Source: Cnuella takakiae (GTDB lineage: Bacteria; Bacteroidota; Bacteroidia; Chitinophagales; Chitinophagaceae). From it: a DNA stretch of 64,000 nucleotides. The notes beneath the pieces were generated by a model. The model was not told the origin of the DNA. It was given only the letters and a program-made list of their open reading frames with translations, and did not search any database. The stretch is taken from the NCBI RefSeq assembly GCF_001953305.1, contig NZ_MTFE01000001.1:1-64000 (forward strand), in the 5' to 3' direction. Below are positions 1 through 64,000 of this stretch, in pieces (position 1 is the first letter of the stretch; the number at the start of each line of letters is the position of its first letter). A program made the position numbers and the translations under genes.

Positions 1-123
1 ACTTATGCGTGATAAGTTTAGCGCTATTTCAGCGATATACCTATATGTTGCCACCTTCCCGTTTGGTATTTGCTGGATGGTAGTGTATACAGCCTCATGA
101 AACATTGACCTTTTTTCTGACAT
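1..123 (-). CDS. MGMT/alkyltransferase-like DNA-binding protein, N-terminal part
   Basis: This gene runs off the left edge; only the first 41 codons are visible. The reading (MSEKRSMFHEAV..., then IPNGKVATYRYIA) matches the helix-turn-helix part of the O6-alkylguanine-DNA alkyltransferase family, whose signature is IPxGxVxTYxxIA. In short alkyltransferase-like proteins this domain forms the whole protein and flags alkylated guanines for nucleotide excision repair; in Ada/Ogt it is followed by the PCHR active site. That part is outside the window, so the two cannot be told apart. I chose the ATG at 121-123; a second ATG lies six codons in. It is transcribed away from the restriction-like operon at 266. 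Confidence 0.7.
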   Translation of the reverse strand, partial: MSEKRSMFHEAVYTTIQQIPNGKVATYRYIAEIALNLSRIS

Positions 124-265
124 ATCACTAAGTTAGATAACCTGATGGATGGTAAGTGGGATTACAGTGGCTATCATTCTTATACTTACCTTGCCAACCT
201 AGTGCAGTTTCGTAGAGTATAGATATTTTTACAGGCCCTAAAATGGGTGTTAACCTCCACTGTTT

Positions 266-2593
266 ATGGAACTACTTACAAAAGGCATGAAGGACCGCTT
301 TGTGGATTTTGATGCTGATAACAAGAACATTCATTACCTCCTAGTTAATAAAAAATACCGCTGGTCAGATCCAGAAGAAAGGGTAAGAGCTCAAATTTAC
401 TTACAACTTATTTTAGAGTATAAATACCCTGCCCATCGGATTGATGTTGAAGTAACTGTCCCACGGCGCACACCTTCTGACTTAGCCGATATTGTTGTGT
501 TTGAAGATGATGCCAAGCTAAAGCCCTTAATTGTGGTTGAGTGTAAAAAGTCTACTGTATCGGAAGCTGAATTTGTACAAGCTATCGAACAAGGGTTTGG
601 CAACGCCGTTTCGCTTGGGGCCAATTGGGTGTGGGTAACGACAGGCCTTAAAAATAAATACTGGCAGGTACTACGTGATGCTCCATTGGAGCGTACTGCA
701 AACTTAGAGGCTACCATCCCTCGATTTGGTCAAGCGGAAACTAGTATAGGCAAATACTATTATGGCGGCGTAGATGAAAGAGGTAACCCTGCATTCGACC
801 TGCAAAAGGTTGAGCAAGACGAACTTACCCGAATTTTCGGCCAAGCTCACCAGGCGCTTTGGGCTGGTGGCAAGCGTAATCCTTCTGAAGCATTCGACGA
901 ATTGGACAAGCTAATTTTCTGTAAGCTTTGGGACGAAAAAGAACACCGCGCCGAAGGTGAGCCATATGACGTGCAGGAGTTTAAAAAGGAAGACCCTGAA
1001 ATTTTGCTAAAACGTATTAAGGCCATCTACGAGAAGGGTCGCCTGAAGGACGCCAACGTATTCAATGAACCCATCAGGCTCTCTGCCCAAGAAGTCAAAA
1101 CCGTGGTGGGTTATTTTGCGGGCATCAACCTTGGCGATACAGATCTGGATAGTAAGGGCCGAGCTTTTGAAAAGTTTATAGGTTCTTACTTCCGTGGTGA
1201 CTTTGGTCAGTACTTCACGCCTCGAGAGGTGGTGGAGTTTGTGGTACGGGTGCTGCCGATTACCCGTGATAGTTGTGTGCTAGACACAAGCTGTGGCTCC
1301 GGCGGCTTTCTGTTGTATGCTTTAGATAAAGTGCGACGTGAAGCCACTCGCTTATATCCTAATTGGCGTACGAATACAAAGCAGTACGAAAAATGGCGTC
1401 CATATTGGCACAACTTTGCCGAAAAGCGCCTATTTGGTATTGAAATTTCTGAAAGTATTGCTCGTACAGCCAAAATGAATATGATCATTCACGATGATGG
1501 GCATACCAATGTAGTGAGTGCCGACGGCTTGCTTCCTGCTGATTGGCGGGAACCGCAACCAGGTGAGAGTGAAGAGCAAAAGAAAGAAAGGGAAGCTTGG
1601 AATGCTGGAACCCTGCAGGCCCGTACCAAAAATTTTAATTTCCAGTACGACCGTTTCGATTTTATCATTACCAATCCGCCATTTGGCTCTTCCATCCGCT
1701 TGACGGAGCAGGCATATCTGAAGACTTATGACTTTGGAATAAAAAGCGTGAACTGGATAGATGCTCGTTATAAGAAAAGCTTTGCCATTGGCCCCCGGGA
1801 TAGCCAAAGCACTGAAGTACTCTTTATAGAGCAATGCTATCGCTACTTGAAACCGGGCGGCATTTTGGCCATGGTGGTGCCCGATGGAATCTTAACTAAT
1901 AGTAGCACTCAAGATATCCGCGACTGGATAGAAGAGCATTACCGCATTATTGCGGTCATAAGCCTGCCGCAAGATGCATTCAAAGCAAACGATGCGGGCG
2001 TAAAAAGCTCGGTTCTTTTTTTGCAAAAGTGGAGTCCGGAGAAAACGGCCACTATCCGTGCAATCAAGGCGAAGTTGCAAGAACGGTTGTGGCAGGTGCC
2101 CCAGCACGGGCCAGAGATAATTGCTTTGGAGAAAGAAAAGGCAGCCGTATTAAAAGGGCGTACGGGCTTTGACTACAAGAGTATAAATTGGGAAAGTGAA
2201 GATAATTTAAAAGCATTGCAAGACCTGTCTCCAACGGATGTTGCCCGTGTAATTGGCTTGATTGAACATACTGAAAATGACTCACCGCCGCTACTTTCAG
2301 TTAAGGATCTTAAGGTGGTGGAGCGTACTGAAGAATTCAAGCAATGGAAGATTGACACCACTTCAGCATACAACGAACGAATCACTGATGCTCGGGAAAC
2401 CCTGCAGGATGCTTACCAGGCTGCTGTGGCCGCCGATCTGATGGATTATCCCATTTTTATGGCTATCACAGAGCAGATTGGCTACGATGCTGTTGGTCGA
2501 AAAATTGAGGTAAATGAATTGGAACAGGTAGGTGAAGAGCTAGAACGCTTTATTGCTGAACAAATGGCTAAACGCGACCATTTTTTCGCCTGA
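266..2593 (+). CDS. HsdR-N nuclease / N6-adenine DNA methyltransferase fusion (BcgI-A-like or HsdM-like)
   Basis: A 775-residue modification protein with an added nuclease-type N-terminus. Residues about 30-100 resemble the HsdR N-terminal domain and carry a PD-(D/E)xK pattern: D75 followed by E92-C-K94. Residues about 290-620 form the gamma-class N6-adenine methyltransferase: SAM-binding motif DTSCGSGG near residue 340 and catalytic NPPF near 469. The C-terminal third is helical, as in HsdM. No helicase domain is present and no separate hsdR follows, so if the enzyme cuts, the N-terminal nuclease must do it, as in BcgI-type (type IIB/IIG) enzymes, which also use a separate specificity subunit. 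The next gene, 23 bp away, is such a subunit. Family assignment is firm; cleavage activity is inferred from motifs only. Confidence 0.88.
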   Translation: MELLTKGMKDRFVDFDADNKNIHYLLVNKKYRWSDPEERVRAQIYLQLILEYKYPAHRIDVEVTVPRRTPSDLADIVVFEDDAKLKPLIVVECKKSTVSEAEFVQAIEQGFGNAVSLGANWVWVTTGLKNKYWQVLRDAPLERTANLEATIPRFGQAETSIGKYYYGGVDERGNPAFDLQKVEQDELTRIFGQAHQALWAGGKRNPSEAFDELDKLIFCKLWDEKEHRAEGEPYDVQEFKKEDPEILLKRIKAIYEKGRLKDANVFNEPIRLSAQEVKTVVGYFAGINLGDTDLDSKGRAFEKFIGSYFRGDFGQYFTPREVVEFVVRVLPITRDSCVLDTSCGSGGFLLYALDKVRREATRLYPNWRTNTKQYEKWRPYWHNFAEKRLFGIEISESIARTAKMNMIIHDDGHTNVVSADGLLPADWREPQPGESEEQKKEREAWNAGTLQARTKNFNFQYDRFDFIITNPPFGSSIRLTEQAYLKTYDFGIKSVNWIDARYKKSFAIGPRDSQSTEVLFIEQCYRYLKPGGILAMVVPDGILTNSSTQDIRDWIEEHYRIIAVISLPQDAFKANDAGVKSSVLFLQKWSPEKTATIRAIKAKLQERLWQVPQHGPEIIALEKEKAAVLKGRTGFDYKSINWESEDNLKALQDLSPTDVARVIGLIEHTENDSPPLLSVKDLKVVERTEEFKQWKIDTTSAYNERITDARETLQDAYQAAVAADLMDYPIFMAITEQIGYDAVGRKIEVNELEQVGEELERFIAEQMAKRDHFFA

Positions 2594-2616
2594 GCCCCGG
2601 CGTAGACGAGAACAAA

Positions 2617-4011
2617 TTGTTTTTGCTACAAAGGGGCAAGCTGGTGACAAGGTGGGACCCGAATTATGTTTTTTTATTTGATAAGTTCATTAGAGCACTA
2701 AAGGAGTGTAAAGCACCACTTGTAAAACTTAGACGTGTAGCTACTTTCATTCAATATGGAAGTTCATCACTCGCTACTAAAACGCCGGTTGGACTTCCAA
2801 TCGTACGTATGAATAACTTGAAGGATGATGACTGGAACTTCAATGACATAAAGTATATACTCCTCCCTAAAAAGGAACAACAAACATGGACATTGAATAA
2901 GGGAGATATCCTCTTCAATCGCACAAATTCCAAAGAATTAGTTGGAAAGTGCGCAGTCTGGAGCAGGAATGATAAATGGGTGTTTGCTTCGTATTTGATT
3001 CGCGTTGTGCTTGATGGTAATAAAATGTTGCCAGAATTTGCAACAGCCTTCCTGAGCACTAAATTGGGGCGGATGCAGATAGATGCTGTAAGTAGGCAAA
3101 TTGCAGGAATGACCAATATCAATAGTGAAGAAATACGTGCCTTCATTCTGCCATGCCCTAAAATAGGTATTCAAAAGCAAGTAAAAGATTTAATAACGGA
3201 GGCTGTCGAAAAGAGAAAAAAAACCGAACAGCAAGCCGCAGCATTGCTGGCTTCGATTGATGATTTCCTGCTAAGCGGGTTGGGTGTTGTACTGCCACGT
3301 CAAGATGACGAAACCATTCAATCACGAATGTTTAAGACGAATTGGCAAAAGGTTACCAGCGGCCGGATTGATGCCTTGTACAATCAAGCGCCTATTTACG
3401 GGGGAATCGAAAATACCCACTACCCCTTTGTTCCTCTAGGCATACATACCCAGTATATGCAACCAGGCTTTGCTGCAGGACGAAGCGACCAGGATGAAAC
3501 GGCGGCTGGGTGGATACAAATCAGGCCGACTAACATTGGTGAAAACCGAGATTTGGTTTTCGAAAAGACCATTCGTATTCTTCCAAATTCAATAAAGAAT
3601 AGTGAACGGGAAAAAATAAAGGATGGAGAAGTGCTTTTTAACAATACCAACAGCCAGGAATTAGTTGGCAAATCTGCTTACTTTAACCTTGAGCGTCCAT
3701 TTTTCTGCTCAAATCACATTACAAGAATTTGTTCAAAACCAACTTTGCATCCTGTGTTTCTCACACACATCTTTAACCTTTACCAAAGACGGCGGGTATT
3801 TTATAAATATTGTATCAACTGGAACAATCAGTCTGGAATCAACAATGACTTGCTTCGTCGATTACATATTCCACTTCCACCGATAGAAAAACAGAAGCAA
3901 ATTGCAGCTGAAATAGAGCAAATCAGGCAACAGGCTAGGTTTATGTTTGCAGAGGCCTTAAATCAATTTGAAGCAACCAAAAAAGAAATCGAAAAGCTAA
4001 TTCTATCATGA
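2617..4011 (+). CDS. restriction-modification specificity (S) subunit
   Basis: A 464-residue S subunit with two target-recognition halves. Each half holds a near repeat (LFNRTNSKELVGK in the first, LFNNTNSQELVGK in the second) and each closes with the usual central/distal conserved region (PCPKIGIQKQ and PLPPIEKQKQIAAEI) followed by a coiled-coil helix that docks on the methyltransferase. Two different TRDs mean recognition of a bipartite DNA site. No ATG is available near the 5' end: the frame is closed by a TAA upstream and the first usable start is a TTG at 2617, so the start is uncertain. It follows the methyltransferase by 23 bp and overlaps the next gene by 4 bp (ATGA), so all three are probably one transcript. 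Confidence 0.88.
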   Translation: MFLLQRGKLVTRWDPNYVFLFDKFIRALKECKAPLVKLRRVATFIQYGSSSLATKTPVGLPIVRMNNLKDDDWNFNDIKYILLPKKEQQTWTLNKGDILFNRTNSKELVGKCAVWSRNDKWVFASYLIRVVLDGNKMLPEFATAFLSTKLGRMQIDAVSRQIAGMTNINSEEIRAFILPCPKIGIQKQVKDLITEAVEKRKKTEQQAAALLASIDDFLLSGLGVVLPRQDDETIQSRMFKTNWQKVTSGRIDALYNQAPIYGGIENTHYPFVPLGIHTQYMQPGFAAGRSDQDETAAGWIQIRPTNIGENRDLVFEKTIRILPNSIKNSEREKIKDGEVLFNNTNSQELVGKSAYFNLERPFFCSNHITRICSKPTLHPVFLTHIFNLYQRRRVFYKYCINWNNQSGINNDLLRRLHIPLPPIEKQKQIAAEIEQIRQQARFMFAEALNQFEATKKEIEKLILS

Positions 4012-5588
4012 TTTTACGTGGTATACTCGATCAGTCCCTATCGCAGCTTTGCATCCGTGGCTATGCCCGCTTGGCCGATCTGGAAAAAGTTTCCCGTGCT
4101 GACTTAACCTTTCAACGGAATCTCATCGAACGGCAAGAGTTGACCATCCAAAACTTCTTGGAAAATAATCCTGATTTGTTTTTTCCAGAGGTTATTTTGA
4201 GTTACATGGTACGGCATCGCTTTGCGAAGAATGATCAAGAAGGTTTCAATCCACTTCAAGAAATTCAGCGGGGTGAACGCTACCGGTCTAATGTTGATGG
4301 CATCTCCTTTAGCTCACGGCGCATAGCCTATAAAAATCGGAATGACCGACGAACTCAGACACAAACCCAGGTTGTGACAGTAGAGATCGACGATCGATTG
4401 CTTTCCACCTTAATAGCGGCAGGGATACAGCCGTTTTTACGTATAGATGGTAACCATCGGTTAAGTGCAGCCCGTGCTTTTGCAGAACGGCAGGCTATTG
4501 CCGATCTAATGACACCTTTTTGTCTGATTTTACTTCCGAACGATGCACCAATTCCAAAAACTGCTCGTGGTAAAGTACCGGAGCGCAGGCCAACTAAGTT
4601 TGAACGGACTGTTTTTCATAACATCAACTCCAAGAGTCTTCCATTAGAACCAGAGGAATTGTATAAGGTGATTTTAGATGAACCAGAATACATTACTGAC
4701 GAGCAGCTGAAAAACTCACAAAATTTTGGTACAGAATACTTGTATTCTAGGCAAATGCTTCCACTTATCCGCGATGGGAAGCTTAATGGCTTGGAACCGT
4801 TATTGAGTGTAGCTCATAACGATGACGAACTTAGCCGAACAGTGCTGATGCACTTCTTTCAGCTTTTAAGTAATAAGGGATGTCTGCCGTTAGAGAATGA
4901 GTTGAAAGATTCCATTTTCAAAACTTTCCGACAGGTTGATGCTATTTATGAGCAGTACCCATTGCTGCAACGGTCCAATGCCACTGGACTAATGGTGGCA
5001 TTTCTATATTTTACTCATATACAAAATAAATTCAACTTAAATTGGTTTACTAGTTGGATTTTAGATAACCACTTGTATGAGTTGCAGATGGTGTCGGCGT
5101 TGGACCTTGTGAACATCTTTGAAAAGATGCTGCAAGCCAAAGAGCGGACTATTTTCATTTCTATGAAGTTCAACGACTTCATGTGCGAATCGCATTATCA
5201 GGCTATCAGTGATATGTTAGAAGATTACAACCGAGAAACAGGTGCTGGTATAAAGTTGTTTCCTCTCCGTATTGATCGGTATAAGGATGGTACGGCCTAT
5301 AAGATTCCTGACGAAATATTAAAGCAGATTGAAGAATGCGGATTGTTAATTGCCGATTTGACTCATAATAACGTCAATGTATATCATGAGGTTGGCTATT
5401 TAATGGGCTTGGTAAAGGGAAGGGAGCAAAGCAAGTTAAATTTATTGCTGATTTCAAACAAAACCGTAACACCAATAAACACTGTTGGTTTCAATATCAA
5501 TCAACATAAAACCATTTTGTTTGATAATCCCATGGTTTTGAAGAGTGAACTACGCACGGAAATACAGCGGTTCTATTTTAAAAATTAA
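4008..5588 (+). CDS. two-domain protein: DGQHR/ParB-like N-terminus with TIR/deoxyribosyltransferase-like C-terminus
   Basis: A 526-residue protein translationally coupled (ATGA overlap) to the S subunit. Around residue 147 it has R-I-D-G-N-H-R, the core of DGQHR/DndB-like and ParB/sulfiredoxin-like domains, which occur in DNA-modification loci. The middle (about 190-370) is helical with no motif I recognise. From about residue 380 it starts a Rossmann-like domain (TIFISMKF) and near 445-465 has LLIADLTHNNVNVYHEVGY; the ADLT-x-NxNVYxExG pattern is typical of TIR-like and nucleoside 2-deoxyribosyltransferase-like proteins, with E461 as candidate catalytic residue. Such domains often degrade NAD or nucleotides in antiphage systems. 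The role here (sensor plus toxic effector guarding the RM pair) is my inference; no known single gene name fits. Confidence 0.6.
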   Translation: MILRGILDQSLSQLCIRGYARLADLEKVSRADLTFQRNLIERQELTIQNFLENNPDLFFPEVILSYMVRHRFAKNDQEGFNPLQEIQRGERYRSNVDGISFSSRRIAYKNRNDRRTQTQTQVVTVEIDDRLLSTLIAAGIQPFLRIDGNHRLSAARAFAERQAIADLMTPFCLILLPNDAPIPKTARGKVPERRPTKFERTVFHNINSKSLPLEPEELYKVILDEPEYITDEQLKNSQNFGTEYLYSRQMLPLIRDGKLNGLEPLLSVAHNDDELSRTVLMHFFQLLSNKGCLPLENELKDSIFKTFRQVDAIYEQYPLLQRSNATGLMVAFLYFTHIQNKFNLNWFTSWILDNHLYELQMVSALDLVNIFEKMLQAKERTIFISMKFNDFMCESHYQAISDMLEDYNRETGAGIKLFPLRIDRYKDGTAYKIPDEILKQIEECGLLIADLTHNNVNVYHEVGYLMGLVKGREQSKLNLLLISNKTVTPINTVGFNINQHKTILFDNPMVLKSELRTEIQRFYFKN

Positions 5589-5860
5589 TTGGCTTCCATG
5601 AAATACTTTTAACTGGTGAAGTAACTTCAATAAGAGTAGCATATTGATGTAATCTGTTTGCGAACTGATGACTAGAAACTTCTTCATTGCAGTGTAGGCA
5701 TGAGTAGGTTTGGTTTTTAGAACCAGGAAGGGCAAAATAAGGCTAACTGGTTGATAATGAATAAGCGTGATAAATGGGTTTCTGTCTAACCCCTTAAAAC
5801 CTAAGTTGGATGTTAAGTGGCAGATGCCCTGCATTTTGTATTTTGCCGCAACAAAGGGGA

Positions 5861-6265
5861 ATGATTATGATCAAGGTGAAACATCCATTAGAACAATACC
5901 GCCAAAGCCAAGAAGCTTTTTTGGCCAACTGCCCGCTTGAGGAGCGGCGGTATCATGAACTTCTCTTTTCTTATGGCAACAGCAGCTATCGTTATCACCA
6001 GGACACCCAGGATTATACCCCTACAGAAACGGACTATCAGGAATGGCTTTAAGGCCTTCCGCCAGCCATACAGCCTAAAATGAAGGAAAAAGGCTTTGAA
6101 GAATGCCGCACCCTGTTGCCCTTTACCCGCTATGTGATGGAAAAGAACGATGTGGGCATGGAGGCTTATGTGCGGGAAAGGATGGGAGAGGAGGAATATA
6201 CGGCATTTCAGGCGCTGCTGGCAGGTTCCTCCAACGATTCTATCCAGCAGGAGCATCTTTCCTGA
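5861..6265 (+). pseudogene. small hypothetical gene split by one in-frame stop
   Basis: Two open stretches lie in the same frame and are separated only by a TAA at 6050-6052: the first reads MIKVKHPLEQYRQ... and ends at EWL, the second continues through GLPPAIQPKMKEKGF and ends at 6265. Read through, this gives one hydrophilic protein of about 134 residues rich in Glu and Tyr. A purine-rich ribosome site (AAGGGGA) just before 5861 supports a start at 5861 or 5867. I do not recognise the family. A nonsense mutation (or base-call error) in a formerly single gene is the simplest reading; two separate short genes are possible but the second has no ribosome site. Confidence 0.45.
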
Positions 6266-6349
6266 ATTTTCCTCCTGCAAAACCCTAAAATAGAGGTACA
6301 ATATTAGTATAGCCTATAGCTGATGAATTTTATCACCTAAATTTGGGCT

Positions 6350-6565
6350 ATGAGCAAGGAAATGAAAAGAATTGCCAAACGGACTGCCCCCTCAGGTGCC
6401 AGAATCTCTCCTGTTCAGCGTAAGTTATCACGTGAGGTTCGGTCAGCTTTCGAAAAGGCGGCTGATGGCGCTATGGCCATTATGGGTTATGTGGTTGCCC
6501 AAGAAGGCGAATGGGTGGTAAAGAAGTATGCCGATGGCCGCCAGGAGCGCCTGACGCGTATATAA
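6350..6565 (+). CDS. small basic protein, probable partner (antitoxin) of zeta-like toxin
   Basis: A 71-residue basic protein ending 12 bp before a zeta-type kinase gene on the same strand. The N-terminal 20 residues are Lys/Arg-rich, followed by a helix (SREVRSAFEKAADGAMA) and a short beta-like tail (EWVVKKYADGRQERL). A small gene directly upstream of a zeta kinase is the usual antitoxin position, but the sequence does not match epsilon antitoxins that I can recall. Role inferred from position only. Confidence 0.5.
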   Translation: MSKEMKRIAKRTAPSGARISPVQRKLSREVRSAFEKAADGAMAIMGYVVAQEGEWVVKKYADGRQERLTRI

Positions 6566-6577
6566 ACATCTGCCGCT

Positions 6578-7381
6578 TTGGATTTTTCCTCCGTACCATC
6601 CTCCCCCAAACAACCGCGTCTTCGGGTATTTGCAGGTCCTAATGGGTCTGGGAAAAGTACCATCATTGAGGTTGTGAAAGCCTTCACCCACAACGGCAAA
6701 CCAGTTGATCTAGGCTACTATATTAACGCTGACGAAATAGCAGCATCCTTACGGAAGGGTGATTTTTCTTTTGCTGCCTATGATCTTTCCTTTTCAATTG
6801 ATGCATTTACCCTATTTGCGCAGGCTTCAGGTTTGCTCAGCGATGAATTTAGTGCCGATGATCTGGCTAAGGCTTACTCCGTGGACAACGCCGGACAGGT
6901 AAAGCTTGAAACACCAGCTGTAGATGAACGCCTGGCACAGCTGTTGGCCCGTTTTCTTCGGGAAGAGCTGTTGCGGCATGGCAAACGTTTTTCTTTTGAA
7001 ACGGTGTTTTCTCATGAGTCCAATCTGGATATCATGCGCCGGGCTGCAGCTGCTGGTTATAAAGTCTACCTCTATTTTGTAGCTACTGAATCGCCAGAAA
7101 TCAACAAGTACCGGGTAGCGCTCCGGGTGTTGAAGGGCGGTCATAATGTAGATCCGGTAAAGATAGAGCAGCGGTACTACCGGGCACTGGAACTGCTTTC
7201 AGAGGCCGTACCTCTTTGTCATCGTACCTACTTTTATGATAACTCCAAGGATAGAATAGCAGATATTGCCTGGGAGCCCCTGGTAGCTCAAGTAAGCACG
7301 ACCAACGGCGAACAGGAGTTTGAACAGGTAGGTGACAGCCTACCCAAGTGGGTGGAGACATACTACCTGAAAAAGCTTTGA
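6578..7381 (+). CDS. zeta toxin family P-loop kinase
   Basis: A 267-residue protein with Walker A GPNGSGKST at residues 20-28, then NADEIA near 48, both typical of zeta toxins and related AAA kinases. Zeta toxins phosphorylate UDP-N-acetylglucosamine or other nucleotide-linked substrates and are held back by a small antitoxin. A Glu in FSFETVFSH (after the first third) and an Arg-rich region (YRVALRVLKGG) fit the substrate and lid parts. The only in-frame start near the 5' end is a TTG, 12 bp after the upstream small gene, so translation may depend on coupling. Substrate unknown; family assignment good. Confidence 0.78.
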   Translation: MDFSSVPSSPKQPRLRVFAGPNGSGKSTIIEVVKAFTHNGKPVDLGYYINADEIAASLRKGDFSFAAYDLSFSIDAFTLFAQASGLLSDEFSADDLAKAYSVDNAGQVKLETPAVDERLAQLLARFLREELLRHGKRFSFETVFSHESNLDIMRRAAAAGYKVYLYFVATESPEINKYRVALRVLKGGHNVDPVKIEQRYYRALELLSEAVPLCHRTYFYDNSKDRIADIAWEPLVAQVSTTNGEQEFEQVGDSLPKWVETYYLKKL

Positions 7382-7797
7382 CATTTTCACACCGACTAGT
7401 GAGGCTGCAGATTCCCCTTTCTACTGGAACATAACAGGCAAAAAAGATTTACACCAGCCAGAACCGCTTTCTTGCGCTTCAATTTTAAAGCAGCGATGTT
7501 GTTGTGGTTACCAGCTTTTACCCGTTACCGGCTTTCCGTTGCGTCGCACACTTGTACATTCTTATCGCTATTCGGCAGCAAGGAGGGCTGTAGCAAGTGC
7601 TTCGGCTGCGTTGCTGGTGCCGGGCTTTGTGGCATTAATTACTACCCAAATTTAGGCTTTGCTTTGGCAGGCTTGCAAGGAACTACGGCATAAACACAGG
7701 GGCCAGCCCACGAGGCCTTCTTTTATTCCGTTCCTCCTTGCGCCTAGCCAAATTCAAATGCCTGTACTGCGGTTCATAATTAATCACCTCAAAACCC
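7382..7797. other. intergenic stretch, no supported gene
   Basis: About 416 bp between the zeta-like gene and the RadC-like gene. Short open frames exist but lack a ribosome site, family resemblance or sensible composition. No hairpin followed by T-run was noticed. Confidence 0.5.
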
Positions 7798-8274
7798 ATG
7801 GTTATGAAACGCACGATGACTCCTGCAAGCGCCTTCGTAGTATCTGAAGTGAAAGTATCCTATGTAAACAAGGTAAAGGCTGCGGAACGTAAGCAGATCC
7901 TTTCTTCTTTCGACACCTACCAACTGTTGCTCCACACCTGGGAACAGGACACCCTGGACCTCCAGGAACACTTCTGCGTGCTGATGCTAAATCGGTCTAA
8001 CCAGGTTTTAGCCCTATACCGTCTGTCCACCGGAGGGCTCACAGGTACCGTAGCTGATCCCCGGTTGGTTTTCTCCACGGCACTCAAGGTATGTGCCTGT
8101 TCCATCATTTTGGCGCATAATCACCCTTCTGGAACACTGCGGCCCAGCCGCGCCGATGAGGACCTCACCATGCGGATGAAAGAGGCAGGTAGGATGCTGG
8201 ACATCAAGGTACTGGATCACATCATTCTCTCTTCGGAGACCTACTTCAGCTTTGCAGATGAGGGGCTACTATAG
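7798..8274 (+). CDS. radC: RadC-like JAB/MPN domain protein
   Basis: A 158-residue protein made of the C-terminal RadC domain. The JAMM metal-binding motif is intact: HNHPSGTLRPSRADED, i.e. HxHPSG-x5-S-x2-D. Short RadC proteins lacking the N-terminal helix-hairpin-helix are common on plasmids, genomic islands and phage-like elements of Bacteroidota; their biochemical role is not settled, although the JAMM fold suggests a metal-dependent hydrolase. ATG codons at 7798 and 7804 are both possible. It stands alone on the plus strand, facing the minus-strand toxin module. Confidence 0.85.
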   Translation: MVMKRTMTPASAFVVSEVKVSYVNKVKAAERKQILSSFDTYQLLLHTWEQDTLDLQEHFCVLMLNRSNQVLALYRLSTGGLTGTVADPRLVFSTALKVCACSIILAHNHPSGTLRPSRADEDLTMRMKEAGRMLDIKVLDHIILSSETYFSFADEGLL

Positions 8275-8310
8275 CTCCTCATTGTTTCCCCTGTTTGATA
8301 AGTTCTGGCG

Positions 8311-8344
8311 ATTGAAAAAAATAAGCCCGCTGAAAACAGCAGGC
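8311..8344 (-). terminator. rho-independent terminator of the minus-strand zeta module
   Basis: Read on the minus strand, GCCTGCTG-TTTT-CAGCGGGC forms an 8-bp stem with one mismatch and is followed by TTATTTTTTT. It sits about 100 bp after the stop of the zeta gene at 8442. Confidence 0.65.
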
Positions 8345-8441
8345 CGCAACCAAAACTAACTGCTTAATTAAATAAGCGCTAGAAAATTTTGAAATTTGTT
8401 CCTGGAAGCAAATACTTATATCATTTACTTTTTGGAAGGCA

Positions 8442-9122
8442 TCAAAGAGCCATTCCCCTAGTCTGCCTGACTTCTTCGAACTGTCTGTTGTTAATCAGCG
8501 TAGCAATCTTGGGCAATTCGGTTTGTACCCATTTAGGTTGTTCTGCCGGTTGCAAAGCATCCATTACCCTTCCGGGCTGCAACACTGCCAGGTGCCGGAG
8601 CGATCTGCTGGCGTCATACAGATCCAGCCGATGGAGTAGGGGAGCATTGAGGTTGAGCATGTCCAGGTTACCGTAGTAGTTTGCTTTTACATTGAAGTCA
8701 TCCACATAGTGGCCACCTGTACGCACCCGTCTGGCCACCCGGTCAAGAGACGTTTCTACTTTATCCAGTCCCAGGTACACCATATGCACATAGTACCCGC
8801 TGTTCTTAAACGCTAAGATAGGTTGCCAATGCTCTTTTTGGGTAAAGTGGCCTTCAAAAGCAAAGTGCCTTCGTTTCTGAATGGCTTTACTTACCAAACC
8901 ATCAAAATGGGCGCTTACAAAAGAAGCAGCCCTCTGCATGCTTTCCTTCGCACTGAAATGTTGTTGCAGTTCCTTTTTCTTCTCGTTAAACAGAATGTCT
9001 CCATCAAAAATGGGAATATCCTCCATGTAGGCAGGCAGCATACTGCGCGACCTCGTGGACTTACCGGCACCATTAGCACCAGCCACAATAAAAAGAGTTG
9101 GCCGTTCAGAAAAGGTGGACAT
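8442..9122 (-). CDS. zeta toxin family P-loop kinase (second module)
   Basis: A 226-residue protein with Walker A GANGAGKST at residues 15-23, a downstream FDGD motif, an acidic FEGHF segment and the Arg-containing lid RVARRVRTGGH, all typical of the zeta/AAA_33 kinases. It is clearly diverged from the other zeta-like protein at 6578. Its start (MSTFSERPT) overlaps the 3' end of the upstream gene by 17 bp, so the pair is translationally coupled. A terminator hairpin follows at 8311-8344. Likely toxin of a toxin-antitoxin pair; the phosphorylated substrate cannot be told from sequence. Confidence 0.78.
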   Translation of the reverse strand: MSTFSERPTLFIVAGANGAGKSTRSRSMLPAYMEDIPIFDGDILFNEKKKELQQHFSAKESMQRAASFVSAHFDGLVSKAIQKRRHFAFEGHFTQKEHWQPILAFKNSGYYVHMVYLGLDKVETSLDRVARRVRTGGHYVDDFNVKANYYGNLDMLNLNAPLLHRLDLYDASRSLRHLAVLQPGRVMDALQPAEQPKWVQTELPKIATLINNRQFEEVRQTRGMAL

Positions 9123-9366
9123 ACTCCTGCTTTAAGGCAGCTATTTCTTTAGGTGTAGCGAGCCGTAATATCTGGAAGGTGCCGGCAGAGGTGCGTATCT
9201 CTACGCGGAAGGAGCCGTCGGGGTATTCAAAAAATACCTGCCCTTCAGGAAGCAGGTCGCTATGGTACATAAAAGGATGGCCAGCAGCCAGGTCAGTGAG
9301 GCGTAGCGCTCTTATCACGCTATTACCGTCGTCTTTTACCAGCGTATACGGTTGAATGATGGACAT
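9106..9366 (-). CDS. small protein upstream of and overlapping zeta-like toxin, putative antitoxin
   Basis: An 86-residue protein starting at MSIIQPYTL (ATG at 9364-9366); the frame is open further upstream but the added residues look non-coding. It is beta-rich (HPFMYHSDLLPEGQVFFEYP) and ends with a short helix, unlike classical epsilon antitoxins. The 17-bp overlap with the zeta gene implies matched synthesis, typical of toxin-antitoxin pairs. It has no resemblance to the small partner of the first zeta module. Function inferred from context. Confidence 0.55.
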   Translation of the reverse strand: MSIIQPYTLVKDDGNSVIRALRLTDLAAGHPFMYHSDLLPEGQVFFEYPDGSFRVEIRTSAGTFQILRLATPKEIAALKQEYVHLF

Positions 9367-9475
9367 GGTATAAATATAAGAAATCCAACTTATGTATTGA
9401 CTGCTGCTTACCGGCAATTATGGTCAAGGATCGCTCCAAGAGTGCAAGTGGGAAAGTGTACTAAAACGTTCATTT

Positions 9476-9536
9476 GTTTACACTAAAGAATAGAATCGTA
9501 TTTGACAGCCTTTATGGTGTAAAAAACAGGTGTAAA
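9476..9536. promoter_or_regulatory. repeated GTGTAAA boxes, possible resolvase binding region
   Basis: GTTTACAC at 9476-9483 faces GTGTAAA at 9517-9523 and again at 9530-9536. The cluster lies about 90 bp upstream of a serine resolvase remnant, where resolution (res) sites usually sit. Could equally be an operator of the divergent antitoxin gene at 9366. Confidence 0.3.
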
Positions 9537-9674
9537 TAATCAAAGTGCAAAAAAAGCATATTTGCCTGATTTTAGGAAACTAAGCATAGCTTAATCCATC
9601 CATTAACACAAGCAGAACCTACCGTCTATGATATGCGGCTATGCACGGGTATCTATCCTGTATCAGAATCTGAA

Positions 9675-9682
9675 CCTCCAGG
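9675..9682. repeat. target site duplication, left copy (CCTCCAGG)
   Basis: CCTCCAGG stands directly outside the left end of the IS21 element and is repeated directly outside the right end at 12310-12317. Confidence 0.85.
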
Positions 9683-9707
9683 TGTATGCGCCGGTGAAAC
9701 TGACCAC
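9683..9707 (+). repeat. IS21 left terminal inverted repeat
   Basis: Begins TGTATGCGCCGG and ends TGACCAC; pairs with 12285-12309 in inverted orientation. Confidence 0.9.
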
Positions 9708-9829
9708 TTGTCGCCGGTTTAAGCTGACCGGGTCTGGCCGGGTCAAACTGACCACCTGAGAGAAGAGGAAAAAGTTCATGCTATGTGTTGGTCGGCATTG
9801 CTGTTAGTTTTCGAAGAAAACAAACAGGG

Positions 9830-11380
9830 ATGGCCAATAAACCGATCAGCATGAGTAAAATCAGACAGATCTTACAACTACACAGCCAGGGGCGCAGCAA
9901 GCTGCAAATCGCCCATCAAACAGGCATTTCCCGCAACACGCTCAAAAAATATTTACGGGCTTTTACCGATAGCAGACTAACCTTTGAACAGATCACTACC
10001 CTCAGTGATAAAGACCTGGAAGAGTTGTTTGTAAAGGGAGCAGAAAAGCCGCTGAGCGAAAAACTGCAAACCCTTCTTGCGCTCTTTCCCACCCTGGATA
10101 AAGAATTAAAGAAAAAAGGGGCGACCCGGCAGGCCCTCTGGGAGCGCTACAGGACTGAGCATCCGGACGGCCTGGGGCTTTCCCAGTTCAAGCATTATCT
10201 CTCAGCGTGGAAAGCCCAAACGAGTCCCACTATGCGCATGGAGCACAAAGTGGGCGACAAACTCTTTGTGGACTTTGCCGGTGACAAGCTCCATATTGTT
10301 GATGAGGGAACCGGTGAGCTAACAGCAGTAGAAGTCTTTGTTGCCATCCTGGGCGCAAGCCAGCTTACCTATGTGGAAGCGGTGATGACTCAGGGCAAAG
10401 AAGACTTTATCGCAGCCTGTGAAAACGCCCTGCATTACTGCGGCGGCGTGCCGCAGGCCATTGTACCGGATAATTTAAAATCTGCGGTTACCAAAAGCAG
10501 TAAGTATGAACCCACGCTGAACGAGACCTTTTTGGATTTTGCCCAGCACTACGCCACCTGCATTCTACCGGCCCGCTCTTACCGCCCCCGCGATAAAGCC
10601 CTGGTAGAGAATGCCGTCAAACTATCCTACAGCCGCATCTATGCCCGGATCAGCGGTGGCGACTACCACAACCTCTCTTCGCTCAATACTGCCATCAGAG
10701 AAGCCTTGGAAGCACACAACAACGCCCTGCTCAAAGGCAGGAACTACAGTCGCCGCGGACAGTTTGAAGAAGTGGAACGAGCGGTGCTCATGCCCCTGCC
10801 ACCGCTTCGCTATGAACTCAAAAAATGCCTGTATGCCACGGTGGCCAAAAACGGGCATGTAGCCCTGAGTGCTGATAAGCACTACTACAGTGTGCCGTAC
10901 CGCTACATTGGAAAGAAAGTAAAGCTCCTCTTCTCACGCCACTCGGTGGAGATCTTTTACAACTACCAGCGCATTGCCCTGCATGGGAGGGTCAAAGTTC
11001 CTTATCACTACACCACCGATAAAGAGCACCTGGCCTCCACCCACCGCTTTGTGGCGGAATGGACGCCCCAGAAGTTTATCGCGTGGGCAGAAAGCATTCA
11101 CCCGGATGTAAAGCTATATATCCAAGAAGTACTCCAGCGCAAACAACACCCCGAACAGGCCTATAAGTCCTGTATTGGTATTCTGAGCTTTATAAAGAAA
11201 GTCGGTGGCGAACGTTTGATAAACGCCTGCCGGCGGGCCTTGAGCTTTGAGGCTTACAACTACAAAACCATTCAGCTCATACTGGAAAAAGAGCTGGATA
11301 AAAAAGAAGCGCCGGCCCAAACTGACCAACTCAAAATGCCCCTGCATGACAACATACGCGGAGGTAACTATTATCAGTAA
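9830..11380 (+). CDS. istA: IS21-family transposase IstA
   Basis: The transposase of the IS21 element (516 residues from ATG 9830; an upstream in-frame extension to 9785 is unlikely). An N-terminal helix-turn-helix (ISMSKIRQIL...TGISRNTLKKYL) binds the element ends. The DDE catalytic core is complete: D in LFVDFAGDK, D in IVPDNLKSAV and E in ALVENAVK. A C-terminal beta-barrel region follows (VALSADKHYYSVPY). It is followed after 35 bp by istB, its ATPase helper. Both genes look intact, so the element may be active. Confidence 0.95.
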   Translation: MANKPISMSKIRQILQLHSQGRSKLQIAHQTGISRNTLKKYLRAFTDSRLTFEQITTLSDKDLEELFVKGAEKPLSEKLQTLLALFPTLDKELKKKGATRQALWERYRTEHPDGLGLSQFKHYLSAWKAQTSPTMRMEHKVGDKLFVDFAGDKLHIVDEGTGELTAVEVFVAILGASQLTYVEAVMTQGKEDFIAACENALHYCGGVPQAIVPDNLKSAVTKSSKYEPTLNETFLDFAQHYATCILPARSYRPRDKALVENAVKLSYSRIYARISGGDYHNLSSLNTAIREALEAHNNALLKGRNYSRRGQFEEVERAVLMPLPPLRYELKKCLYATVAKNGHVALSADKHYYSVPYRYIGKKVKLLFSRHSVEIFYNYQRIALHGRVKVPYHYTTDKEHLASTHRFVAEWTPQKFIAWAESIHPDVKLYIQEVLQRKQHPEQAYKSCIGILSFIKKVGGERLINACRRALSFEAYNYKTIQLILEKELDKKEAPAQTDQLKMPLHDNIRGGNYYQ

Positions 11381-11415
11381 CCATCAAAACAACCACTCAA
11401 AAACAAATCAAAGAC

Positions 11416-12162
11416 ATGAATGCAACCACACTGGAAAAATTAAGAACCATGAAGCTCCTTGGTATGCACCGGGCCTTTAAAACAGACATTGAATCCGGCC
11501 GCACGGACCACTACACCCCAGACGAGATGATCGCTCACCTGGTAGAGGCAGAATGGGACGAGCGGCAGAACCGCTCCATTGAACAGAAAATAAAGGGCGC
11601 CCGCTTCCGCTACAAGGCCCTGCTGGAGGACCTGTATTATCACACCGATCGCAATCTGGACAAAAACGAAGTGATGCGCTTTGCTGATTGCTCCTTTATT
11701 GACAAGGGGGAAAACATTCTTATTACCGGCTCCACCGGTATTGGAAAGAGTTATGTGGCCTCTGCTTTGGGGCATCACGCCTGCTCCATGGGCTACCGGG
11801 TGATCTACCACAGTGTGCCGAAGCTGTTTTCCAAGCTGAAGATGAGTAAGGCCGATGGTTCCTACCTCAGGGAAGTGGGCAGGATTGAGCGGCAGCACCT
11901 GCTCATCCTCGATGATTTTGGCCTGCAGCCCTTTGATGCAGGTAGTAGGGCTGCCCTGATGGAACTCATTGAAGACCGCCATGGCAAAGGGGCGCTGATC
12001 ATTACTTCACAGCTGCCGGTGAGCAAATGGCATGAAGTGATTGGTGAGCAAACCATTGCCGACGCTATTTTGGACCGGATTGTACATACAGCGCACCGCC
12101 TGGAGCTCAAAGGTGAATCCTTAAGGAAAAGAAAGGGGGTAAGTACCGGAGCTGCTGGTTAA
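11416..12162 (+). CDS. istB: IS21-family helper ATPase IstB
   Basis: A 248-residue AAA+ ATPase of the DnaC/IstB group that assembles on target DNA and stimulates IstA. Walker A is GSTGIGKS near residue 104, Walker B is LLILDDFG near 160, and the sensor region ITSQLPVSKWHE is typical. It is preceded by a purine-rich stretch and follows istA in the same transcript. Confidence 0.95.
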   Translation: MNATTLEKLRTMKLLGMHRAFKTDIESGRTDHYTPDEMIAHLVEAEWDERQNRSIEQKIKGARFRYKALLEDLYYHTDRNLDKNEVMRFADCSFIDKGENILITGSTGIGKSYVASALGHHACSMGYRVIYHSVPKLFSKLKMSKADGSYLREVGRIERQHLLILDDFGLQPFDAGSRAALMELIEDRHGKGALIITSQLPVSKWHEVIGEQTIADAILDRIVHTAHRLELKGESLRKRKGVSTGAAG

Positions 12163-12284
12163 ATTTGAAGCAGAAAACGGCCAATTGTAAACTAAAAAAT
12201 CAACCCCAATCAATCACCACCTACACATGTATGAACCACTGCTCTTCGCCAGCAAAAAGGGTGGTCAGTTTGCTTCGGCCTAAG

Positions 12285-12309
12285 GTGGTCAAATTCATCG
12301 GCGCGTACA
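12285..12309 (-). repeat. IS21 right terminal inverted repeat
   Basis: Read on the minus strand it begins TGTACGCGCCGA and ends TGACCAC, matching the left end at 21 of 25 positions. Confidence 0.9.
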
Positions 12310-12317
12310 CCTCCAGG
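12310..12317. repeat. target site duplication, right copy (CCTCCAGG)
   Basis: Second copy of the 8-bp duplication made on IS21 insertion; directly abuts the right inverted repeat. Confidence 0.85.
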
Positions 12318-12530
12318 TGGATGCACTAAAAAAGCCGGATGCGAGAAGATACTGTAAGAAAAGATTTCTGCACTGAAACAGTTTCCTAAACTTAACCCAA
12401 GTACTGGAAAAACGAAAAGAGACGATTTATTAATCGTTTAGAAGCCAGATCAGCTGTGCGGCTGCATATGGGAGCTGGTTCAACTGGTGGAAGGGTTTAC
12501 TAATAATGGTATGAAGTCCTTGAACCTAAC

Positions 12531-13058
12531 ATACCAAAGAAAACAAAACTCAACCGCTTACTTTTGTCCTCGATAAAGAAAAGTTAAGGATAATTGCGCT
12601 CGGCAATTTTTCAGATGGGTTTCCTTATATCGAATATTCTGATAAGCAGCAATCTACAGTCATGAAGTTGAAACTTATCCTTTAGTGAATTCTTTCTATT
12701 TTTATTAAATAAACATTCCTTGCAATTACAATATAGCTTTTATTGATGTGTTAAGCACATGTTTGGCCGTATTTATGTATTTGAAACTGTACATTAAACG
12801 CATTACCTTCTATTCATGCGACTGAGGGTCTAAACTGTAGGTTCATTAACTGTATTGATGGTCTAGCAAACAGAATCAGTGCGCTAAGTGGTTAACTTTG
12901 TTATACTGCTAATGATCAAGATAGGAACCAGCGCTAACAAGTAAGTATATTGAAAGTGCTTGCTTCGGAACAGAAAAATTTTTTCTGCAACAAATTTAGG
13001 TACAGTGAAAAAAATCGACCCTACCCAGTCAAAGCAATCAAGCCAGCTACCTGCATCA
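12531..13058. other. AT-rich intergenic stretch before the Kelch gene
   Basis: No gene with a ribosome site or family likeness was seen in these 528 bp. The first part may hold further degraded resolvase sequence. ACTTTGTTATACTGC at about 12895-12909 contains promoter-like boxes, but there is no clear pair. Confidence 0.4.
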
Positions 13059-15467
13059 ATGAAGAATTTTTTATTGAGTTTTGCGGTTGCTTTAATTTTT
13101 TTGCCGGCCTATAGCCAAAGCTCCTCTTTTAACACCATTAGATGGAGCACTGTAGCTCCGCAGCCTTTTACCTTAAATGAAGGCCAGGCTAAAGTTGTAA
13201 ATGGAAAGCTTTATTCATTTGGCGGTTTCGACAGCAAAAAGACGACGTTTACGCCCACAAAGCGGGCTTATGTTTATAACCCTGAACTTAACAGCTGGAC
13301 GCCTATTGCGGACCTGCCATTTACACCAAATGGAACCTCGTTCGGTGGCGTAACGCATGCCGGCATTGCTACTGATGGCACCAACATTTACATTGCAGGT
13401 GGATATACTTCCAACACTGCCGGCACAGGCCAGATATTTGGAACCAAGCAGGTATGGCGCTACAATGTAGCTACCAACACCTACACCAAAATGCCAGACC
13501 TGCCGGTTGTGATTTCGGCCGGACAAATGGTATATCTGAATGGCAGGCTCCATTATATAGGCGGAACTAACGCATCCCGTACTACTGACCTAGGCAGCCA
13601 CTACATGTTAGATATATCCAGCGGTGCTAACACTTGGACAAACCTTGCGCCACTGCCTAACCCGCGCCACCATGGCGGATCGGCAGTGCTTGGGGGTAAA
13701 ATATACTATATAGGTGGGCAGCACGAGCATGATGCTGATCTGGTGCCACAGAAGGACGTACACAGGTACGATCCGGAAACAAACACCTGGACGCAAATGG
13801 CTGATATGCCGGTGCCTGCGGGTGCTGCAGGCCGCAATCATATAACTTCCTCCGTTGTAGTGGTAAACAACCGGATCATTGTGCTTGGCGGCCAAACTGT
13901 ACACCAGACCGGCCGTACCAGTATGGTTTCTTCCTATGATCCGGGCACCGACACCTGGACAAACCTTACCCCTTTACCACAAGCCCGCTTTTCGGGTGTA
14001 GCAGGTTTTATAGGCAACAGCATCTATTACTCTGGTGGCTCTAGTACCAGCACTACTTACCGTGGTGACCTGGCTGTAGCCGAAAACATCATATCGGCAA
14101 CACCTCTTGAAGACTCATATGTGCGCGACGGCACCTATGCCGGCGACAACTATGGCAATGATACCTCCCTGCTGGTTAAACTTGATAATACTACTACGGC
14201 AGGTTATAAGCGCAGGACATACCTGAAATTCCCGGTAAATTCATCCAGTATCATAATGGCCAAATTGCGACTGTATGGCCGTAATACAGAAAACAACACC
14301 AATACCTACATTACGGTTAAGGGCCTCACAAACGATACTTGGACAGAAGCGGGCATTACTTGGAACAATGCGCATGCACCGCCTGCAAGTAGCCTTTACA
14401 CCAACGTAATCAATGCAACTAAAACTTACTATGAGTTTGACGTAACCAACTTTGTAAAACAAGAAGCCGCTACAAACGGTGTTGTTTCCTTTGTTGTAAT
14501 GGATACAGCCAGGCAAAACCGGATTCTTTCTTTTAACAGTAAGGAATTTGGGTCTAACCCCCCACAGCTGGTGATTACTCTAGCGGGGGCCTCTGCCAAC
14601 TTCACCAACCTGAAAGTAAACTTTCAAGATAATGCCACTGCAGCGCCAAGCGGCTGGGTAGGGGATTTTGGGCAGGCATTTGGTTCCCGTACTTCTGCAG
14701 GACAAGGCACAGGCAATACATACGGCTGGCTTAGCCGCACCACAGGCAGCCCTGTAAGCCTGGTGGGTAACGGCCGCAACCGTAAAACACCTGCTGATGC
14801 TACCCTTGCTACTTTTATGCATATGCAGGCCAACCAGGCAAGCGGCACTTTCGACGGTGTAAAGGTGGAAGGCAAATGGGAAGCAGAGGTGGTTAACGGC
14901 AGCTATGATGTGACCGTTTCCGTTGGCGATGCAAGTTATTACGACAGCAAGCACAGCGTTAACATAGAAGGTGTTCCCGCAATTGTAAGCTTTACATCTT
15001 CAAGCACCAACAAGTTCAAGTCGGCAACAATCTCTGTAAGTGTATCTGATGGCAAGCTCACTTTAGATGCTATTGGTGGTACCAACACGAAGATCAATTA
15101 CGTCATTATTCAGCCTACTACCTCGAAAAGGCCTTCGGTAACGGTTAATACGCAGTTGCCGCCAAACATTTTTTTACTGCCAACTGACCCTAGCCTTTTG
15201 GTAGCTGCCCAGCAGCTGCGGGTATATCCCAATCCGGCAAAAGACAAGTTCCAAGTTGCGCTTCCAGCTTCTTACCAAGGCACTGTATCGCTGCAATTGG
15301 TGGATATCCTGGGGCATGTACATCAGATTGCAAATACCGAAGTAAGAGCAGGCGGTACCATATTAAATGTGGATGTTGCACCGCTAAAGTTAGCCAGGGG
15401 TGTATATTTCCTTAAGGTACACGGGAAAAACAAGGAATTGGCTACGACAAAACTGGTGATCGAATAA
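13059..15467 (+). CDS. secreted Kelch-repeat protein with DNRLRE/CBM96-like domain and T9SS sorting domain
   Basis: An 802-residue exported protein. Start chosen at ATG 13059 because it opens a clean signal peptide (MKNFLLSFAVALIFLPAYSQ); the frame is open for 33 codons upstream. Residues about 30-340 are a Kelch beta-propeller (repeated YNP/YDP...W...P and GGxxxx blades). Residues about 345-500 resemble DNRLRE/CBM96-like modules (SYVRDGTYAGDNYG...YLKF...W.EAGITWNN). Residues about 510-690 resemble a malectin-like jelly roll (KVNFQDN...GWVGDFGQAF...YDVTVSVGD). The C-terminus (RVYPNPAKDKF...GVYFLKV) is a type A sorting domain that sends proteins through the type IX system to the cell surface. 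Probable surface glycan-binding protein. Confidence 0.85.
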   Translation: MKNFLLSFAVALIFLPAYSQSSSFNTIRWSTVAPQPFTLNEGQAKVVNGKLYSFGGFDSKKTTFTPTKRAYVYNPELNSWTPIADLPFTPNGTSFGGVTHAGIATDGTNIYIAGGYTSNTAGTGQIFGTKQVWRYNVATNTYTKMPDLPVVISAGQMVYLNGRLHYIGGTNASRTTDLGSHYMLDISSGANTWTNLAPLPNPRHHGGSAVLGGKIYYIGGQHEHDADLVPQKDVHRYDPETNTWTQMADMPVPAGAAGRNHITSSVVVVNNRIIVLGGQTVHQTGRTSMVSSYDPGTDTWTNLTPLPQARFSGVAGFIGNSIYYSGGSSTSTTYRGDLAVAENIISATPLEDSYVRDGTYAGDNYGNDTSLLVKLDNTTTAGYKRRTYLKFPVNSSSIIMAKLRLYGRNTENNTNTYITVKGLTNDTWTEAGITWNNAHAPPASSLYTNVINATKTYYEFDVTNFVKQEAATNGVVSFVVMDTARQNRILSFNSKEFGSNPPQLVITLAGASANFTNLKVNFQDNATAAPSGWVGDFGQAFGSRTSAGQGTGNTYGWLSRTTGSPVSLVGNGRNRKTPADATLATFMHMQANQASGTFDGVKVEGKWEAEVVNGSYDVTVSVGDASYYDSKHSVNIEGVPAIVSFTSSSTNKFKSATISVSVSDGKLTLDAIGGTNTKINYVIIQPTTSKRPSVTVNTQLPPNIFLLPTDPSLLVAAQQLRVYPNPAKDKFQVALPASYQGTVSLQLVDILGHVHQIANTEVRAGGTILNVDVAPLKLARGVYFLKVHGKNKELATTKLVIE

Positions 15468-15692
15468 ATAAAAAGATAGTTGTTGAAAAAGCGACGGGTT
15501 ATAAAATTGTCGCTATTGTGATAACTTAGGTATGACAAGTAAAGGGGAATTCTGAGGAGAACATAGGAATTCTATCACCTTCAGGTGTTAACAAGATTTT
15601 AAATACTGTTTTCTATTAATTCAACACTACGCTTTTAGCAGGTTTCGCAACTTTGCTTCAATTTTTGATTTCAAACAACGATAGATCATTAT

Positions 15693-15700
15693 TATCTTTG
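15693..15700 (+). promoter_or_regulatory. TAnnTTTG -7 box 6 nt before the DUF6660 start
   Basis: TATCTTTG matches the Bacteroidetes -7 element TAnnTTTG and is followed by CAGCGC and then the ATG at 15707. The same layout (TACATTTG CAGCG ATG) precedes the paralogue at 36715. No convincing -33 TTTG at the usual spacing was seen. If it is the promoter, the mRNA would be almost leaderless. Confidence 0.5.
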
Positions 15701-15706
15701 CAGCGC

Positions 15707-16030
15707 ATGAAATTTTTTGCTTTCATAATGGCTTTTATCATACTTGGGCTTGGATGCTTGTCCTGTAGCGACGGAGCTTATGCTATGAAAGCGGGTGAAA
15801 ACAAAACAGTACTCGCAAAAACAACGGAAAATCACAATGATTCTCAGGGCGACAACTGCCCGCCATTTTGCCAATGCACCTGTTGTTGTGCCGGCTATTC
15901 CATCAATCATCCTATTGCTTTTACTAATTTGATTATCACCTACGCAACGACATCGTTTTCTTCCTTATCTTCCTGTATCCCTCCGGGTATTGCGTTATCT
16001 ATCTGGCAACCGCCTCAGTTGTTAAGCTAA
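15707..16030 (+). CDS. DUF6660-like small secreted cysteine-rich protein
   Basis: A 107-residue protein with an N-terminal hydrophobic segment ending in CLSCSD, suggesting a signal or lipoprotein peptide. The centre carries a dense cysteine cluster, CPPFCQCTCCCAGYS, likely to bind soft metal ions, and it ends with the motif SIWQPPQL. A paralogue at 36398 on the other strand shares the start, the Cys cluster and the WQPPQL tail. Such genes are found next to Cus/Czc efflux operons in Bacteroidota. Start at 15707 rather than 15653 because it begins the signal peptide and matches the paralogue. Confidence 0.75.
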   Translation: MKFFAFIMAFIILGLGCLSCSDGAYAMKAGENKTVLAKTTENHNDSQGDNCPPFCQCTCCCAGYSINHPIAFTNLIITYATTSFSSLSSCIPPGIALSIWQPPQLLS

Positions 16031-16111
16031 TTAAGCATTTATTTCTGTATGCACTGCCTGTGCATACCTAAGTGGTACATTTCACCATTTTCCCTATTTA
16101 CTATTTGTATA

Positions 16112-16288
16112 ATGGCTAAGTCCCGGCTTAGACCCACCCGCAAACAATACAGCAAAAAAACCAAGGATCCTAAATGGTCTAAAAGCAAAACCATCGCTAT
16201 GACCATTATCGGTGTCCTGCTCAGTATCCTTGCCTTGATGGCGATTGCTGGAGCGCTGATCCAATACTACCGGTTAGTAACAAAATAA
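16112..16288 (+). CDS. small single-span membrane protein of the efflux operon
   Basis: A 58-residue protein (MAKSRLRPTRKQYS...) with a basic cytoplasmic N-terminus and one membrane helix (about residues 28-50), ending YYRLVTK. A full-length paralogue (59 residues, starting MAKSRLRPNRRKYP) lies at 36162-36341 in the same gene order, which is good evidence that this short gene is real and that ATG 16112 is the start. It ends 9 bp before cusA. Function unknown; an accessory of the RND pump is plausible from conserved position. Confidence 0.7.
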   Translation: MAKSRLRPTRKQYSKKTKDPKWSKSKTIAMTIIGVLLSILALMAIAGALIQYYRLVTK

Positions 16289-16297
16289 TTCTCAGAC

Positions 16298-19200
16298 ATG
16301 TTAGGAAAGATTATTGATTTCTCTATAAAGAATAAGCTGGTCATCGGCATTTTCACCCTTGGGCTGATTATCTGGGGTGTCTATTCCTTACGCCAGTTGC
16401 CCATAGATGCCGTACCTGATATAACGAACAACCAGGTACAAATTATTACCGTCAGCCCCTCCCTAGCTGCACAGGAGGTGGAACAACTCATCTCATATCC
16501 GGTCGAGCAAACGATGTCCACCATTCCGGAAATCCAGGAAGTGCGTTCCATATCCCGGTTTGGTTTATCTGTGGTAACCGTCATCTTTCATGATGATGCT
16601 GATATTTATTGGGCACGGCAGCAAGTGGCCGAACGGTTGCCCGAAGCCAGGGGTAATATCCCCGATGGTGCCGGCGAACCGGAAATGTCCCCCATCTCCA
16701 CCGGTCTGGGTGAAATCTACCAATACGTCGTTCACCCGAAAAAAGGGTATGAAAATAAGTACAATGCCATGGATCTCCGTACCATGCAAGACTGGTATGT
16801 GCGCCGACAATTACTGGGTACGCCGGGCATTGCGGAAGTGAATAGTTTCGGCGGCTTTTTGAAGCAATATGAAATTGCCTTGAACATCAACCAAACGCGG
16901 AGCTATGATATTTCCATTGCGGACATCTTCACCGCACTGGAACAAAACAACCAGAACACGGGGGGCTCTTATATTGACCGGAAGCCCAATGCCTATTTTA
17001 TCCGTAGCGAAGGGCTCATCAACAACTTGGGTGATATTGAGCGCATTGTAGTCAAAAAAACAGAAACCGGCATTCCCGTCACCATTCGTGATATTGCCCA
17101 GGTGCGCTTTGGCACGGCAAACCGCTATGGTGCCCTTACCCGCAACAATAAGGAAGCCGTAGGCGGTATTGTGATGATGCTGAAAGGTAGCAATTCCAGT
17201 GAAGTGGTGGAACGGGTTAAGGAGCGAATGGTGCAAATCCGGAAGTCACTGCCTGAGGGTGTGGAAGTAGAGCCGTTTCTGGACCGAAGCGAATTTGTAG
17301 GCAGAGCGATTGACACCGTAAAAAGGAACCTCATCGAAGGTGCCCTGATTGTAATTTTTGTCTTGGTTGTTTTTCTCGGTAATATCCGTTCTGGCTTGAT
17401 CGTAGCTTCGGTAATACCGCTCGCCATGTTGTTTGCCATTTCCCTTATGAATGTGTTTGGTGTATCGGGCAACCTGATGAGTTTGGGCGCTATTGACTTT
17501 GGCTTGATCGTGGACGGCGCCGTCATTATCGTGGAAGCCACTATGCATCATTTGGCAAGCAGGAAGGCGGGTAAAATCACCCAACACGAAATGGATCATG
17601 AGGTTTCTGCCTCAGCCAAAAGAATGATGAACTCAGCGGCATTTGGTCAAATCATCATCTTGATTGTGTACCTGCCCATCCTTGCCCTGGTAGGTATTGA
17701 AGGAAAGATGTTCCGTCCGATGGCACAAACCGTTTCGTTTGCCATTCTGGGTGCTTTCATCCTTTCGCTGACGTATGTGCCGATGGTTAGCTCTCTTTTC
17801 CTGAGCAAGAACATCAGCCATAAACGAAATTTTTCCGATAAAATGATGGACAGGATTCAGCGGTTCTATCAACCTATTCTTAAAGGTGCTCTGCGCTTCC
17901 GGAAAATGGTCGTTGCTATCGCCATAGCATTATTAGCTGTTGCTTTCTTTATCTTTTCCTTTCTTGGCGGTGAGTTTTTACCGCAACTGGAAGAAGGTGA
18001 TTTTGCCGTGGAAACCAGGCTGCTGACCGGTAGCTCCTTAAGCCAGACCGTTGATAAAGTAACCCAGGCTTCTACCATTCTTATGAAAAAGTTTCCGGAA
18101 GTAAAAGAAGTGGTGGGCAAGATTGGCGCTTCCGAAATCCCGACCGACCCGATGCCAATAGAAGCTTGCGATTTAACTATTTTATTGAAGCCCAAAAAAG
18201 AATGGACCAGCGCCGATAACCGGGAAGAATTAGCCGAAAAAATGAAAGAAGCCCTGGAAAGCATACCGGGCGTATCCTTTGGCTTCTCACAGCCTATTCA
18301 GCTGCGGTTCAATGAATTAATATCCGGCGTGCGGCAGGACGTGGGCATTAAGATTTTTGGTGAGGACATGCAGGTGCTCTCCGATCTTTCTAAAAGGATC
18401 GGCGCAATTGTTCCCACTGTTAAAGGCGCCGAAGATTTATATGTAGAGCAGGTGAGCGGACTGCCGCAGATTTCTATAAAGCTTAACCGGGATAAGATTG
18501 CTCAGCACGGCTTGAACGTATCCGATATAAACCAGGCAATCAATACCGCCTTTGCGGGCGGTGTTGCCGGAACAGTGTTTGAAGGTGAAAAACGGTTTGA
18601 CTTGGTGGTACGGCTGGAACAAAGCGAACGCCAAAGTATCGAAGATGTAAAACGCTTGTATGTTACAGCGGCTGACGGTACACAAATTCCATTGGAGCAG
18701 GTTGCCGACGTCAGCTTACAGTTGGGTCCTAACCAGATACAGCGGGAACAGGCACAACGGCGGATTATCGTTGGTTTCAATGTGCGGGGCAGGGACATTG
18801 CTTCTGTGGTGGAGGAAATGCAGCAAAAAATTGATCAGAAAGTAAAAATTCCTACCGGCTATTACATCACCTATGGCGGTCAATTCAAGAACCTGGAAGA
18901 AGCTAATAAGCGATTGTCGGTAGCTGTGCCGGTAGCCCTTGGATTAATCCTGTTACTTCTTTATTTCACGTTTGGTTCATTTAAATATTCCCTGCTCATA
19001 TTTACCGCTATCCCGATGTCGGCGATCGGCGGTGTGTTTGCTCTTTGGATACGTGGCATGCCCTTTAGTATCTCCGCAGGCGTTGGATTTATTGCCCTGT
19101 TCGGTGTTGCCGTATTAAACGGCATTGTGCTCATTACCGAATTCAACAGGTTAAAGAAAGATGGCATGACCGACCTGAATGAAATTATCCTCAAAGGGAC

Positions 19201-20683
19201 AGCAGTGCGGCTGCGTCCGGTGCTGATGACCGCGGCCGTAGCGTCCTTGGGATTCTTGCCAATGGCACTTTCAACCGGCGCTGGCGGTGAAGTACAAAAG
19301 CCGTTGGCAACTGTGGTGATTGGTGGTTTGATTACCGCGACATTGCTTACGCTCATCGTTCTGCCGGTGCTGTACACCTTTTTTGAAAGGATTGGTGCCG
19401 GGAAAGCAAAACGGAAGCGTAAACAGGTGCCGCCATCCGTCCCTCCGGCGGTTGCCATTTTGGTCTTGTTATTAGGTAGCAGTTCTGTTCAGGCACAAAC
19501 ATCACCAGCCCGCATCATTGATCTCACTACGGCTGTCAATACTTCGCTTGGCGTCAATCCAAATATACGGGCGGGAAATCTTGAGGTACAATACCAGCAG
19601 GCGTTACGCGGCTCGGTACGGGATATTGGTAAAACCAACATTACACTCACCTATGGACAGTACAACAGTCCCGTACCCTATGACAACAACATAACCATTT
19701 CGCAGAACATACCCAACCCGGTTTATTTGCGAAGGCTGTCTGAATTAGCAGATGCCAGCATTGATGCTAGCCAGTTGCAACTTAGGGTGTACCAGAGCCG
19801 GATCAACTACGAGGTAAAAAGCCTTTACTACCGGCTCATTTACCGCACGGAACAACGAAGACTGACCGACTCGTTAATCCTCTTGTACGAACGGGTGCTC
19901 CGAGCAGCCGACATTCGCTTCCGAACCGGCGAAACTAATATTTTGGAACGCTACAATGCCAATACGCAGTTGCAAGAGGCCATTGCACAAAGGCGGCAAC
20001 TGGAAGAACAGGCAAAAACAGATATCCAGCAGTTAAGCCGGTATACGGGAGATTCAACAGTTATTGGAATTCAGGACACGGTATTGCGGGAAAAAACAGT
20101 GGCTTTAACGTTGGACAGTTCCGTTTTAGGGAACAACCCGGAACTGCAGGTGCTGCGCAGCCAGATTGCCGTAGCCGGAAAAGAAATAAAAGTAGAACGG
20201 AGCAAGCTCTTGCCGGATTTCAATGTGGGTTATTTCAACCAATCGTTGGTGGGCACGCATGAAAAAGATGGTGTAGCAAAATACTATGGCGTTGGTAAAC
20301 GCTTTCAGGGCGTCGAAGCAGGTATCTCCATCCCGCTATTCGCCAAACCGCAACGGGCACGGATCCGTGCCGTCGAAATCAACCAGCAACGGCGGGAAGC
20401 CGAAGTACAGGCATTCTATTTCGGATTGTCCCAACGGGGTTCGCTGCTGCTTTCCGATCTACGCCGGTTAGCCATTCAATTGGAGTATTACCGCAATACG
20501 GCGCTGCCGCAGGCGGAACTACTGATCCGCACCTCGCAACGGGCCTTTGAAGCCGGTGAAATGGATTATTACCAGTTATCGCAATCGCTGAACAATGCCA
20601 ATAATGTGCGCCGCCAATTCATCGAAATATTAAATGAATATAATCAAACCGCTATCGAACTCGAACTGATTACAGGTCTTTAA
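16298..20683 (+). CDS. cusA: CusA/CzcA heavy-metal RND efflux pump fused to a TolC-like outer-membrane channel
   Basis: A 1461-residue fusion. Residues 1 to about 1045 are a heavy-metal RND transporter: N-terminal helix, PIDAVPDITNNQVQI signature, the TM4 proton-relay stretch IDFGLIVDGAVIIVE and the second helical bundle. After a basic linker (AKRKRKQ) comes another hydrophobic segment ending SVQAQT near 1065, then a TolC-like domain of about 390 residues (two-fold helical repeats with ERYNANTQLQEA and YYQLSQSLNNANNVR). The pump exports Cu(I)/Ag(I) or Zn/Cd/Co by proton exchange across both membranes; the exact metal cannot be set from sequence alone. This RND-OMF fusion is a known Bacteroidota arrangement. 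The adaptor gene follows. Confidence 0.93.
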   Translation: MLGKIIDFSIKNKLVIGIFTLGLIIWGVYSLRQLPIDAVPDITNNQVQIITVSPSLAAQEVEQLISYPVEQTMSTIPEIQEVRSISRFGLSVVTVIFHDDADIYWARQQVAERLPEARGNIPDGAGEPEMSPISTGLGEIYQYVVHPKKGYENKYNAMDLRTMQDWYVRRQLLGTPGIAEVNSFGGFLKQYEIALNINQTRSYDISIADIFTALEQNNQNTGGSYIDRKPNAYFIRSEGLINNLGDIERIVVKKTETGIPVTIRDIAQVRFGTANRYGALTRNNKEAVGGIVMMLKGSNSSEVVERVKERMVQIRKSLPEGVEVEPFLDRSEFVGRAIDTVKRNLIEGALIVIFVLVVFLGNIRSGLIVASVIPLAMLFAISLMNVFGVSGNLMSLGAIDFGLIVDGAVIIVEATMHHLASRKAGKITQHEMDHEVSASAKRMMNSAAFGQIIILIVYLPILALVGIEGKMFRPMAQTVSFAILGAFILSLTYVPMVSSLFLSKNISHKRNFSDKMMDRIQRFYQPILKGALRFRKMVVAIAIALLAVAFFIFSFLGGEFLPQLEEGDFAVETRLLTGSSLSQTVDKVTQASTILMKKFPEVKEVVGKIGASEIPTDPMPIEACDLTILLKPKKEWTSADNREELAEKMKEALESIPGVSFGFSQPIQLRFNELISGVRQDVGIKIFGEDMQVLSDLSKRIGAIVPTVKGAEDLYVEQVSGLPQISIKLNRDKIAQHGLNVSDINQAINTAFAGGVAGTVFEGEKRFDLVVRLEQSERQSIEDVKRLYVTAADGTQIPLEQVADVSLQLGPNQIQREQAQRRIIVGFNVRGRDIASVVEEMQQKIDQKVKIPTGYYITYGGQFKNLEEANKRLSVAVPVALGLILLLLYFTFGSFKYSLLIFTAIPMSAIGGVFALWIRGMPFSISAGVGFIALFGVAVLNGIVLITEFNRLKKDGMTDLNEIILKGTAVRLRPVLMTAAVASLGFLPMALSTGAGGEVQKPLATVVIGGLITATLLTLIVLPVLYTFFERIGAGKAKRKRKQVPPSVPPAVAILVLLLGSSSVQAQTSPARIIDLTTAVNTSLGVNPNIRAGNLEVQYQQALRGSVRDIGKTNITLTYGQYNSPVPYDNNITISQNIPNPVYLRRLSELADASIDASQLQLRVYQSRINYEVKSLYYRLIYRTEQRRLTDSLILLYERVLRAADIRFRTGETNILERYNANTQLQEAIAQRRQLEEQAKTDIQQLSRYTGDSTVIGIQDTVLREKTVALTLDSSVLGNNPELQVLRSQIAVAGKEIKVERSKLLPDFNVGYFNQSLVGTHEKDGVAKYYGVGKRFQGVEAGISIPLFAKPQRARIRAVEINQQRREAEVQAFYFGLSQRGSLLLSDLRRLAIQLEYYRNTALPQAELLIRTSQRAFEAGEMDYYQLSQSLNNANNVRRQFIEILNEYNQTAIELELITGL

Positions 20684-20698
20684 AAAATTTATTTGCAA

Positions 20699-21925
20699 AT
20701 GTTTAATTCAATATACAAAGTACTCGTTGTCGCCTCGCTTTTTTTAGCTGCCTGCAATGCTGATAAAGCAGCAGAACCTGTTGCTGCCGAAACGGCTACG
20801 GAAGAGCATGATCCAAATGTCGTTGAGTTTACCGACGAGCAATATAAATCGGTGGGTATTCAATTGGGAAGTGTGGTATCCACCAACCTAAGTAATTACA
20901 TCAAAGCGTCCGGCACTATTGATGTCCCGCCCAAGGATCTGATCTCCATTGCCTCCCCTTATGGCGGCACCATCCGGAGCACTAATGTTATTGAAGGCAA
21001 GTTTGTCCGCAAGGGTGAGGTCATTGCAACCATTGAAAACCCGGAGTTTGTTCAAATGCAACAGGACTACCTGGAAAGCAGCAGCCAGTTATCATTTTTG
21101 CAGCAGGACTTAGCCCGCCAGGAAGAACTGGTGCGGGAAAACATCGCTGCCCGCAAGTCCCTGCAACGCGCAAGCAGTGAGTACACCAGCATGGTAGCCC
21201 GTGTGGAAGGGTTAAAAGCACGTCTGAGAATAGCGAATATTAATCCCGGTAATGTACGTTCCGGAAAGTTTACCTCAAGAATTAATATTACTGCGCCATC
21301 CAACGGGTACATTACAAAAGTGTATTCCAATGTCGGTAAATACATCGGTGCCAATGAGCTCCTTGCAGACATGGCGAATACCAGTAACATATTGATACGG
21401 GTAAAAGTGTTTGAAAAGGATCTGCCTCAAGTGCGGATGGGACAAAAAATTCGCTTCAGGGCGACAGGCGATAGTGTTGAACGCGATGCAGAAGTGTTTC
21501 TGATCGGAAAAGATATTGACGTGGACCGGACAGTCGAAGTGCATGGCCGCATCCACAATCCGTCGCAAACGCTGTTACCCGGCATGTTCATCAATGCTAT
21601 TCTGGAGGTCGGGGCTTCGTCTGCACCGGCTTTGCCGCAAGCCGCCGTGGTGCAGTCAGGCGGAAAAAGCTACATTTTTGTTTTAGACGAGAATGAAGCT
21701 GGGGAAGCGAAAGGTGACAGCACCGCAAAAGGGGGCGTAGCATCAAAAGAAGAAGAAAAACACATTGCCTTCCGCCGGGTAGAAGTGGGTATAGGTGTTA
21801 CCGAGAATGGTTATACAGCTGTTATCCTGCCGGAAAATTGGGACACGAAAAGCAAAGTGGTGATAAAAGGCGCCTATGACCTGCTTTCAAAAATGGAAAA
21901 CTCGGAAGATGAAGAAGGGCATTGA
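20699..21925 (+). CDS. cusB: CusB/CzcB efflux periplasmic adaptor lipoprotein
   Basis: A 408-residue membrane-fusion protein that links the RND pump to the outer-membrane channel. The N-terminus is a lipoprotein signal (VASLFLAACNAD). It then shows the biotinyl-lipoyl halves (IRSTNVIEGKFVRKGEVIAT and ITAPSNGYITKVY), an intervening coiled-coil hairpin, and beta-barrel and membrane-proximal regions. I chose the ATG at 20699; the frame opens at a TTG two codons earlier. It lies 15 bp after the cusA stop, in the same operon. Confidence 0.92.
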   Translation: MFNSIYKVLVVASLFLAACNADKAAEPVAAETATEEHDPNVVEFTDEQYKSVGIQLGSVVSTNLSNYIKASGTIDVPPKDLISIASPYGGTIRSTNVIEGKFVRKGEVIATIENPEFVQMQQDYLESSSQLSFLQQDLARQEELVRENIAARKSLQRASSEYTSMVARVEGLKARLRIANINPGNVRSGKFTSRINITAPSNGYITKVYSNVGKYIGANELLADMANTSNILIRVKVFEKDLPQVRMGQKIRFRATGDSVERDAEVFLIGKDIDVDRTVEVHGRIHNPSQTLLPGMFINAILEVGASSAPALPQAAVVQSGGKSYIFVLDENEAGEAKGDSTAKGGVASKEEEKHIAFRRVEVGIGVTENGYTAVILPENWDTKSKVVIKGAYDLLSKMENSEDEEGH

Positions 21926-22056
21926 TAAAGGATAATAAATTTTGACAGGCTATTCAATAGCAGGATGAACTTTTTCAAAAGCACATAGCAAGTTTTTGCA
22001 AACGCATGAAAAGGTGTGAAAGCCTCAAAGGTGCATACCGCTGAGTACATAACTGT

Positions 22057-22521
22057 ATGGAAGTACAATTTGAATTAGTCATGGTTTTAAAGTTGATTGT
22101 TGCGTTTGCATTCGGCGCCTTCATCGGCTACGACCGGGAAAAGAAAGATGCAGATGCCGGCATCCGCACCTACGCAGCCGTTTGTTTTGGCTCCACGCTG
22201 TTCACGGCGGTAGCCCACGAGTTTCAAGACATTGGATCCGCATCCCGGATCATTGCAAACATCGTGGTCGGCATAGGCTTTGTAGGTGCCGGTGTTATTT
22301 ACCGGAACAATACCTCGGCCAACGCGCAGGGGTTAACCACGCTCGCCACGGTCTGGTGCACCGCCGCAGTAGGGGTAGCGGTAGGGGTGGATATGTTTAT
22401 CCTAGCCGCTGTGGCGACGTTTTTATTATACTTCCTATTGTCTTTGGACCGGCAGGCCTGGTACACCCGGTGGAAAAACAAGATAAAAAGGAAAGGCGAA
22501 AAACAGGAACGCACCATATAA
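22057..22521 (+). CDS. MgtC/SapB family membrane protein
   Basis: A 154-residue protein with four to five membrane helices and the MgtC core: IGYDREKKDADAGIRTYAAV, then GSASRIIANIVVGIGFVGAGVIY. MgtC proteins modulate the F-type ATPase or magnesium and phosphate homeostasis; in metal-resistance islands their role is less clear. The C-terminal soluble domain of full MgtC is absent, as usual for the short SapB-type form. It follows cusB by 131 bp and probably has its own promoter. Confidence 0.88.
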   Translation: MEVQFELVMVLKLIVAFAFGAFIGYDREKKDADAGIRTYAAVCFGSTLFTAVAHEFQDIGSASRIIANIVVGIGFVGAGVIYRNNTSANAQGLTTLATVWCTAAVGVAVGVDMFILAAVATFLLYFLLSLDRQAWYTRWKNKIKRKGEKQERTI

Positions 22522-22576
22522 AGCAAAGTGGGGGGAAATAAAATTCTTCATTTATTCACTTATAAAAACAAAAACA

Positions 22577-22948
22577 ATGGAACATCAACAGCCCGGACAT
22601 CACCATTCAGGACACAAACACGAAAGCTTAATCCAAACCTTGTTAGACTGTGCCAGGGCTTGTGAAGCGTGCGCTGCTGCCTGCCTTGACGAAAAGGACG
22701 TAACCGCAATGGCACACTGTATAGAATTGGACAGGGATTGTGCGGAAATCTGCTTTTTGGGAGCCAAGCTGCTGCTAAGGGACAGTGAAGTTTCGCACAA
22801 ATTTTTAGTCGTATGTGAAGAAGCCTGCAGGCTTTGTGCTGCCGAATGCAGTATGCATGATCATGACCATTGCAAACGCTGTGCAGAAGCGTGCCGGAGA
22901 TGCGAACAGGCCTGCCATGAACATCATGGGCAACAACAAATGGCTTAA
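22577..22948 (+). CDS. four-helix bundle copper-binding protein (DUF326/Csp-like)
   Basis: A 123-residue cytosolic protein rich in Cys and His. Cys pairs recur with helix spacing (CARACEACAAAC, CIELDRDCAEIC, CEEACRLCAAEC, CKRCAEACRRCEQAC), the pattern of Csp copper-storage proteins that fill a four-helix bundle with Cu(I). His-rich ends (HHHSGHKHE and HEHHGQ) add binding capacity. No signal peptide, so it resembles cytosolic Csp3-type proteins. This supports copper as one substrate of the island. A strong hairpin follows its stop. Confidence 0.9.
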   Translation: MEHQQPGHHHSGHKHESLIQTLLDCARACEACAAACLDEKDVTAMAHCIELDRDCAEICFLGAKLLLRDSEVSHKFLVVCEEACRLCAAECSMHDHDHCKRCAEACRRCEQACHEHHGQQQMA

Positions 22949-22953
22949 TCCTT

Positions 22954-22994
22954 AAAGTATGTACTTTCCTGAAGCGTAAGTACATACTTTATTT
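22954..22994 (+). terminator. hairpin terminator after the copper-binding gene
   Basis: A perfect 13-bp stem, AAAGTATGTACTT paired with AAGTACATACTTT (22978-22990), loop of 11 nt, followed by ATTT. The T-run is short, so strength is uncertain. Confidence 0.6.
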
Positions 22995-23194
22995 CCGGTT
23001 TGCTGGTTGGTTAACATGATTTTGTTGTCACAGGCATTTATTGGGCAACAAAAAAATATCGGGCAGTAGGGGATTTAAAAAAGTTACTATGGTAAGCATT
23101 TTTTTCAAAAAAGAGTTTAAAGACGGGTTGTACAATTACCTGCATGTTTCAAATTCTTCTATTGATCCGGCAGGTCCTGCGATAGAAACAGCAG

Positions 23195-23725
23195 GTGCAG
23201 TGTATAACATTCGGTTTCATCATTATGTCTCATTGGCTGTTTGTTAACCCCGGGTCTGAAGAATCACGTCATTCCCGGTTTTCTCTTTTTAGAGAAAAAC
23301 AGGCTTCTTTAGAAAACCTGGAAGTCATAATCTGGAAGTATGAAGTGCTGGCGGATGATTATAACGGACTGGGGAAAGACAAAAATTTTGTCAACGCAGG
23401 GCACCATGAGAAAGACCCGTTTGTCCTGTTCTCCATGCCCGACCTGTAGATGCTAACCCATTTTTCGGAAGATACGTTCGGCGACAAAGTTTCCTGGTGC
23501 AGCATTTTCAGCCTGAAGGAGAACCGGTCGCAAGAACTTAAAAACTTGATGCATCCCGGCGTACCTCCTGACGTAGCAGCCTTCCTTCAAAAGGATGAAT
23601 TGTTTTTCAATATTGTCTGTAGTAAGGAAACTGGATATTTTGATTCGCTGCTGATCAAATCCCCAGAAGACATTGAGCGGTCCCTTCTTTCTCTTCAAGC
23701 GATTCCTTACCCTGTTATAAGATAG
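23195..23725 (+). pseudogene. hypothetical gene interrupted by an in-frame TAG
   Basis: Two open stretches in one frame, 23195-23449 and 23450-23725, are separated only by a TAG at 23447-23449. Read through, they give about 175 residues with plausible protein composition (KYEVLADDYNGLGKDKN before, FGDKVSWCSIFSLKENRS after). A further open stretch in another frame begins at 23089 (MVSIFFKKEFKDGLYNYL), so the 5' end may be frameshifted as well. I do not recognise the family. Either a broken gene or sequencing errors. Confidence 0.4.
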
Positions 23726-23745
23726 AAAATCATTAAGAAAAAGTT

Positions 23746-24111
23746 ATGATACAGATTTTACAGCAAACAGCAGGCAATTTGATCGCCATAAAAGCGACGG
23801 GAAAGTTAACCGTAGGAGCTTATGCGAAGTTGCTGCCGTTGCTTGTAGACCGTTTCCGGCAGTTTAAAACGATCAGGTGGTATTTTGAAATGGAGGATTT
23901 TAAAGGTTGGGATGCAAAGGCACTTTGGGAAGATATAAAATTTGATGTAACGCATGCAAACGGTTTTGAAAAAATAGCAATGGTGGGTGAGAAACCTTGG
24001 CAAGAAAAGGTGACGGATTTAATGAAACCCTTCACCAAGGCAGAGGTAAAATTTTTTAAGTTAACGGAAAAGGATGCAGCACTATCCTGGATAGGATTAA
24101 ATGGCAGTTAA
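23746..24111 (+). CDS. SpoIIAA-like (STAS-like) protein
   Basis: A 121-residue soluble protein of the SpoIIAA-like family: beta strand with IKATGKLTVGAYAKLLPLL, then RWYFEMEDFKGWDAKALWEDI and IAMVGEKPWQEKVTDLMKPF. The family has a STAS/SEC14-like fold and is often found beside stress and transport genes, with no firm function. It starts 20 bp after the broken gene, with a purine-rich ribosome site (AAGAAAAAG). Confidence 0.82.
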   Translation: MIQILQQTAGNLIAIKATGKLTVGAYAKLLPLLVDRFRQFKTIRWYFEMEDFKGWDAKALWEDIKFDVTHANGFEKIAMVGEKPWQEKVTDLMKPFTKAEVKFFKLTEKDAALSWIGLNGS

Positions 24112-24201
24112 GTGAGCCGCTTCCCGACAAAAACAGCATTCCAAAACAACTCCGTATGATTATTGACAATATTACTTTTTAATCTCAAAAAGCGAAAACA
24201 G

Positions 24202-24642
24202 ATGAAACAGCTTATTGCAATATTGATAGCCGTGTTTTCGGCTTCTCTGCTGTCTGCGCAGGATGTGATCACGCTGAGAAACGGTGAAGCCATTAATGGC
24301 AAAGTGGCGGAGGTCGGCGTCAACGAAATAAAATATTACAAGTCGTCCAATATCAGTGGACCCGTATATGTAACCGGCAAAGCGGAGGTGTCACACATTG
24401 TTTATGCAAACGGTTCAAAGGATGTATTTTCTGATGCACAGCCATCCACGCAGCAATCAGCTGTTGCCCCGTCCGGAAACATCGTTTCCGCCCCGCAAAC
24501 ATACCGGGCAAGAAAGCCGGTACGCCGGTACCGTCCGTACCTTGCTTATCAGGTTATTGTTCCCCATATAGATTTGGGACATCATGTGGATATTGGACAC
24601 CATGAAAATTATAGCAGCCATCACGGCGGCAGGCATCATTAG
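24202..24642 (+). CDS. exported protein with His-rich C-terminus
   Basis: A 146-residue protein; start at ATG 24202 gives a clean signal peptide (MKQLIAILIAVFSASLLSAQ). The mature N-terminal part, LRNGEAINGKVAEVGVNEIKY, is like the short beta domain seen in many Bacteroidota exported proteins. The C-terminus is His-rich (HIDLGHHVDIGHHENY then HHGGRHH), consistent with periplasmic metal binding, as expected in a metal island. Function otherwise unknown. Confidence 0.65.
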   Translation: MKQLIAILIAVFSASLLSAQDVITLRNGEAINGKVAEVGVNEIKYYKSSNISGPVYVTGKAEVSHIVYANGSKDVFSDAQPSTQQSAVAPSGNIVSAPQTYRARKPVRRYRPYLAYQVIVPHIDLGHHVDIGHHENYSSHHGGRHH

Positions 24643-24743
24643 AAAGGCAAATTTGCCATTGCATTATTGCCTGCATGAACACACGTTGCGGCATGACTTT
24701 TCTTTATAAACTTTTTTCAAAACCCCAAATAAAAACAAAAAAC

Positions 24744-24812
24744 ATGAACAGACTAAATTGCTGGAAATGCGTGGTGCTGCTCTCTGCTCTTTTTGCTTTG
24801 GCAAGCATGTAA
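24744..24812 (+). pseudogene. short exported-peptide or broken lipoprotein gene
   Basis: ATG 24744 opens 22 codons of signal-like sequence (MNRLNWCWKCVVLLSALFAL, then ASM) before a TAA. In the next frame the sequence would read on as ASxCNAARVNKN, like a lipoprotein lipobox, so this may be a frameshifted small lipoprotein. Weak evidence. Confidence 0.25.
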
Positions 24813-24857
24813 TGCAGCAAGGGTAAATAAAAACGTATTAATTACGAGCAGCATACG

Positions 24858-25475
24858 ATGACACAAATTTTATTCGGTACTTTGATTTTAGCAATGGTTC
24901 ATGCCTTGATACCCAACCACTGGCTGCCCCTGGTAGCCGTGGCAAAGGCAGAAGGCTGGACCAAAAACGACCTCGTAAAGGTTTCGTTCGTATCCGCTTT
25001 TGCCCACGTGCTCGGAACCGTTTTATTAGGCATACTGTTGGGAAATATCGGGCAGACTTTGGCGCATCGGTACGATGAGTATATACACCTAATTGCCCCC
25101 GTGTTGCTGATTCTTTTCGGCTTGATTTATTTCACCATTAACCTGCCGCATCACCATCATACAAAGAAGGAAGACATAAACGGGTATAGAAGGTCGAAAC
25201 AACGTTGGATTATGATTTTTGTACTGATGATGTTTCTGTCACCCTGCCTGGAGGTGGAAAGCTTGTTTCTTTCCGCGGGTGCTTACGGAATGAATCAAGT
25301 TTTATTTATGGCAATCGTGTATGCTATAGTTAGCATATCCGGTATCGTAGCCTTAGTGCTGCTGGCATATCAGGGAATCAAATTGATGAATATGCATTTT
25401 TTTGAACACCATGAAAAACGTATTACAGGTGGCGTATTAATACTTGTAGGAATTATTAGTTTTTTCATTCATTAA
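24858..25475 (+). CDS. NicO/RcnA-like multi-span membrane protein, putative metal transporter
   Basis: A 205-residue protein with about six membrane helices. The first helix has HALIPNHWLP, like the HxxxPxH motif of NicO/RcnA/UreH metal transporters, and the loop after helix three is His-rich (NLPHHHHTKK). A second conserved helix reads MMFLSPCLEVESLFL. It ends 10 bp before the P-type ATPase gene, so the two likely share a transcript and a metal. Direction and substrate of transport are not determined. Confidence 0.65.
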   Translation: MTQILFGTLILAMVHALIPNHWLPLVAVAKAEGWTKNDLVKVSFVSAFAHVLGTVLLGILLGNIGQTLAHRYDEYIHLIAPVLLILFGLIYFTINLPHHHHTKKEDINGYRRSKQRWIMIFVLMMFLSPCLEVESLFLSAGAYGMNQVLFMAIVYAIVSISGIVALVLLAYQGIKLMNMHFFEHHEKRITGGVLILVGIISFFIH

Positions 25476-25485
25476 ATATTATAGT

Positions 25486-27483
25486 ATGGACATAAAACAT
25501 AACCCTGAAAACGATACACGGGTTGTTCAAATGAAACAACCCGTGCAGAAAAAAGCGGTCCATGATCACGACCACGATCATACGGGCGGTGACGACCATG
25601 ATCACGACCATGGCAGCGAAGCAACAGCGGAAAAATCCGGATGGATGGCGCATTGGGATTTGCTACTGGCACTGCTTATTCTAGCGGTGTTGCTTGTTTT
25701 GGAGTACGGTTTTAAAATAGAGCTGCCCAAAATTGCCGCATTGGTTATAAATGGTATCGCCTATCTGCTGGCAGGACGCAAGGTGCTTGACCTTGCTTTC
25801 CGCAAGGCAAAGCGAGGCGATTTCTTCAATGAATTTGTGCTCATGAGTGTGGCCACGCTTGGCGCCTTTGCTATTGGAGAGTACGAGGAAGGGGTCGCTG
25901 TTATGGTATTTTATTGCATTGGCGAATGGTTTCAAGATGCCGCGGTGCAAAGAGCCAAGTCAAGCATAAAAGCCTTGCTGGATATACGTCCGGATGAAGT
26001 AACCGTTGTCCGGAATGGGTCCACCCAAGTACTCAACCCGTCTTCAATCCAGTTAGGTGAGATCATACAAATTAAGCCGGGCGAAAAAGTAGCGCTGGAT
26101 GGCGAATTGATTTCTGAGAATGCGTCTTTTAATACCGCTGCCCTTACCGGAGAAAGCAAGCCAGATACAAAATATAAAGGGGAGGCTGTCCTGGCTGGTA
26201 TGATCAACCTGAACACCGTATCGGAAGTGAAGGTGAATGCGCTGTTCAAAGATAGCAAGCTAAGCCGCATATTGGAGATGGTGCAGGATGCGACCGCCCG
26301 CAAATCGCAAACGCAGTTATTCATATCCCGGTTTGCCAAAGTGTATACGCCTATCGTTTTCTTCTTGGCGTTAGCAGTTTGTTTGGTTCCCTATTTCTTT
26401 GTAGAAAACTATGATTTTTATACCTGGTTTTACCGGGCCTTAGTGTTCCTGGTGATCAGCTGCCCTTGCGCTCTGGTGGTTTCTATTCCACTCGGCTATT
26501 TTGGTGGCATCGGACTCGCATCACGCAACGGCATCTTATTCAAAGGAGGTAATTTCCTGGATGTGATGACCAAAGTGAATGCCGTAGTGATGGATAAAAC
26601 CGGCACCTTGACGAAAGGGGTCTTCAAAGTGCAGCAAATCGTTCCTGATGGAATCGATGCAAAGGAGTTGGTACGGCTTACAGCAGCCTTGGAACGCAAT
26701 TCTACTCACCCGGTAGGGAAAGCTATAGTGGAACATGCCGGTGACCATCCCACCAATGCAACGGATGTAGAAGAAATAGCCGGTCATGGATTGAAAGGCA
26801 GGATTGAAAGCAAAGAAGTGCTGGCAGGCAATTTAAAGCTGATGAAAAAGTTTTCCATCGCTTATCCCACTGAAATCGAAGAGGTGGTTGATACCATTGT
26901 TGTCGTAGCAGTTAATGGTAAATACGCAGGGTACATTACCATTGCCGATGAAATAAAAGAAGATGCTGTTTCTGCTGTTAAGGCCATGCATGATCTGAAT
27001 ATTAAGACCGTCATGCTGAGCGGCGATAAGCAAACCGTAGTAAATCAGGTGGCAAAACAAATAGGGATCGATGAAGCGTATGGCGATCTGTTACCTGAAG
27101 GAAAAGTAGAGAAGGTACAGAAATTAAAGAATGAAGGCAGGCGCATTGCTTTTGTCGGCGATGGCGTGAATGACGCCCCGGTAGTGGCCTTGGCAGATGC
27201 CGGTATCGCGATGGGCGGCTTGGGCAGCGATGCCACCATTGAAACAGCCGACGTAGTAATTCAAAACGACCAGCCTTCCAAGATCGTGTCAGCGATAAAA
27301 ATCGGCAAAGTTACCCGGAGTATTGTTTGGCAAAATATTACTATGGCAATGGTCGTGAAAGTGATCGTACTGATCTTGGGGGCTGGCGGCGTGGCGACGT
27401 TATGGGAAGCCGTTATTGCAGATGTTGGTGTGGCGTTGCTTGCCATACTGAATGCAGTACGCATACAAAAAATGAATGTATAG
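25486..27483 (+). CDS. heavy-metal translocating P1B-type ATPase
   Basis: A 665-residue ATP-driven metal exporter. In order: a cytosolic His/Asp-rich tail (HDHDHDH around residues 26-45) in place of a Cys-type HMA domain, membrane helices, the actuator motif TGES, the membrane metal-site C326-P-C, phosphorylation site D370 in DKTGTLT, nucleotide-binding HP (HPVGKA), and GDGVNDAP. The CPC motif plus His-rich tail fits Zn/Cd/Co/Pb export better than copper, but this is inference. It overlaps the next gene frame only slightly and follows the NicO-like gene closely. Confidence 0.95.
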   Translation: MDIKHNPENDTRVVQMKQPVQKKAVHDHDHDHTGGDDHDHDHGSEATAEKSGWMAHWDLLLALLILAVLLVLEYGFKIELPKIAALVINGIAYLLAGRKVLDLAFRKAKRGDFFNEFVLMSVATLGAFAIGEYEEGVAVMVFYCIGEWFQDAAVQRAKSSIKALLDIRPDEVTVVRNGSTQVLNPSSIQLGEIIQIKPGEKVALDGELISENASFNTAALTGESKPDTKYKGEAVLAGMINLNTVSEVKVNALFKDSKLSRILEMVQDATARKSQTQLFISRFAKVYTPIVFFLALAVCLVPYFFVENYDFYTWFYRALVFLVISCPCALVVSIPLGYFGGIGLASRNGILFKGGNFLDVMTKVNAVVMDKTGTLTKGVFKVQQIVPDGIDAKELVRLTAALERNSTHPVGKAIVEHAGDHPTNATDVEEIAGHGLKGRIESKEVLAGNLKLMKKFSIAYPTEIEEVVDTIVVVAVNGKYAGYITIADEIKEDAVSAVKAMHDLNIKTVMLSGDKQTVVNQVAKQIGIDEAYGDLLPEGKVEKVQKLKNEGRRIAFVGDGVNDAPVVALADAGIAMGGLGSDATIETADVVIQNDQPSKIVSAIKIGKVTRSIVWQNITMAMVVKVIVLILGAGGVATLWEAVIADVGVALLAILNAVRIQKMNV

Positions 27484-27508
27484 TTTCTGTTTTTCATCAT
27501 ATAAAGTC

Positions 27509-28138
27509 ATGGTGGCGTATTTTTTCAGGTGGGTGCTCGCAGTCATGGTTATATCATGTAACGGAACTTCCCACAAACCAATCCAGAATGATAAAATACC
27601 CTATGAAGACAAAACTGCCATTGTTACGGATAGCTTGCCGGCGGTAATGCAGCATATGATAGAGCGGAACGAGCGGAAGCCGTTATCCGGAGACAACGAC
27701 CGCGATTTTGCATTCATGATGATCGAACATCACGATGCAGTTATAGATATTGCAAAACTTCAAATAGAGAATGGGGACAACAAAAGGCTTAAAATATTTT
27801 CACGTAAAGTGATAGAAGACCAGGTAAGCGAAATAGAAAAGCTGACGCGATTCATAGAAAATGAACCTGCCAAAAGATCCTCGTCTGCAAAGGAATTTCA
27901 AAATGCCATCCGAGAAGCCGGAAATGTAGTGTTGCAGGATAAAATAGTGCAAGGCGCCAATGTAGATACGCTAGTTGCTCAATTCATGCTTCAACTAAAT
28001 GTTGAAGCAGAGCAGCTTGCTCATGCAGAGCTAAAATATGGATCGCACCAAACCCTTAAGATACTGGCAAGAAATATCATTGGCAGGCAGGCCGAAGGGA
28101 CGAGGTGGTTAAAAACATGGCTTATTAAAAATGAATAA
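27509..28138 (+). CDS. DUF305/DUF4142-like lipoprotein
   Basis: A 209-residue exported protein. Start at ATG 27509 gives a lipoprotein signal with lipobox-like VISCN. The body is helical with two related helix pairs: FMMIEHHDAVIDIAKLQIEN and LVAQFMLQLNVEAEQLAHAE, the pattern of DUF305/DUF4142 ferritin-like proteins that are linked to copper and other metal handling. It starts 26 bp after the ATPase stop. Exact role unknown. Confidence 0.7.
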   Translation: MVAYFFRWVLAVMVISCNGTSHKPIQNDKIPYEDKTAIVTDSLPAVMQHMIERNERKPLSGDNDRDFAFMMIEHHDAVIDIAKLQIENGDNKRLKIFSRKVIEDQVSEIEKLTRFIENEPAKRSSSAKEFQNAIREAGNVVLQDKIVQGANVDTLVAQFMLQLNVEAEQLAHAELKYGSHQTLKILARNIIGRQAEGTRWLKTWLIKNE

Positions 28139-28425
28139 GCAGTTATAGAAAGCAATCATTCTTTTACCAGCTATCGGAACAGCAAACAATAGCAGGACTT
28201 ATATTATATACCGTTATCATTCCATTCCTGTTCATAATAGCTGGTTGCCGTGTCACGAAACTTGCTAAGGAAAACAGTATAACCGATGGAACGTACAGGA
28301 TTAGATTATCTGATAATAAGATCAATAGGGTTATTGTAAAAATTTAACTGAAGTTATCATAATCCATAGATTGAAAAAACCGGTGAAGCCTATGGACATG
28401 AAACATCACAACAAGGAGTGTTGTT

Positions 28426-28593
28426 ATGTCCAACACACTTGCTGGAAAGAACTATTATCTCCGCGAACGATGTTTTGAGATTGCTTTTGTTACCCTTGCA
28501 GCAAAATGCCGGTTCAGTATAAGTGATTTCCTCTATGAAGCAAACAGGAATGCGCAAGTAATCAATTTTTATGCGTTGAGATCATTTTTTTAA
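28426..28593 (+). CDS. 55-residue hypothetical protein
   Basis: ATG 28426 is preceded at the right distance by AAGGAG (28413-28418), the best ribosome site in this gap. The product (MSNTLAGKNYYLRERCFEIA...) has no feature I recognise. An overlapping short frame starting at 28393 encodes a Cys/His-rich peptide (KHHNKECCYVQHTCWK) and is an alternative. Stop lies 15 bp before the CDF gene. Confidence 0.35.
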   Translation: MSNTLAGKNYYLRERCFEIAFVTLAAKCRFSISDFLYEANRNAQVINFYALRSFF

Positions 28594-28607
28594 AAGTGTA
28601 ATTAACT

Positions 28608-29495
28608 ATGTCCGGAAATAATGCATCAGCAGGGTATCAGAATAAGAAACAATTAAGAACTGTTTTATTGTTGACCGGCTCGTACCTCGTTGCCGAAGTT
28701 ATCGGTGGCATTGTAACCGGCAGCCTGGCCTTATTGGCCGATGCGGCGCACATGCTTACTGATGTAGGCGGGCTGGCGCTGGCGCTTTTTGCCATCAACA
28801 TGACGCAACGGGCCGCTTCGGCTACACGCACTTATGGGTATTACCGGGCAGAGATCCTGGCAGCACTTACCAATGCTGTTGTTTTGATCGGCATCTCTCT
28901 TTATATTTTATATGAGGCTTACGGGCGATTCAAGAATCCGCCCGAGGTATCGAGCACGACTATGCTCATTGTGGCATCGATCGGGCTTGGTATAAACATC
29001 ATCGGCATGCTCATTTTAAAAAAAGGCTCACAGGAAAGCCTGAACATGAAAGGGGCGTACTTTGAAGTGCTGTCCGATATGCTCACGTCCATAGGTGTCA
29101 TTATTGCCGCTGTTATTATGCTAACCACCGGCTGGTATTATGCCGATCCCATAATTTCAGCTGGTATTGGTCTTTTTATTTTACCGCGCACCTGGGTTTT
29201 ACTGAAAGACGCGGTGGGCGTGCTGCTGGAAGGAACGCCTGCTGATGTAAATGTAGAAGAAATTCGAAAAGCGATGCTGGCCGTTGCCGGCGTGAAAGCC
29301 GTGCACGACTTGCATGTATGGGCGCTCACTTCCGGTTACAATGCACTCAGTGCGCATGTAGTGATAGAGGCCGGATTGCCTTATAATGATCTGCTGGCGC
29401 TAATCAACAATGCCGCAACCGCCAACTTTAAAATAAACCATACCACCATTCAACTGGAAACGGAAAAGTACAGTGAGAACGAAACACACTTGTAA
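28608..29495 (+). CDS. czcD: cation diffusion facilitator family exporter
   Basis: A 295-residue CDF protein: six membrane helices, the HxxxD metal site in helix II (LLADAAHMLTDVGGLAL) and a second one in helix V (LSDMLTSIGV), then a cytosolic domain with VKAVHDLHVWALTSG and a closing HTTIQLE strand. CDF proteins of the CzcD type exchange Zn/Cd/Co for protons across the inner membrane. It complements the P-type ATPase and the RND pump in the island. It begins 15 bp after the small gene. Confidence 0.93.
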   Translation: MSGNNASAGYQNKKQLRTVLLLTGSYLVAEVIGGIVTGSLALLADAAHMLTDVGGLALALFAINMTQRAASATRTYGYYRAEILAALTNAVVLIGISLYILYEAYGRFKNPPEVSSTTMLIVASIGLGINIIGMLILKKGSQESLNMKGAYFEVLSDMLTSIGVIIAAVIMLTTGWYYADPIISAGIGLFILPRTWVLLKDAVGVLLEGTPADVNVEEIRKAMLAVAGVKAVHDLHVWALTSGYNALSAHVVIEAGLPYNDLLALINNAATANFKINHTTIQLETEKYSENETHL

Positions 29496-29611
29496 GGTGC
29501 CGCAAACAATTTTTTCATTTGCTTATGGTGGGGCAATTTATATGAACCTAGAATGTAAAGGAAGCCGTGGGCAATTAAACGCATCTGGTTATAAAATCTT
29601 ATACAACGACT

Positions 29612-30337
29612 ATGAGGTTTCAAAATAAGGTATGTATTGTAACGGGCGGCGCCTCCGGTATCGGCAAAGCCATTTGCCAGCAAATGGCTGCCGAAGGGGG
29701 CAAAGTAGTGATTATAGATATTTCGGACAGCGGCCAGCAAGCTGCTAATGAAATTGACCCAACGGGTAACGAAGCCCTTTTTATCAAAACCGATATTTCC
29801 ATTTATCAACAGGTAGAAGATGCCGTGAAAAAAACAGTGGACAAGTGGGGCAGGGTGGATGTGCTGGTAAACAATGCTGCTATCATGACCTTTAAGCCCA
29901 TTCTTGAATTGTCGGAAGGCGAGTGGGACAAAGTGATGGCAGTGAATATGAAATCGGTTTTCATGTTTTGCAAATTATGCCTGCCCTACATGAACGGCGC
30001 TGCCATCGTTAATATCAGTTCCGTACACTACCACGAAACCACCGCTAACGTCATTCCGTATGCTTCCAGCAAAGGCGCCATGGAAGCATTTACCCGCGGC
30101 ATGAGTATTGAATACAGCAGCGATAAAGTGCGCATCAACTGTGTGGCGCCGGGTGCGGTAGATACGCCCATGCTTTGGAGTAATCCTAACGTGGCCAGCG
30201 GCGTGGAAAAAATAACTGGAAAGATTGGCAAGCCGGAAGATATTGCGGCGGCTGTTTGTTTTATAGCATCAGCCGAAGCAACTTATATCAACGGCGCATC
30301 CCTGCACGTGGACGGCGGGCGGCTGAATATTTTATAG
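29612..30337 (+). CDS. SDR family oxidoreductase
   Basis: A 241-residue classical short-chain dehydrogenase/reductase: NAD(P)-binding TGGASGIGKA near residue 12, NNAA near 88, catalytic Ser in NISSVHYH and Y-x-x-x-K as YASSKGA, C-terminal INGASLHVDGG. An acidic residue after strand two (VVIIDISD) suggests NAD preference. Substrate unknown. It precedes a GH1-like gene by 85 bp on the same strand, and the pair does not fit the metal theme, so it may be separate cargo, perhaps for sugar oxidation. Confidence 0.9.
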   Translation: MRFQNKVCIVTGGASGIGKAICQQMAAEGGKVVIIDISDSGQQAANEIDPTGNEALFIKTDISIYQQVEDAVKKTVDKWGRVDVLVNNAAIMTFKPILELSEGEWDKVMAVNMKSVFMFCKLCLPYMNGAAIVNISSVHYHETTANVIPYASSKGAMEAFTRGMSIEYSSDKVRINCVAPGAVDTPMLWSNPNVASGVEKITGKIGKPEDIAAAVCFIASAEATYINGASLHVDGGRLNIL

Positions 30338-30421
30338 CTGCATGGGCTTTTGAAAAGCTGTGCGTTAATGAAAATGTTACAAAAAGCCCTTGAAAAATTT
30401 TATCAGTAATAAAAGGTGAGA

Positions 30422-31624
30422 ATGGAAAATAAGTTCATGTTTGCCACCGGTATTGAAAACAGCTATCCTACCATTCAACTGCCGGACGGTACCACAAAGC
30501 GGGTAGACGAAATGGAAAAAACCGGGCATTACCAGCGCTGGAAAGAAGACTTTAACCTGGTAAAGGAAATGGGAATTGAATTTCTGCGTTACGGCCCGCC
30601 TTATTACAACGTGCACACCGGACCCGGCCGGTACGACTGGAGCTTTACGGATGAAACCTTTAAATATCTTCAGGAACTGAACATCACGCCCATCGTTGAT
30701 CTCTGCCATTTCGGAGTGCCGGATTGGGTCGGCAATTTCCAGAATGAAGAATGGCCGGTACACTTTGCGCAATATGCAAAAGACTTTGCCAAGCGGTTTC
30801 CTTATTTGCAGTTTTACACGCCGGTGAACGAGATTTTTATTGCCGCGACGTTTTCGGCGCAATACGGCTGGTGGAACGAATGCCTCGCCAGCGACAAGGC
30901 TTTTGTAACCGCTCTGAAGAACATCTGTAAAGCGAATATACTGGCCATGAATGCAATACTGGAAGTGCAGCCTCAGGCAACATTTATACAAAGCGAATCA
31001 TCGGAATATTTTCACGCCGCTGAACCGCACTGCCTGCCCAGAGCGCAATTTTTAAACGAAAAACGATTTCTTTCCCTTGATTTGACGTACGGCTACCCGG
31101 TAAGCGTGATTATGTATGAATACCTGATGGAGAACGGCATGACGAAGGAAGAATACCAATGGTTTCGCCAGCAGGACATAACCGCAAAGTGCATTATGGG
31201 CAACGATTATTACTGGACCAATGAGCACATGGTACACGACGATGGCACCACTTCGGCCGCAGGTGAAATATTTGGTTATTATGTCATCTCCCGCCAGTAC
31301 TTCAGCCGCTACCGGATACCTATGATGCACACGGAAACAAATATGAAAGAACCGGATGCGGTAAACTGGCTGAAAAAAGAATGGGCAAATGCTTACCGGC
31401 TGAAGCAGGACGGCGTGCCGATGGTTGGCTTTACCTGGTACAGCCTGATTGACCAGGTCGATTGGGATACCGCTTTGCGGGAAGACAATGGCAGGATTAA
31501 CCCACTCGGGCTGTATGATATGGATCGCAAGATACGGCCAGTGGGAACGGAATATAAAAAACTGATCTCCTTATGGAATAGTCTGCTTGCAAAAGAAAGC
31601 TACGGCGTTCATATGAACTATTAA
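30422..31624 (+). CDS. glycoside hydrolase family 1-like protein
   Basis: A 400-residue TIM-barrel protein resembling GH1 beta-glycosidases: MGIEFLRYGPPYYNVH early, the acid/base Glu in FYTPVNEIF, and the nucleophile Glu in MMHTETN, followed by GFTWYSLIDQVDW. Both catalytic Glu are present, but the flanks differ from the textbook TFNEP and TENG, and it is shorter than usual GH1 (about 450), so the substrate may be unusual. No signal peptide. ATG 30422 has an AAAAGG ribosome site; a GTG lies two codons upstream. Confidence 0.8.
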   Translation: MENKFMFATGIENSYPTIQLPDGTTKRVDEMEKTGHYQRWKEDFNLVKEMGIEFLRYGPPYYNVHTGPGRYDWSFTDETFKYLQELNITPIVDLCHFGVPDWVGNFQNEEWPVHFAQYAKDFAKRFPYLQFYTPVNEIFIAATFSAQYGWWNECLASDKAFVTALKNICKANILAMNAILEVQPQATFIQSESSEYFHAAEPHCLPRAQFLNEKRFLSLDLTYGYPVSVIMYEYLMENGMTKEEYQWFRQQDITAKCIMGNDYYWTNEHMVHDDGTTSAAGEIFGYYVISRQYFSRYRIPMMHTETNMKEPDAVNWLKKEWANAYRLKQDGVPMVGFTWYSLIDQVDWDTALREDNGRINPLGLYDMDRKIRPVGTEYKKLISLWNSLLAKESYGVHMNY

Positions 31625-31747
31625 CCAAAAGAGGCTAAACTAATTATGTTTCTGACCGGCAGCCCCCTTATGCAAATGGATATATAAATACAGACATGGG
31701 ATGTTGAAAAAGTTTTGAAATTCGTAGAAGATGTATAAAAATAAAAG

Positions 31748-32467
31748 ATGGTCTTAAAAATACTGCTGTTCTCACTGCTGCCCGCTATTGTTTTAATCAG
31801 TACTGGAATGATTGCCGCCTACAAATCGCCAAGCGAAAATCTTCGGGGTGCTATTCTTCATTTTGCTGCAGGCGTGGTGTTTTCCATCGTCGCAGTGGAG
31901 CTGCTGCCCGGCATTATAGAAAAGCATTTGCCGCTGGAAGTATTGCTTGGTTTTGGATCGGGTATCGGGCTCATGTTCCTGATCGAAAAGCTGACCAAGC
32001 AAAACCTGTCTGTTAAAGGCACGTTAGAAGGCGAAGCTGCAAGAGGTTTCCTGATCACCATGGGTGTTGATATTGTCATTGACGGATTGTTGTTGGGCAT
32101 TGGCTTTGCAGCCGGCGAAGAACAGGGCATTTTACTGGCGGTAGCACTTACGATTGAAATAATGGCCTTAGCATTGGCGCTGGCGGCACAACTAACTGCG
32201 GATGGCTACACAAAGCAGCGGATAACAAAATTGCTGTTGCTGTTCGGCGGGCTTTTTTTGGTAGTGGCCATTGCCGGAGCCACTTTGTTCGGTAATCTGT
32301 CTGATGAACTGCTTGAGACCTTACTGTCTTTCGGTCTGGCGGCACTGCTGTATCTTGTCACTGAGGAGTTGCTGGTGGAAGCCCACGAACTAAAAGAGAA
32401 ATCCTATATGACCCTTAGCTTTTTTGTGGGCTTTATCCTGTTTGTTATTATAGGGATGTATGTATAA
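31748..32467 (+). CDS. ZIP family metal transporter
   Basis: A 239-residue protein with about eight membrane helices. The ZIP core is seen as HFAAGVVFSIVAVELLPGI and MGVDIVIDGLLLGIGFAAG, where His/Asp/Glu replace the classic HxxxE metal ligands. ZIP proteins move Zn or other divalent ions into the cytosol, though bacterial members are also placed with efflux systems. It follows the GH1-like gene by 123 bp. Confidence 0.8.
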   Translation: MVLKILLFSLLPAIVLISTGMIAAYKSPSENLRGAILHFAAGVVFSIVAVELLPGIIEKHLPLEVLLGFGSGIGLMFLIEKLTKQNLSVKGTLEGEAARGFLITMGVDIVIDGLLLGIGFAAGEEQGILLAVALTIEIMALALALAAQLTADGYTKQRITKLLLLFGGLFLVVAIAGATLFGNLSDELLETLLSFGLAALLYLVTEELLVEAHELKEKSYMTLSFFVGFILFVIIGMYV

Positions 32468-32694
32468 GGATTTGGAAAATTTTATACATGCAAAAGCAGG
32501 TGATTTATTTTTAACGTCATAAGACAGCAAAGCATAAGCAGATGCAATCCAGGAAATGTATGCCCGCACCGGACTTGTAACTTTGGTTGGCTTGCCCCTT
32601 GACTTAAAGAACCCTATTCAAGACCACTTCTTTATTTGATGATAGCATTTAGCAGTAGGTTTAATTTATTGCGATTTAAAAATTAAGGTTCCCG

Positions 32695-33384
32695 TTACCT
32701 GTTTATACCTGCAATAATATTTATAAAAAGGGCTATGATGCTTGTGTTGTATATAAAAGATAGAATGCCATGCAGCAGGACCAGTCTTCTTATAGTGCGC
32801 GACACCACTCGTATGTCAGATACCTGGAACGTCATCCCGATTACAAAGGAAAAATAGGCAAAATCCAGGTAGTCCGGCTCCCTCATTTCCCCAAAGTCCA
32901 GCCCACCGGCATCAACGACGGGCTTGCTTTTATTTTCACTATAAAACATATGGGCATACCGAAGCGTGAATATGGTATGCAACAGGAACCAGGATAAAAC
33001 GACACCAACGATGGAAACAGGCACGTGCATGTCTTTTTGTATCATTGCTTCATTTTGTTGATTGATTAAAATGAAAACACTAAGCAAACTGAGAAGAACG
33101 GAGGCTAGTACGATAATAAAGATGGTTACCTTGCTTTCGTCTTGTTGCTTAGCCTCCTTGCGAATGTTTATGCATTCGGTGTGAAAAAAGGTTAACCAGC
33201 TTACTGCCAGCATGCTCAGACTAAAAACATCCCAGGTAAACATGATACGGGTTAAAATTTCAATACCCCAAAGCGATACAAGCACATAACAAAGGGCTGC
33301 CAGCCCGAGGCATATAAATAAGCTTGTTACAGCCCTTAGCTTGCTGACAAAATGCACAAGAGAATTATGCCGGTTTTTTGACAC
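32695..33384 (-). CDS. DUF1345 membrane protein
   Basis: A 229-residue protein with five or six membrane helices and the DUF1345 signature near the C-terminus: DYLDFAYFSFVIGMTFQVSD, then RRLVLLHGILSFIYNT. Function of the family is unknown. It is read against the preceding metal island, on the minus strand, together with the His-rich gene at 33499. Confidence 0.85.
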   Translation of the reverse strand: MSKNRHNSLVHFVSKLRAVTSLFICLGLAALCYVLVSLWGIEILTRIMFTWDVFSLSMLAVSWLTFFHTECINIRKEAKQQDESKVTIFIIVLASVLLSLLSVFILINQQNEAMIQKDMHVPVSIVGVVLSWFLLHTIFTLRYAHMFYSENKSKPVVDAGGLDFGEMREPDYLDFAYFSFVIGMTFQVSDIRVVSRTIRRLVLLHGILSFIYNTSIIALFINIIAGINR

Positions 33385-33454
33385 GATAATTTAATTGCGG
33401 GTTTAAGGCAGCTCCGCCAGGCGGCAAATGGAATGCTACTTTGGCTTAGTTTAT

Positions 33455-33482
33455 AAAAAAGCCCTGTCTTACGCAGGCAGGG
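33455..33482 (-). terminator. terminator after the His-rich gene
   Basis: Read on the minus strand, CCCTG and CAGGG (33478-33482 with 33462-33466) close a hairpin with a 11-nt loop, followed by CTTTTTT. It lies just past the stop of the gene at 33499. Confidence 0.55.
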
Positions 33483-33498
33483 TTTTGGTAGGTAAATT

Positions 33499-33777
33499 TT
33501 AAAGCGATTGCGATTGGCTTCCCGAGTGATGCTCTTTTTCCTGGTGATGCTCGGGGTGGTCGTGGTGTTCTTGCTCTTTGTGCTGCTCCGGCTGGTTGGG
33601 GTCAAATCCTGCGTGATGCTCTTTATGTGGGTGGTGTTCCTCTTCTTGGTGATGCTCGGCATGCTGATGCTGTTCGGTGCCGCTGGTGCCACCTTGTGTG
33701 CCGCCCATGCCCTGATTGCCTGTACGCTGGTTCTGGTCTGATGAAGAACTGCCCTGGTTTTGATTGTTTGTTTCCAT
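33499..33777 (-). CDS. small hydrophilic His/Glu/Gln-rich protein
   Basis: A 92-residue low-complexity protein. The first third is Gly/Gln/Ser-rich (GTQGGTSGTEQ), the rest is a run of HxxEHHxEKEHH-type segments with about 20 His. No signal peptide or helix is seen. It could chelate metal in the cytosol, or be a desiccation/stress-type disordered protein. Its place beside the metal island favours the first. A terminator follows at 33455-33482. Confidence 0.6.
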   Translation of the reverse strand: METNNQNQGSSSSDQNQRTGNQGMGGTQGGTSGTEQHQHAEHHQEEEHHPHKEHHAGFDPNQPEQHKEQEHHDHPEHHQEKEHHSGSQSQSL

Positions 33778-34068
33778 AAAAATTAATTTAAGGATAAATC
33801 TGAAAAAATTATGCCATGCGAACCTGTTTTAAAAACACCATGATAGATGTCCTGCAAACAGGGTTGCACTTATTGGTGTTGCCGTTGTGTCAGCACCTGT
33901 TTAGATATAACAGACAGCGATAATAAAAACTGCCAAAAAACCAGTCAAATGCTTTAATGGTAAGGATTTTCGGCTTTTATTGTTATAGTACCGCTATAAA
34001 GAAAATGTTTAAAATAACTGTATGTTTTTTGTAGTTATAGGAAGCATAAAACAATTAAATCAAGATAT

Positions 34069-34474
34069 ATGAAACTGCTATTGGTTCTTTTGCTACTGGT
34101 TGGTGTTGCAACGGGCATCTGCCCAGCATCACGGCGCTGTCCGCAGTCACGTTCCGGTGCGTTCACATGTAGGCGTTGGCTTGGGCATTGGCAGCTATGC
34201 GCCGTTCGGATACTATAACCGTGGTTTTGGATACAATTCTTATTTCGGGAATCCGTATGGTTCATATAACAGGTACCGGCCGTCCAAGTTAGATCTTCAG
34301 GTTCAAGACCTACCTAACGAATACAAAGACCGCCGGTGGTCGGTGCGGCAGGATAGAAGCTTAAGCCGCCAGCAACGGAAAGGATGGGTACGTAACCTGA
34401 AGTATGAAGAAGAAAAAGCGATACAGGAGGCAAGAAGCTCGTACTATAAAAACAGCGAACAAAGCCGCTACTAA
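34069..34474 (+). pseudogene. exported hypothetical protein gene with a frameshift in the signal peptide
   Basis: ATG 34069 starts a good signal peptide (MKLLLVLLLLVG) but its frame soon leaves the body. The body continues in another frame as LQRASAQHHGAVRSHVPVR and runs to 34474, with a signal cleavage site ASAQ right at the switch. The mature part has a Gly/Tyr-rich stretch (SYAPFGYYNRGFGY) and a basic C-terminal helix (DRSLSRQQRKGWVRNLKYEE). A one-base indel near 34100 explains it; a base-call error is possible. Family not recognised. Confidence 0.55.
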
Positions 34475-34505
34475 CCCTCTTAATGATATTGATTTGGTTG
34501 AAAAC

Positions 34506-34529
34506 CCTGCCTGGCGGCAGGTTTTTTTT
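34506..34529 (+). terminator. strong rho-independent terminator
   Basis: CCTGCC-TGGC-GGCAGG gives a perfect 6-bp GC-rich stem followed by eight T. It closes the gene ending at 34474. Confidence 0.85.
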
Positions 34530-34849
34530 ACAGGCTTTTAAAAAAATTGTTGGAACCTTCTCGATGCTGTTAAAAATTTTTTGAATTTTTTTTCGTTTTA
34601 TCTGAATTCAATACAAGGATGTTCGCCAGATGTAACGCTTATTATAACTATTACAGGACACCTGTTGTCTGGTATAAAAAAATCAAGGCATAGAGATTTG
34701 AAAAAGTTTGTGTCCACACGTTTTTTAATAAGCATAGCGATCAAAACAACAGACTTCCGGAAAGCTCCGTGAATCATGCCAAAGCCTGAACTACCTAAAT
34801 CATCAATGTTCACTTCTTGTAAGCTCATCTAATTTTAGGTCCACGAGGG
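34530..34849. other. AT-rich intergenic stretch before the IS3 remnant
   Basis: About 320 bp; no gene, repeat or hairpin that I can support. Confidence 0.4.
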
Positions 34850-36027
34850 TGTAGCGTTCTCCAAGAGTTTTTTTTGTGATCAAAAGGGAAACGGATTAAA
34901 GGTAGTCCAGCGGCGGTACAAAGCCAAGCGCCTGGTGTGGTCTGGAGTTGTTGCAATCCCTTTGCCATGCTTCGGCCATTGCTCTCACTTCGGCAAGCGA
35001 GAAGAACAGATAAGCATCCAAGAGTTCTTTTCTAAGCGAACCGTTGTTTCGTTCCACAAATGCATTCTGCATTGGCTTTCTTCGCTAGATAAACTTGAGT
35101 TCAATGCTCTTTTCCGTGCACCAGGTTTGTAAGCGGTCGCTGATAAATTCCGGTCCGTTATCGACTCTGATTTGCTTTGGTGATTGCCTTGTTTCAACAA
35201 GTCGTTCTAGTACTCTGATGACTCTTTGAGATGGCAGCGAAGTGTTAATCTCAATGGACAAAGATTCACGGTTGTAGTCATCAATGATGTTTAATAACCT
35301 GAAGCGCCTTCCATCCACTAAGCTGTCGCAAACAAAGTCCATACTCCACAACTGATTTAATCCTTCCGGCAAACACAAAGATTCTTTGACGCGCTGGGGC
35401 CGCCTTCTTTTGCTCGGTGCCTCACGTTGAGTTGAAGCATCTTATACACCTGGTACAACCGTTTGTGGTTGCAACCAAGCCCTTGCCTTCGCAAGCGATA
35501 ATAGCACTTCCAAAAGCCGATCGAAACATGCTTTGCCACCAGTTCGTGCAATGCGTTTATCAAAGAGCTGTCGTCCTTTTGCTTTTTGTGATACACAATG
35601 AGCGAACGGGAGATATGAACGATTTTGCAGGCTTGGCGAACACTGATCTTTTCTTTGACTAACAATCCTACCGCCTCGCGTTTGTCGCCCCGGGCCTCCG
35701 TACTATCTTTCAACAACGGTTTTGATTGCGTCGTTCTCGAGTGTGAGATTAGCGACAATGCGCTTCAGTTTTGTGTTCTCCTCTTCAGAGTCTTCGAGAG
35801 GCATTACTTTGCTTGTTTGTAAACCACCGTAACTTTTTTCAGTTGTAAAAAGTAGCATCAGAGATGCCGTGTTCTCGACAGATTTCTTTCACCAGAGGTC
35901 CGGCCTCCTATTGGTTGACGATGATAACAATCTGTGCCTCGGTGAAGTTTTTCTTTTTCATATTTCTTCTATTTGAGTTAGAGCTATTCCTCTACACTTC
36001 AATGGTCGAAGACAGGGGAGCCTTACA
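34850..36027 (-). mobile_element. IS3-family insertion sequence, degenerate
   Basis: About 1.18 kb. On the minus strand, a degenerate orfA (MKKKNFTEAQIVIIVNQ, stop, then REHGISDATFYN, stop) is followed by orfB pieces in several frames: KISVRQACKIVHISRS, then WSMDFVCDSLVDGRRFR with catalytic Asp, RVDNGPEF with the second Asp, and finally MQNAFVE and VPPLDYL. Stops and frameshifts make it inactive. The right end (TGTAAGG read on minus, at 36027) is well placed because a cusA reading frame breaks exactly there; the left end (TGTAGCG at 34850) is a guess from weak similarity of the ends. No target duplication found. Confidence 0.75.
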
Positions 36028-36154
36028 TAATGTCAGGTACAGCATCAATAGGGAGTTTAGAAAGGGAGTATCCGCCCCAAACGATCAACCCTAATATAAA
36101 TATGCCAACTACTAGCTTGTTTTTTATTGAGAATACGATGATCTTGTTCAACAT
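36023..36154 (-). pseudogene. cusA: second cusA gene, 5' fragment cut by IS3 element
   Basis: The reading MLNKIIVFSIKNKLVVGIF, then WGGYSLSKLPIDAVPDI matches the N-terminus of the intact CusA at 16298, and stops two codons later where the IS3 end begins. Only the first 40 or so codons remain of more than 1400. It keeps the gene order of the intact copy: DUF6660, small membrane protein, cusA. Confidence 0.85.
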
Positions 36155-36161
36155 GCCTGCT

Positions 36162-36341
36162 TTATTTAACTACCATATTGTAGTATCTCAGAAATGCTCC
36201 GATCAAACCGAGTATCGCCATCAATGCCAAAAAGATTACGAAAACGACTAATGAGTTGTTTGACTTTTTGTCAAATAGCCATTCCTTGTTGGTATACTGT
36301 GGGTATTTCCTTCGGTTTGGCCTAAGCCTAGACTTTGCCAT
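36162..36341 (-). CDS. small single-span membrane protein, paralogue of 16112-16288
   Basis: A 59-residue protein starting MAKSRLRPNRRKYPQYT, with one membrane helix (about residues 31-53) and ending RYYNMVVK. It matches the plus-strand paralogue in length, start, helix and tail, and lies 7 bp before the cusA fragment as the other copy lies 9 bp before intact cusA. Intact, but its operon is cut. Confidence 0.7.
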   Translation of the reverse strand: MAKSRLRPNRRKYPQYTNKEWLFDKKSNNSLVVFVIFLALMAILGLIGAFLRYYNMVVK

Positions 36342-36397
36342 AAAGGTGTTTAATGAATAGAAAAGAGGGGTGCTGTAATAGCACTAAAAAAGAGGTG

Positions 36398-36715
36398 CTA
36401 AACTAATTGTGGTGGCTGCCAGATAGGTAATGGAATGCCTATTTGTTTCGAAGAAGTAGGCGGAGGAAAAAGTAGACTGATATGTTTGGTGCTAAAATCG
36501 TAAGCTAGCAATGGATGAGCTATAGAAAATCCAGGACAGCAGGAACATTGGCAGAATGGTGAACAGCTATCTTCATCCCCACTCTCTGGGCTTTTCATTT
36601 TCTTAACAAGCTCATGTTTAACATCTTTGATTCCGGATGACATCCCTTGGTCAGCACATGGCAAGCAGCTAAGTACCAGTACTAAAAATGCCATTATGAA
36701 CCCTAAGATTTTCAT
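36398..36715 (-). CDS. DUF6660-like small secreted cysteine-rich protein (second copy)
   Basis: A 105-residue paralogue of the protein at 15707: hydrophobic N-terminus ending LSCLPC, Cys cluster CSPFCQCSCCPGFS and tail PIWQPPQLV. The intervening parts differ clearly, so the two copies diverged long ago and the second cluster was not made by a recent duplication. It probably binds metal outside the cytoplasm. Confidence 0.75.
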   Translation of the reverse strand: MKILGFIMAFLVLVLSCLPCADQGMSSGIKDVKHELVKKMKSPESGDEDSCSPFCQCSCCPGFSIAHPLLAYDFSTKHISLLFPPPTSSKQIGIPLPIWQPPQLV

Positions 36716-36720
36716 CGCTG

Positions 36721-36728
36721 CAAATGTA
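36721..36728 (-). promoter_or_regulatory. TAnnTTTG -7 box of second DUF6660 copy
   Basis: Read on the minus strand, TACATTTG is followed by CAGCG and the ATG at 36715, the same arrangement as at 15693-15707. Confidence 0.5.
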
Positions 36729-36792
36729 AAGAGTATTGTAGATACGTCAGACCTTAGTGCACTATTTTGGTAAAAGCTAAAGTAGTATCACC

Positions 36793-36974
36793 ATGGAAAA
36801 GACTAAGGAAGTTCAGGCTTACCTGAAGCATCAGAAAAGTAAATCCAACACGCATATGACCTGCTGGCACAGGGTTTTTTCTTCAAGCCCAGCAACTTCG
36901 AAGCTTTATACAACACCCTGAAAGTAATGGTAGATTGTTGGCAGGCAAGTCAGCATCCAAAGAGCCACAAGTAA
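36793..36974 (+). pseudogene. broken small gene with response-regulator-like C-terminus
   Basis: ATG 36793 opens MEKTKEVQAYLKHQKSK; a frameshift then leads into YDLLAQGFFFKPSNFEALYN and ends at the TAA at 36972-36974. The second part resembles the C-terminal end of CheY-like receivers (GA..Y..KP..F..L). Remnant only. Confidence 0.45.
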
Positions 36975-37108
36975 AATCAATTTCCGTTAAAAAGTTTACT
37001 ATGAGCAAGATCAGCTGAACTTTCATGTTTTAATCCTTGTGTTGATCCCGAACTGAAAACCGCGGCAGCAGGTGCTGTAATAACCCCAAAAATCATCTTT
37101 CAACCATT

Positions 37109-37489
37109 ATGCCTCAGTCAGCTCTATTAAGCCGAAAATTCCTGTTGGTGGGCGACGACTCTGATGACCTTGATCTACTTGCGGAAGCCCTAAAAGAAAA
37201 TGGCATAAAGCACGAGTTTGTAGTTGTCCGAAATGGCAAGGAGACTATTGAATAACTCGCGCAGCTTCCGGCGCGAGCCGAAGATCCCTGCTTGATCGTC
37301 CTAGACTTAAACATGCCGGTGATGAATGGGCGAGAGGCTCTGTCTAAGCTCCGTAGTATTCCCCGGTATTCGGATACGCCTGTTGTGGTCTTTGCCACAT
37401 CAAGTAGCCCCAGTGATCGCGACTTTGTCACTGCACTTGGCGCCCAGTTCATCACTAAACCACTAGGCTACCCTGAATATAAAAAGTAG
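37109..37489 (+). pseudogene. CheY-like response regulator gene with in-frame stop
   Basis: From ATG 37109 the frame reads a receiver domain: KFLLVGDDSDDLDLLAEAL (acidic pocket), then a TAA at 37253-37255, then in the same frame LIVLDLNMPVMNGREAL with the phospho-acceptor Asp and FATSSSPSDRD and FITKPLGY with the Lys. Everything of a single-domain regulator of about 125 residues is present except for the nonsense codon at position 49. No kinase gene is nearby. Confidence 0.7.
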
Positions 37490-38174
37490 TGAGACGGTTC
37501 CATACACTGTGCGTTGAGAATTGCAAGGTGTACAATAAACTGCCGTGCCAAGCACCCTAACCTTTCACTTGCCATTACTACGTATCCTTAGTGAAGGCTT
37601 ATCAAGGCTAGAGTCAGGGGTTATTCGTTAAGTAGCTTCTTTGTTGCCAACCTTATACTTAGCAAAAGAAGGGCTATAACGACCAATGACATAGGGTAAA
37701 TGATAAGGAGCCTATGGGTGAGACTATGTAGATATCCCTGCTTCTTCACTAAAAAGTTAAGCGTATTCTCATAAACATTTAAATATTTAATATAGGTTCT
37801 TGATAACTCCTTCGCTTTTTTGAACTCTACAAGAGCCGCTATACCCGCATCAAAAAAGGCCGCATGGAAATGCAGCCTCGTATAAAATCCAATATCCTAG
37901 GAAAAACCATAGTAAAGTTAGCTCTTCTATTCTTGGACGCTACCTACAAGCGGTTTTTGCCCTTAGAATGAGAAAACTAAGATGCCTATTTTCTTCATGT
38001 GCGGTTAGCTGAATACATGGGATATAAACTTTTCGGTGGTTAGTTTAATCTATGCCATAGTTGTGATCACTAATCGGCAAGATTTACAATAAGCTCACAT
38101 AAAGCAAAAATCACATCACATCTCAGATGTGTTGATAACATGGTTACATTTTGGTGGTACTCCTGGATGCCTAC
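37490..38174. other. intergenic region with relict minus-strand frame
   Basis: A frame on the minus strand from 37896 down to a TAA at 37621-37623 stays open for 91 codons without an ATG. It reads TRLHFHAAFFDAGIAAL early and ends with a membrane helix, LIIYPMSLVVIALLLLS. It may be the 3' end of a lost membrane protein gene. The rest (37900-38174) holds nothing I can support. Confidence 0.3.
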
Positions 38175-40361
38175 CTATTTTAAATCTAAACCAATGGTCA
38201 CATAAGCATTTCTGCCATCGCTTGGCCAGATACCTGCACCCGGATACATAGTGGGTCGCTTGGTAAAATATTGCTTATCTAAAAGGTTATTGACACCAGC
38301 ACGAACGCTCAGAAAGGTGTTGGTTTTCAGCGATACGTTTACATCCCAGATTGAATAGGAAGGTACCAGCCCTTTTGCTCCATTTGGTGCTGGAGCTTTT
38401 GTATTTAGTGCATCAGAATACGAATGGGCGGTATAGTTGTAAAGAACAGTAATACTTAAGCCTTTGTACAACAGGTCCAACCCATTGCGACTGATCCAAT
38501 CTGGAACGGCTTCTACCTTGTTTCCTACTACGGACTTGTTTTCCGATCCTGTGGAGAGAACCCCCGAAACGTACATGGCATTCATGTAGGAGGTGGAAGT
38601 AAATAATCCAGCGTACAGGTGTCCTGCCACCCGAAACTTGTATTGAACAAAGGCTTCCACACCGTTTGTGCGGCTGTCGCCGATGTTTGTTCTGAAGGTA
38701 TACGTTTGCCCTGTGTTATCCTGAAATACTAATGTCCCCATCCGATTCTTGTACAAAACGCTGAACAAGCTCACGTCGTATTGCAGGTGCCCAAGCCTTC
38801 CCCTTACACCTGCCTCCGCATTGTATCCCGATGCATCCTTGAGGTTTTTATCCACCTGCTCGTAGGTTGTAGATGGAATGATGTCTTTAAAGAGCACAGG
38901 TCGGTATGCCTGCGATATGCCGCCGTAAAAAGCATTTTCTTTGTCAATGCTGTACTGCGTACTTACCCCAGCCAGCAGGAAGCTATGTTTGATGTCCGTG
39001 GGCAGTTCTCCAGGGTTGTAATAGCGAATACTGCCGCGCATCTTGGAAGTGCCCTTTTCAAACCTAAGCCCAGGAGAAACAACCAGCTTTGGTCCGAAAT
39101 GAAAGGCATTCTCAGCAAAGAGTGCGATGTTGCCTGTTCTGAAACGAAGGTCACGGACAAACCCCGGATCAACAAGCGTAAGGTCATAATCTAATCCTGT
39201 CGTTCCTTTTCCCAGCTGGCGGCGTTGCAGATCATTGTTCATGTATAATACGCCTGTGGCCAGCTTGCTGGACACCGAACCGAAGCGGTATTCGTGCAGG
39301 AAGCGCAGTTCGAGCGTTCTGCTGTTGAAGTTGTCAATGTCTACCTGACGGTTCCTGTAGACTCCTGTTGTCCTGTTTATGGTATCAGGAACATCAGCAA
39401 AAGCATCCAGCATAACACTGCTACGGCTCCCAAACAGCCCAGAGGCAATCGCAACCAGTTTAGTTCTTTTAGCCAGCTTCCAGTCCAGGCTTAGTGAAGG
39501 AACATATATATCAGGGCTGAAGTAGTTGCGGCTACGGGTGCTGGTTGTAGGATCGACTTTGAACATGCTGTCGTTCAACGACCCTGGTATTTGGTACAGG
39601 TACCTGGAATGGCCAAATTCAGCCTTGAGGCTTGCTTTATCACTGATTCTGTACTGAAGCTGCACGAACTGCGCATCGGCATCTGACTGACTGTTTCTAC
39701 GGTACCCTGTGGAATGGCGCTTGTAATAATATCCATAGTAGGAAAAACGCTTGGATGTTCCACTCACAGCATTGTAGGTGCTTACCAACCCAAAGGAACC
39801 CACTGTGCTGACACTTTCAAAGGAAAATGGCCTGGTAGAATCAGGCTTCTTTGTGGCGTAGTTGATCATGCCCCCAAACTGCGCGCCGTATTGTAGTGAG
39901 CCAGTACCCCGCACCAGTTCGATCTTCTCAAAGCTCTCCATGGGTGCACTGTAGTGACTGGCTGGGTATCCATACATATCGGAGTTGATGATCACGCCGT
40001 TTTGGCGCACATTGTATTCCCAACTGCGGTGCGGGTCCAGGCCCCGTGTAGCAATGTTCAATTGGTTGCCGCTACCATCCATATCATATACAAACACCCC
40101 TGGAACCTTTGCAAACAGTTGCCTGCCTGTTTTGATGGCTATGTTGGCGTTCGCTGCACCAAGGTTTATGACCTCGTTTTTCTTACCACCAACCAGCACC
40201 CCGTTTTGTTCCTCGCTCATGCGTTGTATATCTCTACGCATCCAGGAGCGGATGATTACTTCATCGATCTTCTTTGCGAATGTGGAGTCATCTTGCTCCT
40301 GGGCATAACAAAGGGTCGCAAAACCCATTGAGCAAACAAAAAGCAGGAACACTCTTAACAT
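38175..40361 (-). CDS. TonB-dependent outer-membrane receptor (FecA-like)
   Basis: A 728-residue receptor with signal peptide (MLRVFLLFVCSMGFATLCYA), plug domain (VPGVFVYDMDGSGNQLNIATR...RTGSLQYGAQFGGMINY region) and a 22-strand barrel ending VTIGLDLK with C-terminal aromatic/hydrophobic strand. The plug and the opening of the barrel resemble siderophore/ferric citrate receptors. It imports a chelated nutrient with TonB energy. No FecI/FecR regulator pair lies next to it; a palindromic site upstream (40550-40567) may be its operator. Ligand unknown. Confidence 0.9.
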   Translation of the reverse strand: MLRVFLLFVCSMGFATLCYAQEQDDSTFAKKIDEVIIRSWMRRDIQRMSEEQNGVLVGGKKNEVINLGAANANIAIKTGRQLFAKVPGVFVYDMDGSGNQLNIATRGLDPHRSWEYNVRQNGVIINSDMYGYPASHYSAPMESFEKIELVRGTGSLQYGAQFGGMINYATKKPDSTRPFSFESVSTVGSFGLVSTYNAVSGTSKRFSYYGYYYKRHSTGYRRNSQSDADAQFVQLQYRISDKASLKAEFGHSRYLYQIPGSLNDSMFKVDPTTSTRSRNYFSPDIYVPSLSLDWKLAKRTKLVAIASGLFGSRSSVMLDAFADVPDTINRTTGVYRNRQVDIDNFNSRTLELRFLHEYRFGSVSSKLATGVLYMNNDLQRRQLGKGTTGLDYDLTLVDPGFVRDLRFRTGNIALFAENAFHFGPKLVVSPGLRFEKGTSKMRGSIRYYNPGELPTDIKHSFLLAGVSTQYSIDKENAFYGGISQAYRPVLFKDIIPSTTYEQVDKNLKDASGYNAEAGVRGRLGHLQYDVSLFSVLYKNRMGTLVFQDNTGQTYTFRTNIGDSRTNGVEAFVQYKFRVAGHLYAGLFTSTSYMNAMYVSGVLSTGSENKSVVGNKVEAVPDWISRNGLDLLYKGLSITVLYNYTAHSYSDALNTKAPAPNGAKGLVPSYSIWDVNVSLKTNTFLSVRAGVNNLLDKQYFTKRPTMYPGAGIWPSDGRNAYVTIGLDLK

Positions 40362-40549
40362 CCGGCAAAAGTAAAAAACCTTGCTGAAAGCGGTTCAGGT
40401 AAGAGAAATATGAGCTATCGCACATGACAGGAGGATGGTGCAGTTATAGGTACTGTTTTGAAACATCTGATCTTACCATCAACCTTTTTTACTATGCTTC
40501 GAACAGACTTTACTACAATCACCACCTAGAACTCAGTGGAAACATTATG

Positions 40550-40567
40550 TTAAACGACCGCGTTTAA
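40550..40567. promoter_or_regulatory. inverted repeat TTAAACG-ACCG-CGTTTAA
   Basis: Perfect 7-bp arms with a 4-nt spacer, about 185 bp upstream of the TonB receptor start and 80 bp past the HNH gene. Looks like a dimeric repressor site; the binding protein is unknown. Confidence 0.35.
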
Positions 40568-40645
40568 TATAGGGGAAAGATTTTGCCTATAATTTTTGTT
40601 ATGTTAAATAGGGCTGATTGGCACCACTCCCGTTTTTACTTTTAG

Positions 40646-41050
40646 CTAAACAAACATCGCTGTTTGTTTAATACCCTGTGGGTTTTCAAAAATTGAAACA
40701 AAACGGAAACTTCTTGGTCGTTTGATCAGCTTAGCTTTTACTTTAGCCATTTCAAATAGAGTTCCTGTTTGATACCGAACCTCCCGGCCATAGCGGCGGC
40801 TGTACACATGCTGCCTGCGATCGTGTAAAATGTGGCACCGCTGGCAGTAAGCTGCCAAGTTTTTATCCTTATTATTGCTGCGGTTGCCATCAAGATGAAT
40901 ACAAGCCAAGACAATCCGCCGGCTTGTGTATGGATTGATTGCCATGTGCGGTACCCCGCAACTTTCACAAAAGCCTTTAGCCCGTTCAAAACGGATCCGG
41001 CGGCTGATCTCTTTCCAATTGGTGGGATAAAGCTTATAATTAACAGGCAT
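40646..41050 (-). CDS. HNH endonuclease-like protein
   Basis: A 134-residue protein of the HNH family as found on plasmids and phages: a first zinc pair in FCESCGVPH, then LACIHLDGNRSNNKDKNLAAYC and QRCHILHD, which supply the His-Asn-His triad and the second zinc pair. Likely a DNA nicking or cutting enzyme; host target unknown. It stands alone, on the strand opposite to repA. Confidence 0.8.
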   Translation of the reverse strand: MPVNYKLYPTNWKEISRRIRFERAKGFCESCGVPHMAINPYTSRRIVLACIHLDGNRSNNKDKNLAAYCQRCHILHDRRQHVYSRRYGREVRYQTGTLFEMAKVKAKLIKRPRSFRFVSIFENPQGIKQTAMFV

Positions 41051-41237
41051 CTATGGTTGAAGTAGTTGTTCAAAAATGCACATTATTCTTCATCAATCTT
41101 CACTGTTTAACTACGTGATGTATACATTTTACTGACAGGAGGCAAAGTGTTTTGGTTTTGCTTATTGGTGTATCACGGTATGCCTCTCTATGGCATAGTT
41201 TCTGAGCATTTAACCTGTTTGTAGTATAACCACTGCC

Positions 41238-41423
41238 ATGAAAACATTTTACCTTCTTCCAGCCTTCTTTCTGCTAATTGGTGGCATATTGTACTATGTT
41301 ATTGAGCAAAACAGTAAAAAACGTTTTTTAAATTCGAAGTGGTTCAACTTGATTTGTGTCAGTGCCATGTTTTTCAATGTGATGGGTTCAGTACTCTGTT
41401 TTATTGAACTATTACATGGATAG
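41238..41423 (+). CDS. small two-helix membrane protein
   Basis: A 61-residue protein with two hydrophobic segments (LLPAFFLLIGGILYYVI and LICVSAMFFNVMGSVLCFI) separated by a short basic loop (QNSKKRF). The composition is that of a real membrane protein, but no family is recognised and the ribosome site is weak. It is the last gene before repA. Confidence 0.4.
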   Translation: MKTFYLLPAFFLLIGGILYYVIEQNSKKRFLNSKWFNLICVSAMFFNVMGSVLCFIELLHG

Positions 41424-41675
41424 TTACTGTTACAACAATTTTTTCCCTTTCTTATTCCTTTCATGTAGGCTCCTATCCTATTTGGCACAACATCTCTAAT
41501 CATGGGTCTTAAGAAAGTTAATTATGCAATTAAAAATACTTGCTGTTTTCGTTCTCAAATACTTTTAGTTTTAGTTGTAATTTTAGATGTGTTTGTGTGC
41601 TTAGCTTTAGTTGCCACATTATTAAACTTACATTTGCTGGAGTTACAATTTGCACCTCATTAAAACTGGATTAGT

Positions 41676-42797
41676 ATGGAGCCCTCCCCTATTAAGGCTA
41701 CCAAACCAAAGGCGACAAAAACCGAAATAGCCAAGGCTAAAGGAGCCGCTGGTAAAAAAAAGAAGAAAAGCGAGGTATTATTACCTGGTCAAACTTTCAT
41801 TTACCAGCCAAATAGGGTTACAAATGGCCGTTTTGAGCAGTTTACCCTTACGCAGTACAAACTGCTGGCCAGCCTAATCTACCAGTTCCAAAAGGCCATA
41901 CAGCTAGATATGGAAGGCAGGGACTGGCGCCAACTGGAAATGTTTTCCAATGAAGAGAACAAAGATCTGATCCGGGTAGGCATTCCCTTGCATACTATTG
42001 GTAAGCCAAACCAGTACAAAGAAATCGTTGAGCAGGCCACAGGGTTGATGAATGCTAAGACCTATCTAAAAAGCCAGTTAGGTGCAGATTATATCTCCGT
42101 AGCCAGTTTGGTTACCAAAATAGACATCCCGGTAAAAGAAAACGGTATGAGCGTGCTGTACCTGCATATGTACAAAGACGTTGCAAAGCTGCTCATTGAA
42201 ATTGACAAAAAGCAATTGGATAATGGTAAGGCCCAACCAGTGAACTTTACCAGGTACCTCTATGAAGTGGCACTGTCGGCCACCAACAAGTACACTCTCA
42301 AGCTTTACATGCTGCTTTGCTCCTGGCGGCAAAAAGGTGAGTTTTTCATTCCACTTGAGCAGTTATATAAGGACTTGGGATTGGAAGAAGGAGAGTATAA
42401 GAAATTCTTTGATTTTAAACGCCGTATCCTGCTCCCTGTTCAAGCCGACCTGGAAGGTGTAGCAGATTGTTGGTTTGATTGTAATGAGCGAGGATTTGAG
42501 GTAAAGAAGGGGCGTTCTGTAATAGGCTTAAACTTCAAAGTAATTACACAAAAACGGCTACAGGACAAAAGTGAACAAGCCGACCATTGCAGGTATATAC
42601 TGCGGGACCACATGAAATTCAGCCAAAAACAATTAGAAGAGCTGGAGCCCATCTTCAGAGAACAGTTTTTTATGCAGGAGATCCAGGTAAAGATTCTGGA
42701 GCTGATTGACCATGTTAGAAAGAACACACAGACGATCACAAACCCTCAGGCATACATCATAAAAAGCCTTCTAAATGCCTTTGCAAGCAAAGGATAA
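41676..42797 (+). CDS. repA: plasmid replication initiator, Rep_3 (RepB) family
   Basis: A 373-residue initiator. A Lys/Ala-rich tail (about 1-40) precedes two winged-helix domains: the first with TLTQYKLLASLIYQFQKA, the second with TNKYTLKLYMLLCSWRQKG and DLGLEEGEYKKFFDFKRR, the DNA-binding pattern of Rep_3 proteins. These bind iterons as monomers and repress their own gene or pair origins as dimers. Nine iteron-like repeats start 10 bp after its stop, so origin and gene are together. A helical C-terminus (about 300-373) is extra compared with the shortest members. This gene is the main evidence that the window is plasmid DNA. Confidence 0.92.
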   Translation: MEPSPIKATKPKATKTEIAKAKGAAGKKKKKSEVLLPGQTFIYQPNRVTNGRFEQFTLTQYKLLASLIYQFQKAIQLDMEGRDWRQLEMFSNEENKDLIRVGIPLHTIGKPNQYKEIVEQATGLMNAKTYLKSQLGADYISVASLVTKIDIPVKENGMSVLYLHMYKDVAKLLIEIDKKQLDNGKAQPVNFTRYLYEVALSATNKYTLKLYMLLCSWRQKGEFFIPLEQLYKDLGLEEGEYKKFFDFKRRILLPVQADLEGVADCWFDCNERGFEVKKGRSVIGLNFKVITQKRLQDKSEQADHCRYILRDHMKFSQKQLEELEPIFREQFFMQEIQVKILELIDHVRKNTQTITNPQAYIIKSLLNAFASKG

Positions 42798-42806
42798 CAA
42801 TTTTAA

Positions 42807-43570
42807 GTTCGGTTTTTGTCGCCTGCCATATTCAAGTGCTCGGTTTTTGTCGTTATAAAAGTTCGGAAATTGTCTTAACCGGTTCGGAAACTGTCTCTGC
42901 AAAGTTCGGAGTTTGTCGCCCGCATAATTAGGAAACGCTTTGTGGGCTTTACTTTCAGAGCTCCTTATAATCACAACTTGATCTAAGAAAACACTGAGCA
43001 ACAAAAAAAGAGGTTTATAGAATTGATGTTCAGAAGAGAGAAGTTGTCAGAATGGCAGGAAAATACTGTTTCGAAAGAGGTTGAAAGGAAGAAATCTCGA
43101 TTATACAAGAAAAAAAACCTGGCGCCGCGCAGGAATTGTTCGGTTTTTGTCGCTCATCGTTTAAATACAAAACTTCTATAATTCGGTTTTTGTCTCTTAA
43201 TATAGTCTAAAGCATTAGTTATCAGCAATATAAGCGCAATGCAAAAATGAAAAATTTATTTCGATTCCTTCATAATAAAGGGAATAAAATGGTTACTAGT
43301 TAAAGGCCCTTTATTTGTCGTTGCTTAAATACGCAAGAACGGTTAAACATGAACTTATTTAACCGCGAAAGTTGAATTATTCAGTCCAGGATGATGTCTA
43401 TTCCTGCTCACTCACCTAGTTAGTGCAAGATTTCCAACATAAATACAACAAAAAAAGTTCGGTTTTTGTCGCCGAACTAATATATAGCGCTGGTTACCAA
43501 TAACTAAGGGTTTTGTTATTAGTTCAAACAGTCAAAGTTTTGAAATGTCATAAAGTTCGGTTTTTGTCGC
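42807..43570 (+). repeat. iteron array, probable origin of replication
   Basis: Nine directly repeated copies of GTTCGGTTTTTGTCGC or close variants, all on the plus strand: starts at 42807, 42838, 42861, 42882, 42904, 43138, 43181, 43457 and 43555. Copies three to five replace TTTTT by AAATT, AAACT or AGTTT. The last two continue into CGAAC, forming GTTCGG...CCGAAC. The DNA between and after the repeats is AT-rich. The setting right behind a Rep_3 gene makes this the replication origin. Confidence 0.88.
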
Positions 43571-43789
43571 CGAACGTCGATTGTTGATTTATTCTAATTT
43601 ATCAGGTAAACCAGATTATGTGATAAAACTTCACTACTGATATAGTTTTATTACAAACCCTATACCATTAATCACCTTGTAATTATTTTTATTCAAAAAG
43701 TTAGAAGGTGATTAATGTTTACAAATAAATTTTCGTTGAGCTTGTTATCACTTGAAGTTTAGCCTAGCTTTTCGTAGTGATCAAAAGGG

Positions 43790-44005
43790 ATTAGTATAAA
43801 ATGGCAGCAAAAAGAAAATTGGGCGACACATTCCGTAGACGTAACAATAAAAGTCCTCAAGTACATCTTTAAGTTTGCTGCTGGTATTTTATACTGTTTA
43901 ATTGTCCTATTTCTTAATCTCCTTCAGTTAGTTGCTTCCATAATATCTGGAGTACTTAAAGCTCCTTCTACCAACTACCCAGATAACCATCCCAATAATT
44001 ATTAA
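43790..44005 (+). pseudogene. small membrane protein frame, start unclear (possible frameshift)
   Basis: ATG 43801 with an AAAAGGGA ribosome site opens a 23-codon basic peptide (MAAKRKLGDTFRRRNNKSPQ). In another frame a membrane helix follows (KFAAGILYCLIVLFLNLLQL) and ends at 44003-44005, without its own ATG. Joined by a frameshift they make a sensible small membrane protein of about 70 residues. Function unknown. Confidence 0.35.
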
Positions 44006-44070
44006 CTGCACTAACAACGCATTGGATATTGCGTAAAATCTTATCAAGAAAAGTATATAAATGAAACCTT

Positions 44071-44097
44071 AAAAAGTACATTTTTGGTACTTTTTTT
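44071..44097 (+). terminator. hairpin with T-run
   Basis: AAAGTAC and GTACTTT pair around a 7-nt loop and run into TTTTTTT. Follows the small membrane frame ending at 44005. Confidence 0.7.
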
Positions 44098-44114
44098 GAT
44101 CTATTAATAAAGAA

Positions 44115-44138
44115 GAGGGTTGCTGGCCGGCAACCCTC
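44115..44138. promoter_or_regulatory. strong GC-rich hairpin in the ardC leader
   Basis: GAGGGTTGC pairs perfectly with GCAACCCTC (44130-44138) around TGGCCG. No T-run follows, and ardC begins 43 bp later, so it may act in the mRNA leader or as a protein site rather than as a terminator. Confidence 0.4.
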
Positions 44139-44180
44139 CGAAGCAGAAAAAATCTAAGCGTCACACATAAACTTTTAATT

Positions 44181-45116
44181 ATGCACAGCGAAACTACCAA
44201 ATTCGGTCAGATCACCGAAGCGATCACAAAAGAAATCATTGAGGAACTTCAAAAAGGAAATGTGACCTGGAGTACGCCTTTTTCAAAAGCTATTAATTCC
44301 GGGCTGGCAAAAAACTACGTAACCGGCCGTCCATACACAGGTTTTAACCAATTCTACTTATCCTTCAAGGCTGCCACCAAAGGATACCAAACTCCACAGT
44401 ATTTAACTTTCAAACAAGCTCAAGAGCTGGGTGGACATATCCGTAAAGGAGAAAAAGCTACCGTAATTATTTTTTGGAAAGTTATAGAACAAGACCGGGA
44501 AGCACAGGAAAAACAAACCCGCCTATATCCCTTTTACTACTACGTTTTTAATATTGACCAGGTAGATGGAGTAACATTCCATATTCTCACTCCTCCTCCC
44601 CCATCTGATAACCAACTCACAAATGTAGCATGTCAAAACATAGTAGCGGGATATAGTAATGGCCCTCAAATTACGAGCGCAGCTGCTACCCCCTATTATG
44701 TACCTGCTCAAGACAAGGTAAACATGCCTCCCGTAACATCATTCAAGACTGAATCGTTGTATTATTCAGTGCTTTTCCATGAGTTAATCCATTCAACTGG
44801 CCACAGTTCCAGATTAGATCGTTTCCAAAAAGGCGTAAAGCCTGCACCTTTTGGGAGCCCTGAGTACAGTAAGGAAGAATTGATAGCGGAAATCGGCGCC
44901 ACTTTTCTATGTGGTTTAGCAGGCATATATCCAGATACCAGGCATCACAATGCTGGGTACATCGATAACTGGATTGATGCACTCCAGCGGGATTATACGC
45001 TCATTATCACTGCAGCCAACCATATTCTCGGTTTGAAAGAGACAAATACAGAAGAGTTAGGAACTGTAAATACCAATGTTGTTACACACAACATGATGTT
45101 CAAAGCAGCTTCCTAA
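44181..45116 (+). CDS. ardC: ArdC-like antirestriction protein
   Basis: A 311-residue protein with the two ArdC domains: an N-terminal ssDNA-binding part (TEAITKEIIEELQKG...NYVTGRPYTGFNQFYLS) and a C-terminal zincin-like metallopeptidase part with H200-E-L-I-H204-S-T-G-H and a following EELIAEIGA helix. Such proteins coat or protect incoming single-stranded plasmid DNA and blunt host restriction during conjugation. The spacer between the domains (about 120-175) is variable. It opens a run of four small plus-strand genes in the leading region between oriV and par. Confidence 0.88.
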   Translation: MHSETTKFGQITEAITKEIIEELQKGNVTWSTPFSKAINSGLAKNYVTGRPYTGFNQFYLSFKAATKGYQTPQYLTFKQAQELGGHIRKGEKATVIIFWKVIEQDREAQEKQTRLYPFYYYVFNIDQVDGVTFHILTPPPPSDNQLTNVACQNIVAGYSNGPQITSAAATPYYVPAQDKVNMPPVTSFKTESLYYSVLFHELIHSTGHSSRLDRFQKGVKPAPFGSPEYSKEELIAEIGATFLCGLAGIYPDTRHHNAGYIDNWIDALQRDYTLIITAANHILGLKETNTEELGTVNTNVVTHNMMFKAAS

Positions 45117-45173
45117 TGCTACAAGGGGGAGTACCCCTCCCCTACTCTTTTCCATCTCATCAAACCAAATGCA

Positions 45174-45485
45174 ATGATTAACAGAATTAAGGCTATCAAA
45201 ATAGATGCTTGGCGCCGACAAGTATACTTTATTGACTTACCACTTTCGCTGGACGGCATATATGAAGCAATTGGCTGCAGACTCTTTGACGTGGTTCATC
45301 TACCAGACATGGACCTGTTAGTAGATGATGAAGGCATAGAAGGAGCAGTAGGTTTTCATATTTCAGGAGTGCCCGTCAAAGGGAATGGATTAGTGGTGGG
45401 GTTCGACCAGCAAGGAGAAACACATACGGACACCCCTCATTCCCTTTCCTATGTCATGTCACGGGTACACTTTTTTAAATTATAA
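45174..45485 (+). CDS. DUF3846-like protein
   Basis: A 103-residue acidic protein; YEAIGCRLFDVVHLPDMDLLVDDEG fits the pattern of DUF3846 (I.C.....V.......D...D.EG), common on plasmids and phages, function unknown. It follows ardC by 57 bp. Confidence 0.7.
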   Translation: MINRIKAIKIDAWRRQVYFIDLPLSLDGIYEAIGCRLFDVVHLPDMDLLVDDEGIEGAVGFHISGVPVKGNGLVVGFDQQGETHTDTPHSLSYVMSRVHFFKL

Positions 45486-45582
45486 AGTATAAAAAAAGGA
45501 GCAAACGAAGTTTACCACCCCTATTCTTCTCAATCACAGTTTTGAACAATAAAGCCATTAAACTTTAAAGAACATTTGAATC

Positions 45583-45771
45583 ATGGAACAAACAAAGTGG
45601 AACCCTGGCGACCGGGTACAAGTAGTATTGGAGACACAAGTCATTTGTCAGCTACCAAATGGCCTTATATTGGTGCGGATGGTAGGAATGCCCCTCCCCT
45701 ATTCAGCATTGAAGCCATTAGCTGATTTAGAAACCACAGATTTTCATTCCCCAAACAAGGATGAACTTTAA
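45583..45771 (+). CDS. small hypothetical protein
   Basis: A 62-residue protein (MEQTKWNPGDRVQVVLETQV...) that looks like a single small beta barrel, with VQVVLETQVICQLPNGLILV as likely strands. No family recognised. It lies between the DUF3846 gene and the next small gene in the leading region, all in one direction. Confidence 0.55.
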   Translation: MEQTKWNPGDRVQVVLETQVICQLPNGLILVRMVGMPLPYSALKPLADLETTDFHSPNKDEL

Positions 45772-45855
45772 TAAACCTACAATAAGAATGTTTAAAAGCT
45801 GAAGCCAAATTGCCTTCCTACCGCAGGATGCCTCTATAACACATAAGTTTGATGT

Positions 45856-46182
45856 ATGGCGAAAAGCAAAACAGGTGGTGAATTCCGGAAAGAAATAACT
45901 GATGCGTTAACGCGTGATGCACTAAAACGTATCGGAAGCCTAATCAACAATAGTAAGATCAGCAATTTCGCCACCGTTTACCAGCACATACCCAGAAGCC
46001 GGCTGGCAGAAACCTTGGGGTTTAATAAAAGCGGGTTTTTGCGTAAAAAATCTATAGACGGCAGCTTATGGCGGGTAGATGATATAATACGCTTCTCAGA
46101 GGCAACTGGTGCAGAAGCTTACAAAGTGTTTGAGTTACTGGCTCAATTTAAAATAGAAAGCTATTCGGATGAGGGTACTTAA
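45856..46182 (+). CDS. hypothetical protein of the plasmid leading region
   Basis: A 108-residue, mostly helical protein. A stretch near the middle (FATVYQHIPRSRLAETLGFN) could be a helix-turn-helix, followed by RVDDIIRFSEATGAEAYKVF. It may be a DNA-binding regulator, but no family is recognised. Its stop is followed at once by a strong hairpin shared with the convergent par operon. Confidence 0.6.
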   Translation: MAKSKTGGEFRKEITDALTRDALKRIGSLINNSKISNFATVYQHIPRSRLAETLGFNKSGFLRKKSIDGSLWRVDDIIRFSEATGAEAYKVFELLAQFKIESYSDEGT

Positions 46183-46186
46183 AACC

Positions 46187-46228
46187 GAAAGCACATTTTA
46201 ATTTACAAGTAAAATTGAATGTGCTTTC
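46187..46228. terminator. hairpin between convergent genes
   Basis: GAAAGCACAT pairs perfectly with ATGTGCTTTC (46219-46228). The loop contains TTTACAAGTAAA, a copy of the motif found around parA. Probably terminates transcripts from both sides. Confidence 0.6.
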
Positions 46229-46264
46229 AGTTACAAAATACAAGTATAACTAGTGGCTTTTTTG

Positions 46265-46669
46265 CTAGTGTTTTTTGTGTAGTAAACTCTTTTCTTCCCG
46301 CTCCAACTTTTCCAAAACAGCTTCCAACACCCATTCGGTTAATGAAATAGCTGGCTTCCGCTGTGTCCTGGGTTTGGGACGTAGCTCCCGTAGCGTCCGG
46401 ATCCTGGCCAACTCCCCTACTGTTAGGGCTACTGTTGTTTGCTTAATAGTATCAGGATGCTCTTCTACTTCAGCCTTCTTCCTGGATGATGCTTGCACGG
46501 GCGCTGGTGCTGGCGCAGGAGCCGGTGCAACTGGCTGTTCCGGTTCGGCTACTGCATCTTCTACCTGTTTGGTAGTGCTGCCTCCCTTATTGATGATATC
46601 CATGATACGCTTTTCGTCCAGTACAGACGCTGCTCCTGCTTTAGGCGGTAATCCTACTCTCTTTGCCAT
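46265..46669 (-). CDS. small partition protein (ParB-type partner of ParA)
   Basis: A 134-residue protein starting MAKRVGLPPKAG. Its start overlaps the parA stop (TAATG on the minus strand), the usual parAB coupling. It has an N-terminal stretch, a Pro/Ala hinge (PVAPAPAPAPAPVQA) and a C-terminal part (KQTTVALTVGELARIRTLRE...ISLTEWVLEAVLEKLE) of strand-helix-helix type, like ribbon-helix-helix centromere binders. No classic ParB HTH or CTPase motif is present. I infer that it binds the repeat field upstream of parA and recruits ParA. Confidence 0.7.
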   Translation of the reverse strand: MAKRVGLPPKAGAASVLDEKRIMDIINKGGSTTKQVEDAVAEPEQPVAPAPAPAPAPVQASSRKKAEVEEHPDTIKQTTVALTVGELARIRTLRELRPKPRTQRKPAISLTEWVLEAVLEKLEREEKSLLHKKH

Positions 46670-47307
46670 TATTGCGGAATTGCTTTGAATAATGCGTTTA
46701 TTTCTTTTGATGCTTTCGCATCTTGTGGGCTCAGTTCGAAAACAGCAAGCCCCTGCCCTCCTGCTAATGCAAATGCTTTGCGGTTGCAAACCATATCCGG
46801 GATGAACTCAAAGCCCTCGATTTCTTTTAATTGCTCTGCTGTTTCCCTGTTATCCTCGCTTCTGATGTCGGCCTGGTTGATAAACACCATTGCCCTAAGT
46901 TCTGGGTTTACAGTCCGGATCTCCGAAATGAGGTTTTGTACTTTGGTTATGGTCCAAAAATCGAAGCTTCTGGGACGGAAAGGAAACAGGGACACATCTG
47001 AAATTACCAAAGCTGCCCGCTGGCTTATCGTATCTCGTCCCCCACTGTCAATAACGATGTGATCGTATTTGCTGCTCAGTTTAGTCACTTGGCTGCGCAA
47101 TTGATCGCCGGTAAGCTTTACGGCAGTATAATTTGTCTCTCCATTCAAGGTATGTTCCCGGAAAGAAGTAAAATCAGTTGCCGATTCCTGTTCATCCGCA
47201 TCTACGAGTAAAACATCACCTCCTTGTTTTGCCAGCCAAACGGCCAAGTTTACAGAGATGGTTGTTTTGCCGGTTCCTCCCTTGATACCTCCTACTGTGT
47301 AGATCAT
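46669..47307 (-). CDS. parA: ParA-family partition ATPase
   Basis: A 212-residue ATPase of the short (type Ib) class, with no N-terminal DNA-binding domain. Deviant Walker A is KGGTGKT near residue 9, Walker A' DADEQESATDF near 38, Walker B DHIVIDSGG near 85. Start at ATG 47307 is preferred over 47328 because the protein then opens MIYTVGGIKGG. ParA forms ATP-dependent gradients on the nucleoid that segregate the plasmid bound by its partner. Confidence 0.9.
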   Translation of the reverse strand: MIYTVGGIKGGTGKTTISVNLAVWLAKQGGDVLLVDADEQESATDFTSFREHTLNGETNYTAVKLTGDQLRSQVTKLSSKYDHIVIDSGGRDTISQRAALVISDVSLFPFRPRSFDFWTITKVQNLISEIRTVNPELRAMVFINQADIRSEDNRETAEQLKEIEGFEFIPDMVCNRKAFALAGGQGLAVFELSPQDAKASKEINALFKAIPQ

Positions 47308-47353
47308 CAATTTGAAATTAGGATGCAATATTACATTGAAAAAAGCATTTCTA

Positions 47354-47921
47354 TTTGCAACTAATAAGGATTTAAATTTAGTTGTAAAAACAAAACCTAA
47401 TATAGTTCTTCTTTTGGATAAAAAAAGAAAGTATAACTATAACTAAATGTGTTTCCATAAAGCTTGTGGTTTTGCTATTTAAATAGTTGTAAATACGCTT
47501 TTTAAATGCAAGTTGATTTACTATTATATTGGTCTTGAAAACAGAATGTATTTAACTTGTAAACCAGGATGTCTTCTACAACTAAAATGAAAGCCGTAAT
47601 GCTTGTGAAATTTTTTCGGAAATACTTGCATTATTTATTTGAAATTGCTTTTTAAAGCTCATTCATATTTGCAAGTATATTTTAAAGTATTTAGAAAGTG
47701 ATTTTGCTTTTGATTTACCATGAAACAAGAAGTAAATTTACTTGTAAAGAGCGTTTTAATTTAGTTGTTAAACTAATTGTAGATATAAAATCAAAAGAGC
47801 TAGGTGATGAGTTGTAAATAGATGGCTAACACACTAGTTATTTAAACATAAGAGTACTTGTAAACCGTATATTAATTTACTAGTAAACTAATGTTAAAAA
47901 AGCTTGTAAAAACACAAGTAA
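47354..47921. repeat. field of TTTACttGTAAA-like sites, putative partition centromere
   Basis: At least ten copies of an imperfect palindrome occur between parA and the next gene, in both orientations: TTTGCAACTAAT (47354), TTTAGTTGTAAA (47377), TAGTTGTAAA (47484), TTAACTTGTAAA (47552), CTACAACTAAA (47576), TTTGCAAGTATA (47668), TTTACTTGTAAA (47737), GTACTTGTAAA (47854), TTTACTAGTAAA (47876, perfect), AGCTTGTAAA (47901) and CACAAGTAAA (about 47913). Further copies lie at 46202, 46238 and 48411. Location upstream of a type Ib parAB operon suits a parS/operator region. Confidence 0.65.
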
Positions 47922-47927
47922 ATCGAC

Positions 47928-47952
47928 AAAAAAAGCGGGCCAACCGCCCGCT
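47928..47952 (-). terminator. terminator of the lipoprotein gene
   Basis: Read on the minus strand, AGCGGGC-GGTTG-GCCCGCT has a perfect 7-bp stem and is followed by TTTTTT. Confidence 0.85.
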
Positions 47953-47971
47953 TTCAAACCAGTAGAAAGTT

Positions 47972-48337
47972 CTAAGGATAAGTGAGATTAACGCTGAAGT
48001 CTGAACTTTGGGTTTTAACTTCTGTTCCGTTGCGCAGTATTCGACCAGTCACTTTACTCCCCGTGCCGCCGTTAGCACCAAAAGTTACATACGTGGGATT
48101 CTTTTTAACGGTATAAGAGTAGGACCAGCCTGTAGCCGGTGCATTTTCAACAGTTACCAAATTGGATTCTTCATTGTAATAGCCTACAACCATGGTAGGT
48201 TCCCCGCCTGTGGCTGAGGCCTGATAAGTTATTTGATCGCCAATCTGAACACTTGCATCTTCCGTATCATCATCTTTTTTGCATCCTGCTATCAGCAGCA
48301 GGGTAGTGGCCATAAAGCATAGCAAATTCTGTTTCAT
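47972..48337 (-). CDS. small lipoprotein
   Basis: A 121-residue protein; ATG 48337 gives a lipoprotein signal MKQNLLCFMATTLLLIAGCKK with lipobox LIAGC. The mature part is beta-rich (GDQITYQASATGG, TYVTFGANGGTGS, VTGRILRNGTEV), as in small Ig-like or MmpS-type exported domains. No function assigned. It might act in surface exclusion or mating contact, given the location, but that is only a guess. Confidence 0.7.
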   Translation of the reverse strand: MKQNLLCFMATTLLLIAGCKKDDDTEDASVQIGDQITYQASATGGEPTMVVGYYNEESNLVTVENAPATGWSYSYTVKKNPTYVTFGANGGTGSKVTGRILRNGTEVKTQSSDFSVNLTYP

Positions 48338-48485
48338 AAGTAAGGGTGTTTTTGGTGGGTGATTCAATTGGTTGTTTGCTTCTGGAATCAAAACATAAAT
48401 ACTTCCATAAATACAAGTAAAATTACTTTTGATTGCACCTGTATTTTTTAATGTTCCTTCTTCTGAAAGTTCTTACATAATAAAT

Positions 48486-48896
48486 TTATTGTTTTTTCTT
48501 TTTGGGCACTTTGGTTTCTACCAAGATCATGGTGTCCTTACCATTAAAAGCTTCCAAGAACAACACTGTTCCCTTTGTTGTTTGGATGTACTCGTACTTT
48601 TTAGATGGGGTAGGAGTGAAGCTCAAATAGATGGTACCAGCTATCATAAGCAGCCCGATACCTGCCAATAAGTAGCTGATGGACTTACCTAAACCATACA
48701 GGAAGTAACTAAACCCCGTTGGAAAAGACACCCGGTTGATTGTTTGTACTTCTTTTTTCAAGTCAACCTGGAGTTCGTTGATCCGGATGATTACGAACAG
48801 GATTTCGTCATCTAAGGTCGAACCATACCGTATTTTATAGCGGTGCCTAAGCTCTGCCAAAAGTGTTAGGTAGTCTTGTTGTTTCTCCTTTGTCAT
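48486..48896 (-). CDS. hypothetical membrane-anchored protein
   Basis: A 136-residue protein: charged helical N-terminal half (YLTLLAELRHRYKIRYG, IIRINELQVDLKKEV), a membrane helix near residues 70-92 (YLLAGIGLLMIAGTIYL), and a Lys-rich tail (VPKKKK). It overlaps the 3' end of the upstream ParA-like gene by 4 bp, so they form one operon. Family not recognised. Confidence 0.6.
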   Translation of the reverse strand: MTKEKQQDYLTLLAELRHRYKIRYGSTLDDEILFVIIRINELQVDLKKEVQTINRVSFPTGFSYFLYGLGKSISYLLAGIGLLMIAGTIYLSFTPTPSKKYEYIQTTKGTVLFLEAFNGKDTMILVETKVPKKKKQ

Positions 48897-49603
48897 AGTT
48901 TACCCAGCTCCCTGCGGATGACTGTTTTCGCTGCAAAAGATGTATGTCCAGGCAAGCCTTTTCCTGCTGAGATAGCTTCCAGAATGTTCTGGCCGCTGTT
49001 TCGTTCTACCGATATATTACCGAATAATCTGGCGCCTTTAATCGTTCCTTCTTGCATTTTAATAAAAGATTGCGCCTCATCCATTAACTCCGGATGTGCC
49101 TGGAAAGAATACTCATTGACATAAGCGTAAACATCGAAAGCACCTTTCAGGGGTGCCGCAAAACGTTGCAAATAATCCATGCAACTCAAGTAAGCAGGTC
49201 CACCAGCTATAATTACGTTGAAGACAAACCTGGCATTCAGGGTAGTTTCAAACTCCTTGAATTCCTCAACATTAAAGTCGAGGGTAAACAATTTAGGCAG
49301 TTGCTCACTTTCCGGTGCGCCAAAATCCAGGTAATACTCGGCAAAGGAGAGTTCTGCCAGCTCTTCTAAGCTCTGGAACAACTTTTCCCGGTCAATCCGT
49401 TCTATGTTATCCGTAATAGCTACTTCAAGCAGCCGGTCCTTTTCCAGCAGAAATGCCAATTGCCTGGTACTGGTCTTGGTTGATGCGTCAAAGTCGACAA
49501 AAACCGAACTTTGGTGTTCTTCATGCTTTAAAGCCTGCAGGTAAGTAAGCATCGACTTGCCTGCGCCTCCTTTCGCTTGTACGTTGAAATAGAATGTCTT
49601 CAT
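48893..49603 (-). CDS. ParA/MinD-like P-loop ATPase (second)
   Basis: A 236-residue ATPase with Walker A KGGAGKS (residues 11-17) and the Walker A'-like FVDFDASTKTSTRQL. The remainder is more diverged than plasmid ParA. It lies in a three-gene minus-strand operon with a small upstream gene (49616) and a membrane protein (48486). Proteins of this type accompany relaxase modules in Bacteroidota, perhaps positioning the transfer machinery; a second partition system is the alternative. Confidence 0.75.
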   Translation of the reverse strand: MKTFYFNVQAKGGAGKSMLTYLQALKHEEHQSSVFVDFDASTKTSTRQLAFLLEKDRLLEVAITDNIERIDREKLFQSLEELAELSFAEYYLDFGAPESEQLPKLFTLDFNVEEFKEFETTLNARFVFNVIIAGGPAYLSCMDYLQRFAAPLKGAFDVYAYVNEYSFQAHPELMDEAQSFIKMQEGTIKGARLFGNISVERNSGQNILEAISAGKGLPGHTSFAAKTVIRRELGKL

Positions 49604-49615
49604 ATGCTAAGGGTT

Positions 49616-49996
49616 TCATTTTGGTTTGATTGGGCGGCGTAGCAAACTTTCCTTTTCCCGCACCAAAGTGGAGGGATCCGTTAGTGAAAATGGCTGCTCC
49701 ACTGAATTAGTAACGGCCTGATGTCCTGCTGCTTTATCCACCTGTTGGTAATCGGCTCTTGTTGATACTGCTGTTTTCCGGTAACGGGCCAGCCAGTTGC
49801 GAAAGGAATTGGAGTTGAAATCATCTGGCGTCAATTGCAACTGCTTGTAAATCATCTTCAACAGTACAATGGGTTTTTCCCGCAACAAGAACCTGTTTTC
49901 GATAACAAGTGGAAGCAGATCAAATTGCCCGTGGCCTTTACTCAATAGTAGCGTACGGACCAGTTCTGCTGATTCGTTCCCTTTTTTATCTTCCAT
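49616..49996 (-). CDS. hypothetical protein upstream of ParA-like gene
   Basis: A 126-residue helical, basic protein; the middle (KMIYKQLQLTPDDFNSNSFR, then NWLARYRK) looks like a small DNA-binding helical domain. It precedes the ParA-like gene by 12 bp and starts the minus-strand operon, divergent from the mob genes. By position it could be the DNA-binding partner of that ATPase. Family not recognised. Confidence 0.55.
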   Translation of the reverse strand: MEDKKGNESAELVRTLLLSKGHGQFDLLPLVIENRFLLREKPIVLLKMIYKQLQLTPDDFNSNSFRNWLARYRKTAVSTRADYQQVDKAAGHQAVTNSVEQPFSLTDPSTLVREKESLLRRPIKPK

Positions 49997-50213
49997 GTAA
50001 CTAAAATAAATAAAATATTCAGTTTATGATTTAATTTGCTCTATAGATTATTGCTTTTGATGTGTGTTAATGATTTTGAGCGACAAAAAATGAGGTTTGA
50101 TGAAAACGGATGAATCGAAATGAGCGAGGATGGAAATAGTAATGAGCAATTGGGCATAACGATGAAGAAACAGGTCAGAAAATGAACACGGCAGCATGTT
50201 AGGTAGGGGAGGA

Positions 50214-50229
50214 GTTCGGTTTTTGTCGC
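50214..50229 (+). repeat. isolated iteron copy in the mob leader
   Basis: GTTCGGTTTTTGTCGC, identical to the strongest iterons of the replication origin some 7 kb away, stands alone 15 bp before the oriT-like inverted repeats and in the same orientation. Confidence 0.8.
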
Positions 50230-50243
50230 CCATTGCAGGATGT

Positions 50244-50315
50244 ACCTTTGTATACACAAAGGTGTTCCTGCCCTTTACAAGGGGAATCATCCAGCCCTCC
50301 GCAACTCCGGGCTGG
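50244..50315 (+). other. oriT-like region with inverted repeats
   Basis: Two perfect inverted repeats occur in 72 bp: ACCTTTGT-ATAC-ACAAAGGT (50244-50263) and CCAGCCC with GGGCTGG (50291-50297 and 50309-50315). They lie directly upstream of the MobC and relaxase genes, where the origin of transfer is usually placed. The nick site cannot be read from the sequence. Confidence 0.5.
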
Positions 50316-50354
50316 CGTCCATCAAGCGGTGGTCGCAACTCCAAAAAGAATACG

Positions 50355-50732
50355 ATGGAAACACCACTAAAAACCAAAAAAAAGTATCCGGGCTTTTTCT
50401 TCCGTTGTACAGAAGCGGAAAAAGCCAGGTATCAGGTACTGGCAAAATCACAGGGCATGGAGCTTTCTAAGTTGATCCGGCACCGGTTGGCAGGCGATCA
50501 ACCCTTGAAGGATTATACCAGGGAAGAAGCATTTTTTCAACAGTTGAACCTGCTGACCCGGGAAATGAGCTACATCGGCCACAATATTAATCAGGTAACC
50601 ACAGCACTGCACCAGATCAATAACAGCCAGAAGATTGAGGCTGGCGAGTTTGCGCTAATCCTGAGTGAGCTTAAGCGGTATAATGATCTGCGTGATCAAT
50701 TGAGCTACCAACTCCAAAAAGCCTTTTTCTGA
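50355..50732 (+). CDS. mobC: MobC-like relaxosome accessory protein
   Basis: A 125-residue basic protein; ATG 50355 chosen because the upstream open frame covers the oriT-like DNA. It begins with a Lys-rich tail, then a ribbon-helix-helix-like segment (FRCTEAEKARYQVLAKS, LSKLIRHRLAG) and the MobC helices (LTREMSYIGHNINQVTTALHQ), typical of MobC accessory proteins that melt oriT for the relaxase. It ends 1 bp before the relaxase gene. Confidence 0.85.
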   Translation: METPLKTKKKYPGFFFRCTEAEKARYQVLAKSQGMELSKLIRHRLAGDQPLKDYTREEAFFQQLNLLTREMSYIGHNINQVTTALHQINNSQKIEAGEFALILSELKRYNDLRDQLSYQLQKAFF

Positions 50733-50733
50733 T

Positions 50734-51963
50734 ATGAAGCTTGTATTTAAGATCATGCCCCCGGCCGCTTCTTTCCATGGAGTGGATTACAACGAAAAGA
50801 AGCAGGCCCAGGATGTTGCCCGCAGGGTTCACTTTCAAAATTTTGGTTACCTCCAAGAGCGATCGGAGATCAGCCGGCAGGAGTTCAAGGAGTATTTTGA
50901 AAAATATTCGGCCCGTAACCACCGGGTGCAAAAAAAGCAGTTCCATGCAATCTTAAGCTGCAAAGGCGCCAGCTATAGTCATGAGCAACTGAAAGAGTAC
51001 GCCTTGCAGATCATGCAACAGATGGGCTATGGCGATAATCCCCTGCTGATCTATGAGCACCACGATACCCGCCACAATCATGTGCATATTGTTACATCCC
51101 GCATAGCCCCTGATGGAAGCAAAATTGCTCATGATATGGAAGGGAAAAAAGCAAATACTTTACTTACCCAGCTTTTGCAATTGGACCTTAAAGCCGCGCT
51201 GCAGCAGGACCTGGCAGAGGTATTGGCATACAGGGCATCAACCACCCCTCAATTACTGCTGCTGATGGAACTAAAGGGCTATACCAGCAAGCAGGTAGGA
51301 GCAGCTTATCATTTTTTCAAGCACGGCAAAGAAGTGGGGTACACCTCTCTGGCTGCTTTAAACAATAGAATAGGGGAGGGGGAAGAGCACCGTAAAGACC
51401 AGATAAAAGCTATCATCCACAAGTATCAGGGCCGGTACACTACCCGGTTGGAGCGGGAGCAGGAGCTTTTTGTACGTAGCAGCGGACAAGTGCAATATGG
51501 GAGCGACCTAACCCGGTACCTTCAGGAGAAGCACGGTTTGCAGTTTTATTTCTTTTCGAAAGGTGGACTGCCGCCTTACGGTTATGCCCTCATCGATCAC
51601 AAAACAAAGACGGTATACAAAGGAGGGGACATTATGCCTTTGGCTGCACTTACCCAAAAAGCGGATAGAAGGATGAAAGTACTGCCGCTTGCACCTGAAC
51701 CTAAAGTACTCGGAAAAAGCGCTAAAGAATGGGAGACAATTTCCGAACTCTTGACCCTAAACAACGACGGCGCTACCAGAGCTGAAAAACAAATGCCTGA
51801 GGCAAGCGGACTGGGTGAAATGTTTGCTGCTTTTGACCGGTTTATAGATGGCATAATTGCCGGAAATGAAATAGACAGCCATGCAGCCGGTGGCCACCAA
51901 CGCTCCAGTAAGGACAAGGAAGAACAAAAAAGAAAATCAAGACAAAAAGGGTTGGGTAGATGA
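50734..51963 (+). CDS. relaxase/mobilization nuclease
   Basis: A 409-residue relaxase of the PF03432 type. Candidate nicking tyrosine is Y19 in GVDYNEKKQ; the metal-binding HUH-type motif is H114-N-H116-V-H118 in DTRHNHVHIVTSR. It nicks oriT and stays attached to the 5' end to pilot the strand through the secretion channel. The C-terminal half (about 200-409) is helical and Lys-rich with no helicase motifs. ATGA overlap with the following ParA-like gene. Confidence 0.9.
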   Translation: MKLVFKIMPPAASFHGVDYNEKKQAQDVARRVHFQNFGYLQERSEISRQEFKEYFEKYSARNHRVQKKQFHAILSCKGASYSHEQLKEYALQIMQQMGYGDNPLLIYEHHDTRHNHVHIVTSRIAPDGSKIAHDMEGKKANTLLTQLLQLDLKAALQQDLAEVLAYRASTTPQLLLLMELKGYTSKQVGAAYHFFKHGKEVGYTSLAALNNRIGEGEEHRKDQIKAIIHKYQGRYTTRLEREQELFVRSSGQVQYGSDLTRYLQEKHGLQFYFFSKGGLPPYGYALIDHKTKTVYKGGDIMPLAALTQKADRRMKVLPLAPEPKVLGKSAKEWETISELLTLNNDGATRAEKQMPEASGLGEMFAAFDRFIDGIIAGNEIDSHAAGGHQRSSKDKEEQKRKSRQKGLGR

Positions 51964-52565
51964 AAACCATATTTTTCTCAGGACTTGCAGGTGGCAGTGG
52001 TAAAACCACCATGGCCATCAATTTCGCCAGGTACCTTCACTATTACGAAAAATCCAAGGTCATGCTCCTTTCCTGCGACATGCCTTCGGTTTTGCCCTTT
52101 TTAGAAGCGCAAGCTCCTTTTCCTTTCGCAGCCCGTGATATTTCTCCTTCACAGTGTGCCGCCTATCTCCAAGCCATTGCTGCAGGTGCTCAGGCCCCGG
52201 CATATATGATAGTTGATCTGCCTTCCGGTGCAACACTTGAAATATTACGGCTGCTGCCAGTAGCACATCATCATGTTATGCCTTTTGAGTACAGCATGGT
52301 ACATTATGGCAAGCTGCAGACCTTTTTGCATTTATTGAATAAGTGGGCACCGGAAAGTATCCCTCTGTTGTTGCCCAACAAAGTAAGCAGGGCAAACGCA
52401 ACCATAAAAAGCCTATTTGATAACTGGTTCAGGCAAAGCAGCCTATTTGTTTTGCCTTTTGTAACAACATCTTCAGCACATGCTGTTCCCTCAACAGCAC
52501 CCTTTAACCAACTAGAATTTCAAAACCTACGCCCTGTTTTTAATCGCATGATGCATATTTTATAA
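51960..52565 (+). CDS. ParA-like ATPase of the transfer region (TraA position)
   Basis: A 201-residue P-loop ATPase: GLAGGSGKTTMAINFARYL contains Walker A, then SCDMPSVLPFL and MIVDLPSGAT as A' and B. Bacteroidetes conjugative elements carry such a gene at the head of the tra operon (often called TraA). It is coupled to the relaxase by a 4-bp overlap. It may locate the relaxosome or the DNA at the pole; unproven. Confidence 0.8.
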   Translation: MKTIFFSGLAGGSGKTTMAINFARYLHYYEKSKVMLLSCDMPSVLPFLEAQAPFPFAARDISPSQCAAYLQAIAAGAQAPAYMIVDLPSGATLEILRLLPVAHHHVMPFEYSMVHYGKLQTFLHLLNKWAPESIPLLLPNKVSRANATIKSLFDNWFRQSSLFVLPFVTTSSAHAVPSTAPFNQLEFQNLRPVFNRMMHIL

Positions 52566-52656
52566 AAAATATTCAAATTATTTTGGTTATGTGATTAGTC
52601 GATCTTTAACTTAGATGTGAGTAATGGTTTAGTATTATTCACATAAAGACTGAAAA

Positions 52657-53052
52657 ATGACCCTTAGCAAGTTCCTGCTCCTGTTGTTGGGTGTTTATGG
52701 CGCTTATTACTGCTTCCTGATCCTAATGGATTTTGTGCGGAGTAAAACCACCAGCAAAACATCAATGGGCAATGAGGCGGTTCACTACGAAGTTGAAGCC
52801 AGCCAGCCACCCATCGATGTACGCCAATTAGCCAGCAGGGAAAACCCGGAAGAAACAACGTGGGATGAAGCTTCAGGTGGTGGCGAAAAAAAAAAGATCG
52901 CTTCCCTTGAACAAACAGCAGAAACAACAGGCCCGGCGACTGATTCCGAGGAGGGGTATAAAAACTTAGGTGTTGATTTGGGTCTTGAGCCTGCTTCCTT
53001 CCAGGGAGTGGAGGTTACTACCAACAATATTAAGCGGCTGCTAAATCCCTAA
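52657..53052 (+). CDS. membrane-anchored acidic protein of the tra operon
   Basis: A 131-residue protein: one membrane helix at the start (FLLLLLGVYGAYYCFLILMDF), then a long acidic, probably disordered region (ENPEETTWDEASGG). It lies between the ParA-like gene and the DUF4134 genes, 4 bp before the first of these, in the place of the short TraB-TraD genes of Bacteroides elements. Not enough likeness to name it. Confidence 0.6.
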   Translation: MTLSKFLLLLLGVYGAYYCFLILMDFVRSKTTSKTSMGNEAVHYEVEASQPPIDVRQLASRENPEETTWDEASGGGEKKKIASLEQTAETTGPATDSEEGYKNLGVDLGLEPASFQGVEVTTNNIKRLLNP

Positions 53053-53056
53053 TCCT

Positions 53057-53308
53057 ATGAATAACCTTTTGTTCTACTTATTGCAAAGCTGGGATGCGGT
53101 AGAAAACACGGCTACTAAGGTTGCTTATTCTGTAGGTAACCTATGCTGGGTGCTTTGTGCTTTGTTTGGGCTCATTGGCGCTATCCGGATTTACAACAAG
53201 TGGCAGCTGGGCGCCCACTGCTTCCGGGTAGATGCAGAGATAGCAGGCTGGATGGGTGCCTCCTTATTTTTCCTGGCTGCACGAACTTTTATTGCCATCG
53301 TATTATAG
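53057..53308 (+). CDS. DUF4134 (TraE-like) protein, copy 1
   Basis: An 83-residue protein with two membrane helices around the DUF4134 core GLIGAIRIYNKWQLG and IAGWMGASLFFLAAR. DUF4134 proteins are VirB2-like small membrane proteins, probably pilin or channel subunits. This copy lacks an obvious cleavable signal peptide. Confidence 0.8.
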   Translation: MNNLLFYLLQSWDAVENTATKVAYSVGNLCWVLCALFGLIGAIRIYNKWQLGAHCFRVDAEIAGWMGASLFFLAARTFIAIVL

Positions 53309-53325
53309 CCAAATTCCCCTTAACC

Positions 53326-53538
53326 ATGCAACACCTCCTTTCCTCTGAAATTTTTCAGCATGTTTCGCGCATCCTGCTCATTGGCGGCAGCATCGTTGCC
53401 ATGGTGGGTGCCTGCCGCATTTATTACAAGTGGCAGGCAGGGCAGGGCAATATCGAAACAGAAATAGCTACCTGGGCATTCGGTGTTGTTTTCCTGCTGG
53501 TAGCAAGCCTGAGTGTCAAAGCAATCTTCGGCTATTAA
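53326..53538 (+). CDS. DUF4134 (TraE-like) protein, copy 2
   Basis: A 70-residue protein, the shortest of the three: core VGACRIYYKWQAG and IATWAFGVVFLLVA, ending VKAIFGY. ATG 53326 selected; it lies 18 bp after copy 1. Same fold as its neighbours but clearly different residues, hence an old duplication. Confidence 0.78.
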   Translation: MQHLLSSEIFQHVSRILLIGGSIVAMVGACRIYYKWQAGQGNIETEIATWAFGVVFLLVASLSVKAIFGY

Positions 53539-53582
53539 CCAAAGCAATCCCAATCCACACAGCTTAACCTTAAACACACTAT

Positions 53583-53894
53583 ATGAAACAGAACAACAGA
53601 ATGAAAGCGGCAATGCTGACTGCCCTAACCCTGTACAGCACCACGGCTTTGTTTGCCCAAAACCTGGGTACAGGCATTGATCAGGCCTCCTCACAGGTTA
53701 AAGGGGTGTTCACCAATGTAAGTACCCTGATTCTGATGATTGGCGGTATTGTAGGCTTGGTCGGTGCCATACGGGTTTATGTGAAATGGCAGAACGGCGA
53801 CCAGGACGTACAAAAAAGCATCGTGGGGTGGATGGGCGCTTGCGTATTTCTGCTGCTGACCGGAACCATATTGAAAACCATTTTTGGGATGTAA
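53583..53894 (+). CDS. traE: DUF4134 (TraE-like) protein, copy 3
   Basis: A 103-residue protein with a signal peptide (MLTALTLYSTTALFAQ) and the core GLVGAIRVYVKWQNGD then IVGWMGACVFLLLTG, ending KTIFGM. This is the form closest to standard TraE: processed N-terminus plus two helices. Likely the major VirB2-like subunit. Confidence 0.88.
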   Translation: MKQNNRMKAAMLTALTLYSTTALFAQNLGTGIDQASSQVKGVFTNVSTLILMIGGIVGLVGAIRVYVKWQNGDQDVQKSIVGWMGACVFLLLTGTILKTIFGM

Positions 53895-53895
53895 C

Positions 53896-54207
53896 ATGGC
53901 TACCCGCACCTATGCCATCTACAAGGGGCTGCAACGGCCCCTTGTCTTCAAGGTTTTTAAAGGCCGGTTTATCTACATGGCGTTGGGCGCCTTGGTAGGT
54001 GGTATAACAGCAGGCATAGTTGCCAGTGTGGTTTTAGGCGCCATAGCCGGTCTTGTTGCCATGGCAATAGTTGCCATTCCCCTGCTTATGGTCATCATCG
54101 AAAAGCAAAAGCAAGGCTTGTACGAAAAGCGGCGTGATGACGCGGTATTCATCATTCCCTCCAAACACACAATCTACCGGAAACATGAAGGCAAAAAAGC
54201 TATTTGA
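53896..54207 (+). CDS. traF: DUF4133 (TraF-like) membrane protein
   Basis: A 103-residue protein (start ATG 53896, directly after traE): YAIYKGLQRPLVFKVFKGRF, two adjacent membrane helices, then a charged end EKRRDDAVF. The gene order traE-traF-traG matches Bacteroides conjugative transposons, where TraF is VirB3-like. It overlaps the start of traG by 23 bp. Confidence 0.88.
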   Translation: MATRTYAIYKGLQRPLVFKVFKGRFIYMALGALVGGITAGIVASVVLGAIAGLVAMAIVAIPLLMVIIEKQKQGLYEKRRDDAVFIIPSKHTIYRKHEGKKAI

Positions 54208-56659
54208 ATCTCCCTTCATCGGCACTTCGGTTGCGGATGGCCTGACCTTGTTGTACAGCTGTAATGGCAATTACTCGGTGATACTCCAGATGGAAAACGG
54301 GTGCCCCCAGTACTGCGCTGATGAGCGTTTGTATGAGGCTGCCCACCAACTGTTCGGCCACATCATCAAGATTGCTGGTCCGGGCATCCTGTTGCAAAAA
54401 ACAGATATAGTTACCCGGTCCTGCTTTCAGCAGCCTAACAACAATTCGGGTGATTACCTGGATACAAAGTTCTTCCGCTACTTTGAAGGGCGCAGGTACA
54501 ACCGGTTAACTACCTACCTGACCATTACCCATCAAAACACCAAGGGGCGGTTCTTTGCGTATAATGAAGGGGAAATAAAGGAGTTCACAGGAAAGGTGCT
54601 CAAGATCATGGACACCATCCGTAATGCAAAAGCTTCTGTTGGCGTATTGAATGAAGGGGAAATGAAAAGCCTGCAGGCTCGCTATATGGCCTTCAACTTT
54701 TCCGATGCCCAGTATAGCTACGCAAACATTGCAGCAGACAAGAACGGCCTTCAGTTTGGGGAACGCCAACTGAAAGTTGTTTCCCTTATTGACATCGATG
54801 AATTGAACATACCTGCTGAAGTGTCGGCGTATACCAACCGCCATGACCTTGCCCGGTCTGGTAAGCCTTTCCCCGTTGACCCGCTTTCTTTTCTGCTCCA
54901 TGTGCCTGAAGCAGACACCGTGCTGTACAACCAGGTTGTGTTTATTCCCGATCAGGTAAAAGTAAAAGGTGAGCTGGAGGCTAAAAAGAAACGGCATGCT
55001 TCCATGCCCGATCCGGCTAACAATATTTCCGTGGAGGACATTGATGATATGTTCCTGAGCATTGCACAGGAAAATGAGCTGCTGGTGTACTGCAACTTTA
55101 GCATCCTGGTGATGGCGGAAGGGGAAAAGATCAATAAGGCCGTCAACTATATCGATACCAACCTTTTTGCCATGGGAATTATACCTGGCAAGAACACGTA
55201 TAACCAAATGGAGCTGTTCCGGTCAGCCATCCCCGGAAATGCAGACGAACTTAAGAAATACGATAAGTTCCTGACTTCCCGGCCAGCGGCGGTTTGCTTT
55301 TTCTTCAAAGAAACCCTGCCCAAAACCGAAGCCTCCGACTACCTGCTGTATTTCACCGATAGGCAGGGGGTGCCCATTGGCATTGATACATCGGAGCTGC
55401 CCATGCAAACGGGCCGCATCTCCAATCGCAACAAGTTCATTTTGGGTCCCAGCGGTACGGGTAAATCTTTTGTGACCAACCGCTATATCAAACAGTGCCA
55501 GGTGTTGGGTGCCGATGTGGTACTGGTGGACACCGGGCACTCTTATTTTGGAACCAACCAGTATTTTGGCGGCAGGTACATCACCTACAGTGAGGAAAGG
55601 CCCATCACCATGAACCCCTTCCGAATCGAGGCCGTTGAGAACAACGAAGAAAAGCGACAAATTCTGAAGTCTTTGATTGGCCTGATCTGGAAAGGGGTGG
55701 ATGGCCAGCTCAACCAAGTGGAAGACACGGTACTCAGCAAAATTATCACCGATTACTACACGGATTATTTCGGAAGTCGGGTACAGGTGCAGTGCCTCAA
55801 CTTCAACACTTTTTACGAATTCGCCTGCGCAGCCATCCATGCGTTGTTACAGGAAGAAAAAATATCCTTTGCCCTGGACGAGTTCCGCTTTGTGCTCAAA
55901 AAGTTTTACAAAGGCGGGGAGTACGAAAGGATTTTGAATGATGAGGTAGACAATACCCTATTCAACGAAAGCTTCATTGTCTTTGAAATTGACGCCATAA
56001 AGGAACACAAGCTCCTGTTCCCCATCACCACGCTGATCATCATGGATGTGTTCATCCAGAAAATGCGCTACAAGAAAAACAAAAAAATCCTGGTGATTGA
56101 AGAAGCTTGGAAGGCTATTGCCTCTCCCATGATGGCAGGTTATATTCTTTACCTATATAAAACGGTACGCAAGTTTGCTGGTGAAGCCATTATTGTCACA
56201 CAGGAGTTGGGCGACATTATCGGGAACAGCATTGTAAAGGATAGCATTATCTCCAACAGCGATACCATCTTCCTTCTGGATCAATACAAGTATAAGGACA
56301 ATTTTTCCGATATCGCAAAGCTGCTAGGCCTGAACGAGGTAGAGCAAAACAAAATATTTACCATCAATCGCCTCGATAACCGGGAGGGTAGGGGCCGGTT
56401 CAACGAAGTGTACATCAAGCGGGGTGGGGTGGGCGAAGTGTATGGCGTGGAAGTGCCTTTTGAAGAGTACCTGACCTATACCACCGAACGCAAAGAGCGG
56501 GAGGTGCTGGAATATTACCTGGAAGCTTATGCTACCTACGAACAGGCTATGGAGGCGCTGGTAAAAGACCTGAAAGCAAGCGGGCTCCCTTTCCACGATT
56601 TTTTAAAGCAATGCAGCCGTTCCGGAGGCATTTACCAATCCCAAAAACTTATGGTATGA
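54185..56659 (+). CDS. traG: TraG family conjugation ATPase (VirB4-like)
   Basis: An 824-residue cytosolic ATPase that powers the type IV secretion channel. Start at ATG 54185 inside traF. Walker A is GPSGTGKS (residues 421-428), Walker B is ILVIEEAW about 210 residues later, with the Q-rich RecA-like motif VTQELGDI behind it. N-terminal half carries the VirB4-specific domain. Full length for Bacteroidetes TraG. Ends in an ATGA overlap with the first VirB5-like gene. Confidence 0.93.
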   Translation: MKAKKLFESPFIGTSVADGLTLLYSCNGNYSVILQMENGCPQYCADERLYEAAHQLFGHIIKIAGPGILLQKTDIVTRSCFQQPNNNSGDYLDTKFFRYFEGRRYNRLTTYLTITHQNTKGRFFAYNEGEIKEFTGKVLKIMDTIRNAKASVGVLNEGEMKSLQARYMAFNFSDAQYSYANIAADKNGLQFGERQLKVVSLIDIDELNIPAEVSAYTNRHDLARSGKPFPVDPLSFLLHVPEADTVLYNQVVFIPDQVKVKGELEAKKKRHASMPDPANNISVEDIDDMFLSIAQENELLVYCNFSILVMAEGEKINKAVNYIDTNLFAMGIIPGKNTYNQMELFRSAIPGNADELKKYDKFLTSRPAAVCFFFKETLPKTEASDYLLYFTDRQGVPIGIDTSELPMQTGRISNRNKFILGPSGTGKSFVTNRYIKQCQVLGADVVLVDTGHSYFGTNQYFGGRYITYSEERPITMNPFRIEAVENNEEKRQILKSLIGLIWKGVDGQLNQVEDTVLSKIITDYYTDYFGSRVQVQCLNFNTFYEFACAAIHALLQEEKISFALDEFRFVLKKFYKGGEYERILNDEVDNTLFNESFIVFEIDAIKEHKLLFPITTLIIMDVFIQKMRYKKNKKILVIEEAWKAIASPMMAGYILYLYKTVRKFAGEAIIVTQELGDIIGNSIVKDSIISNSDTIFLLDQYKYKDNFSDIAKLLGLNEVEQNKIFTINRLDNREGRGRFNEVYIKRGGVGEVYGVEVPFEEYLTYTTERKEREVLEYYLEAYATYEQAMEALVKDLKASGLPFHDFLKQCSRSGGIYQSQKLMV

Positions 56660-57324
56660 ACGCAAAGCAACTAATGGTTCTGATGGGTGTGGGTATGCTG
56701 GTGGCCAGCCGTGGCAACACCCAGGAACTGGTAATCGATCCAACACTTTCAACAATGCTGGCCATCAACGGGGAAGTGGAGCGCAAAAGCATGAACGAGA
56801 TCAAAGAGCGGCAGGTGATGATCCAGAACCTGCAAACTGCTACGGCTGCAACCGTAGACTTTATCAACCGTTGGCAACAGAAAACCTACGAAGGGCTCAC
56901 CTTGATCAGCGACAATGTAAAGAACGCCTACCAGCTTTACGAGTGTGCCCAGGTGATGAAGAGCATCTATGAAAGTGAAAGCGCCATGATCCGCGAAGCC
57001 AAGAAAAACCCACTGGCTCTTGCCTTTGCCATGCAGATGCAAAAGGAAATGGTGACCCGTGCCATTGCTTATTACAACCAAATCCGTACGCTCGTACTCA
57101 AGGAGAACGACCGCAACCTGCTGATGGATGCAGGGGAGCGTACCCGCCTGATGCGTGAAATCTTGATGGACCTGCAGGTAATCAACGGCCTTGCCTATAG
57201 TTCATATCTCAAAGTGCGGTTGGTGGTGCAGCAGGGACTGATACAAACCCTCAATCCTTTTGCCTCCATGGTAAACAGGGATGCCGCGCTGGTGAAAGAC
57301 GTACTCAGAACCTGGAAATTCTAA
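56656..57324 (+). CDS. VirB5-like exported protein, paralogue 1 (TraI/DUF4141-like)
   Basis: A 222-residue helical exported protein with signal sequence (MNAKQLMVLMGVGMLVASRG). Long helices follow, and the C-terminus reads MVNRDAALVKDVLRTWKF. In Bacteroides conjugative elements a protein of this kind (DUF4141, TraI) follows TraG and is regarded as VirB5-like, a minor pilus or adhesion component. This is the first of four consecutive related genes. Confidence 0.75.
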   Translation: MNAKQLMVLMGVGMLVASRGNTQELVIDPTLSTMLAINGEVERKSMNEIKERQVMIQNLQTATAATVDFINRWQQKTYEGLTLISDNVKNAYQLYECAQVMKSIYESESAMIREAKKNPLALAFAMQMQKEMVTRAIAYYNQIRTLVLKENDRNLLMDAGERTRLMREILMDLQVINGLAYSSYLKVRLVVQQGLIQTLNPFASMVNRDAALVKDVLRTWKF

Positions 57325-57329
57325 GCCCT

Positions 57330-57980
57330 ATGAAAGCACCTGTTTTATTGATCCTGTCTTTCGCTTCCGTTCTGCCTGCAGCCGGGCAGCAGGATACCTG
57401 GGATGTAGCCGCCACTGAAGTAATGATTAAAACCAACAAACGGCACTACAGCGACCACAAAGAAGCAACGACCAACCAACTGGCTTCGCAGGCTTCTGTT
57501 GCTACCTGGAAGGTGGGTAATAACCGGCTAAAGAACCTTGCCGACTTGCTGGACAGCCGCTTGACATCAGCAGCCATCGTAGCTGCCGACGCCACTACAC
57601 TGTATAACATCTACCGGGCAGTAGATGAAATGATTACCCTCCAACAGCAGGCCCTTCGCATAGCCTACAAATACCCATGGCTTGCACCAATGGTGGTACA
57701 ACACGAGCGGAAAATCATTGACGATGCCCAAGACCTGGCTTCCTACATTACCCTGTTGGTACTAACCTATGGTGAGTTGTCCAAAATGAAAGTGGCCGCC
57801 CGTAAAACACTCTTTCACGAAATAGACCTCCAGCTACGGGAACTGACAGGCCGTTGCCACAGCCTGTACTACAGTTTAAAGGCGTTCGACGCAGGGCAGC
57901 AAATTAAAAACACACGGGCCGGTATTCTGGTGAACAGGGATGCACAATTGGTTAAGGACATTTTAAATAAGCTAAAATGA
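57330..57980 (+). CDS. VirB5-like exported protein, paralogue 2
   Basis: A 216-residue protein; signal peptide MKAPVLLILSFASVLPAAGQ. Helical body with NNRLKNLADLLDSRL and a C-terminus LVNRDAQLVKDILNKLK closely like paralogue 1. Its start lies 5 bp after paralogue 1 and its end overlaps paralogue 3 by 4 bp, so all are one transcript. Overall likeness outside the tail is low. Confidence 0.65.
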   Translation: MKAPVLLILSFASVLPAAGQQDTWDVAATEVMIKTNKRHYSDHKEATTNQLASQASVATWKVGNNRLKNLADLLDSRLTSAAIVAADATTLYNIYRAVDEMITLQQQALRIAYKYPWLAPMVVQHERKIIDDAQDLASYITLLVLTYGELSKMKVAARKTLFHEIDLQLRELTGRCHSLYYSLKAFDAGQQIKNTRAGILVNRDAQLVKDILNKLK

Positions 57981-58630
57981 GCAAACTGCTTTTTCCCCTT
58001 GCGCTGGCTTTGTCTTCCGTGGCTACGGCCCAGCGGGTAGTAATCCACCAGGACCTTATTCAGCAGTCAACAGCCAATACCGCGTTCAAGGTGGCGCTGC
58101 ATGGCCAATACCGCGATAAACTGGCCCAGGTAGAAGAAAACCGAAGAGGGATACTAACCCATGTAACAACGGTGGAGGAAGTACACCGCAAGGTTTTTAA
58201 TACCCTCACCAATGTTGACGGTGCGCTCCGCAATGGCCGTACGCTTTGGTACATAGGCCAGAAAGTACCGCAAATATTTACCAACCTGAAAACAGCGGCG
58301 GTTTTGGCTAAAGACAAACCCTACCTGGTACACCTGCTGGCCGGTCACAGCCAACTAATCATGGGCCGGGTTGGTCGCCTGCGACAGTACCTGCAGGAGT
58401 TGGTGCTGCAAAACGATCCTCAGGTACTCATCAACCCCATTCAACGGGAAAAGATGGTGCACGAGGTATATACCGATATCAGCATCATCCACAGTGTATC
58501 CAACTCCATGGTATCAATGTTCAAGCTCTATAACCTTCAGGATGCGGTGGAAAAGATTGTTCCCCTGAAAATGTATTACAACATGGACCGCACCCTGGTA
58601 CAGGACATCATGCGCAAAACCAAGTTCTAG
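57977..58630 (+). CDS. VirB5-like exported protein, paralogue 3
   Basis: A 217-residue protein; signal peptide MSKLLFPLALALSSVATA. Helical, with MHGQYRDKLAQVEENRR-like segments, and the tail YNMDRTLVQDIMRKTKF, a variant of the same C-terminal signature. It stands 3 bp before paralogue 4. Function inferred from position and tail. Confidence 0.65.
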   Translation: MSKLLFPLALALSSVATAQRVVIHQDLIQQSTANTAFKVALHGQYRDKLAQVEENRRGILTHVTTVEEVHRKVFNTLTNVDGALRNGRTLWYIGQKVPQIFTNLKTAAVLAKDKPYLVHLLAGHSQLIMGRVGRLRQYLQELVLQNDPQVLINPIQREKMVHEVYTDISIIHSVSNSMVSMFKLYNLQDAVEKIVPLKMYYNMDRTLVQDIMRKTKF

Positions 58631-58633
58631 GAT

Positions 58634-59413
58634 ATGAAAACACCAACCCTGATCCTTGCCCTTTCCCTTGCCGCCCAGTGTCCGGCACAGGTGGCCATGC
58701 CAGTACAGGACAAAGCCAATAGTGGCCAATTGAAACGCATGGCCATGCATCAGTGGGACGACTGGCAGCCCACACCCGAGACCGGGTTTTTGGGTTTACC
58801 CAAAGACCCAAGAGGGTGGTTCTTTTGGCGGGTGCTACACCGCGACTATTACCGGGGTGAGGACAGCAGGCCTTACCGTGCAGACGGTCCTTTTGTACGC
58901 AACTATGCTTCTCTTATTGCGCAGGAGCGCGATGACCGTGCTATCAGGGACAGCCTGCAAGCTGTAACCCTGGCCAGTGCCGCCACCTATACCAGCATGA
59001 GTGGTGGGGCAGGGGATATTACTTACACCCTCTACTTCCAGAAACAGTTTGATGAGCTCTTTACGGAGGTGCCGCGCCGGATGGCTGAACTCCAGCGAAC
59101 ACAGCCGATTGCCGCTGCCAAAATGAAGGAGAACACCTACTACCGTAAATACCTGGAGTTTGCCGATATCAGCCGCGACCGGGTGGGCATCATACACGGA
59201 TCTTTTGTAGACAGAGGAGCGCGCATGCTTGCCTACCTGGAACTGGCAAAAGAACTCAGGCGCCAGAATGATGTAATCATCTCCATGATTGCCGCCATGC
59301 GTCGGCTGACAGCCCTTCCGCCCAATTTTCCCAAAGGTTCAAAGGGCACCACCGGTATCCACCGCTCAGACGGTGAGATTGTGCGCCACATATTATCCAC
59401 CCACAAATTCTGA
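58634..59413 (+). CDS. VirB5-like exported protein, paralogue 4 (longer)
   Basis: A 259-residue protein; signal peptide MKTPTLILALSLAAQCPA. About 40 residues longer than its neighbours in the N-terminal part (QWDDWQPTPETGFLGLPKD, a Trp/Pro-rich insert). Tail RSDGEIVRHILSTHKF fits the same signature more loosely. Followed at once by the VirB6-like traJ. Confidence 0.6.
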   Translation: MKTPTLILALSLAAQCPAQVAMPVQDKANSGQLKRMAMHQWDDWQPTPETGFLGLPKDPRGWFFWRVLHRDYYRGEDSRPYRADGPFVRNYASLIAQERDDRAIRDSLQAVTLASAATYTSMSGGAGDITYTLYFQKQFDELFTEVPRRMAELQRTQPIAAAKMKENTYYRKYLEFADISRDRVGIIHGSFVDRGARMLAYLELAKELRRQNDVIISMIAAMRRLTALPPNFPKGSKGTTGIHRSDGEIVRHILSTHKF

Positions 59414-59416
59414 TGT

Positions 59417-60538
59417 ATGCACCTGCTCCATATTCTCCTAAGCGACCTCAATCCTTTTTGGGACAAAAACATCATGACGCTTATTTCCGGTATTAAGGAT
59501 AGCCTGCCCGATCAGGCGCTGATAACCGTGGCCAAGGAAGTGGCTGCCGTTTTCGCGCTCATCTACCTCAGTGTGCGGGCTTATGCCATGATTGTAGGAG
59601 AGGGCCGCTTTGAAGTGATGCCTTTGTTCCGGCCTTTTCTGATTACCCTAGCCATCATCAATTTTTCCCTTGTAACGGAAGTGGTAGGCTATCCGGGCTC
59701 CAAGGCCGATGATATTGGCAAAACCAGCTTTGAAGCCAATGCCGAGATCATGAATACCGATCTGGACACCAAAGACATGCTGACCGATTCCTTGTTTGCA
59801 ACCCTGATTTCCCATACCACGGAGCTGGCCCAGATGTACGTGCAGTCAGCTAAGGAAGGGGAAACCTTTCTGGAGGATGTAGCCCACAATGTGATTACGC
59901 TGGGTGGCAAGGAGCTGATGTTACAGGCAACGGCCCACCTCACCGTATTGGAGCAGCTGCTATGGATCAAGTTAAGCATGTGGCTGCAGCAGTTCATTAC
60001 CTGGATTGTGCTGGGTGTATTCAAAGGCATTTGTTACTGCCTGTTTTTTCTTCAGTTGATCCTAATGTATGTGCTTGCCAGTGTAGGGCCGCTTTCCTTT
60101 GCTTTTTCCATTGCTGGCCCATTCAAGGACTCCTGGGTAACCTGGGCGGCCCGGTACATCGCTGTGTCCTTTTACAGCACCATCGGATTCATTATCCTGA
60201 ATATCTCCTGTGCTATTATCAACTATGGCTTGTTACAGGAAATCGACCGCCTGCGCCAACTGCTGGCAAAAGCCGATGTGCAGGCGCAGTTTCTGGCTGC
60301 GGTACAGCATATCGACAATTTTGTAGGCTACCTGTTTATTGCCTTGGTCACCGCCTTCAGTGGCATCGTAGCCACACCCATTGTGTCCACTTGGATTCTG
60401 GGTGCCGTGGGTACCGGTAATGCCTTTATTGCCGGAATGAAGGGGGCCGCTGCCGGGGCGGTAGGTGCCGGTGGTGCAGCAGCCGGAAGAGCCGTGCAGC
60501 CTGTAAAATCCCTTGCTGGTGCTATTGCCAAATCGTAA
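59417..60538 (+). CDS. traJ: TraJ (VirB6-like) inner-membrane channel protein
   Basis: A 373-residue polytopic protein with about seven membrane helices and a Gly/Ala-rich C-terminus (GAAAGAVGAGGAAAGRAV). TraJ sits in the inner-membrane part of the Bacteroidetes conjugation channel. An ATG 4 bp upstream in another frame overlaps the previous stop. Order after the VirB5-like genes and before traK is standard. Confidence 0.88.
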   Translation: MHLLHILLSDLNPFWDKNIMTLISGIKDSLPDQALITVAKEVAAVFALIYLSVRAYAMIVGEGRFEVMPLFRPFLITLAIINFSLVTEVVGYPGSKADDIGKTSFEANAEIMNTDLDTKDMLTDSLFATLISHTTELAQMYVQSAKEGETFLEDVAHNVITLGGKELMLQATAHLTVLEQLLWIKLSMWLQQFITWIVLGVFKGICYCLFFLQLILMYVLASVGPLSFAFSIAGPFKDSWVTWAARYIAVSFYSTIGFIILNISCAIINYGLLQEIDRLRQLLAKADVQAQFLAAVQHIDNFVGYLFIALVTAFSGIVATPIVSTWILGAVGTGNAFIAGMKGAAAGAVGAGGAAAGRAVQPVKSLAGAIAKS

Positions 60539-60550
60539 ACTCTTTCAATC

Positions 60551-61168
60551 ATGAACCTGATAAAAAGCATCGAAAACAAAATCCGGCTGGCCCTATATGT
60601 CAGTCTAGGCAGCTTTGTCAGTGCCATCATCATTGCCCTGGCAGCCTTCGGGTATGCCTATAAAATGATATCGCGGGAGAAGAACCAGATATATGTGCTG
60701 GATAAAAACATTCCCATTGTAGCTACAAGGGCGGAGGTGGGCGATAACCGGGCAGCGGAATACAAAGCCCACATCGAAGCTTTCCACGACTACTTCTTTT
60801 CCATGCCTCCCGATAATGAGTACATCGACTACCAGATTAAAAGGGCTATGTTCCTGGTAGACGCTTCGGGATTGGCGCAGTACAATACCCTAAAAGAGCA
60901 GGGTTACTACACCAACCTGGTATCTACTTCTTCGGTTATCACCTGCACCAAGGACAGCATCCTGCTGGACATGAACACCAAGCGGTGGCGCTACTATGGC
61001 AAACAAAAAATAGAGCGTCCTTCCAATATCACCATCCGCTCATTGGTGACGGAAGGCTACCTGCAGGACGTGCCCCGGAGCGAAAACAATCCCCATGGCG
61101 CCCTCATCAACGGTTGGAAAACCCTGGAGAATAAAGACCTGTACAATGAAGCCAAACAACGTTTCTGA
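60551..61168 (+). CDS. traK: TraK (VirB8-like) conjugation protein
   Basis: A 205-residue protein: one N-terminal membrane helix (SLGSFVSAIIIALAAFGYAY) and a periplasmic NTF2-like domain typical of VirB8/TraK (EAFHDYFFSMPPDNEYIDY, MFLVDASGLAQYNTLKEQGYY). It bridges inner-membrane channel parts and the outer core. Its 3' end overlaps the next gene by 23 bp. Confidence 0.9.
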   Translation: MNLIKSIENKIRLALYVSLGSFVSAIIIALAAFGYAYKMISREKNQIYVLDKNIPIVATRAEVGDNRAAEYKAHIEAFHDYFFSMPPDNEYIDYQIKRAMFLVDASGLAQYNTLKEQGYYTNLVSTSSVITCTKDSILLDMNTKRWRYYGKQKIERPSNITIRSLVTEGYLQDVPRSENNPHGALINGWKTLENKDLYNEAKQRF

Positions 61169-61613
61169 TCAAGGCAACCTCCTGAACGGTAAGTTTCCCC
61201 TTCACAAGGGGAATAAAGTAACAAATAGGGTGAAGAAGCTCCGGGTGTTTGCGGAGCAACATCCAAAGTGGACCATTGCCGGGATGCTGGTTTTCGCCTT
61301 GCTCAATTTTGGGCTGATGGTATACATCAATAACCGGGAGCCTGCCAAACCCTTTTTACCCTCCATATTGGAAGGGGGAAAAAAGGCCATTCCCCTAGAA
61401 CAGGGTAGCGGTCCTGAGTTTTCCATTGGCAATTACATGCAGGTAGCCCGCCTTAAAGATTCGCTCGACATGCTGATGGCCAAAAAGACCCTTACCCATG
61501 CCGATACCCTGATGGCCCTTCGCATTTTTGAAGCTTACTCTAGGCTGGATCCTTCCTTTTTGCCACAGGTGACCAATGCACTGAAAGCAAAGCAAAAATC
61601 AAGTAACCCATAA
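61146..61613 (+). CDS. hypothetical tra-operon membrane protein (TraL position)
   Basis: A 155-residue protein: basic cytosolic start, one membrane helix (TIAGMLVFALLNFGLMVYI), then a periplasmic helical domain (LDMLMAKKTLTHADTLMALR). It starts inside traK at ATG 61146 and precedes traM, which is where traL lies in related elements. It is longer than usual TraL, so the name is not applied. Confidence 0.6.
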   Translation: MKPNNVSDQGNLLNGKFPLHKGNKVTNRVKKLRVFAEQHPKWTIAGMLVFALLNFGLMVYINNREPAKPFLPSILEGGKKAIPLEQGSGPEFSIGNYMQVARLKDSLDMLMAKKTLTHADTLMALRIFEAYSRLDPSFLPQVTNALKAKQKSSNP

Positions 61614-61624
61614 AACACCTAGCC

Positions 61625-62890
61625 GTGCACATCAACTTCAAACAACCCAAGTATATCCTGCCGCTGATTGTTCTGCCTTTTCTCGTACTGTTCTTTTTCA
61701 TCTTCGGCGGAACAGCCAAGGGCAGTAGTGAACTGGCCACTGCTGGCCAGGATAGCCTCCTTTCTGCGGGTGTTGGTGAAATCAATCCCAACCTGCCCGG
61801 TGCTTCTACACAGGTGGCGGACGGCGCCATTAAGGACAAGTTCGAAGCCTTGCAGGAAGCCTATAAAGACCGCAGGGATTTTAGCGCCCTGAGTGTGCCG
61901 GGTGCCGCACCCGATGGTGGCCTTGCCGGTGATTTTTCTTCCGCCTACACCAACGAAGACCTGCAAGCCATAATGGCCCGTCACCAGTTGGATAGCCTGA
62001 GCCGGTCGCTGGACCAAAACAAAGCATCACTGGATAACAAGATGCAGCGGATGATGCGCGGTGGCGGTGCCTCCCGGTCACATAGTTCCCCTACAGCCTA
62101 CCCTGACCCACATGGGGAAGCAACAGCTGCGGAAGTGTACCGCCGTTTGCAACAAGCCCAGGCTGATTACCCAGGTGCCTATGATCAAGGGGAAAGCAGG
62201 AGACAGGATAGCCGGGATGAACTATCCGTATTCCGGGAACAAATGCGCATAATGGACAGCATGCAAAAAACTAGTGCTGGCTATGGCGCCACCGCTGCCA
62301 GTGCACCGCATTCCCCTTCAACGCGAAAAAACGGGATGGATCCCGCTGCCGACTCTTCCTTTCAGCCTCTACCAGTGGTGCCTGTAGGCAGGAGCAGCCA
62401 GGGCTTCAACACCGTTAAACGTTTTGCTGCCGACGAAGGCATCCGGGCAGTTATTGACCAAAAGGAAAAAGTAGGTGCCGGTTCAAGGGTGCGGATAAAA
62501 CTGTTGCAAGATATTCTGGTAGGAGAGGAGCTGATTGGTAAAGGCTCCCTGATCTATGGTATGGTAACCGGTTTCCAGGTGCAGCGGGTTAATATTTCCA
62601 TTACGCAGATCATGCAGGGTGGCGTGCCCCTGCCCGTAAATCTGGATGTATTTGACAGCGATGGCTACTTGGGTTTGTATGTGCCGGGCTCCAACTTCCG
62701 GGAGTTTTCCAAAGAAATCGGTACTCAGGGTACTAATGGGCTTTCTTCCATCAACATGGCCGGTGATGGGAGCACCAGCCTGCTGTCCAGGGTTTTTACC
62801 ACCACATCTTCCACCATCAACCGGATGATCCGGACCGAAAAAGCTACCCTCAAAACCAATTATATCATTTACCTGAAAGAGAAAAACTAA
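61625..62890 (+). CDS. traM: TraM (VirB10-like) conjugation protein
   Basis: A 421-residue protein beginning with a GTG (61625). It has an N-terminal membrane helix (ILPLIVLPFLVLFFFIFGG), a long Gly/Ser/Ala-rich linker and a C-terminal VirB10-like domain with VKIRLLQDILVG-type strands (RVRIKLLQDILVGEELIGKG, YGMVTGFQVQRVNI). TraM connects both membranes in the transfer channel. The GTG start follows the upstream stop by 9 bp. Confidence 0.9.
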   Translation: MHINFKQPKYILPLIVLPFLVLFFFIFGGTAKGSSELATAGQDSLLSAGVGEINPNLPGASTQVADGAIKDKFEALQEAYKDRRDFSALSVPGAAPDGGLAGDFSSAYTNEDLQAIMARHQLDSLSRSLDQNKASLDNKMQRMMRGGGASRSHSSPTAYPDPHGEATAAEVYRRLQQAQADYPGAYDQGESRRQDSRDELSVFREQMRIMDSMQKTSAGYGATAASAPHSPSTRKNGMDPAADSSFQPLPVVPVGRSSQGFNTVKRFAADEGIRAVIDQKEKVGAGSRVRIKLLQDILVGEELIGKGSLIYGMVTGFQVQRVNISITQIMQGGVPLPVNLDVFDSDGYLGLYVPGSNFREFSKEIGTQGTNGLSSINMAGDGSTSLLSRVFTTTSSTINRMIRTEKATLKTNYIIYLKEKN

Positions 62891-62896
62891 CCCTGT

Positions 62897-63850
62897 ATGA
62901 AACAAGTTACCTTACCCATACTCCTACTGCTGTTGGCTGTAGCCGCTAATGCCCAGAAGCTGGCTACCCGGAAAGTTGCCACCAACCCTGTTGTGCAACA
63001 AGCATCTGCCTCGCAGTATGTCGCTTTACCTGAACACGTAGAAGGTAAAAGTGCCGTACCCTCACCGCCTGCCTCGTTGAAAGAAGCCGAAGTAAACGAA
63101 GGCAATATTGCCACCTATCAGGTAGGGCTGCAAAAAACCACGCATATCATTTCCCCTGAACCGATCCTCTATGTAGACATTTCAAACCCCTACGTGGAAG
63201 GCAACCTGCCCGAGAAAAACATATTCCGCTTCAAACCCGACACTGCCATGCAGGAAGGCGACGAATTTCAGGTTACCCTTGTTACCGAACAATATGTTAT
63301 GGCTTATCGCCTCTATGTTACCAGCGCCGTTGGCGATCCCCGCACGGCTACTGTCATTACGGTAAAACCCGGGGATGCCCTGCCTACCAATGCCTATGGC
63401 AAAGTAGGCCGGCAGGAGTTTGACCGCCTGGCATTCCGGGCTTATGCCGCCAAAAGAAAGCTATTCAACGTCACACATAAAACTGACGGCATGCTCCTTT
63501 CCCTAAACAATGTTTTTGTGGTAGGCGACTACCTGATGTTTGATGTTACGCTGCACAACCACACCAATTTGGCTTTCGACCTGGAAGATGTCCGCTTCAA
63601 GCTCCGGGACAAGCACCTGCCCAAGGCCCATGTTTCCCAGGATATAGAGCTTACACCCATTTATGGCTTTCAGCAAGGGGAAGCTCCTGTGATCAAAGAC
63701 AAATGGCGCAACATATACCTGTTCCGCAAGTTCACCTATCCGGGAGAGAAGGTCTTTACCATCGAGGTGGCGGAAAAACAGGTGTCCGGCCGCAAGCTGA
63801 CCATTGATATAGACTACAAGCGCCTGTTGGAAGCCCCCATCCTGAACTAG
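62897..63850 (+). CDS. traN: TraN (VirB9-like, DUF4138) conjugation protein
   Basis: A 317-residue exported protein: signal peptide MKQVTLPILLLLLAVAANAQ, then the N-terminal domain with YQVGLQKTTHIISPEPILYV and the C-terminal DUF4138 part (NVFVVGDYLMFDVTLHNHTN, YKRLLEAPIL). TraN forms the outer-membrane core ring with TraM. It follows traM by 6 bp. A terminator-like hairpin lies just after. Confidence 0.92.
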   Translation: MKQVTLPILLLLLAVAANAQKLATRKVATNPVVQQASASQYVALPEHVEGKSAVPSPPASLKEAEVNEGNIATYQVGLQKTTHIISPEPILYVDISNPYVEGNLPEKNIFRFKPDTAMQEGDEFQVTLVTEQYVMAYRLYVTSAVGDPRTATVITVKPGDALPTNAYGKVGRQEFDRLAFRAYAAKRKLFNVTHKTDGMLLSLNNVFVVGDYLMFDVTLHNHTNLAFDLEDVRFKLRDKHLPKAHVSQDIELTPIYGFQQGEAPVIKDKWRNIYLFRKFTYPGEKVFTIEVAEKQVSGRKLTIDIDYKRLLEAPILN

Positions 63851-63868
63851 GCTCCGTATTGTTTTTGG

Positions 63869-63901
63869 GCAGGGTTTCTATTATGGAAGTCCTGCTTTTT
63901 T
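63869..63901 (+). terminator. terminator after traN
   Basis: GCAGG pairs with CCTGC (63891-63895), with further weak pairing GTTTC/GGAA inside, and runs into TTTTTT. It would end or attenuate the tra transcript. Confidence 0.55.
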
Positions 63902-63919
63902 ATTGCAACCCTTACCGCT

Positions 63920-64000
63920 ATGCAGGAAACCAATCACCACCGCAGTGTATTTGCCCTGTTTCAAAACCTGCTGTACTTTTTTATACTGCTGGACATCTAT
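63920..64000 (+). CDS. conjugation protein, N-terminal fragment (probable VirD4-type coupling protein)
   Basis: ATG 63920 begins 27 codons that run off the window: MQETNHHRSVFALFQNLLY and then a hydrophobic stretch (FFILLDIY). This looks like the first membrane helix of the coupling ATPase of Bacteroidetes plasmids, which has two N-terminal helices and often starts with a short polar lead. Too little is visible to be sure. Confidence 0.35.
   Translation, partial: MQETNHHRSVFALFQNLLYFFILLDIY

Follow-up and report, generated by a model that had tools for sequence, protein, structure and literature searches.

A replication iteron at the edge of a putative oriT, overlapping a predicted mob promoter, on a plasmid-like contig of Cnuella takakiae

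The plasmid-like contig and its transfer region

The window analysed here comprises the first 64,000 bases of contig C3 (78,090 bp in total) of Cnuella takakiae. C3 is plasmid-like and carries a rep gene, an iteron array, ArdC, ParA-like genes, an oriT, mobC, a relaxase gene and a run of tra-like ORFs, within which sits a Bacteroidota-type TraG-family transfer ATPase (features of the region are listed in Table 1). The rep product has both Rep_3 domains above the Pfam gathering score, and its relatives carry the annotation 'replication initiation protein'; a PDB sequence search with Rep returned weak initiator matches only (E ~0.9, RepE-like). Nine iterons in a single orientation lie downstream of the rep stop codon, so that the locus combines a Rep_3 (WH1-WH2) initiator with a direct-repeat iteron array beside rep, as in Rep_3 iteron replicons. 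In most relatives, too, units spaced about 22 bp apart form a tandem array, with separate units past a gap, and the iteron sequence differs in several of them.

Table 1. Features of the replication and mobilization regions of contig C3 (positions as in the window).
Feature	Position	Strand	Remarks
rep, Rep_3-type initiator (WH1-WH2)	41676..42797	+	Pfam Rep3_C 7.4e-09, Rep3_N 1.2e-04
Off-origin iteron in rep, nt 36-52	41711..41727	-	motif at 41714
Putative oriV, nine iterons	42807..43571	+	origin role suggested by layout common to relatives
oriV iteron cores	42808, 42839, 42862, 42883, 42905, 43139, 43182, 43458, 43556	+	
ParA-like gene	48893-49603	-	beside oriT
Off-origin iteron in ParA-like gene, nt 95-111	49493..49509	-	motif at 49496
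Small gene	49616-49996	-	beside oriT
Iteron GTTCGGTTTTTGTCGCC	50214..50230	+	contains TTTG at 50222-50225; intergenic
Predicted mob promoter TTTG-N17-TACCTTTG	50222..50250	+	consensus match
Putative oriT, nested palindrome	50235..50271	+	outer arms GCAGGA/TCCTGC
Putative oriT, inner palindrome ACCTTTGTATACACAAAGGT	50244-50263	+	8-bp perfect arms
Putative oriT, second hairpin CCCTTTACAAGGGG	50271..50284	+	
Putative oriT, third inverted repeat	50291..50315	+	7-bp arms; loop with CGCAACT at 50300-50306
mobC (NikA-like)	50355..50732	+	Pfam NikA-like 1.5e-09
Relaxase	50734..51963	+	Pfam Relaxase 2.7e-19
Off-origin iteron variant in relaxase gene	51732..51751	-	AGTTCGGAAATTGTCT, as in oriV iteron 42862

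A sequence-only reading of this DNA had placed inverted repeats upstream of mobC-relaxase and guessed that they were oriT-like. The placement is right, with mobC starting at 50355 and the relaxase gene at 50734, and the guess gains support from homology: 50235-50315 is recognised as a putative oriT by its similarity to six other loci, including Bacteroides plasmids. Alignment of the seven sequences (the window, pBF9343, pBFY46, pBACSA01, an element in genome G194, Pontibacter kalidii and Persicobacter) yielded 22 invariant columns, and the aligned structures adjoin mob genes in all seven loci. The shared order is GC(A/G)(A/G)GATGT, the inner palindrome, the returning outer arm, the second hairpin and a third element with CGC(A/G)ACT; the CGC and ACT of the third-repeat loop are invariant in 7/7 aligned sequences, and in Persicobacter the third element has no evident arms. 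The features of a pBF9343-type oriT are thus found in the window, namely a nested palindrome after GCARGATGT, a second hairpin and a CGC(A/G)ACT element, adjoining mobC and a related relaxase gene. As single-stranded DNA, the window oriT has a fold that beats 199 of 200 shuffles (z -2.9). A variant of the structure is present in Mucilaginibacter and Pedobacter plasmids.

On the other side of the oriT, neither the ParA-like gene nor the small gene gave a Pfam or NCBIfam match at E 0.001. Relatives of the ParA-like gene, at 54-55% identity, lie near related mob genes in G194 and in a further genome (G116). The G194 element (G194:C13 37104-40196; L050 17104-20000 plus L051 1-196) is apparently integrated and carries a homologous ParA-like gene and oriT. 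Set against the window, its mobC-relaxase pair is flipped with respect to the oriT, and its contig yielded no Rep relative.

The iteron at 50214 and other copies outside the origin

The sequence GTTCGGTTTTTGTCGCC at 50214-50230 is identical over all 17 bases to the oriV iterons at 42807, 43457 and 43555, which bears out the earlier description of a perfect iteron copy far from the origin: the nearest oriV iteron is 6.6 kb distant. A search of the window allowing up to 3 mismatches returned 10 matches, versus 0.09 expected from shuffles, and the exact 14-base core occurs seven times in the 5.7-Mb genome, every time on C3. From the end of the iteron it is 4 bp to the outer oriT arm (GCAGGATGT at 50235) and 13 bp to the inner palindrome. 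The site had been described as lying 15 bp from two inverted repeats; those repeats are real (8-bp and 7-bp arms), but the spacing has to be replaced by these two values and the number of stems raised to three.

The candidate role of the iteron as part of the oriT itself was dropped because no iteron stands at that place in the six other aligned sequences, nor in the Mucilaginibacter and Pedobacter regions. Likewise rejected was the idea that the oriT palindromes of the relatives are iteron pairs, the scores of pBF9343 and pBACSA01 being within the shuffle range. The palindrome arms of the relatives have GTTTTTGT in common with iterons. Those of pBFY46 (L009 519-560) and G194 (L050 18450-18490) contain GTTTTTGTCC, the core of the Bacteroides iteron, possibly by chance.

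Contrary to the earlier description, the 50214 iteron is not a lone copy. The motif [TC]TCGGNNNNTGTC occurs 13 times on the 78,090-bp C3, nine times in oriV and four times off-origin, at 41714 (-), 49496 (-), 50215 (+) and 51735 (-), and three of the four off-origin copies are in coding sequence (rep, the ParA-like gene and the relaxase gene). We built a weight matrix from the nine oriV copies and scanned C3 with it, using 60 simulated contigs as the null. The four off-origin sites score 23.2-26.9, the maximum across the simulated contigs being 22.1 and the expected number of hits above 18 being 0.05 per simulated contig; three further places on C3 score 13-17, inside the null range. The call at 51735 is weaker than the others because it depends on counting two degenerate oriV iterons, and under a matrix without these it scores 15.8, no higher than shuffles. 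Synonymous-codon shuffles of 12 genes gave 0.16 expected intragenic sites versus 3 observed, a comparison that serves as a guide rather than a strict test, the motif having been picked after looking. The 50214 site is therefore real, but it is one of several off-origin iterons, well beyond chance. Since the site is identical to oriV iterons, Rep binding at 50214-50230 is very plausible.

Related plasmids and conservation of the pairing

The same pairing of iteron and oriT had been proposed as something to look for in related plasmids, with its absence counting against the idea. Among the relatives examined, five combine a related Rep with a related mob module (pBF9343, pBFY46, pBACSA01, M. robiniae and M. 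kameinonensis), and none of them carries an iteron beside the oriT. These relatives are distant (Rep 26-37% and relaxase 32-38% identity to the window), so this is a weak form of the refutation; what the missing pairing, as judged from these sequences, argues against is a conserved device of ancestral origin, not a function in the C. takakiae plasmid.

No close relative of the plasmid was found among the family genomes, class genomes, viral_contigs or genome_contigs. With the Rep protein as query, 5 of 244 family genomes had a match, as did 2 of 395 class genomes, the genome of C. takakiae included in both counts, and a related-locus search with Rep in viral_contigs and genome_contigs returned none. 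Searching for the tandem-iteron pattern matched 33 stretches in genome_contigs, one with a strong Rep match (L079, M. kameinonensis, 37%) and three with weak partial ones (L086, L062 and L076); it returned none in 394 family genomes besides the window's own, and three stretches in viral_contigs. One of these three contains a Rep relative (L109), in a record whose 8 iterons all lie in one cluster and which lacks a relaxase match. The exact 17-mer added three more stretches of viral_contigs (L112-L114), in the searched part of which neither Rep nor mob had a match. Across the whole M. kameinonensis genome, the tandem-iteron pattern occurred at two places on another contig, no more than in the reversed control.

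Ten plasmids or contigs were then compared for off-origin sites, each with its own iteron matrix and with rep plus oriV as the matrix interval. Iteron-strength sites outside that interval were detected in 3/10 (the window, M. robiniae and R. mali). In M. robiniae, a lone, full-strength iteron at 52050 (NZ_CP051683; L091 4050-4068) has a recombinase gene on one side and arsR on the other; the palindromes around it could form a resolution site. The R. mali plasmid has a lone iteron of its first replicon at L006 17887-17909, in the 5' part of a second rep gene. Contig G006 has opposite-strand iteron copies within rep and in the oriV interval. Six others of the ten, namely pBF9343, pBFY46, pBACSA01, M. 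kameinonensis C13, G172 C23 and G273 C14, are without off-origin sites near iteron strength (best scores 9.8-12.6, versus at least 18.8 for their oriV iterons), bearing in mind that three of the contigs (G172, G006 and G273) are possibly incomplete. By exact pattern, no off-origin iteron occurs in the IMG/VR record G781. Together, the sequences suggest that off-origin iterons arise at differing places in one plasmid family.

A k-mer test of the oriT flanks of ten plasmids or contigs, four of them with no Rep assigned (PAMB04274, Pontibacter, Persicobacter and Pedobacter), detected an iteron-type repeat in the window only. One 12-mer inside the palindrome of pBFY46 matches that plasmid's own iterons with one mismatch, and the remaining hits are TTGATACC elements, AT-rich repeats or other repeats. 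Counted on both strands, TTGATACC has 23 copies in pBF9343 (L008), 15 in pBFY46 (L009) and 10 in pBACSA01 (L010), which are plasmids of 34-40 kb. Often the copies are arranged as direct pairs with a separation of exactly 44 bp, in other cases of 100 bp, among them copies in the oriV-oriT gap and upstream of the relaxase gene in pBF9343, and these pairs look like operator pairs of a plasmid-wide regulator.

A predicted mob promoter and possible roles of the site

The spacer of Bacteroidota promoters ranges from 17 to 23 bp. A TAnnTTTG at -7 is described for these promoters, joined in Bacteroides by a TTTG near -33 (PMC7366714, PMC12632263); the -33 element is a weak part of the consensus and is reported as not identified in Flavobacterium johnsoniae (PMC7366714). 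In the window, TACCTTTG at 50243-50250 lies in the left arm of the oriT palindrome, is the sole TAnnTTTG in 49480-50420 (941 bp, both strands) and is separated by 17 bp from the iteron TTTG (50222-50225). As the iteron holds the -33 TTTG of the only TAnnTTTG upstream of mobC, a link to mob transcription gains an anatomical basis that the earlier description had not brought up. Full TTG-N17-23-TAnnTTTG matches number five on C3 (78,090 bp), the mob one included, and among the 13 iteron motif copies only that at 50215 has a same-strand TAnnTTTG within 60 bases. Rough arithmetic gives a probability of ~1% for a full promoter match by chance on the mob strand of the 358-bp gap and, given a promoter in this gap, of ~5% for chance overlap of its -33 box with the 17-bp site; at that value, the promoter-iteron overlap is suggestive only.

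In pBF9343, pBFY46 and pBACSA01, TAnnTTTG lies 25-30 bp upstream of the oriT and outside it, with a TTG at spacer 20 in pBF9343 and pBFY46 and no TTG at spacer 14-25 in pBACSA01. TAnnTTTG was not found in three of the six other mob upstream regions scanned (M. robiniae, PAMB04274 and Pontibacter). With these three regions and the missing TTG of pBACSA01, the family as a whole does not follow a rule of placing a promoter here.

We put forward, as the likeliest of the readings considered though possible rather than probable, that the 50214 site is a Rep operator over the mobC-relaxase promoter, repressing mob and tying transfer to replication. With Rep on the iteron, the -33 TTTG of the predicted promoter would be masked and mobC-relaxase transcription lowered; where Rep is scarce, for example just after entry into a new cell, or is drawn off by the nine oriV iterons, the mob genes would be expressed. 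What the sequence shows directly is the identity to oriV iterons, the excess over chance, the distance of 4 bp to a homologous oriT and the overlap with the only consensus promoter found there; that Rep binds, that the promoter is active and repressed, and that transfer is affected are inferences. A transcriptional role would also suit the copies at 41714 and 49496, each of which falls in the opening ~110 nt of its gene (rep and the ParA-like gene, respectively). Against an operator stand the lack of the pairing in 5/5 relatives with both modules, the 51735 site, which is not at a gene start, and the facts that a promoter at this place is no family rule and that the -33 element is weak. A broader proposal, rather unlikely in our estimation, makes Rep a plasmid-wide regulator with iterons as operators in rep, the ParA-like gene, the mob promoter and the relaxase gene, in which the balance of free Rep against iterons would set conjugation.

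Among the other explanations, the strongest is that off-origin iterons bind Rep and pair with oriV by handcuffing or looping, lowering copy number, the oriT position being incidental. We consider this unlikely as the account of the 50214 site, but a serious contender. It fits four off-origin sites of mixed orientation within 10 kb, a site in rep (41714) that is inverted relative to oriV and only 1.1 kb away, off-origin iterons elsewhere in the M. robiniae and R. mali plasmids, and the reported precedent of RK2, in which removal of i1 or i10 raised copy number about two-fold (PMC6961859). However, three of the four sites are located past oriV at distances of 5.9-8.2 kb, the overlap with a promoter is left unexplained, and off-origin copies are not general, given the low best scores in six plasmids or contigs and the lack of any in G781. 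Operator and copy-number roles can coexist. It is quite improbable that the site is instead a relic of a time when oriV and oriT were neighbours, an insertion of ~6.6 kb having left one distal iteron at the oriT. The order rep - oriV - oriT - mobC - relaxase - ParA in pBF9343, pBFY46 and pBACSA01 agrees with such a history, as does the orientation of the 50214 site, which is that of the nine oriV iterons; yet the last pBF9343 iteron (7443-7463) is ~650 bp from the oriT (8116), and neither the three opposite-orientation off-origin copies nor the perfect preservation of a relic would be explained.

Origins alpha and beta of R6K, which are linked to oriT alpha and oriT beta, have lone iterons, and the site might by analogy be a secondary origin or looping partner to which Rep at oriV would loop and where replication would start. 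One R6K-like plasmid is reported to have its oriTs within the alpha and beta inverted repeats (PMC3332091), IncX plasmids to have two oriTs, one of them near the rep gene (PMC3402527), and in the window a stretch at 50000-50049 is 84% AT. This arrangement nevertheless appears very improbable: the pairing is not conserved, no close kinship of Rep to pi emerged, and no exact DnaA box (TTWTNCACA) occurs in 49000-51000, an argument of little power as none occurs in the oriV array either (nearest 44179). We give a similarly remote chance to a fortuitous or codon-driven resemblance that Rep does not bind. In its favour are a short, T-rich core, the location of three off-origin copies out of four in coding sequence, and single 17-mer copies in three viral_contigs stretches without a Rep or mob match; against this, the off-origin scores exceed every simulated contig, codon shuffling falls short of the intragenic sites seen (with the same proviso about motif choice), and the copy beside the oriT is intergenic and exact over 17 bases.

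The balance of plasmid copying versus transfer is often credited to separate regulators. If the operator reading is true, copy number and conjugation would be linked in a simple way in Bacteroidota plasmids, through Rep seated on a mob promoter beside the oriT. Lone control iterons and an oriT beside a replication origin are already known; a mob promoter next to an oriT whose -33 box is a full iteron, or any Rep iteron on a mob promoter, did not come up among the papers listed in literature searches, as judged by titles and abstract openings.

Known systems resemble the locus in part. Lone iterons i1 and i10 of RK2 (IncP-1), mutually inverted on either side of oriV, are described as single iterons outside the minimal origin and as targets of the Rep protein TrfA (PMC6961859), and the 50214 site is likewise a full iteron outside the oriV array. 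Whereas the RK2 pair flanks oriV and i10 is conserved across IncP-1 groups, the C. takakiae site lies 6.6 kb from oriV, at the oriT edge on the predicted mob promoter, and has no counterpart at the oriT in 5/5 relatives. Replication-origin DNA adjoins oriT in R6K-like and IncX plasmids too (PMC3332091, PMC3402527), but these have three origins, long inverted repeats and two oriTs, in contrast to one oriT and no sign of a second origin in the C. takakiae plasmid. Closest in content are pBF9343, pBFY46 and pBACSA01, with a related Rep, a similar oriV and homologous oriT, mobC, relaxase and ParA; they differ in having oriV directly before oriT, an iteron reading TTGGGTTTTTGTCCC and none beside the oriT. 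The initiator RctB of V. cholerae is also of the iteron type and has control sites outside its array, one of them in the promoter of its own gene (PMC11711613), but these are separate site types (29/39-mers and crtS), whereas the off-origin sites of C. takakiae are plain iterons and their proposed target is the mob genes.
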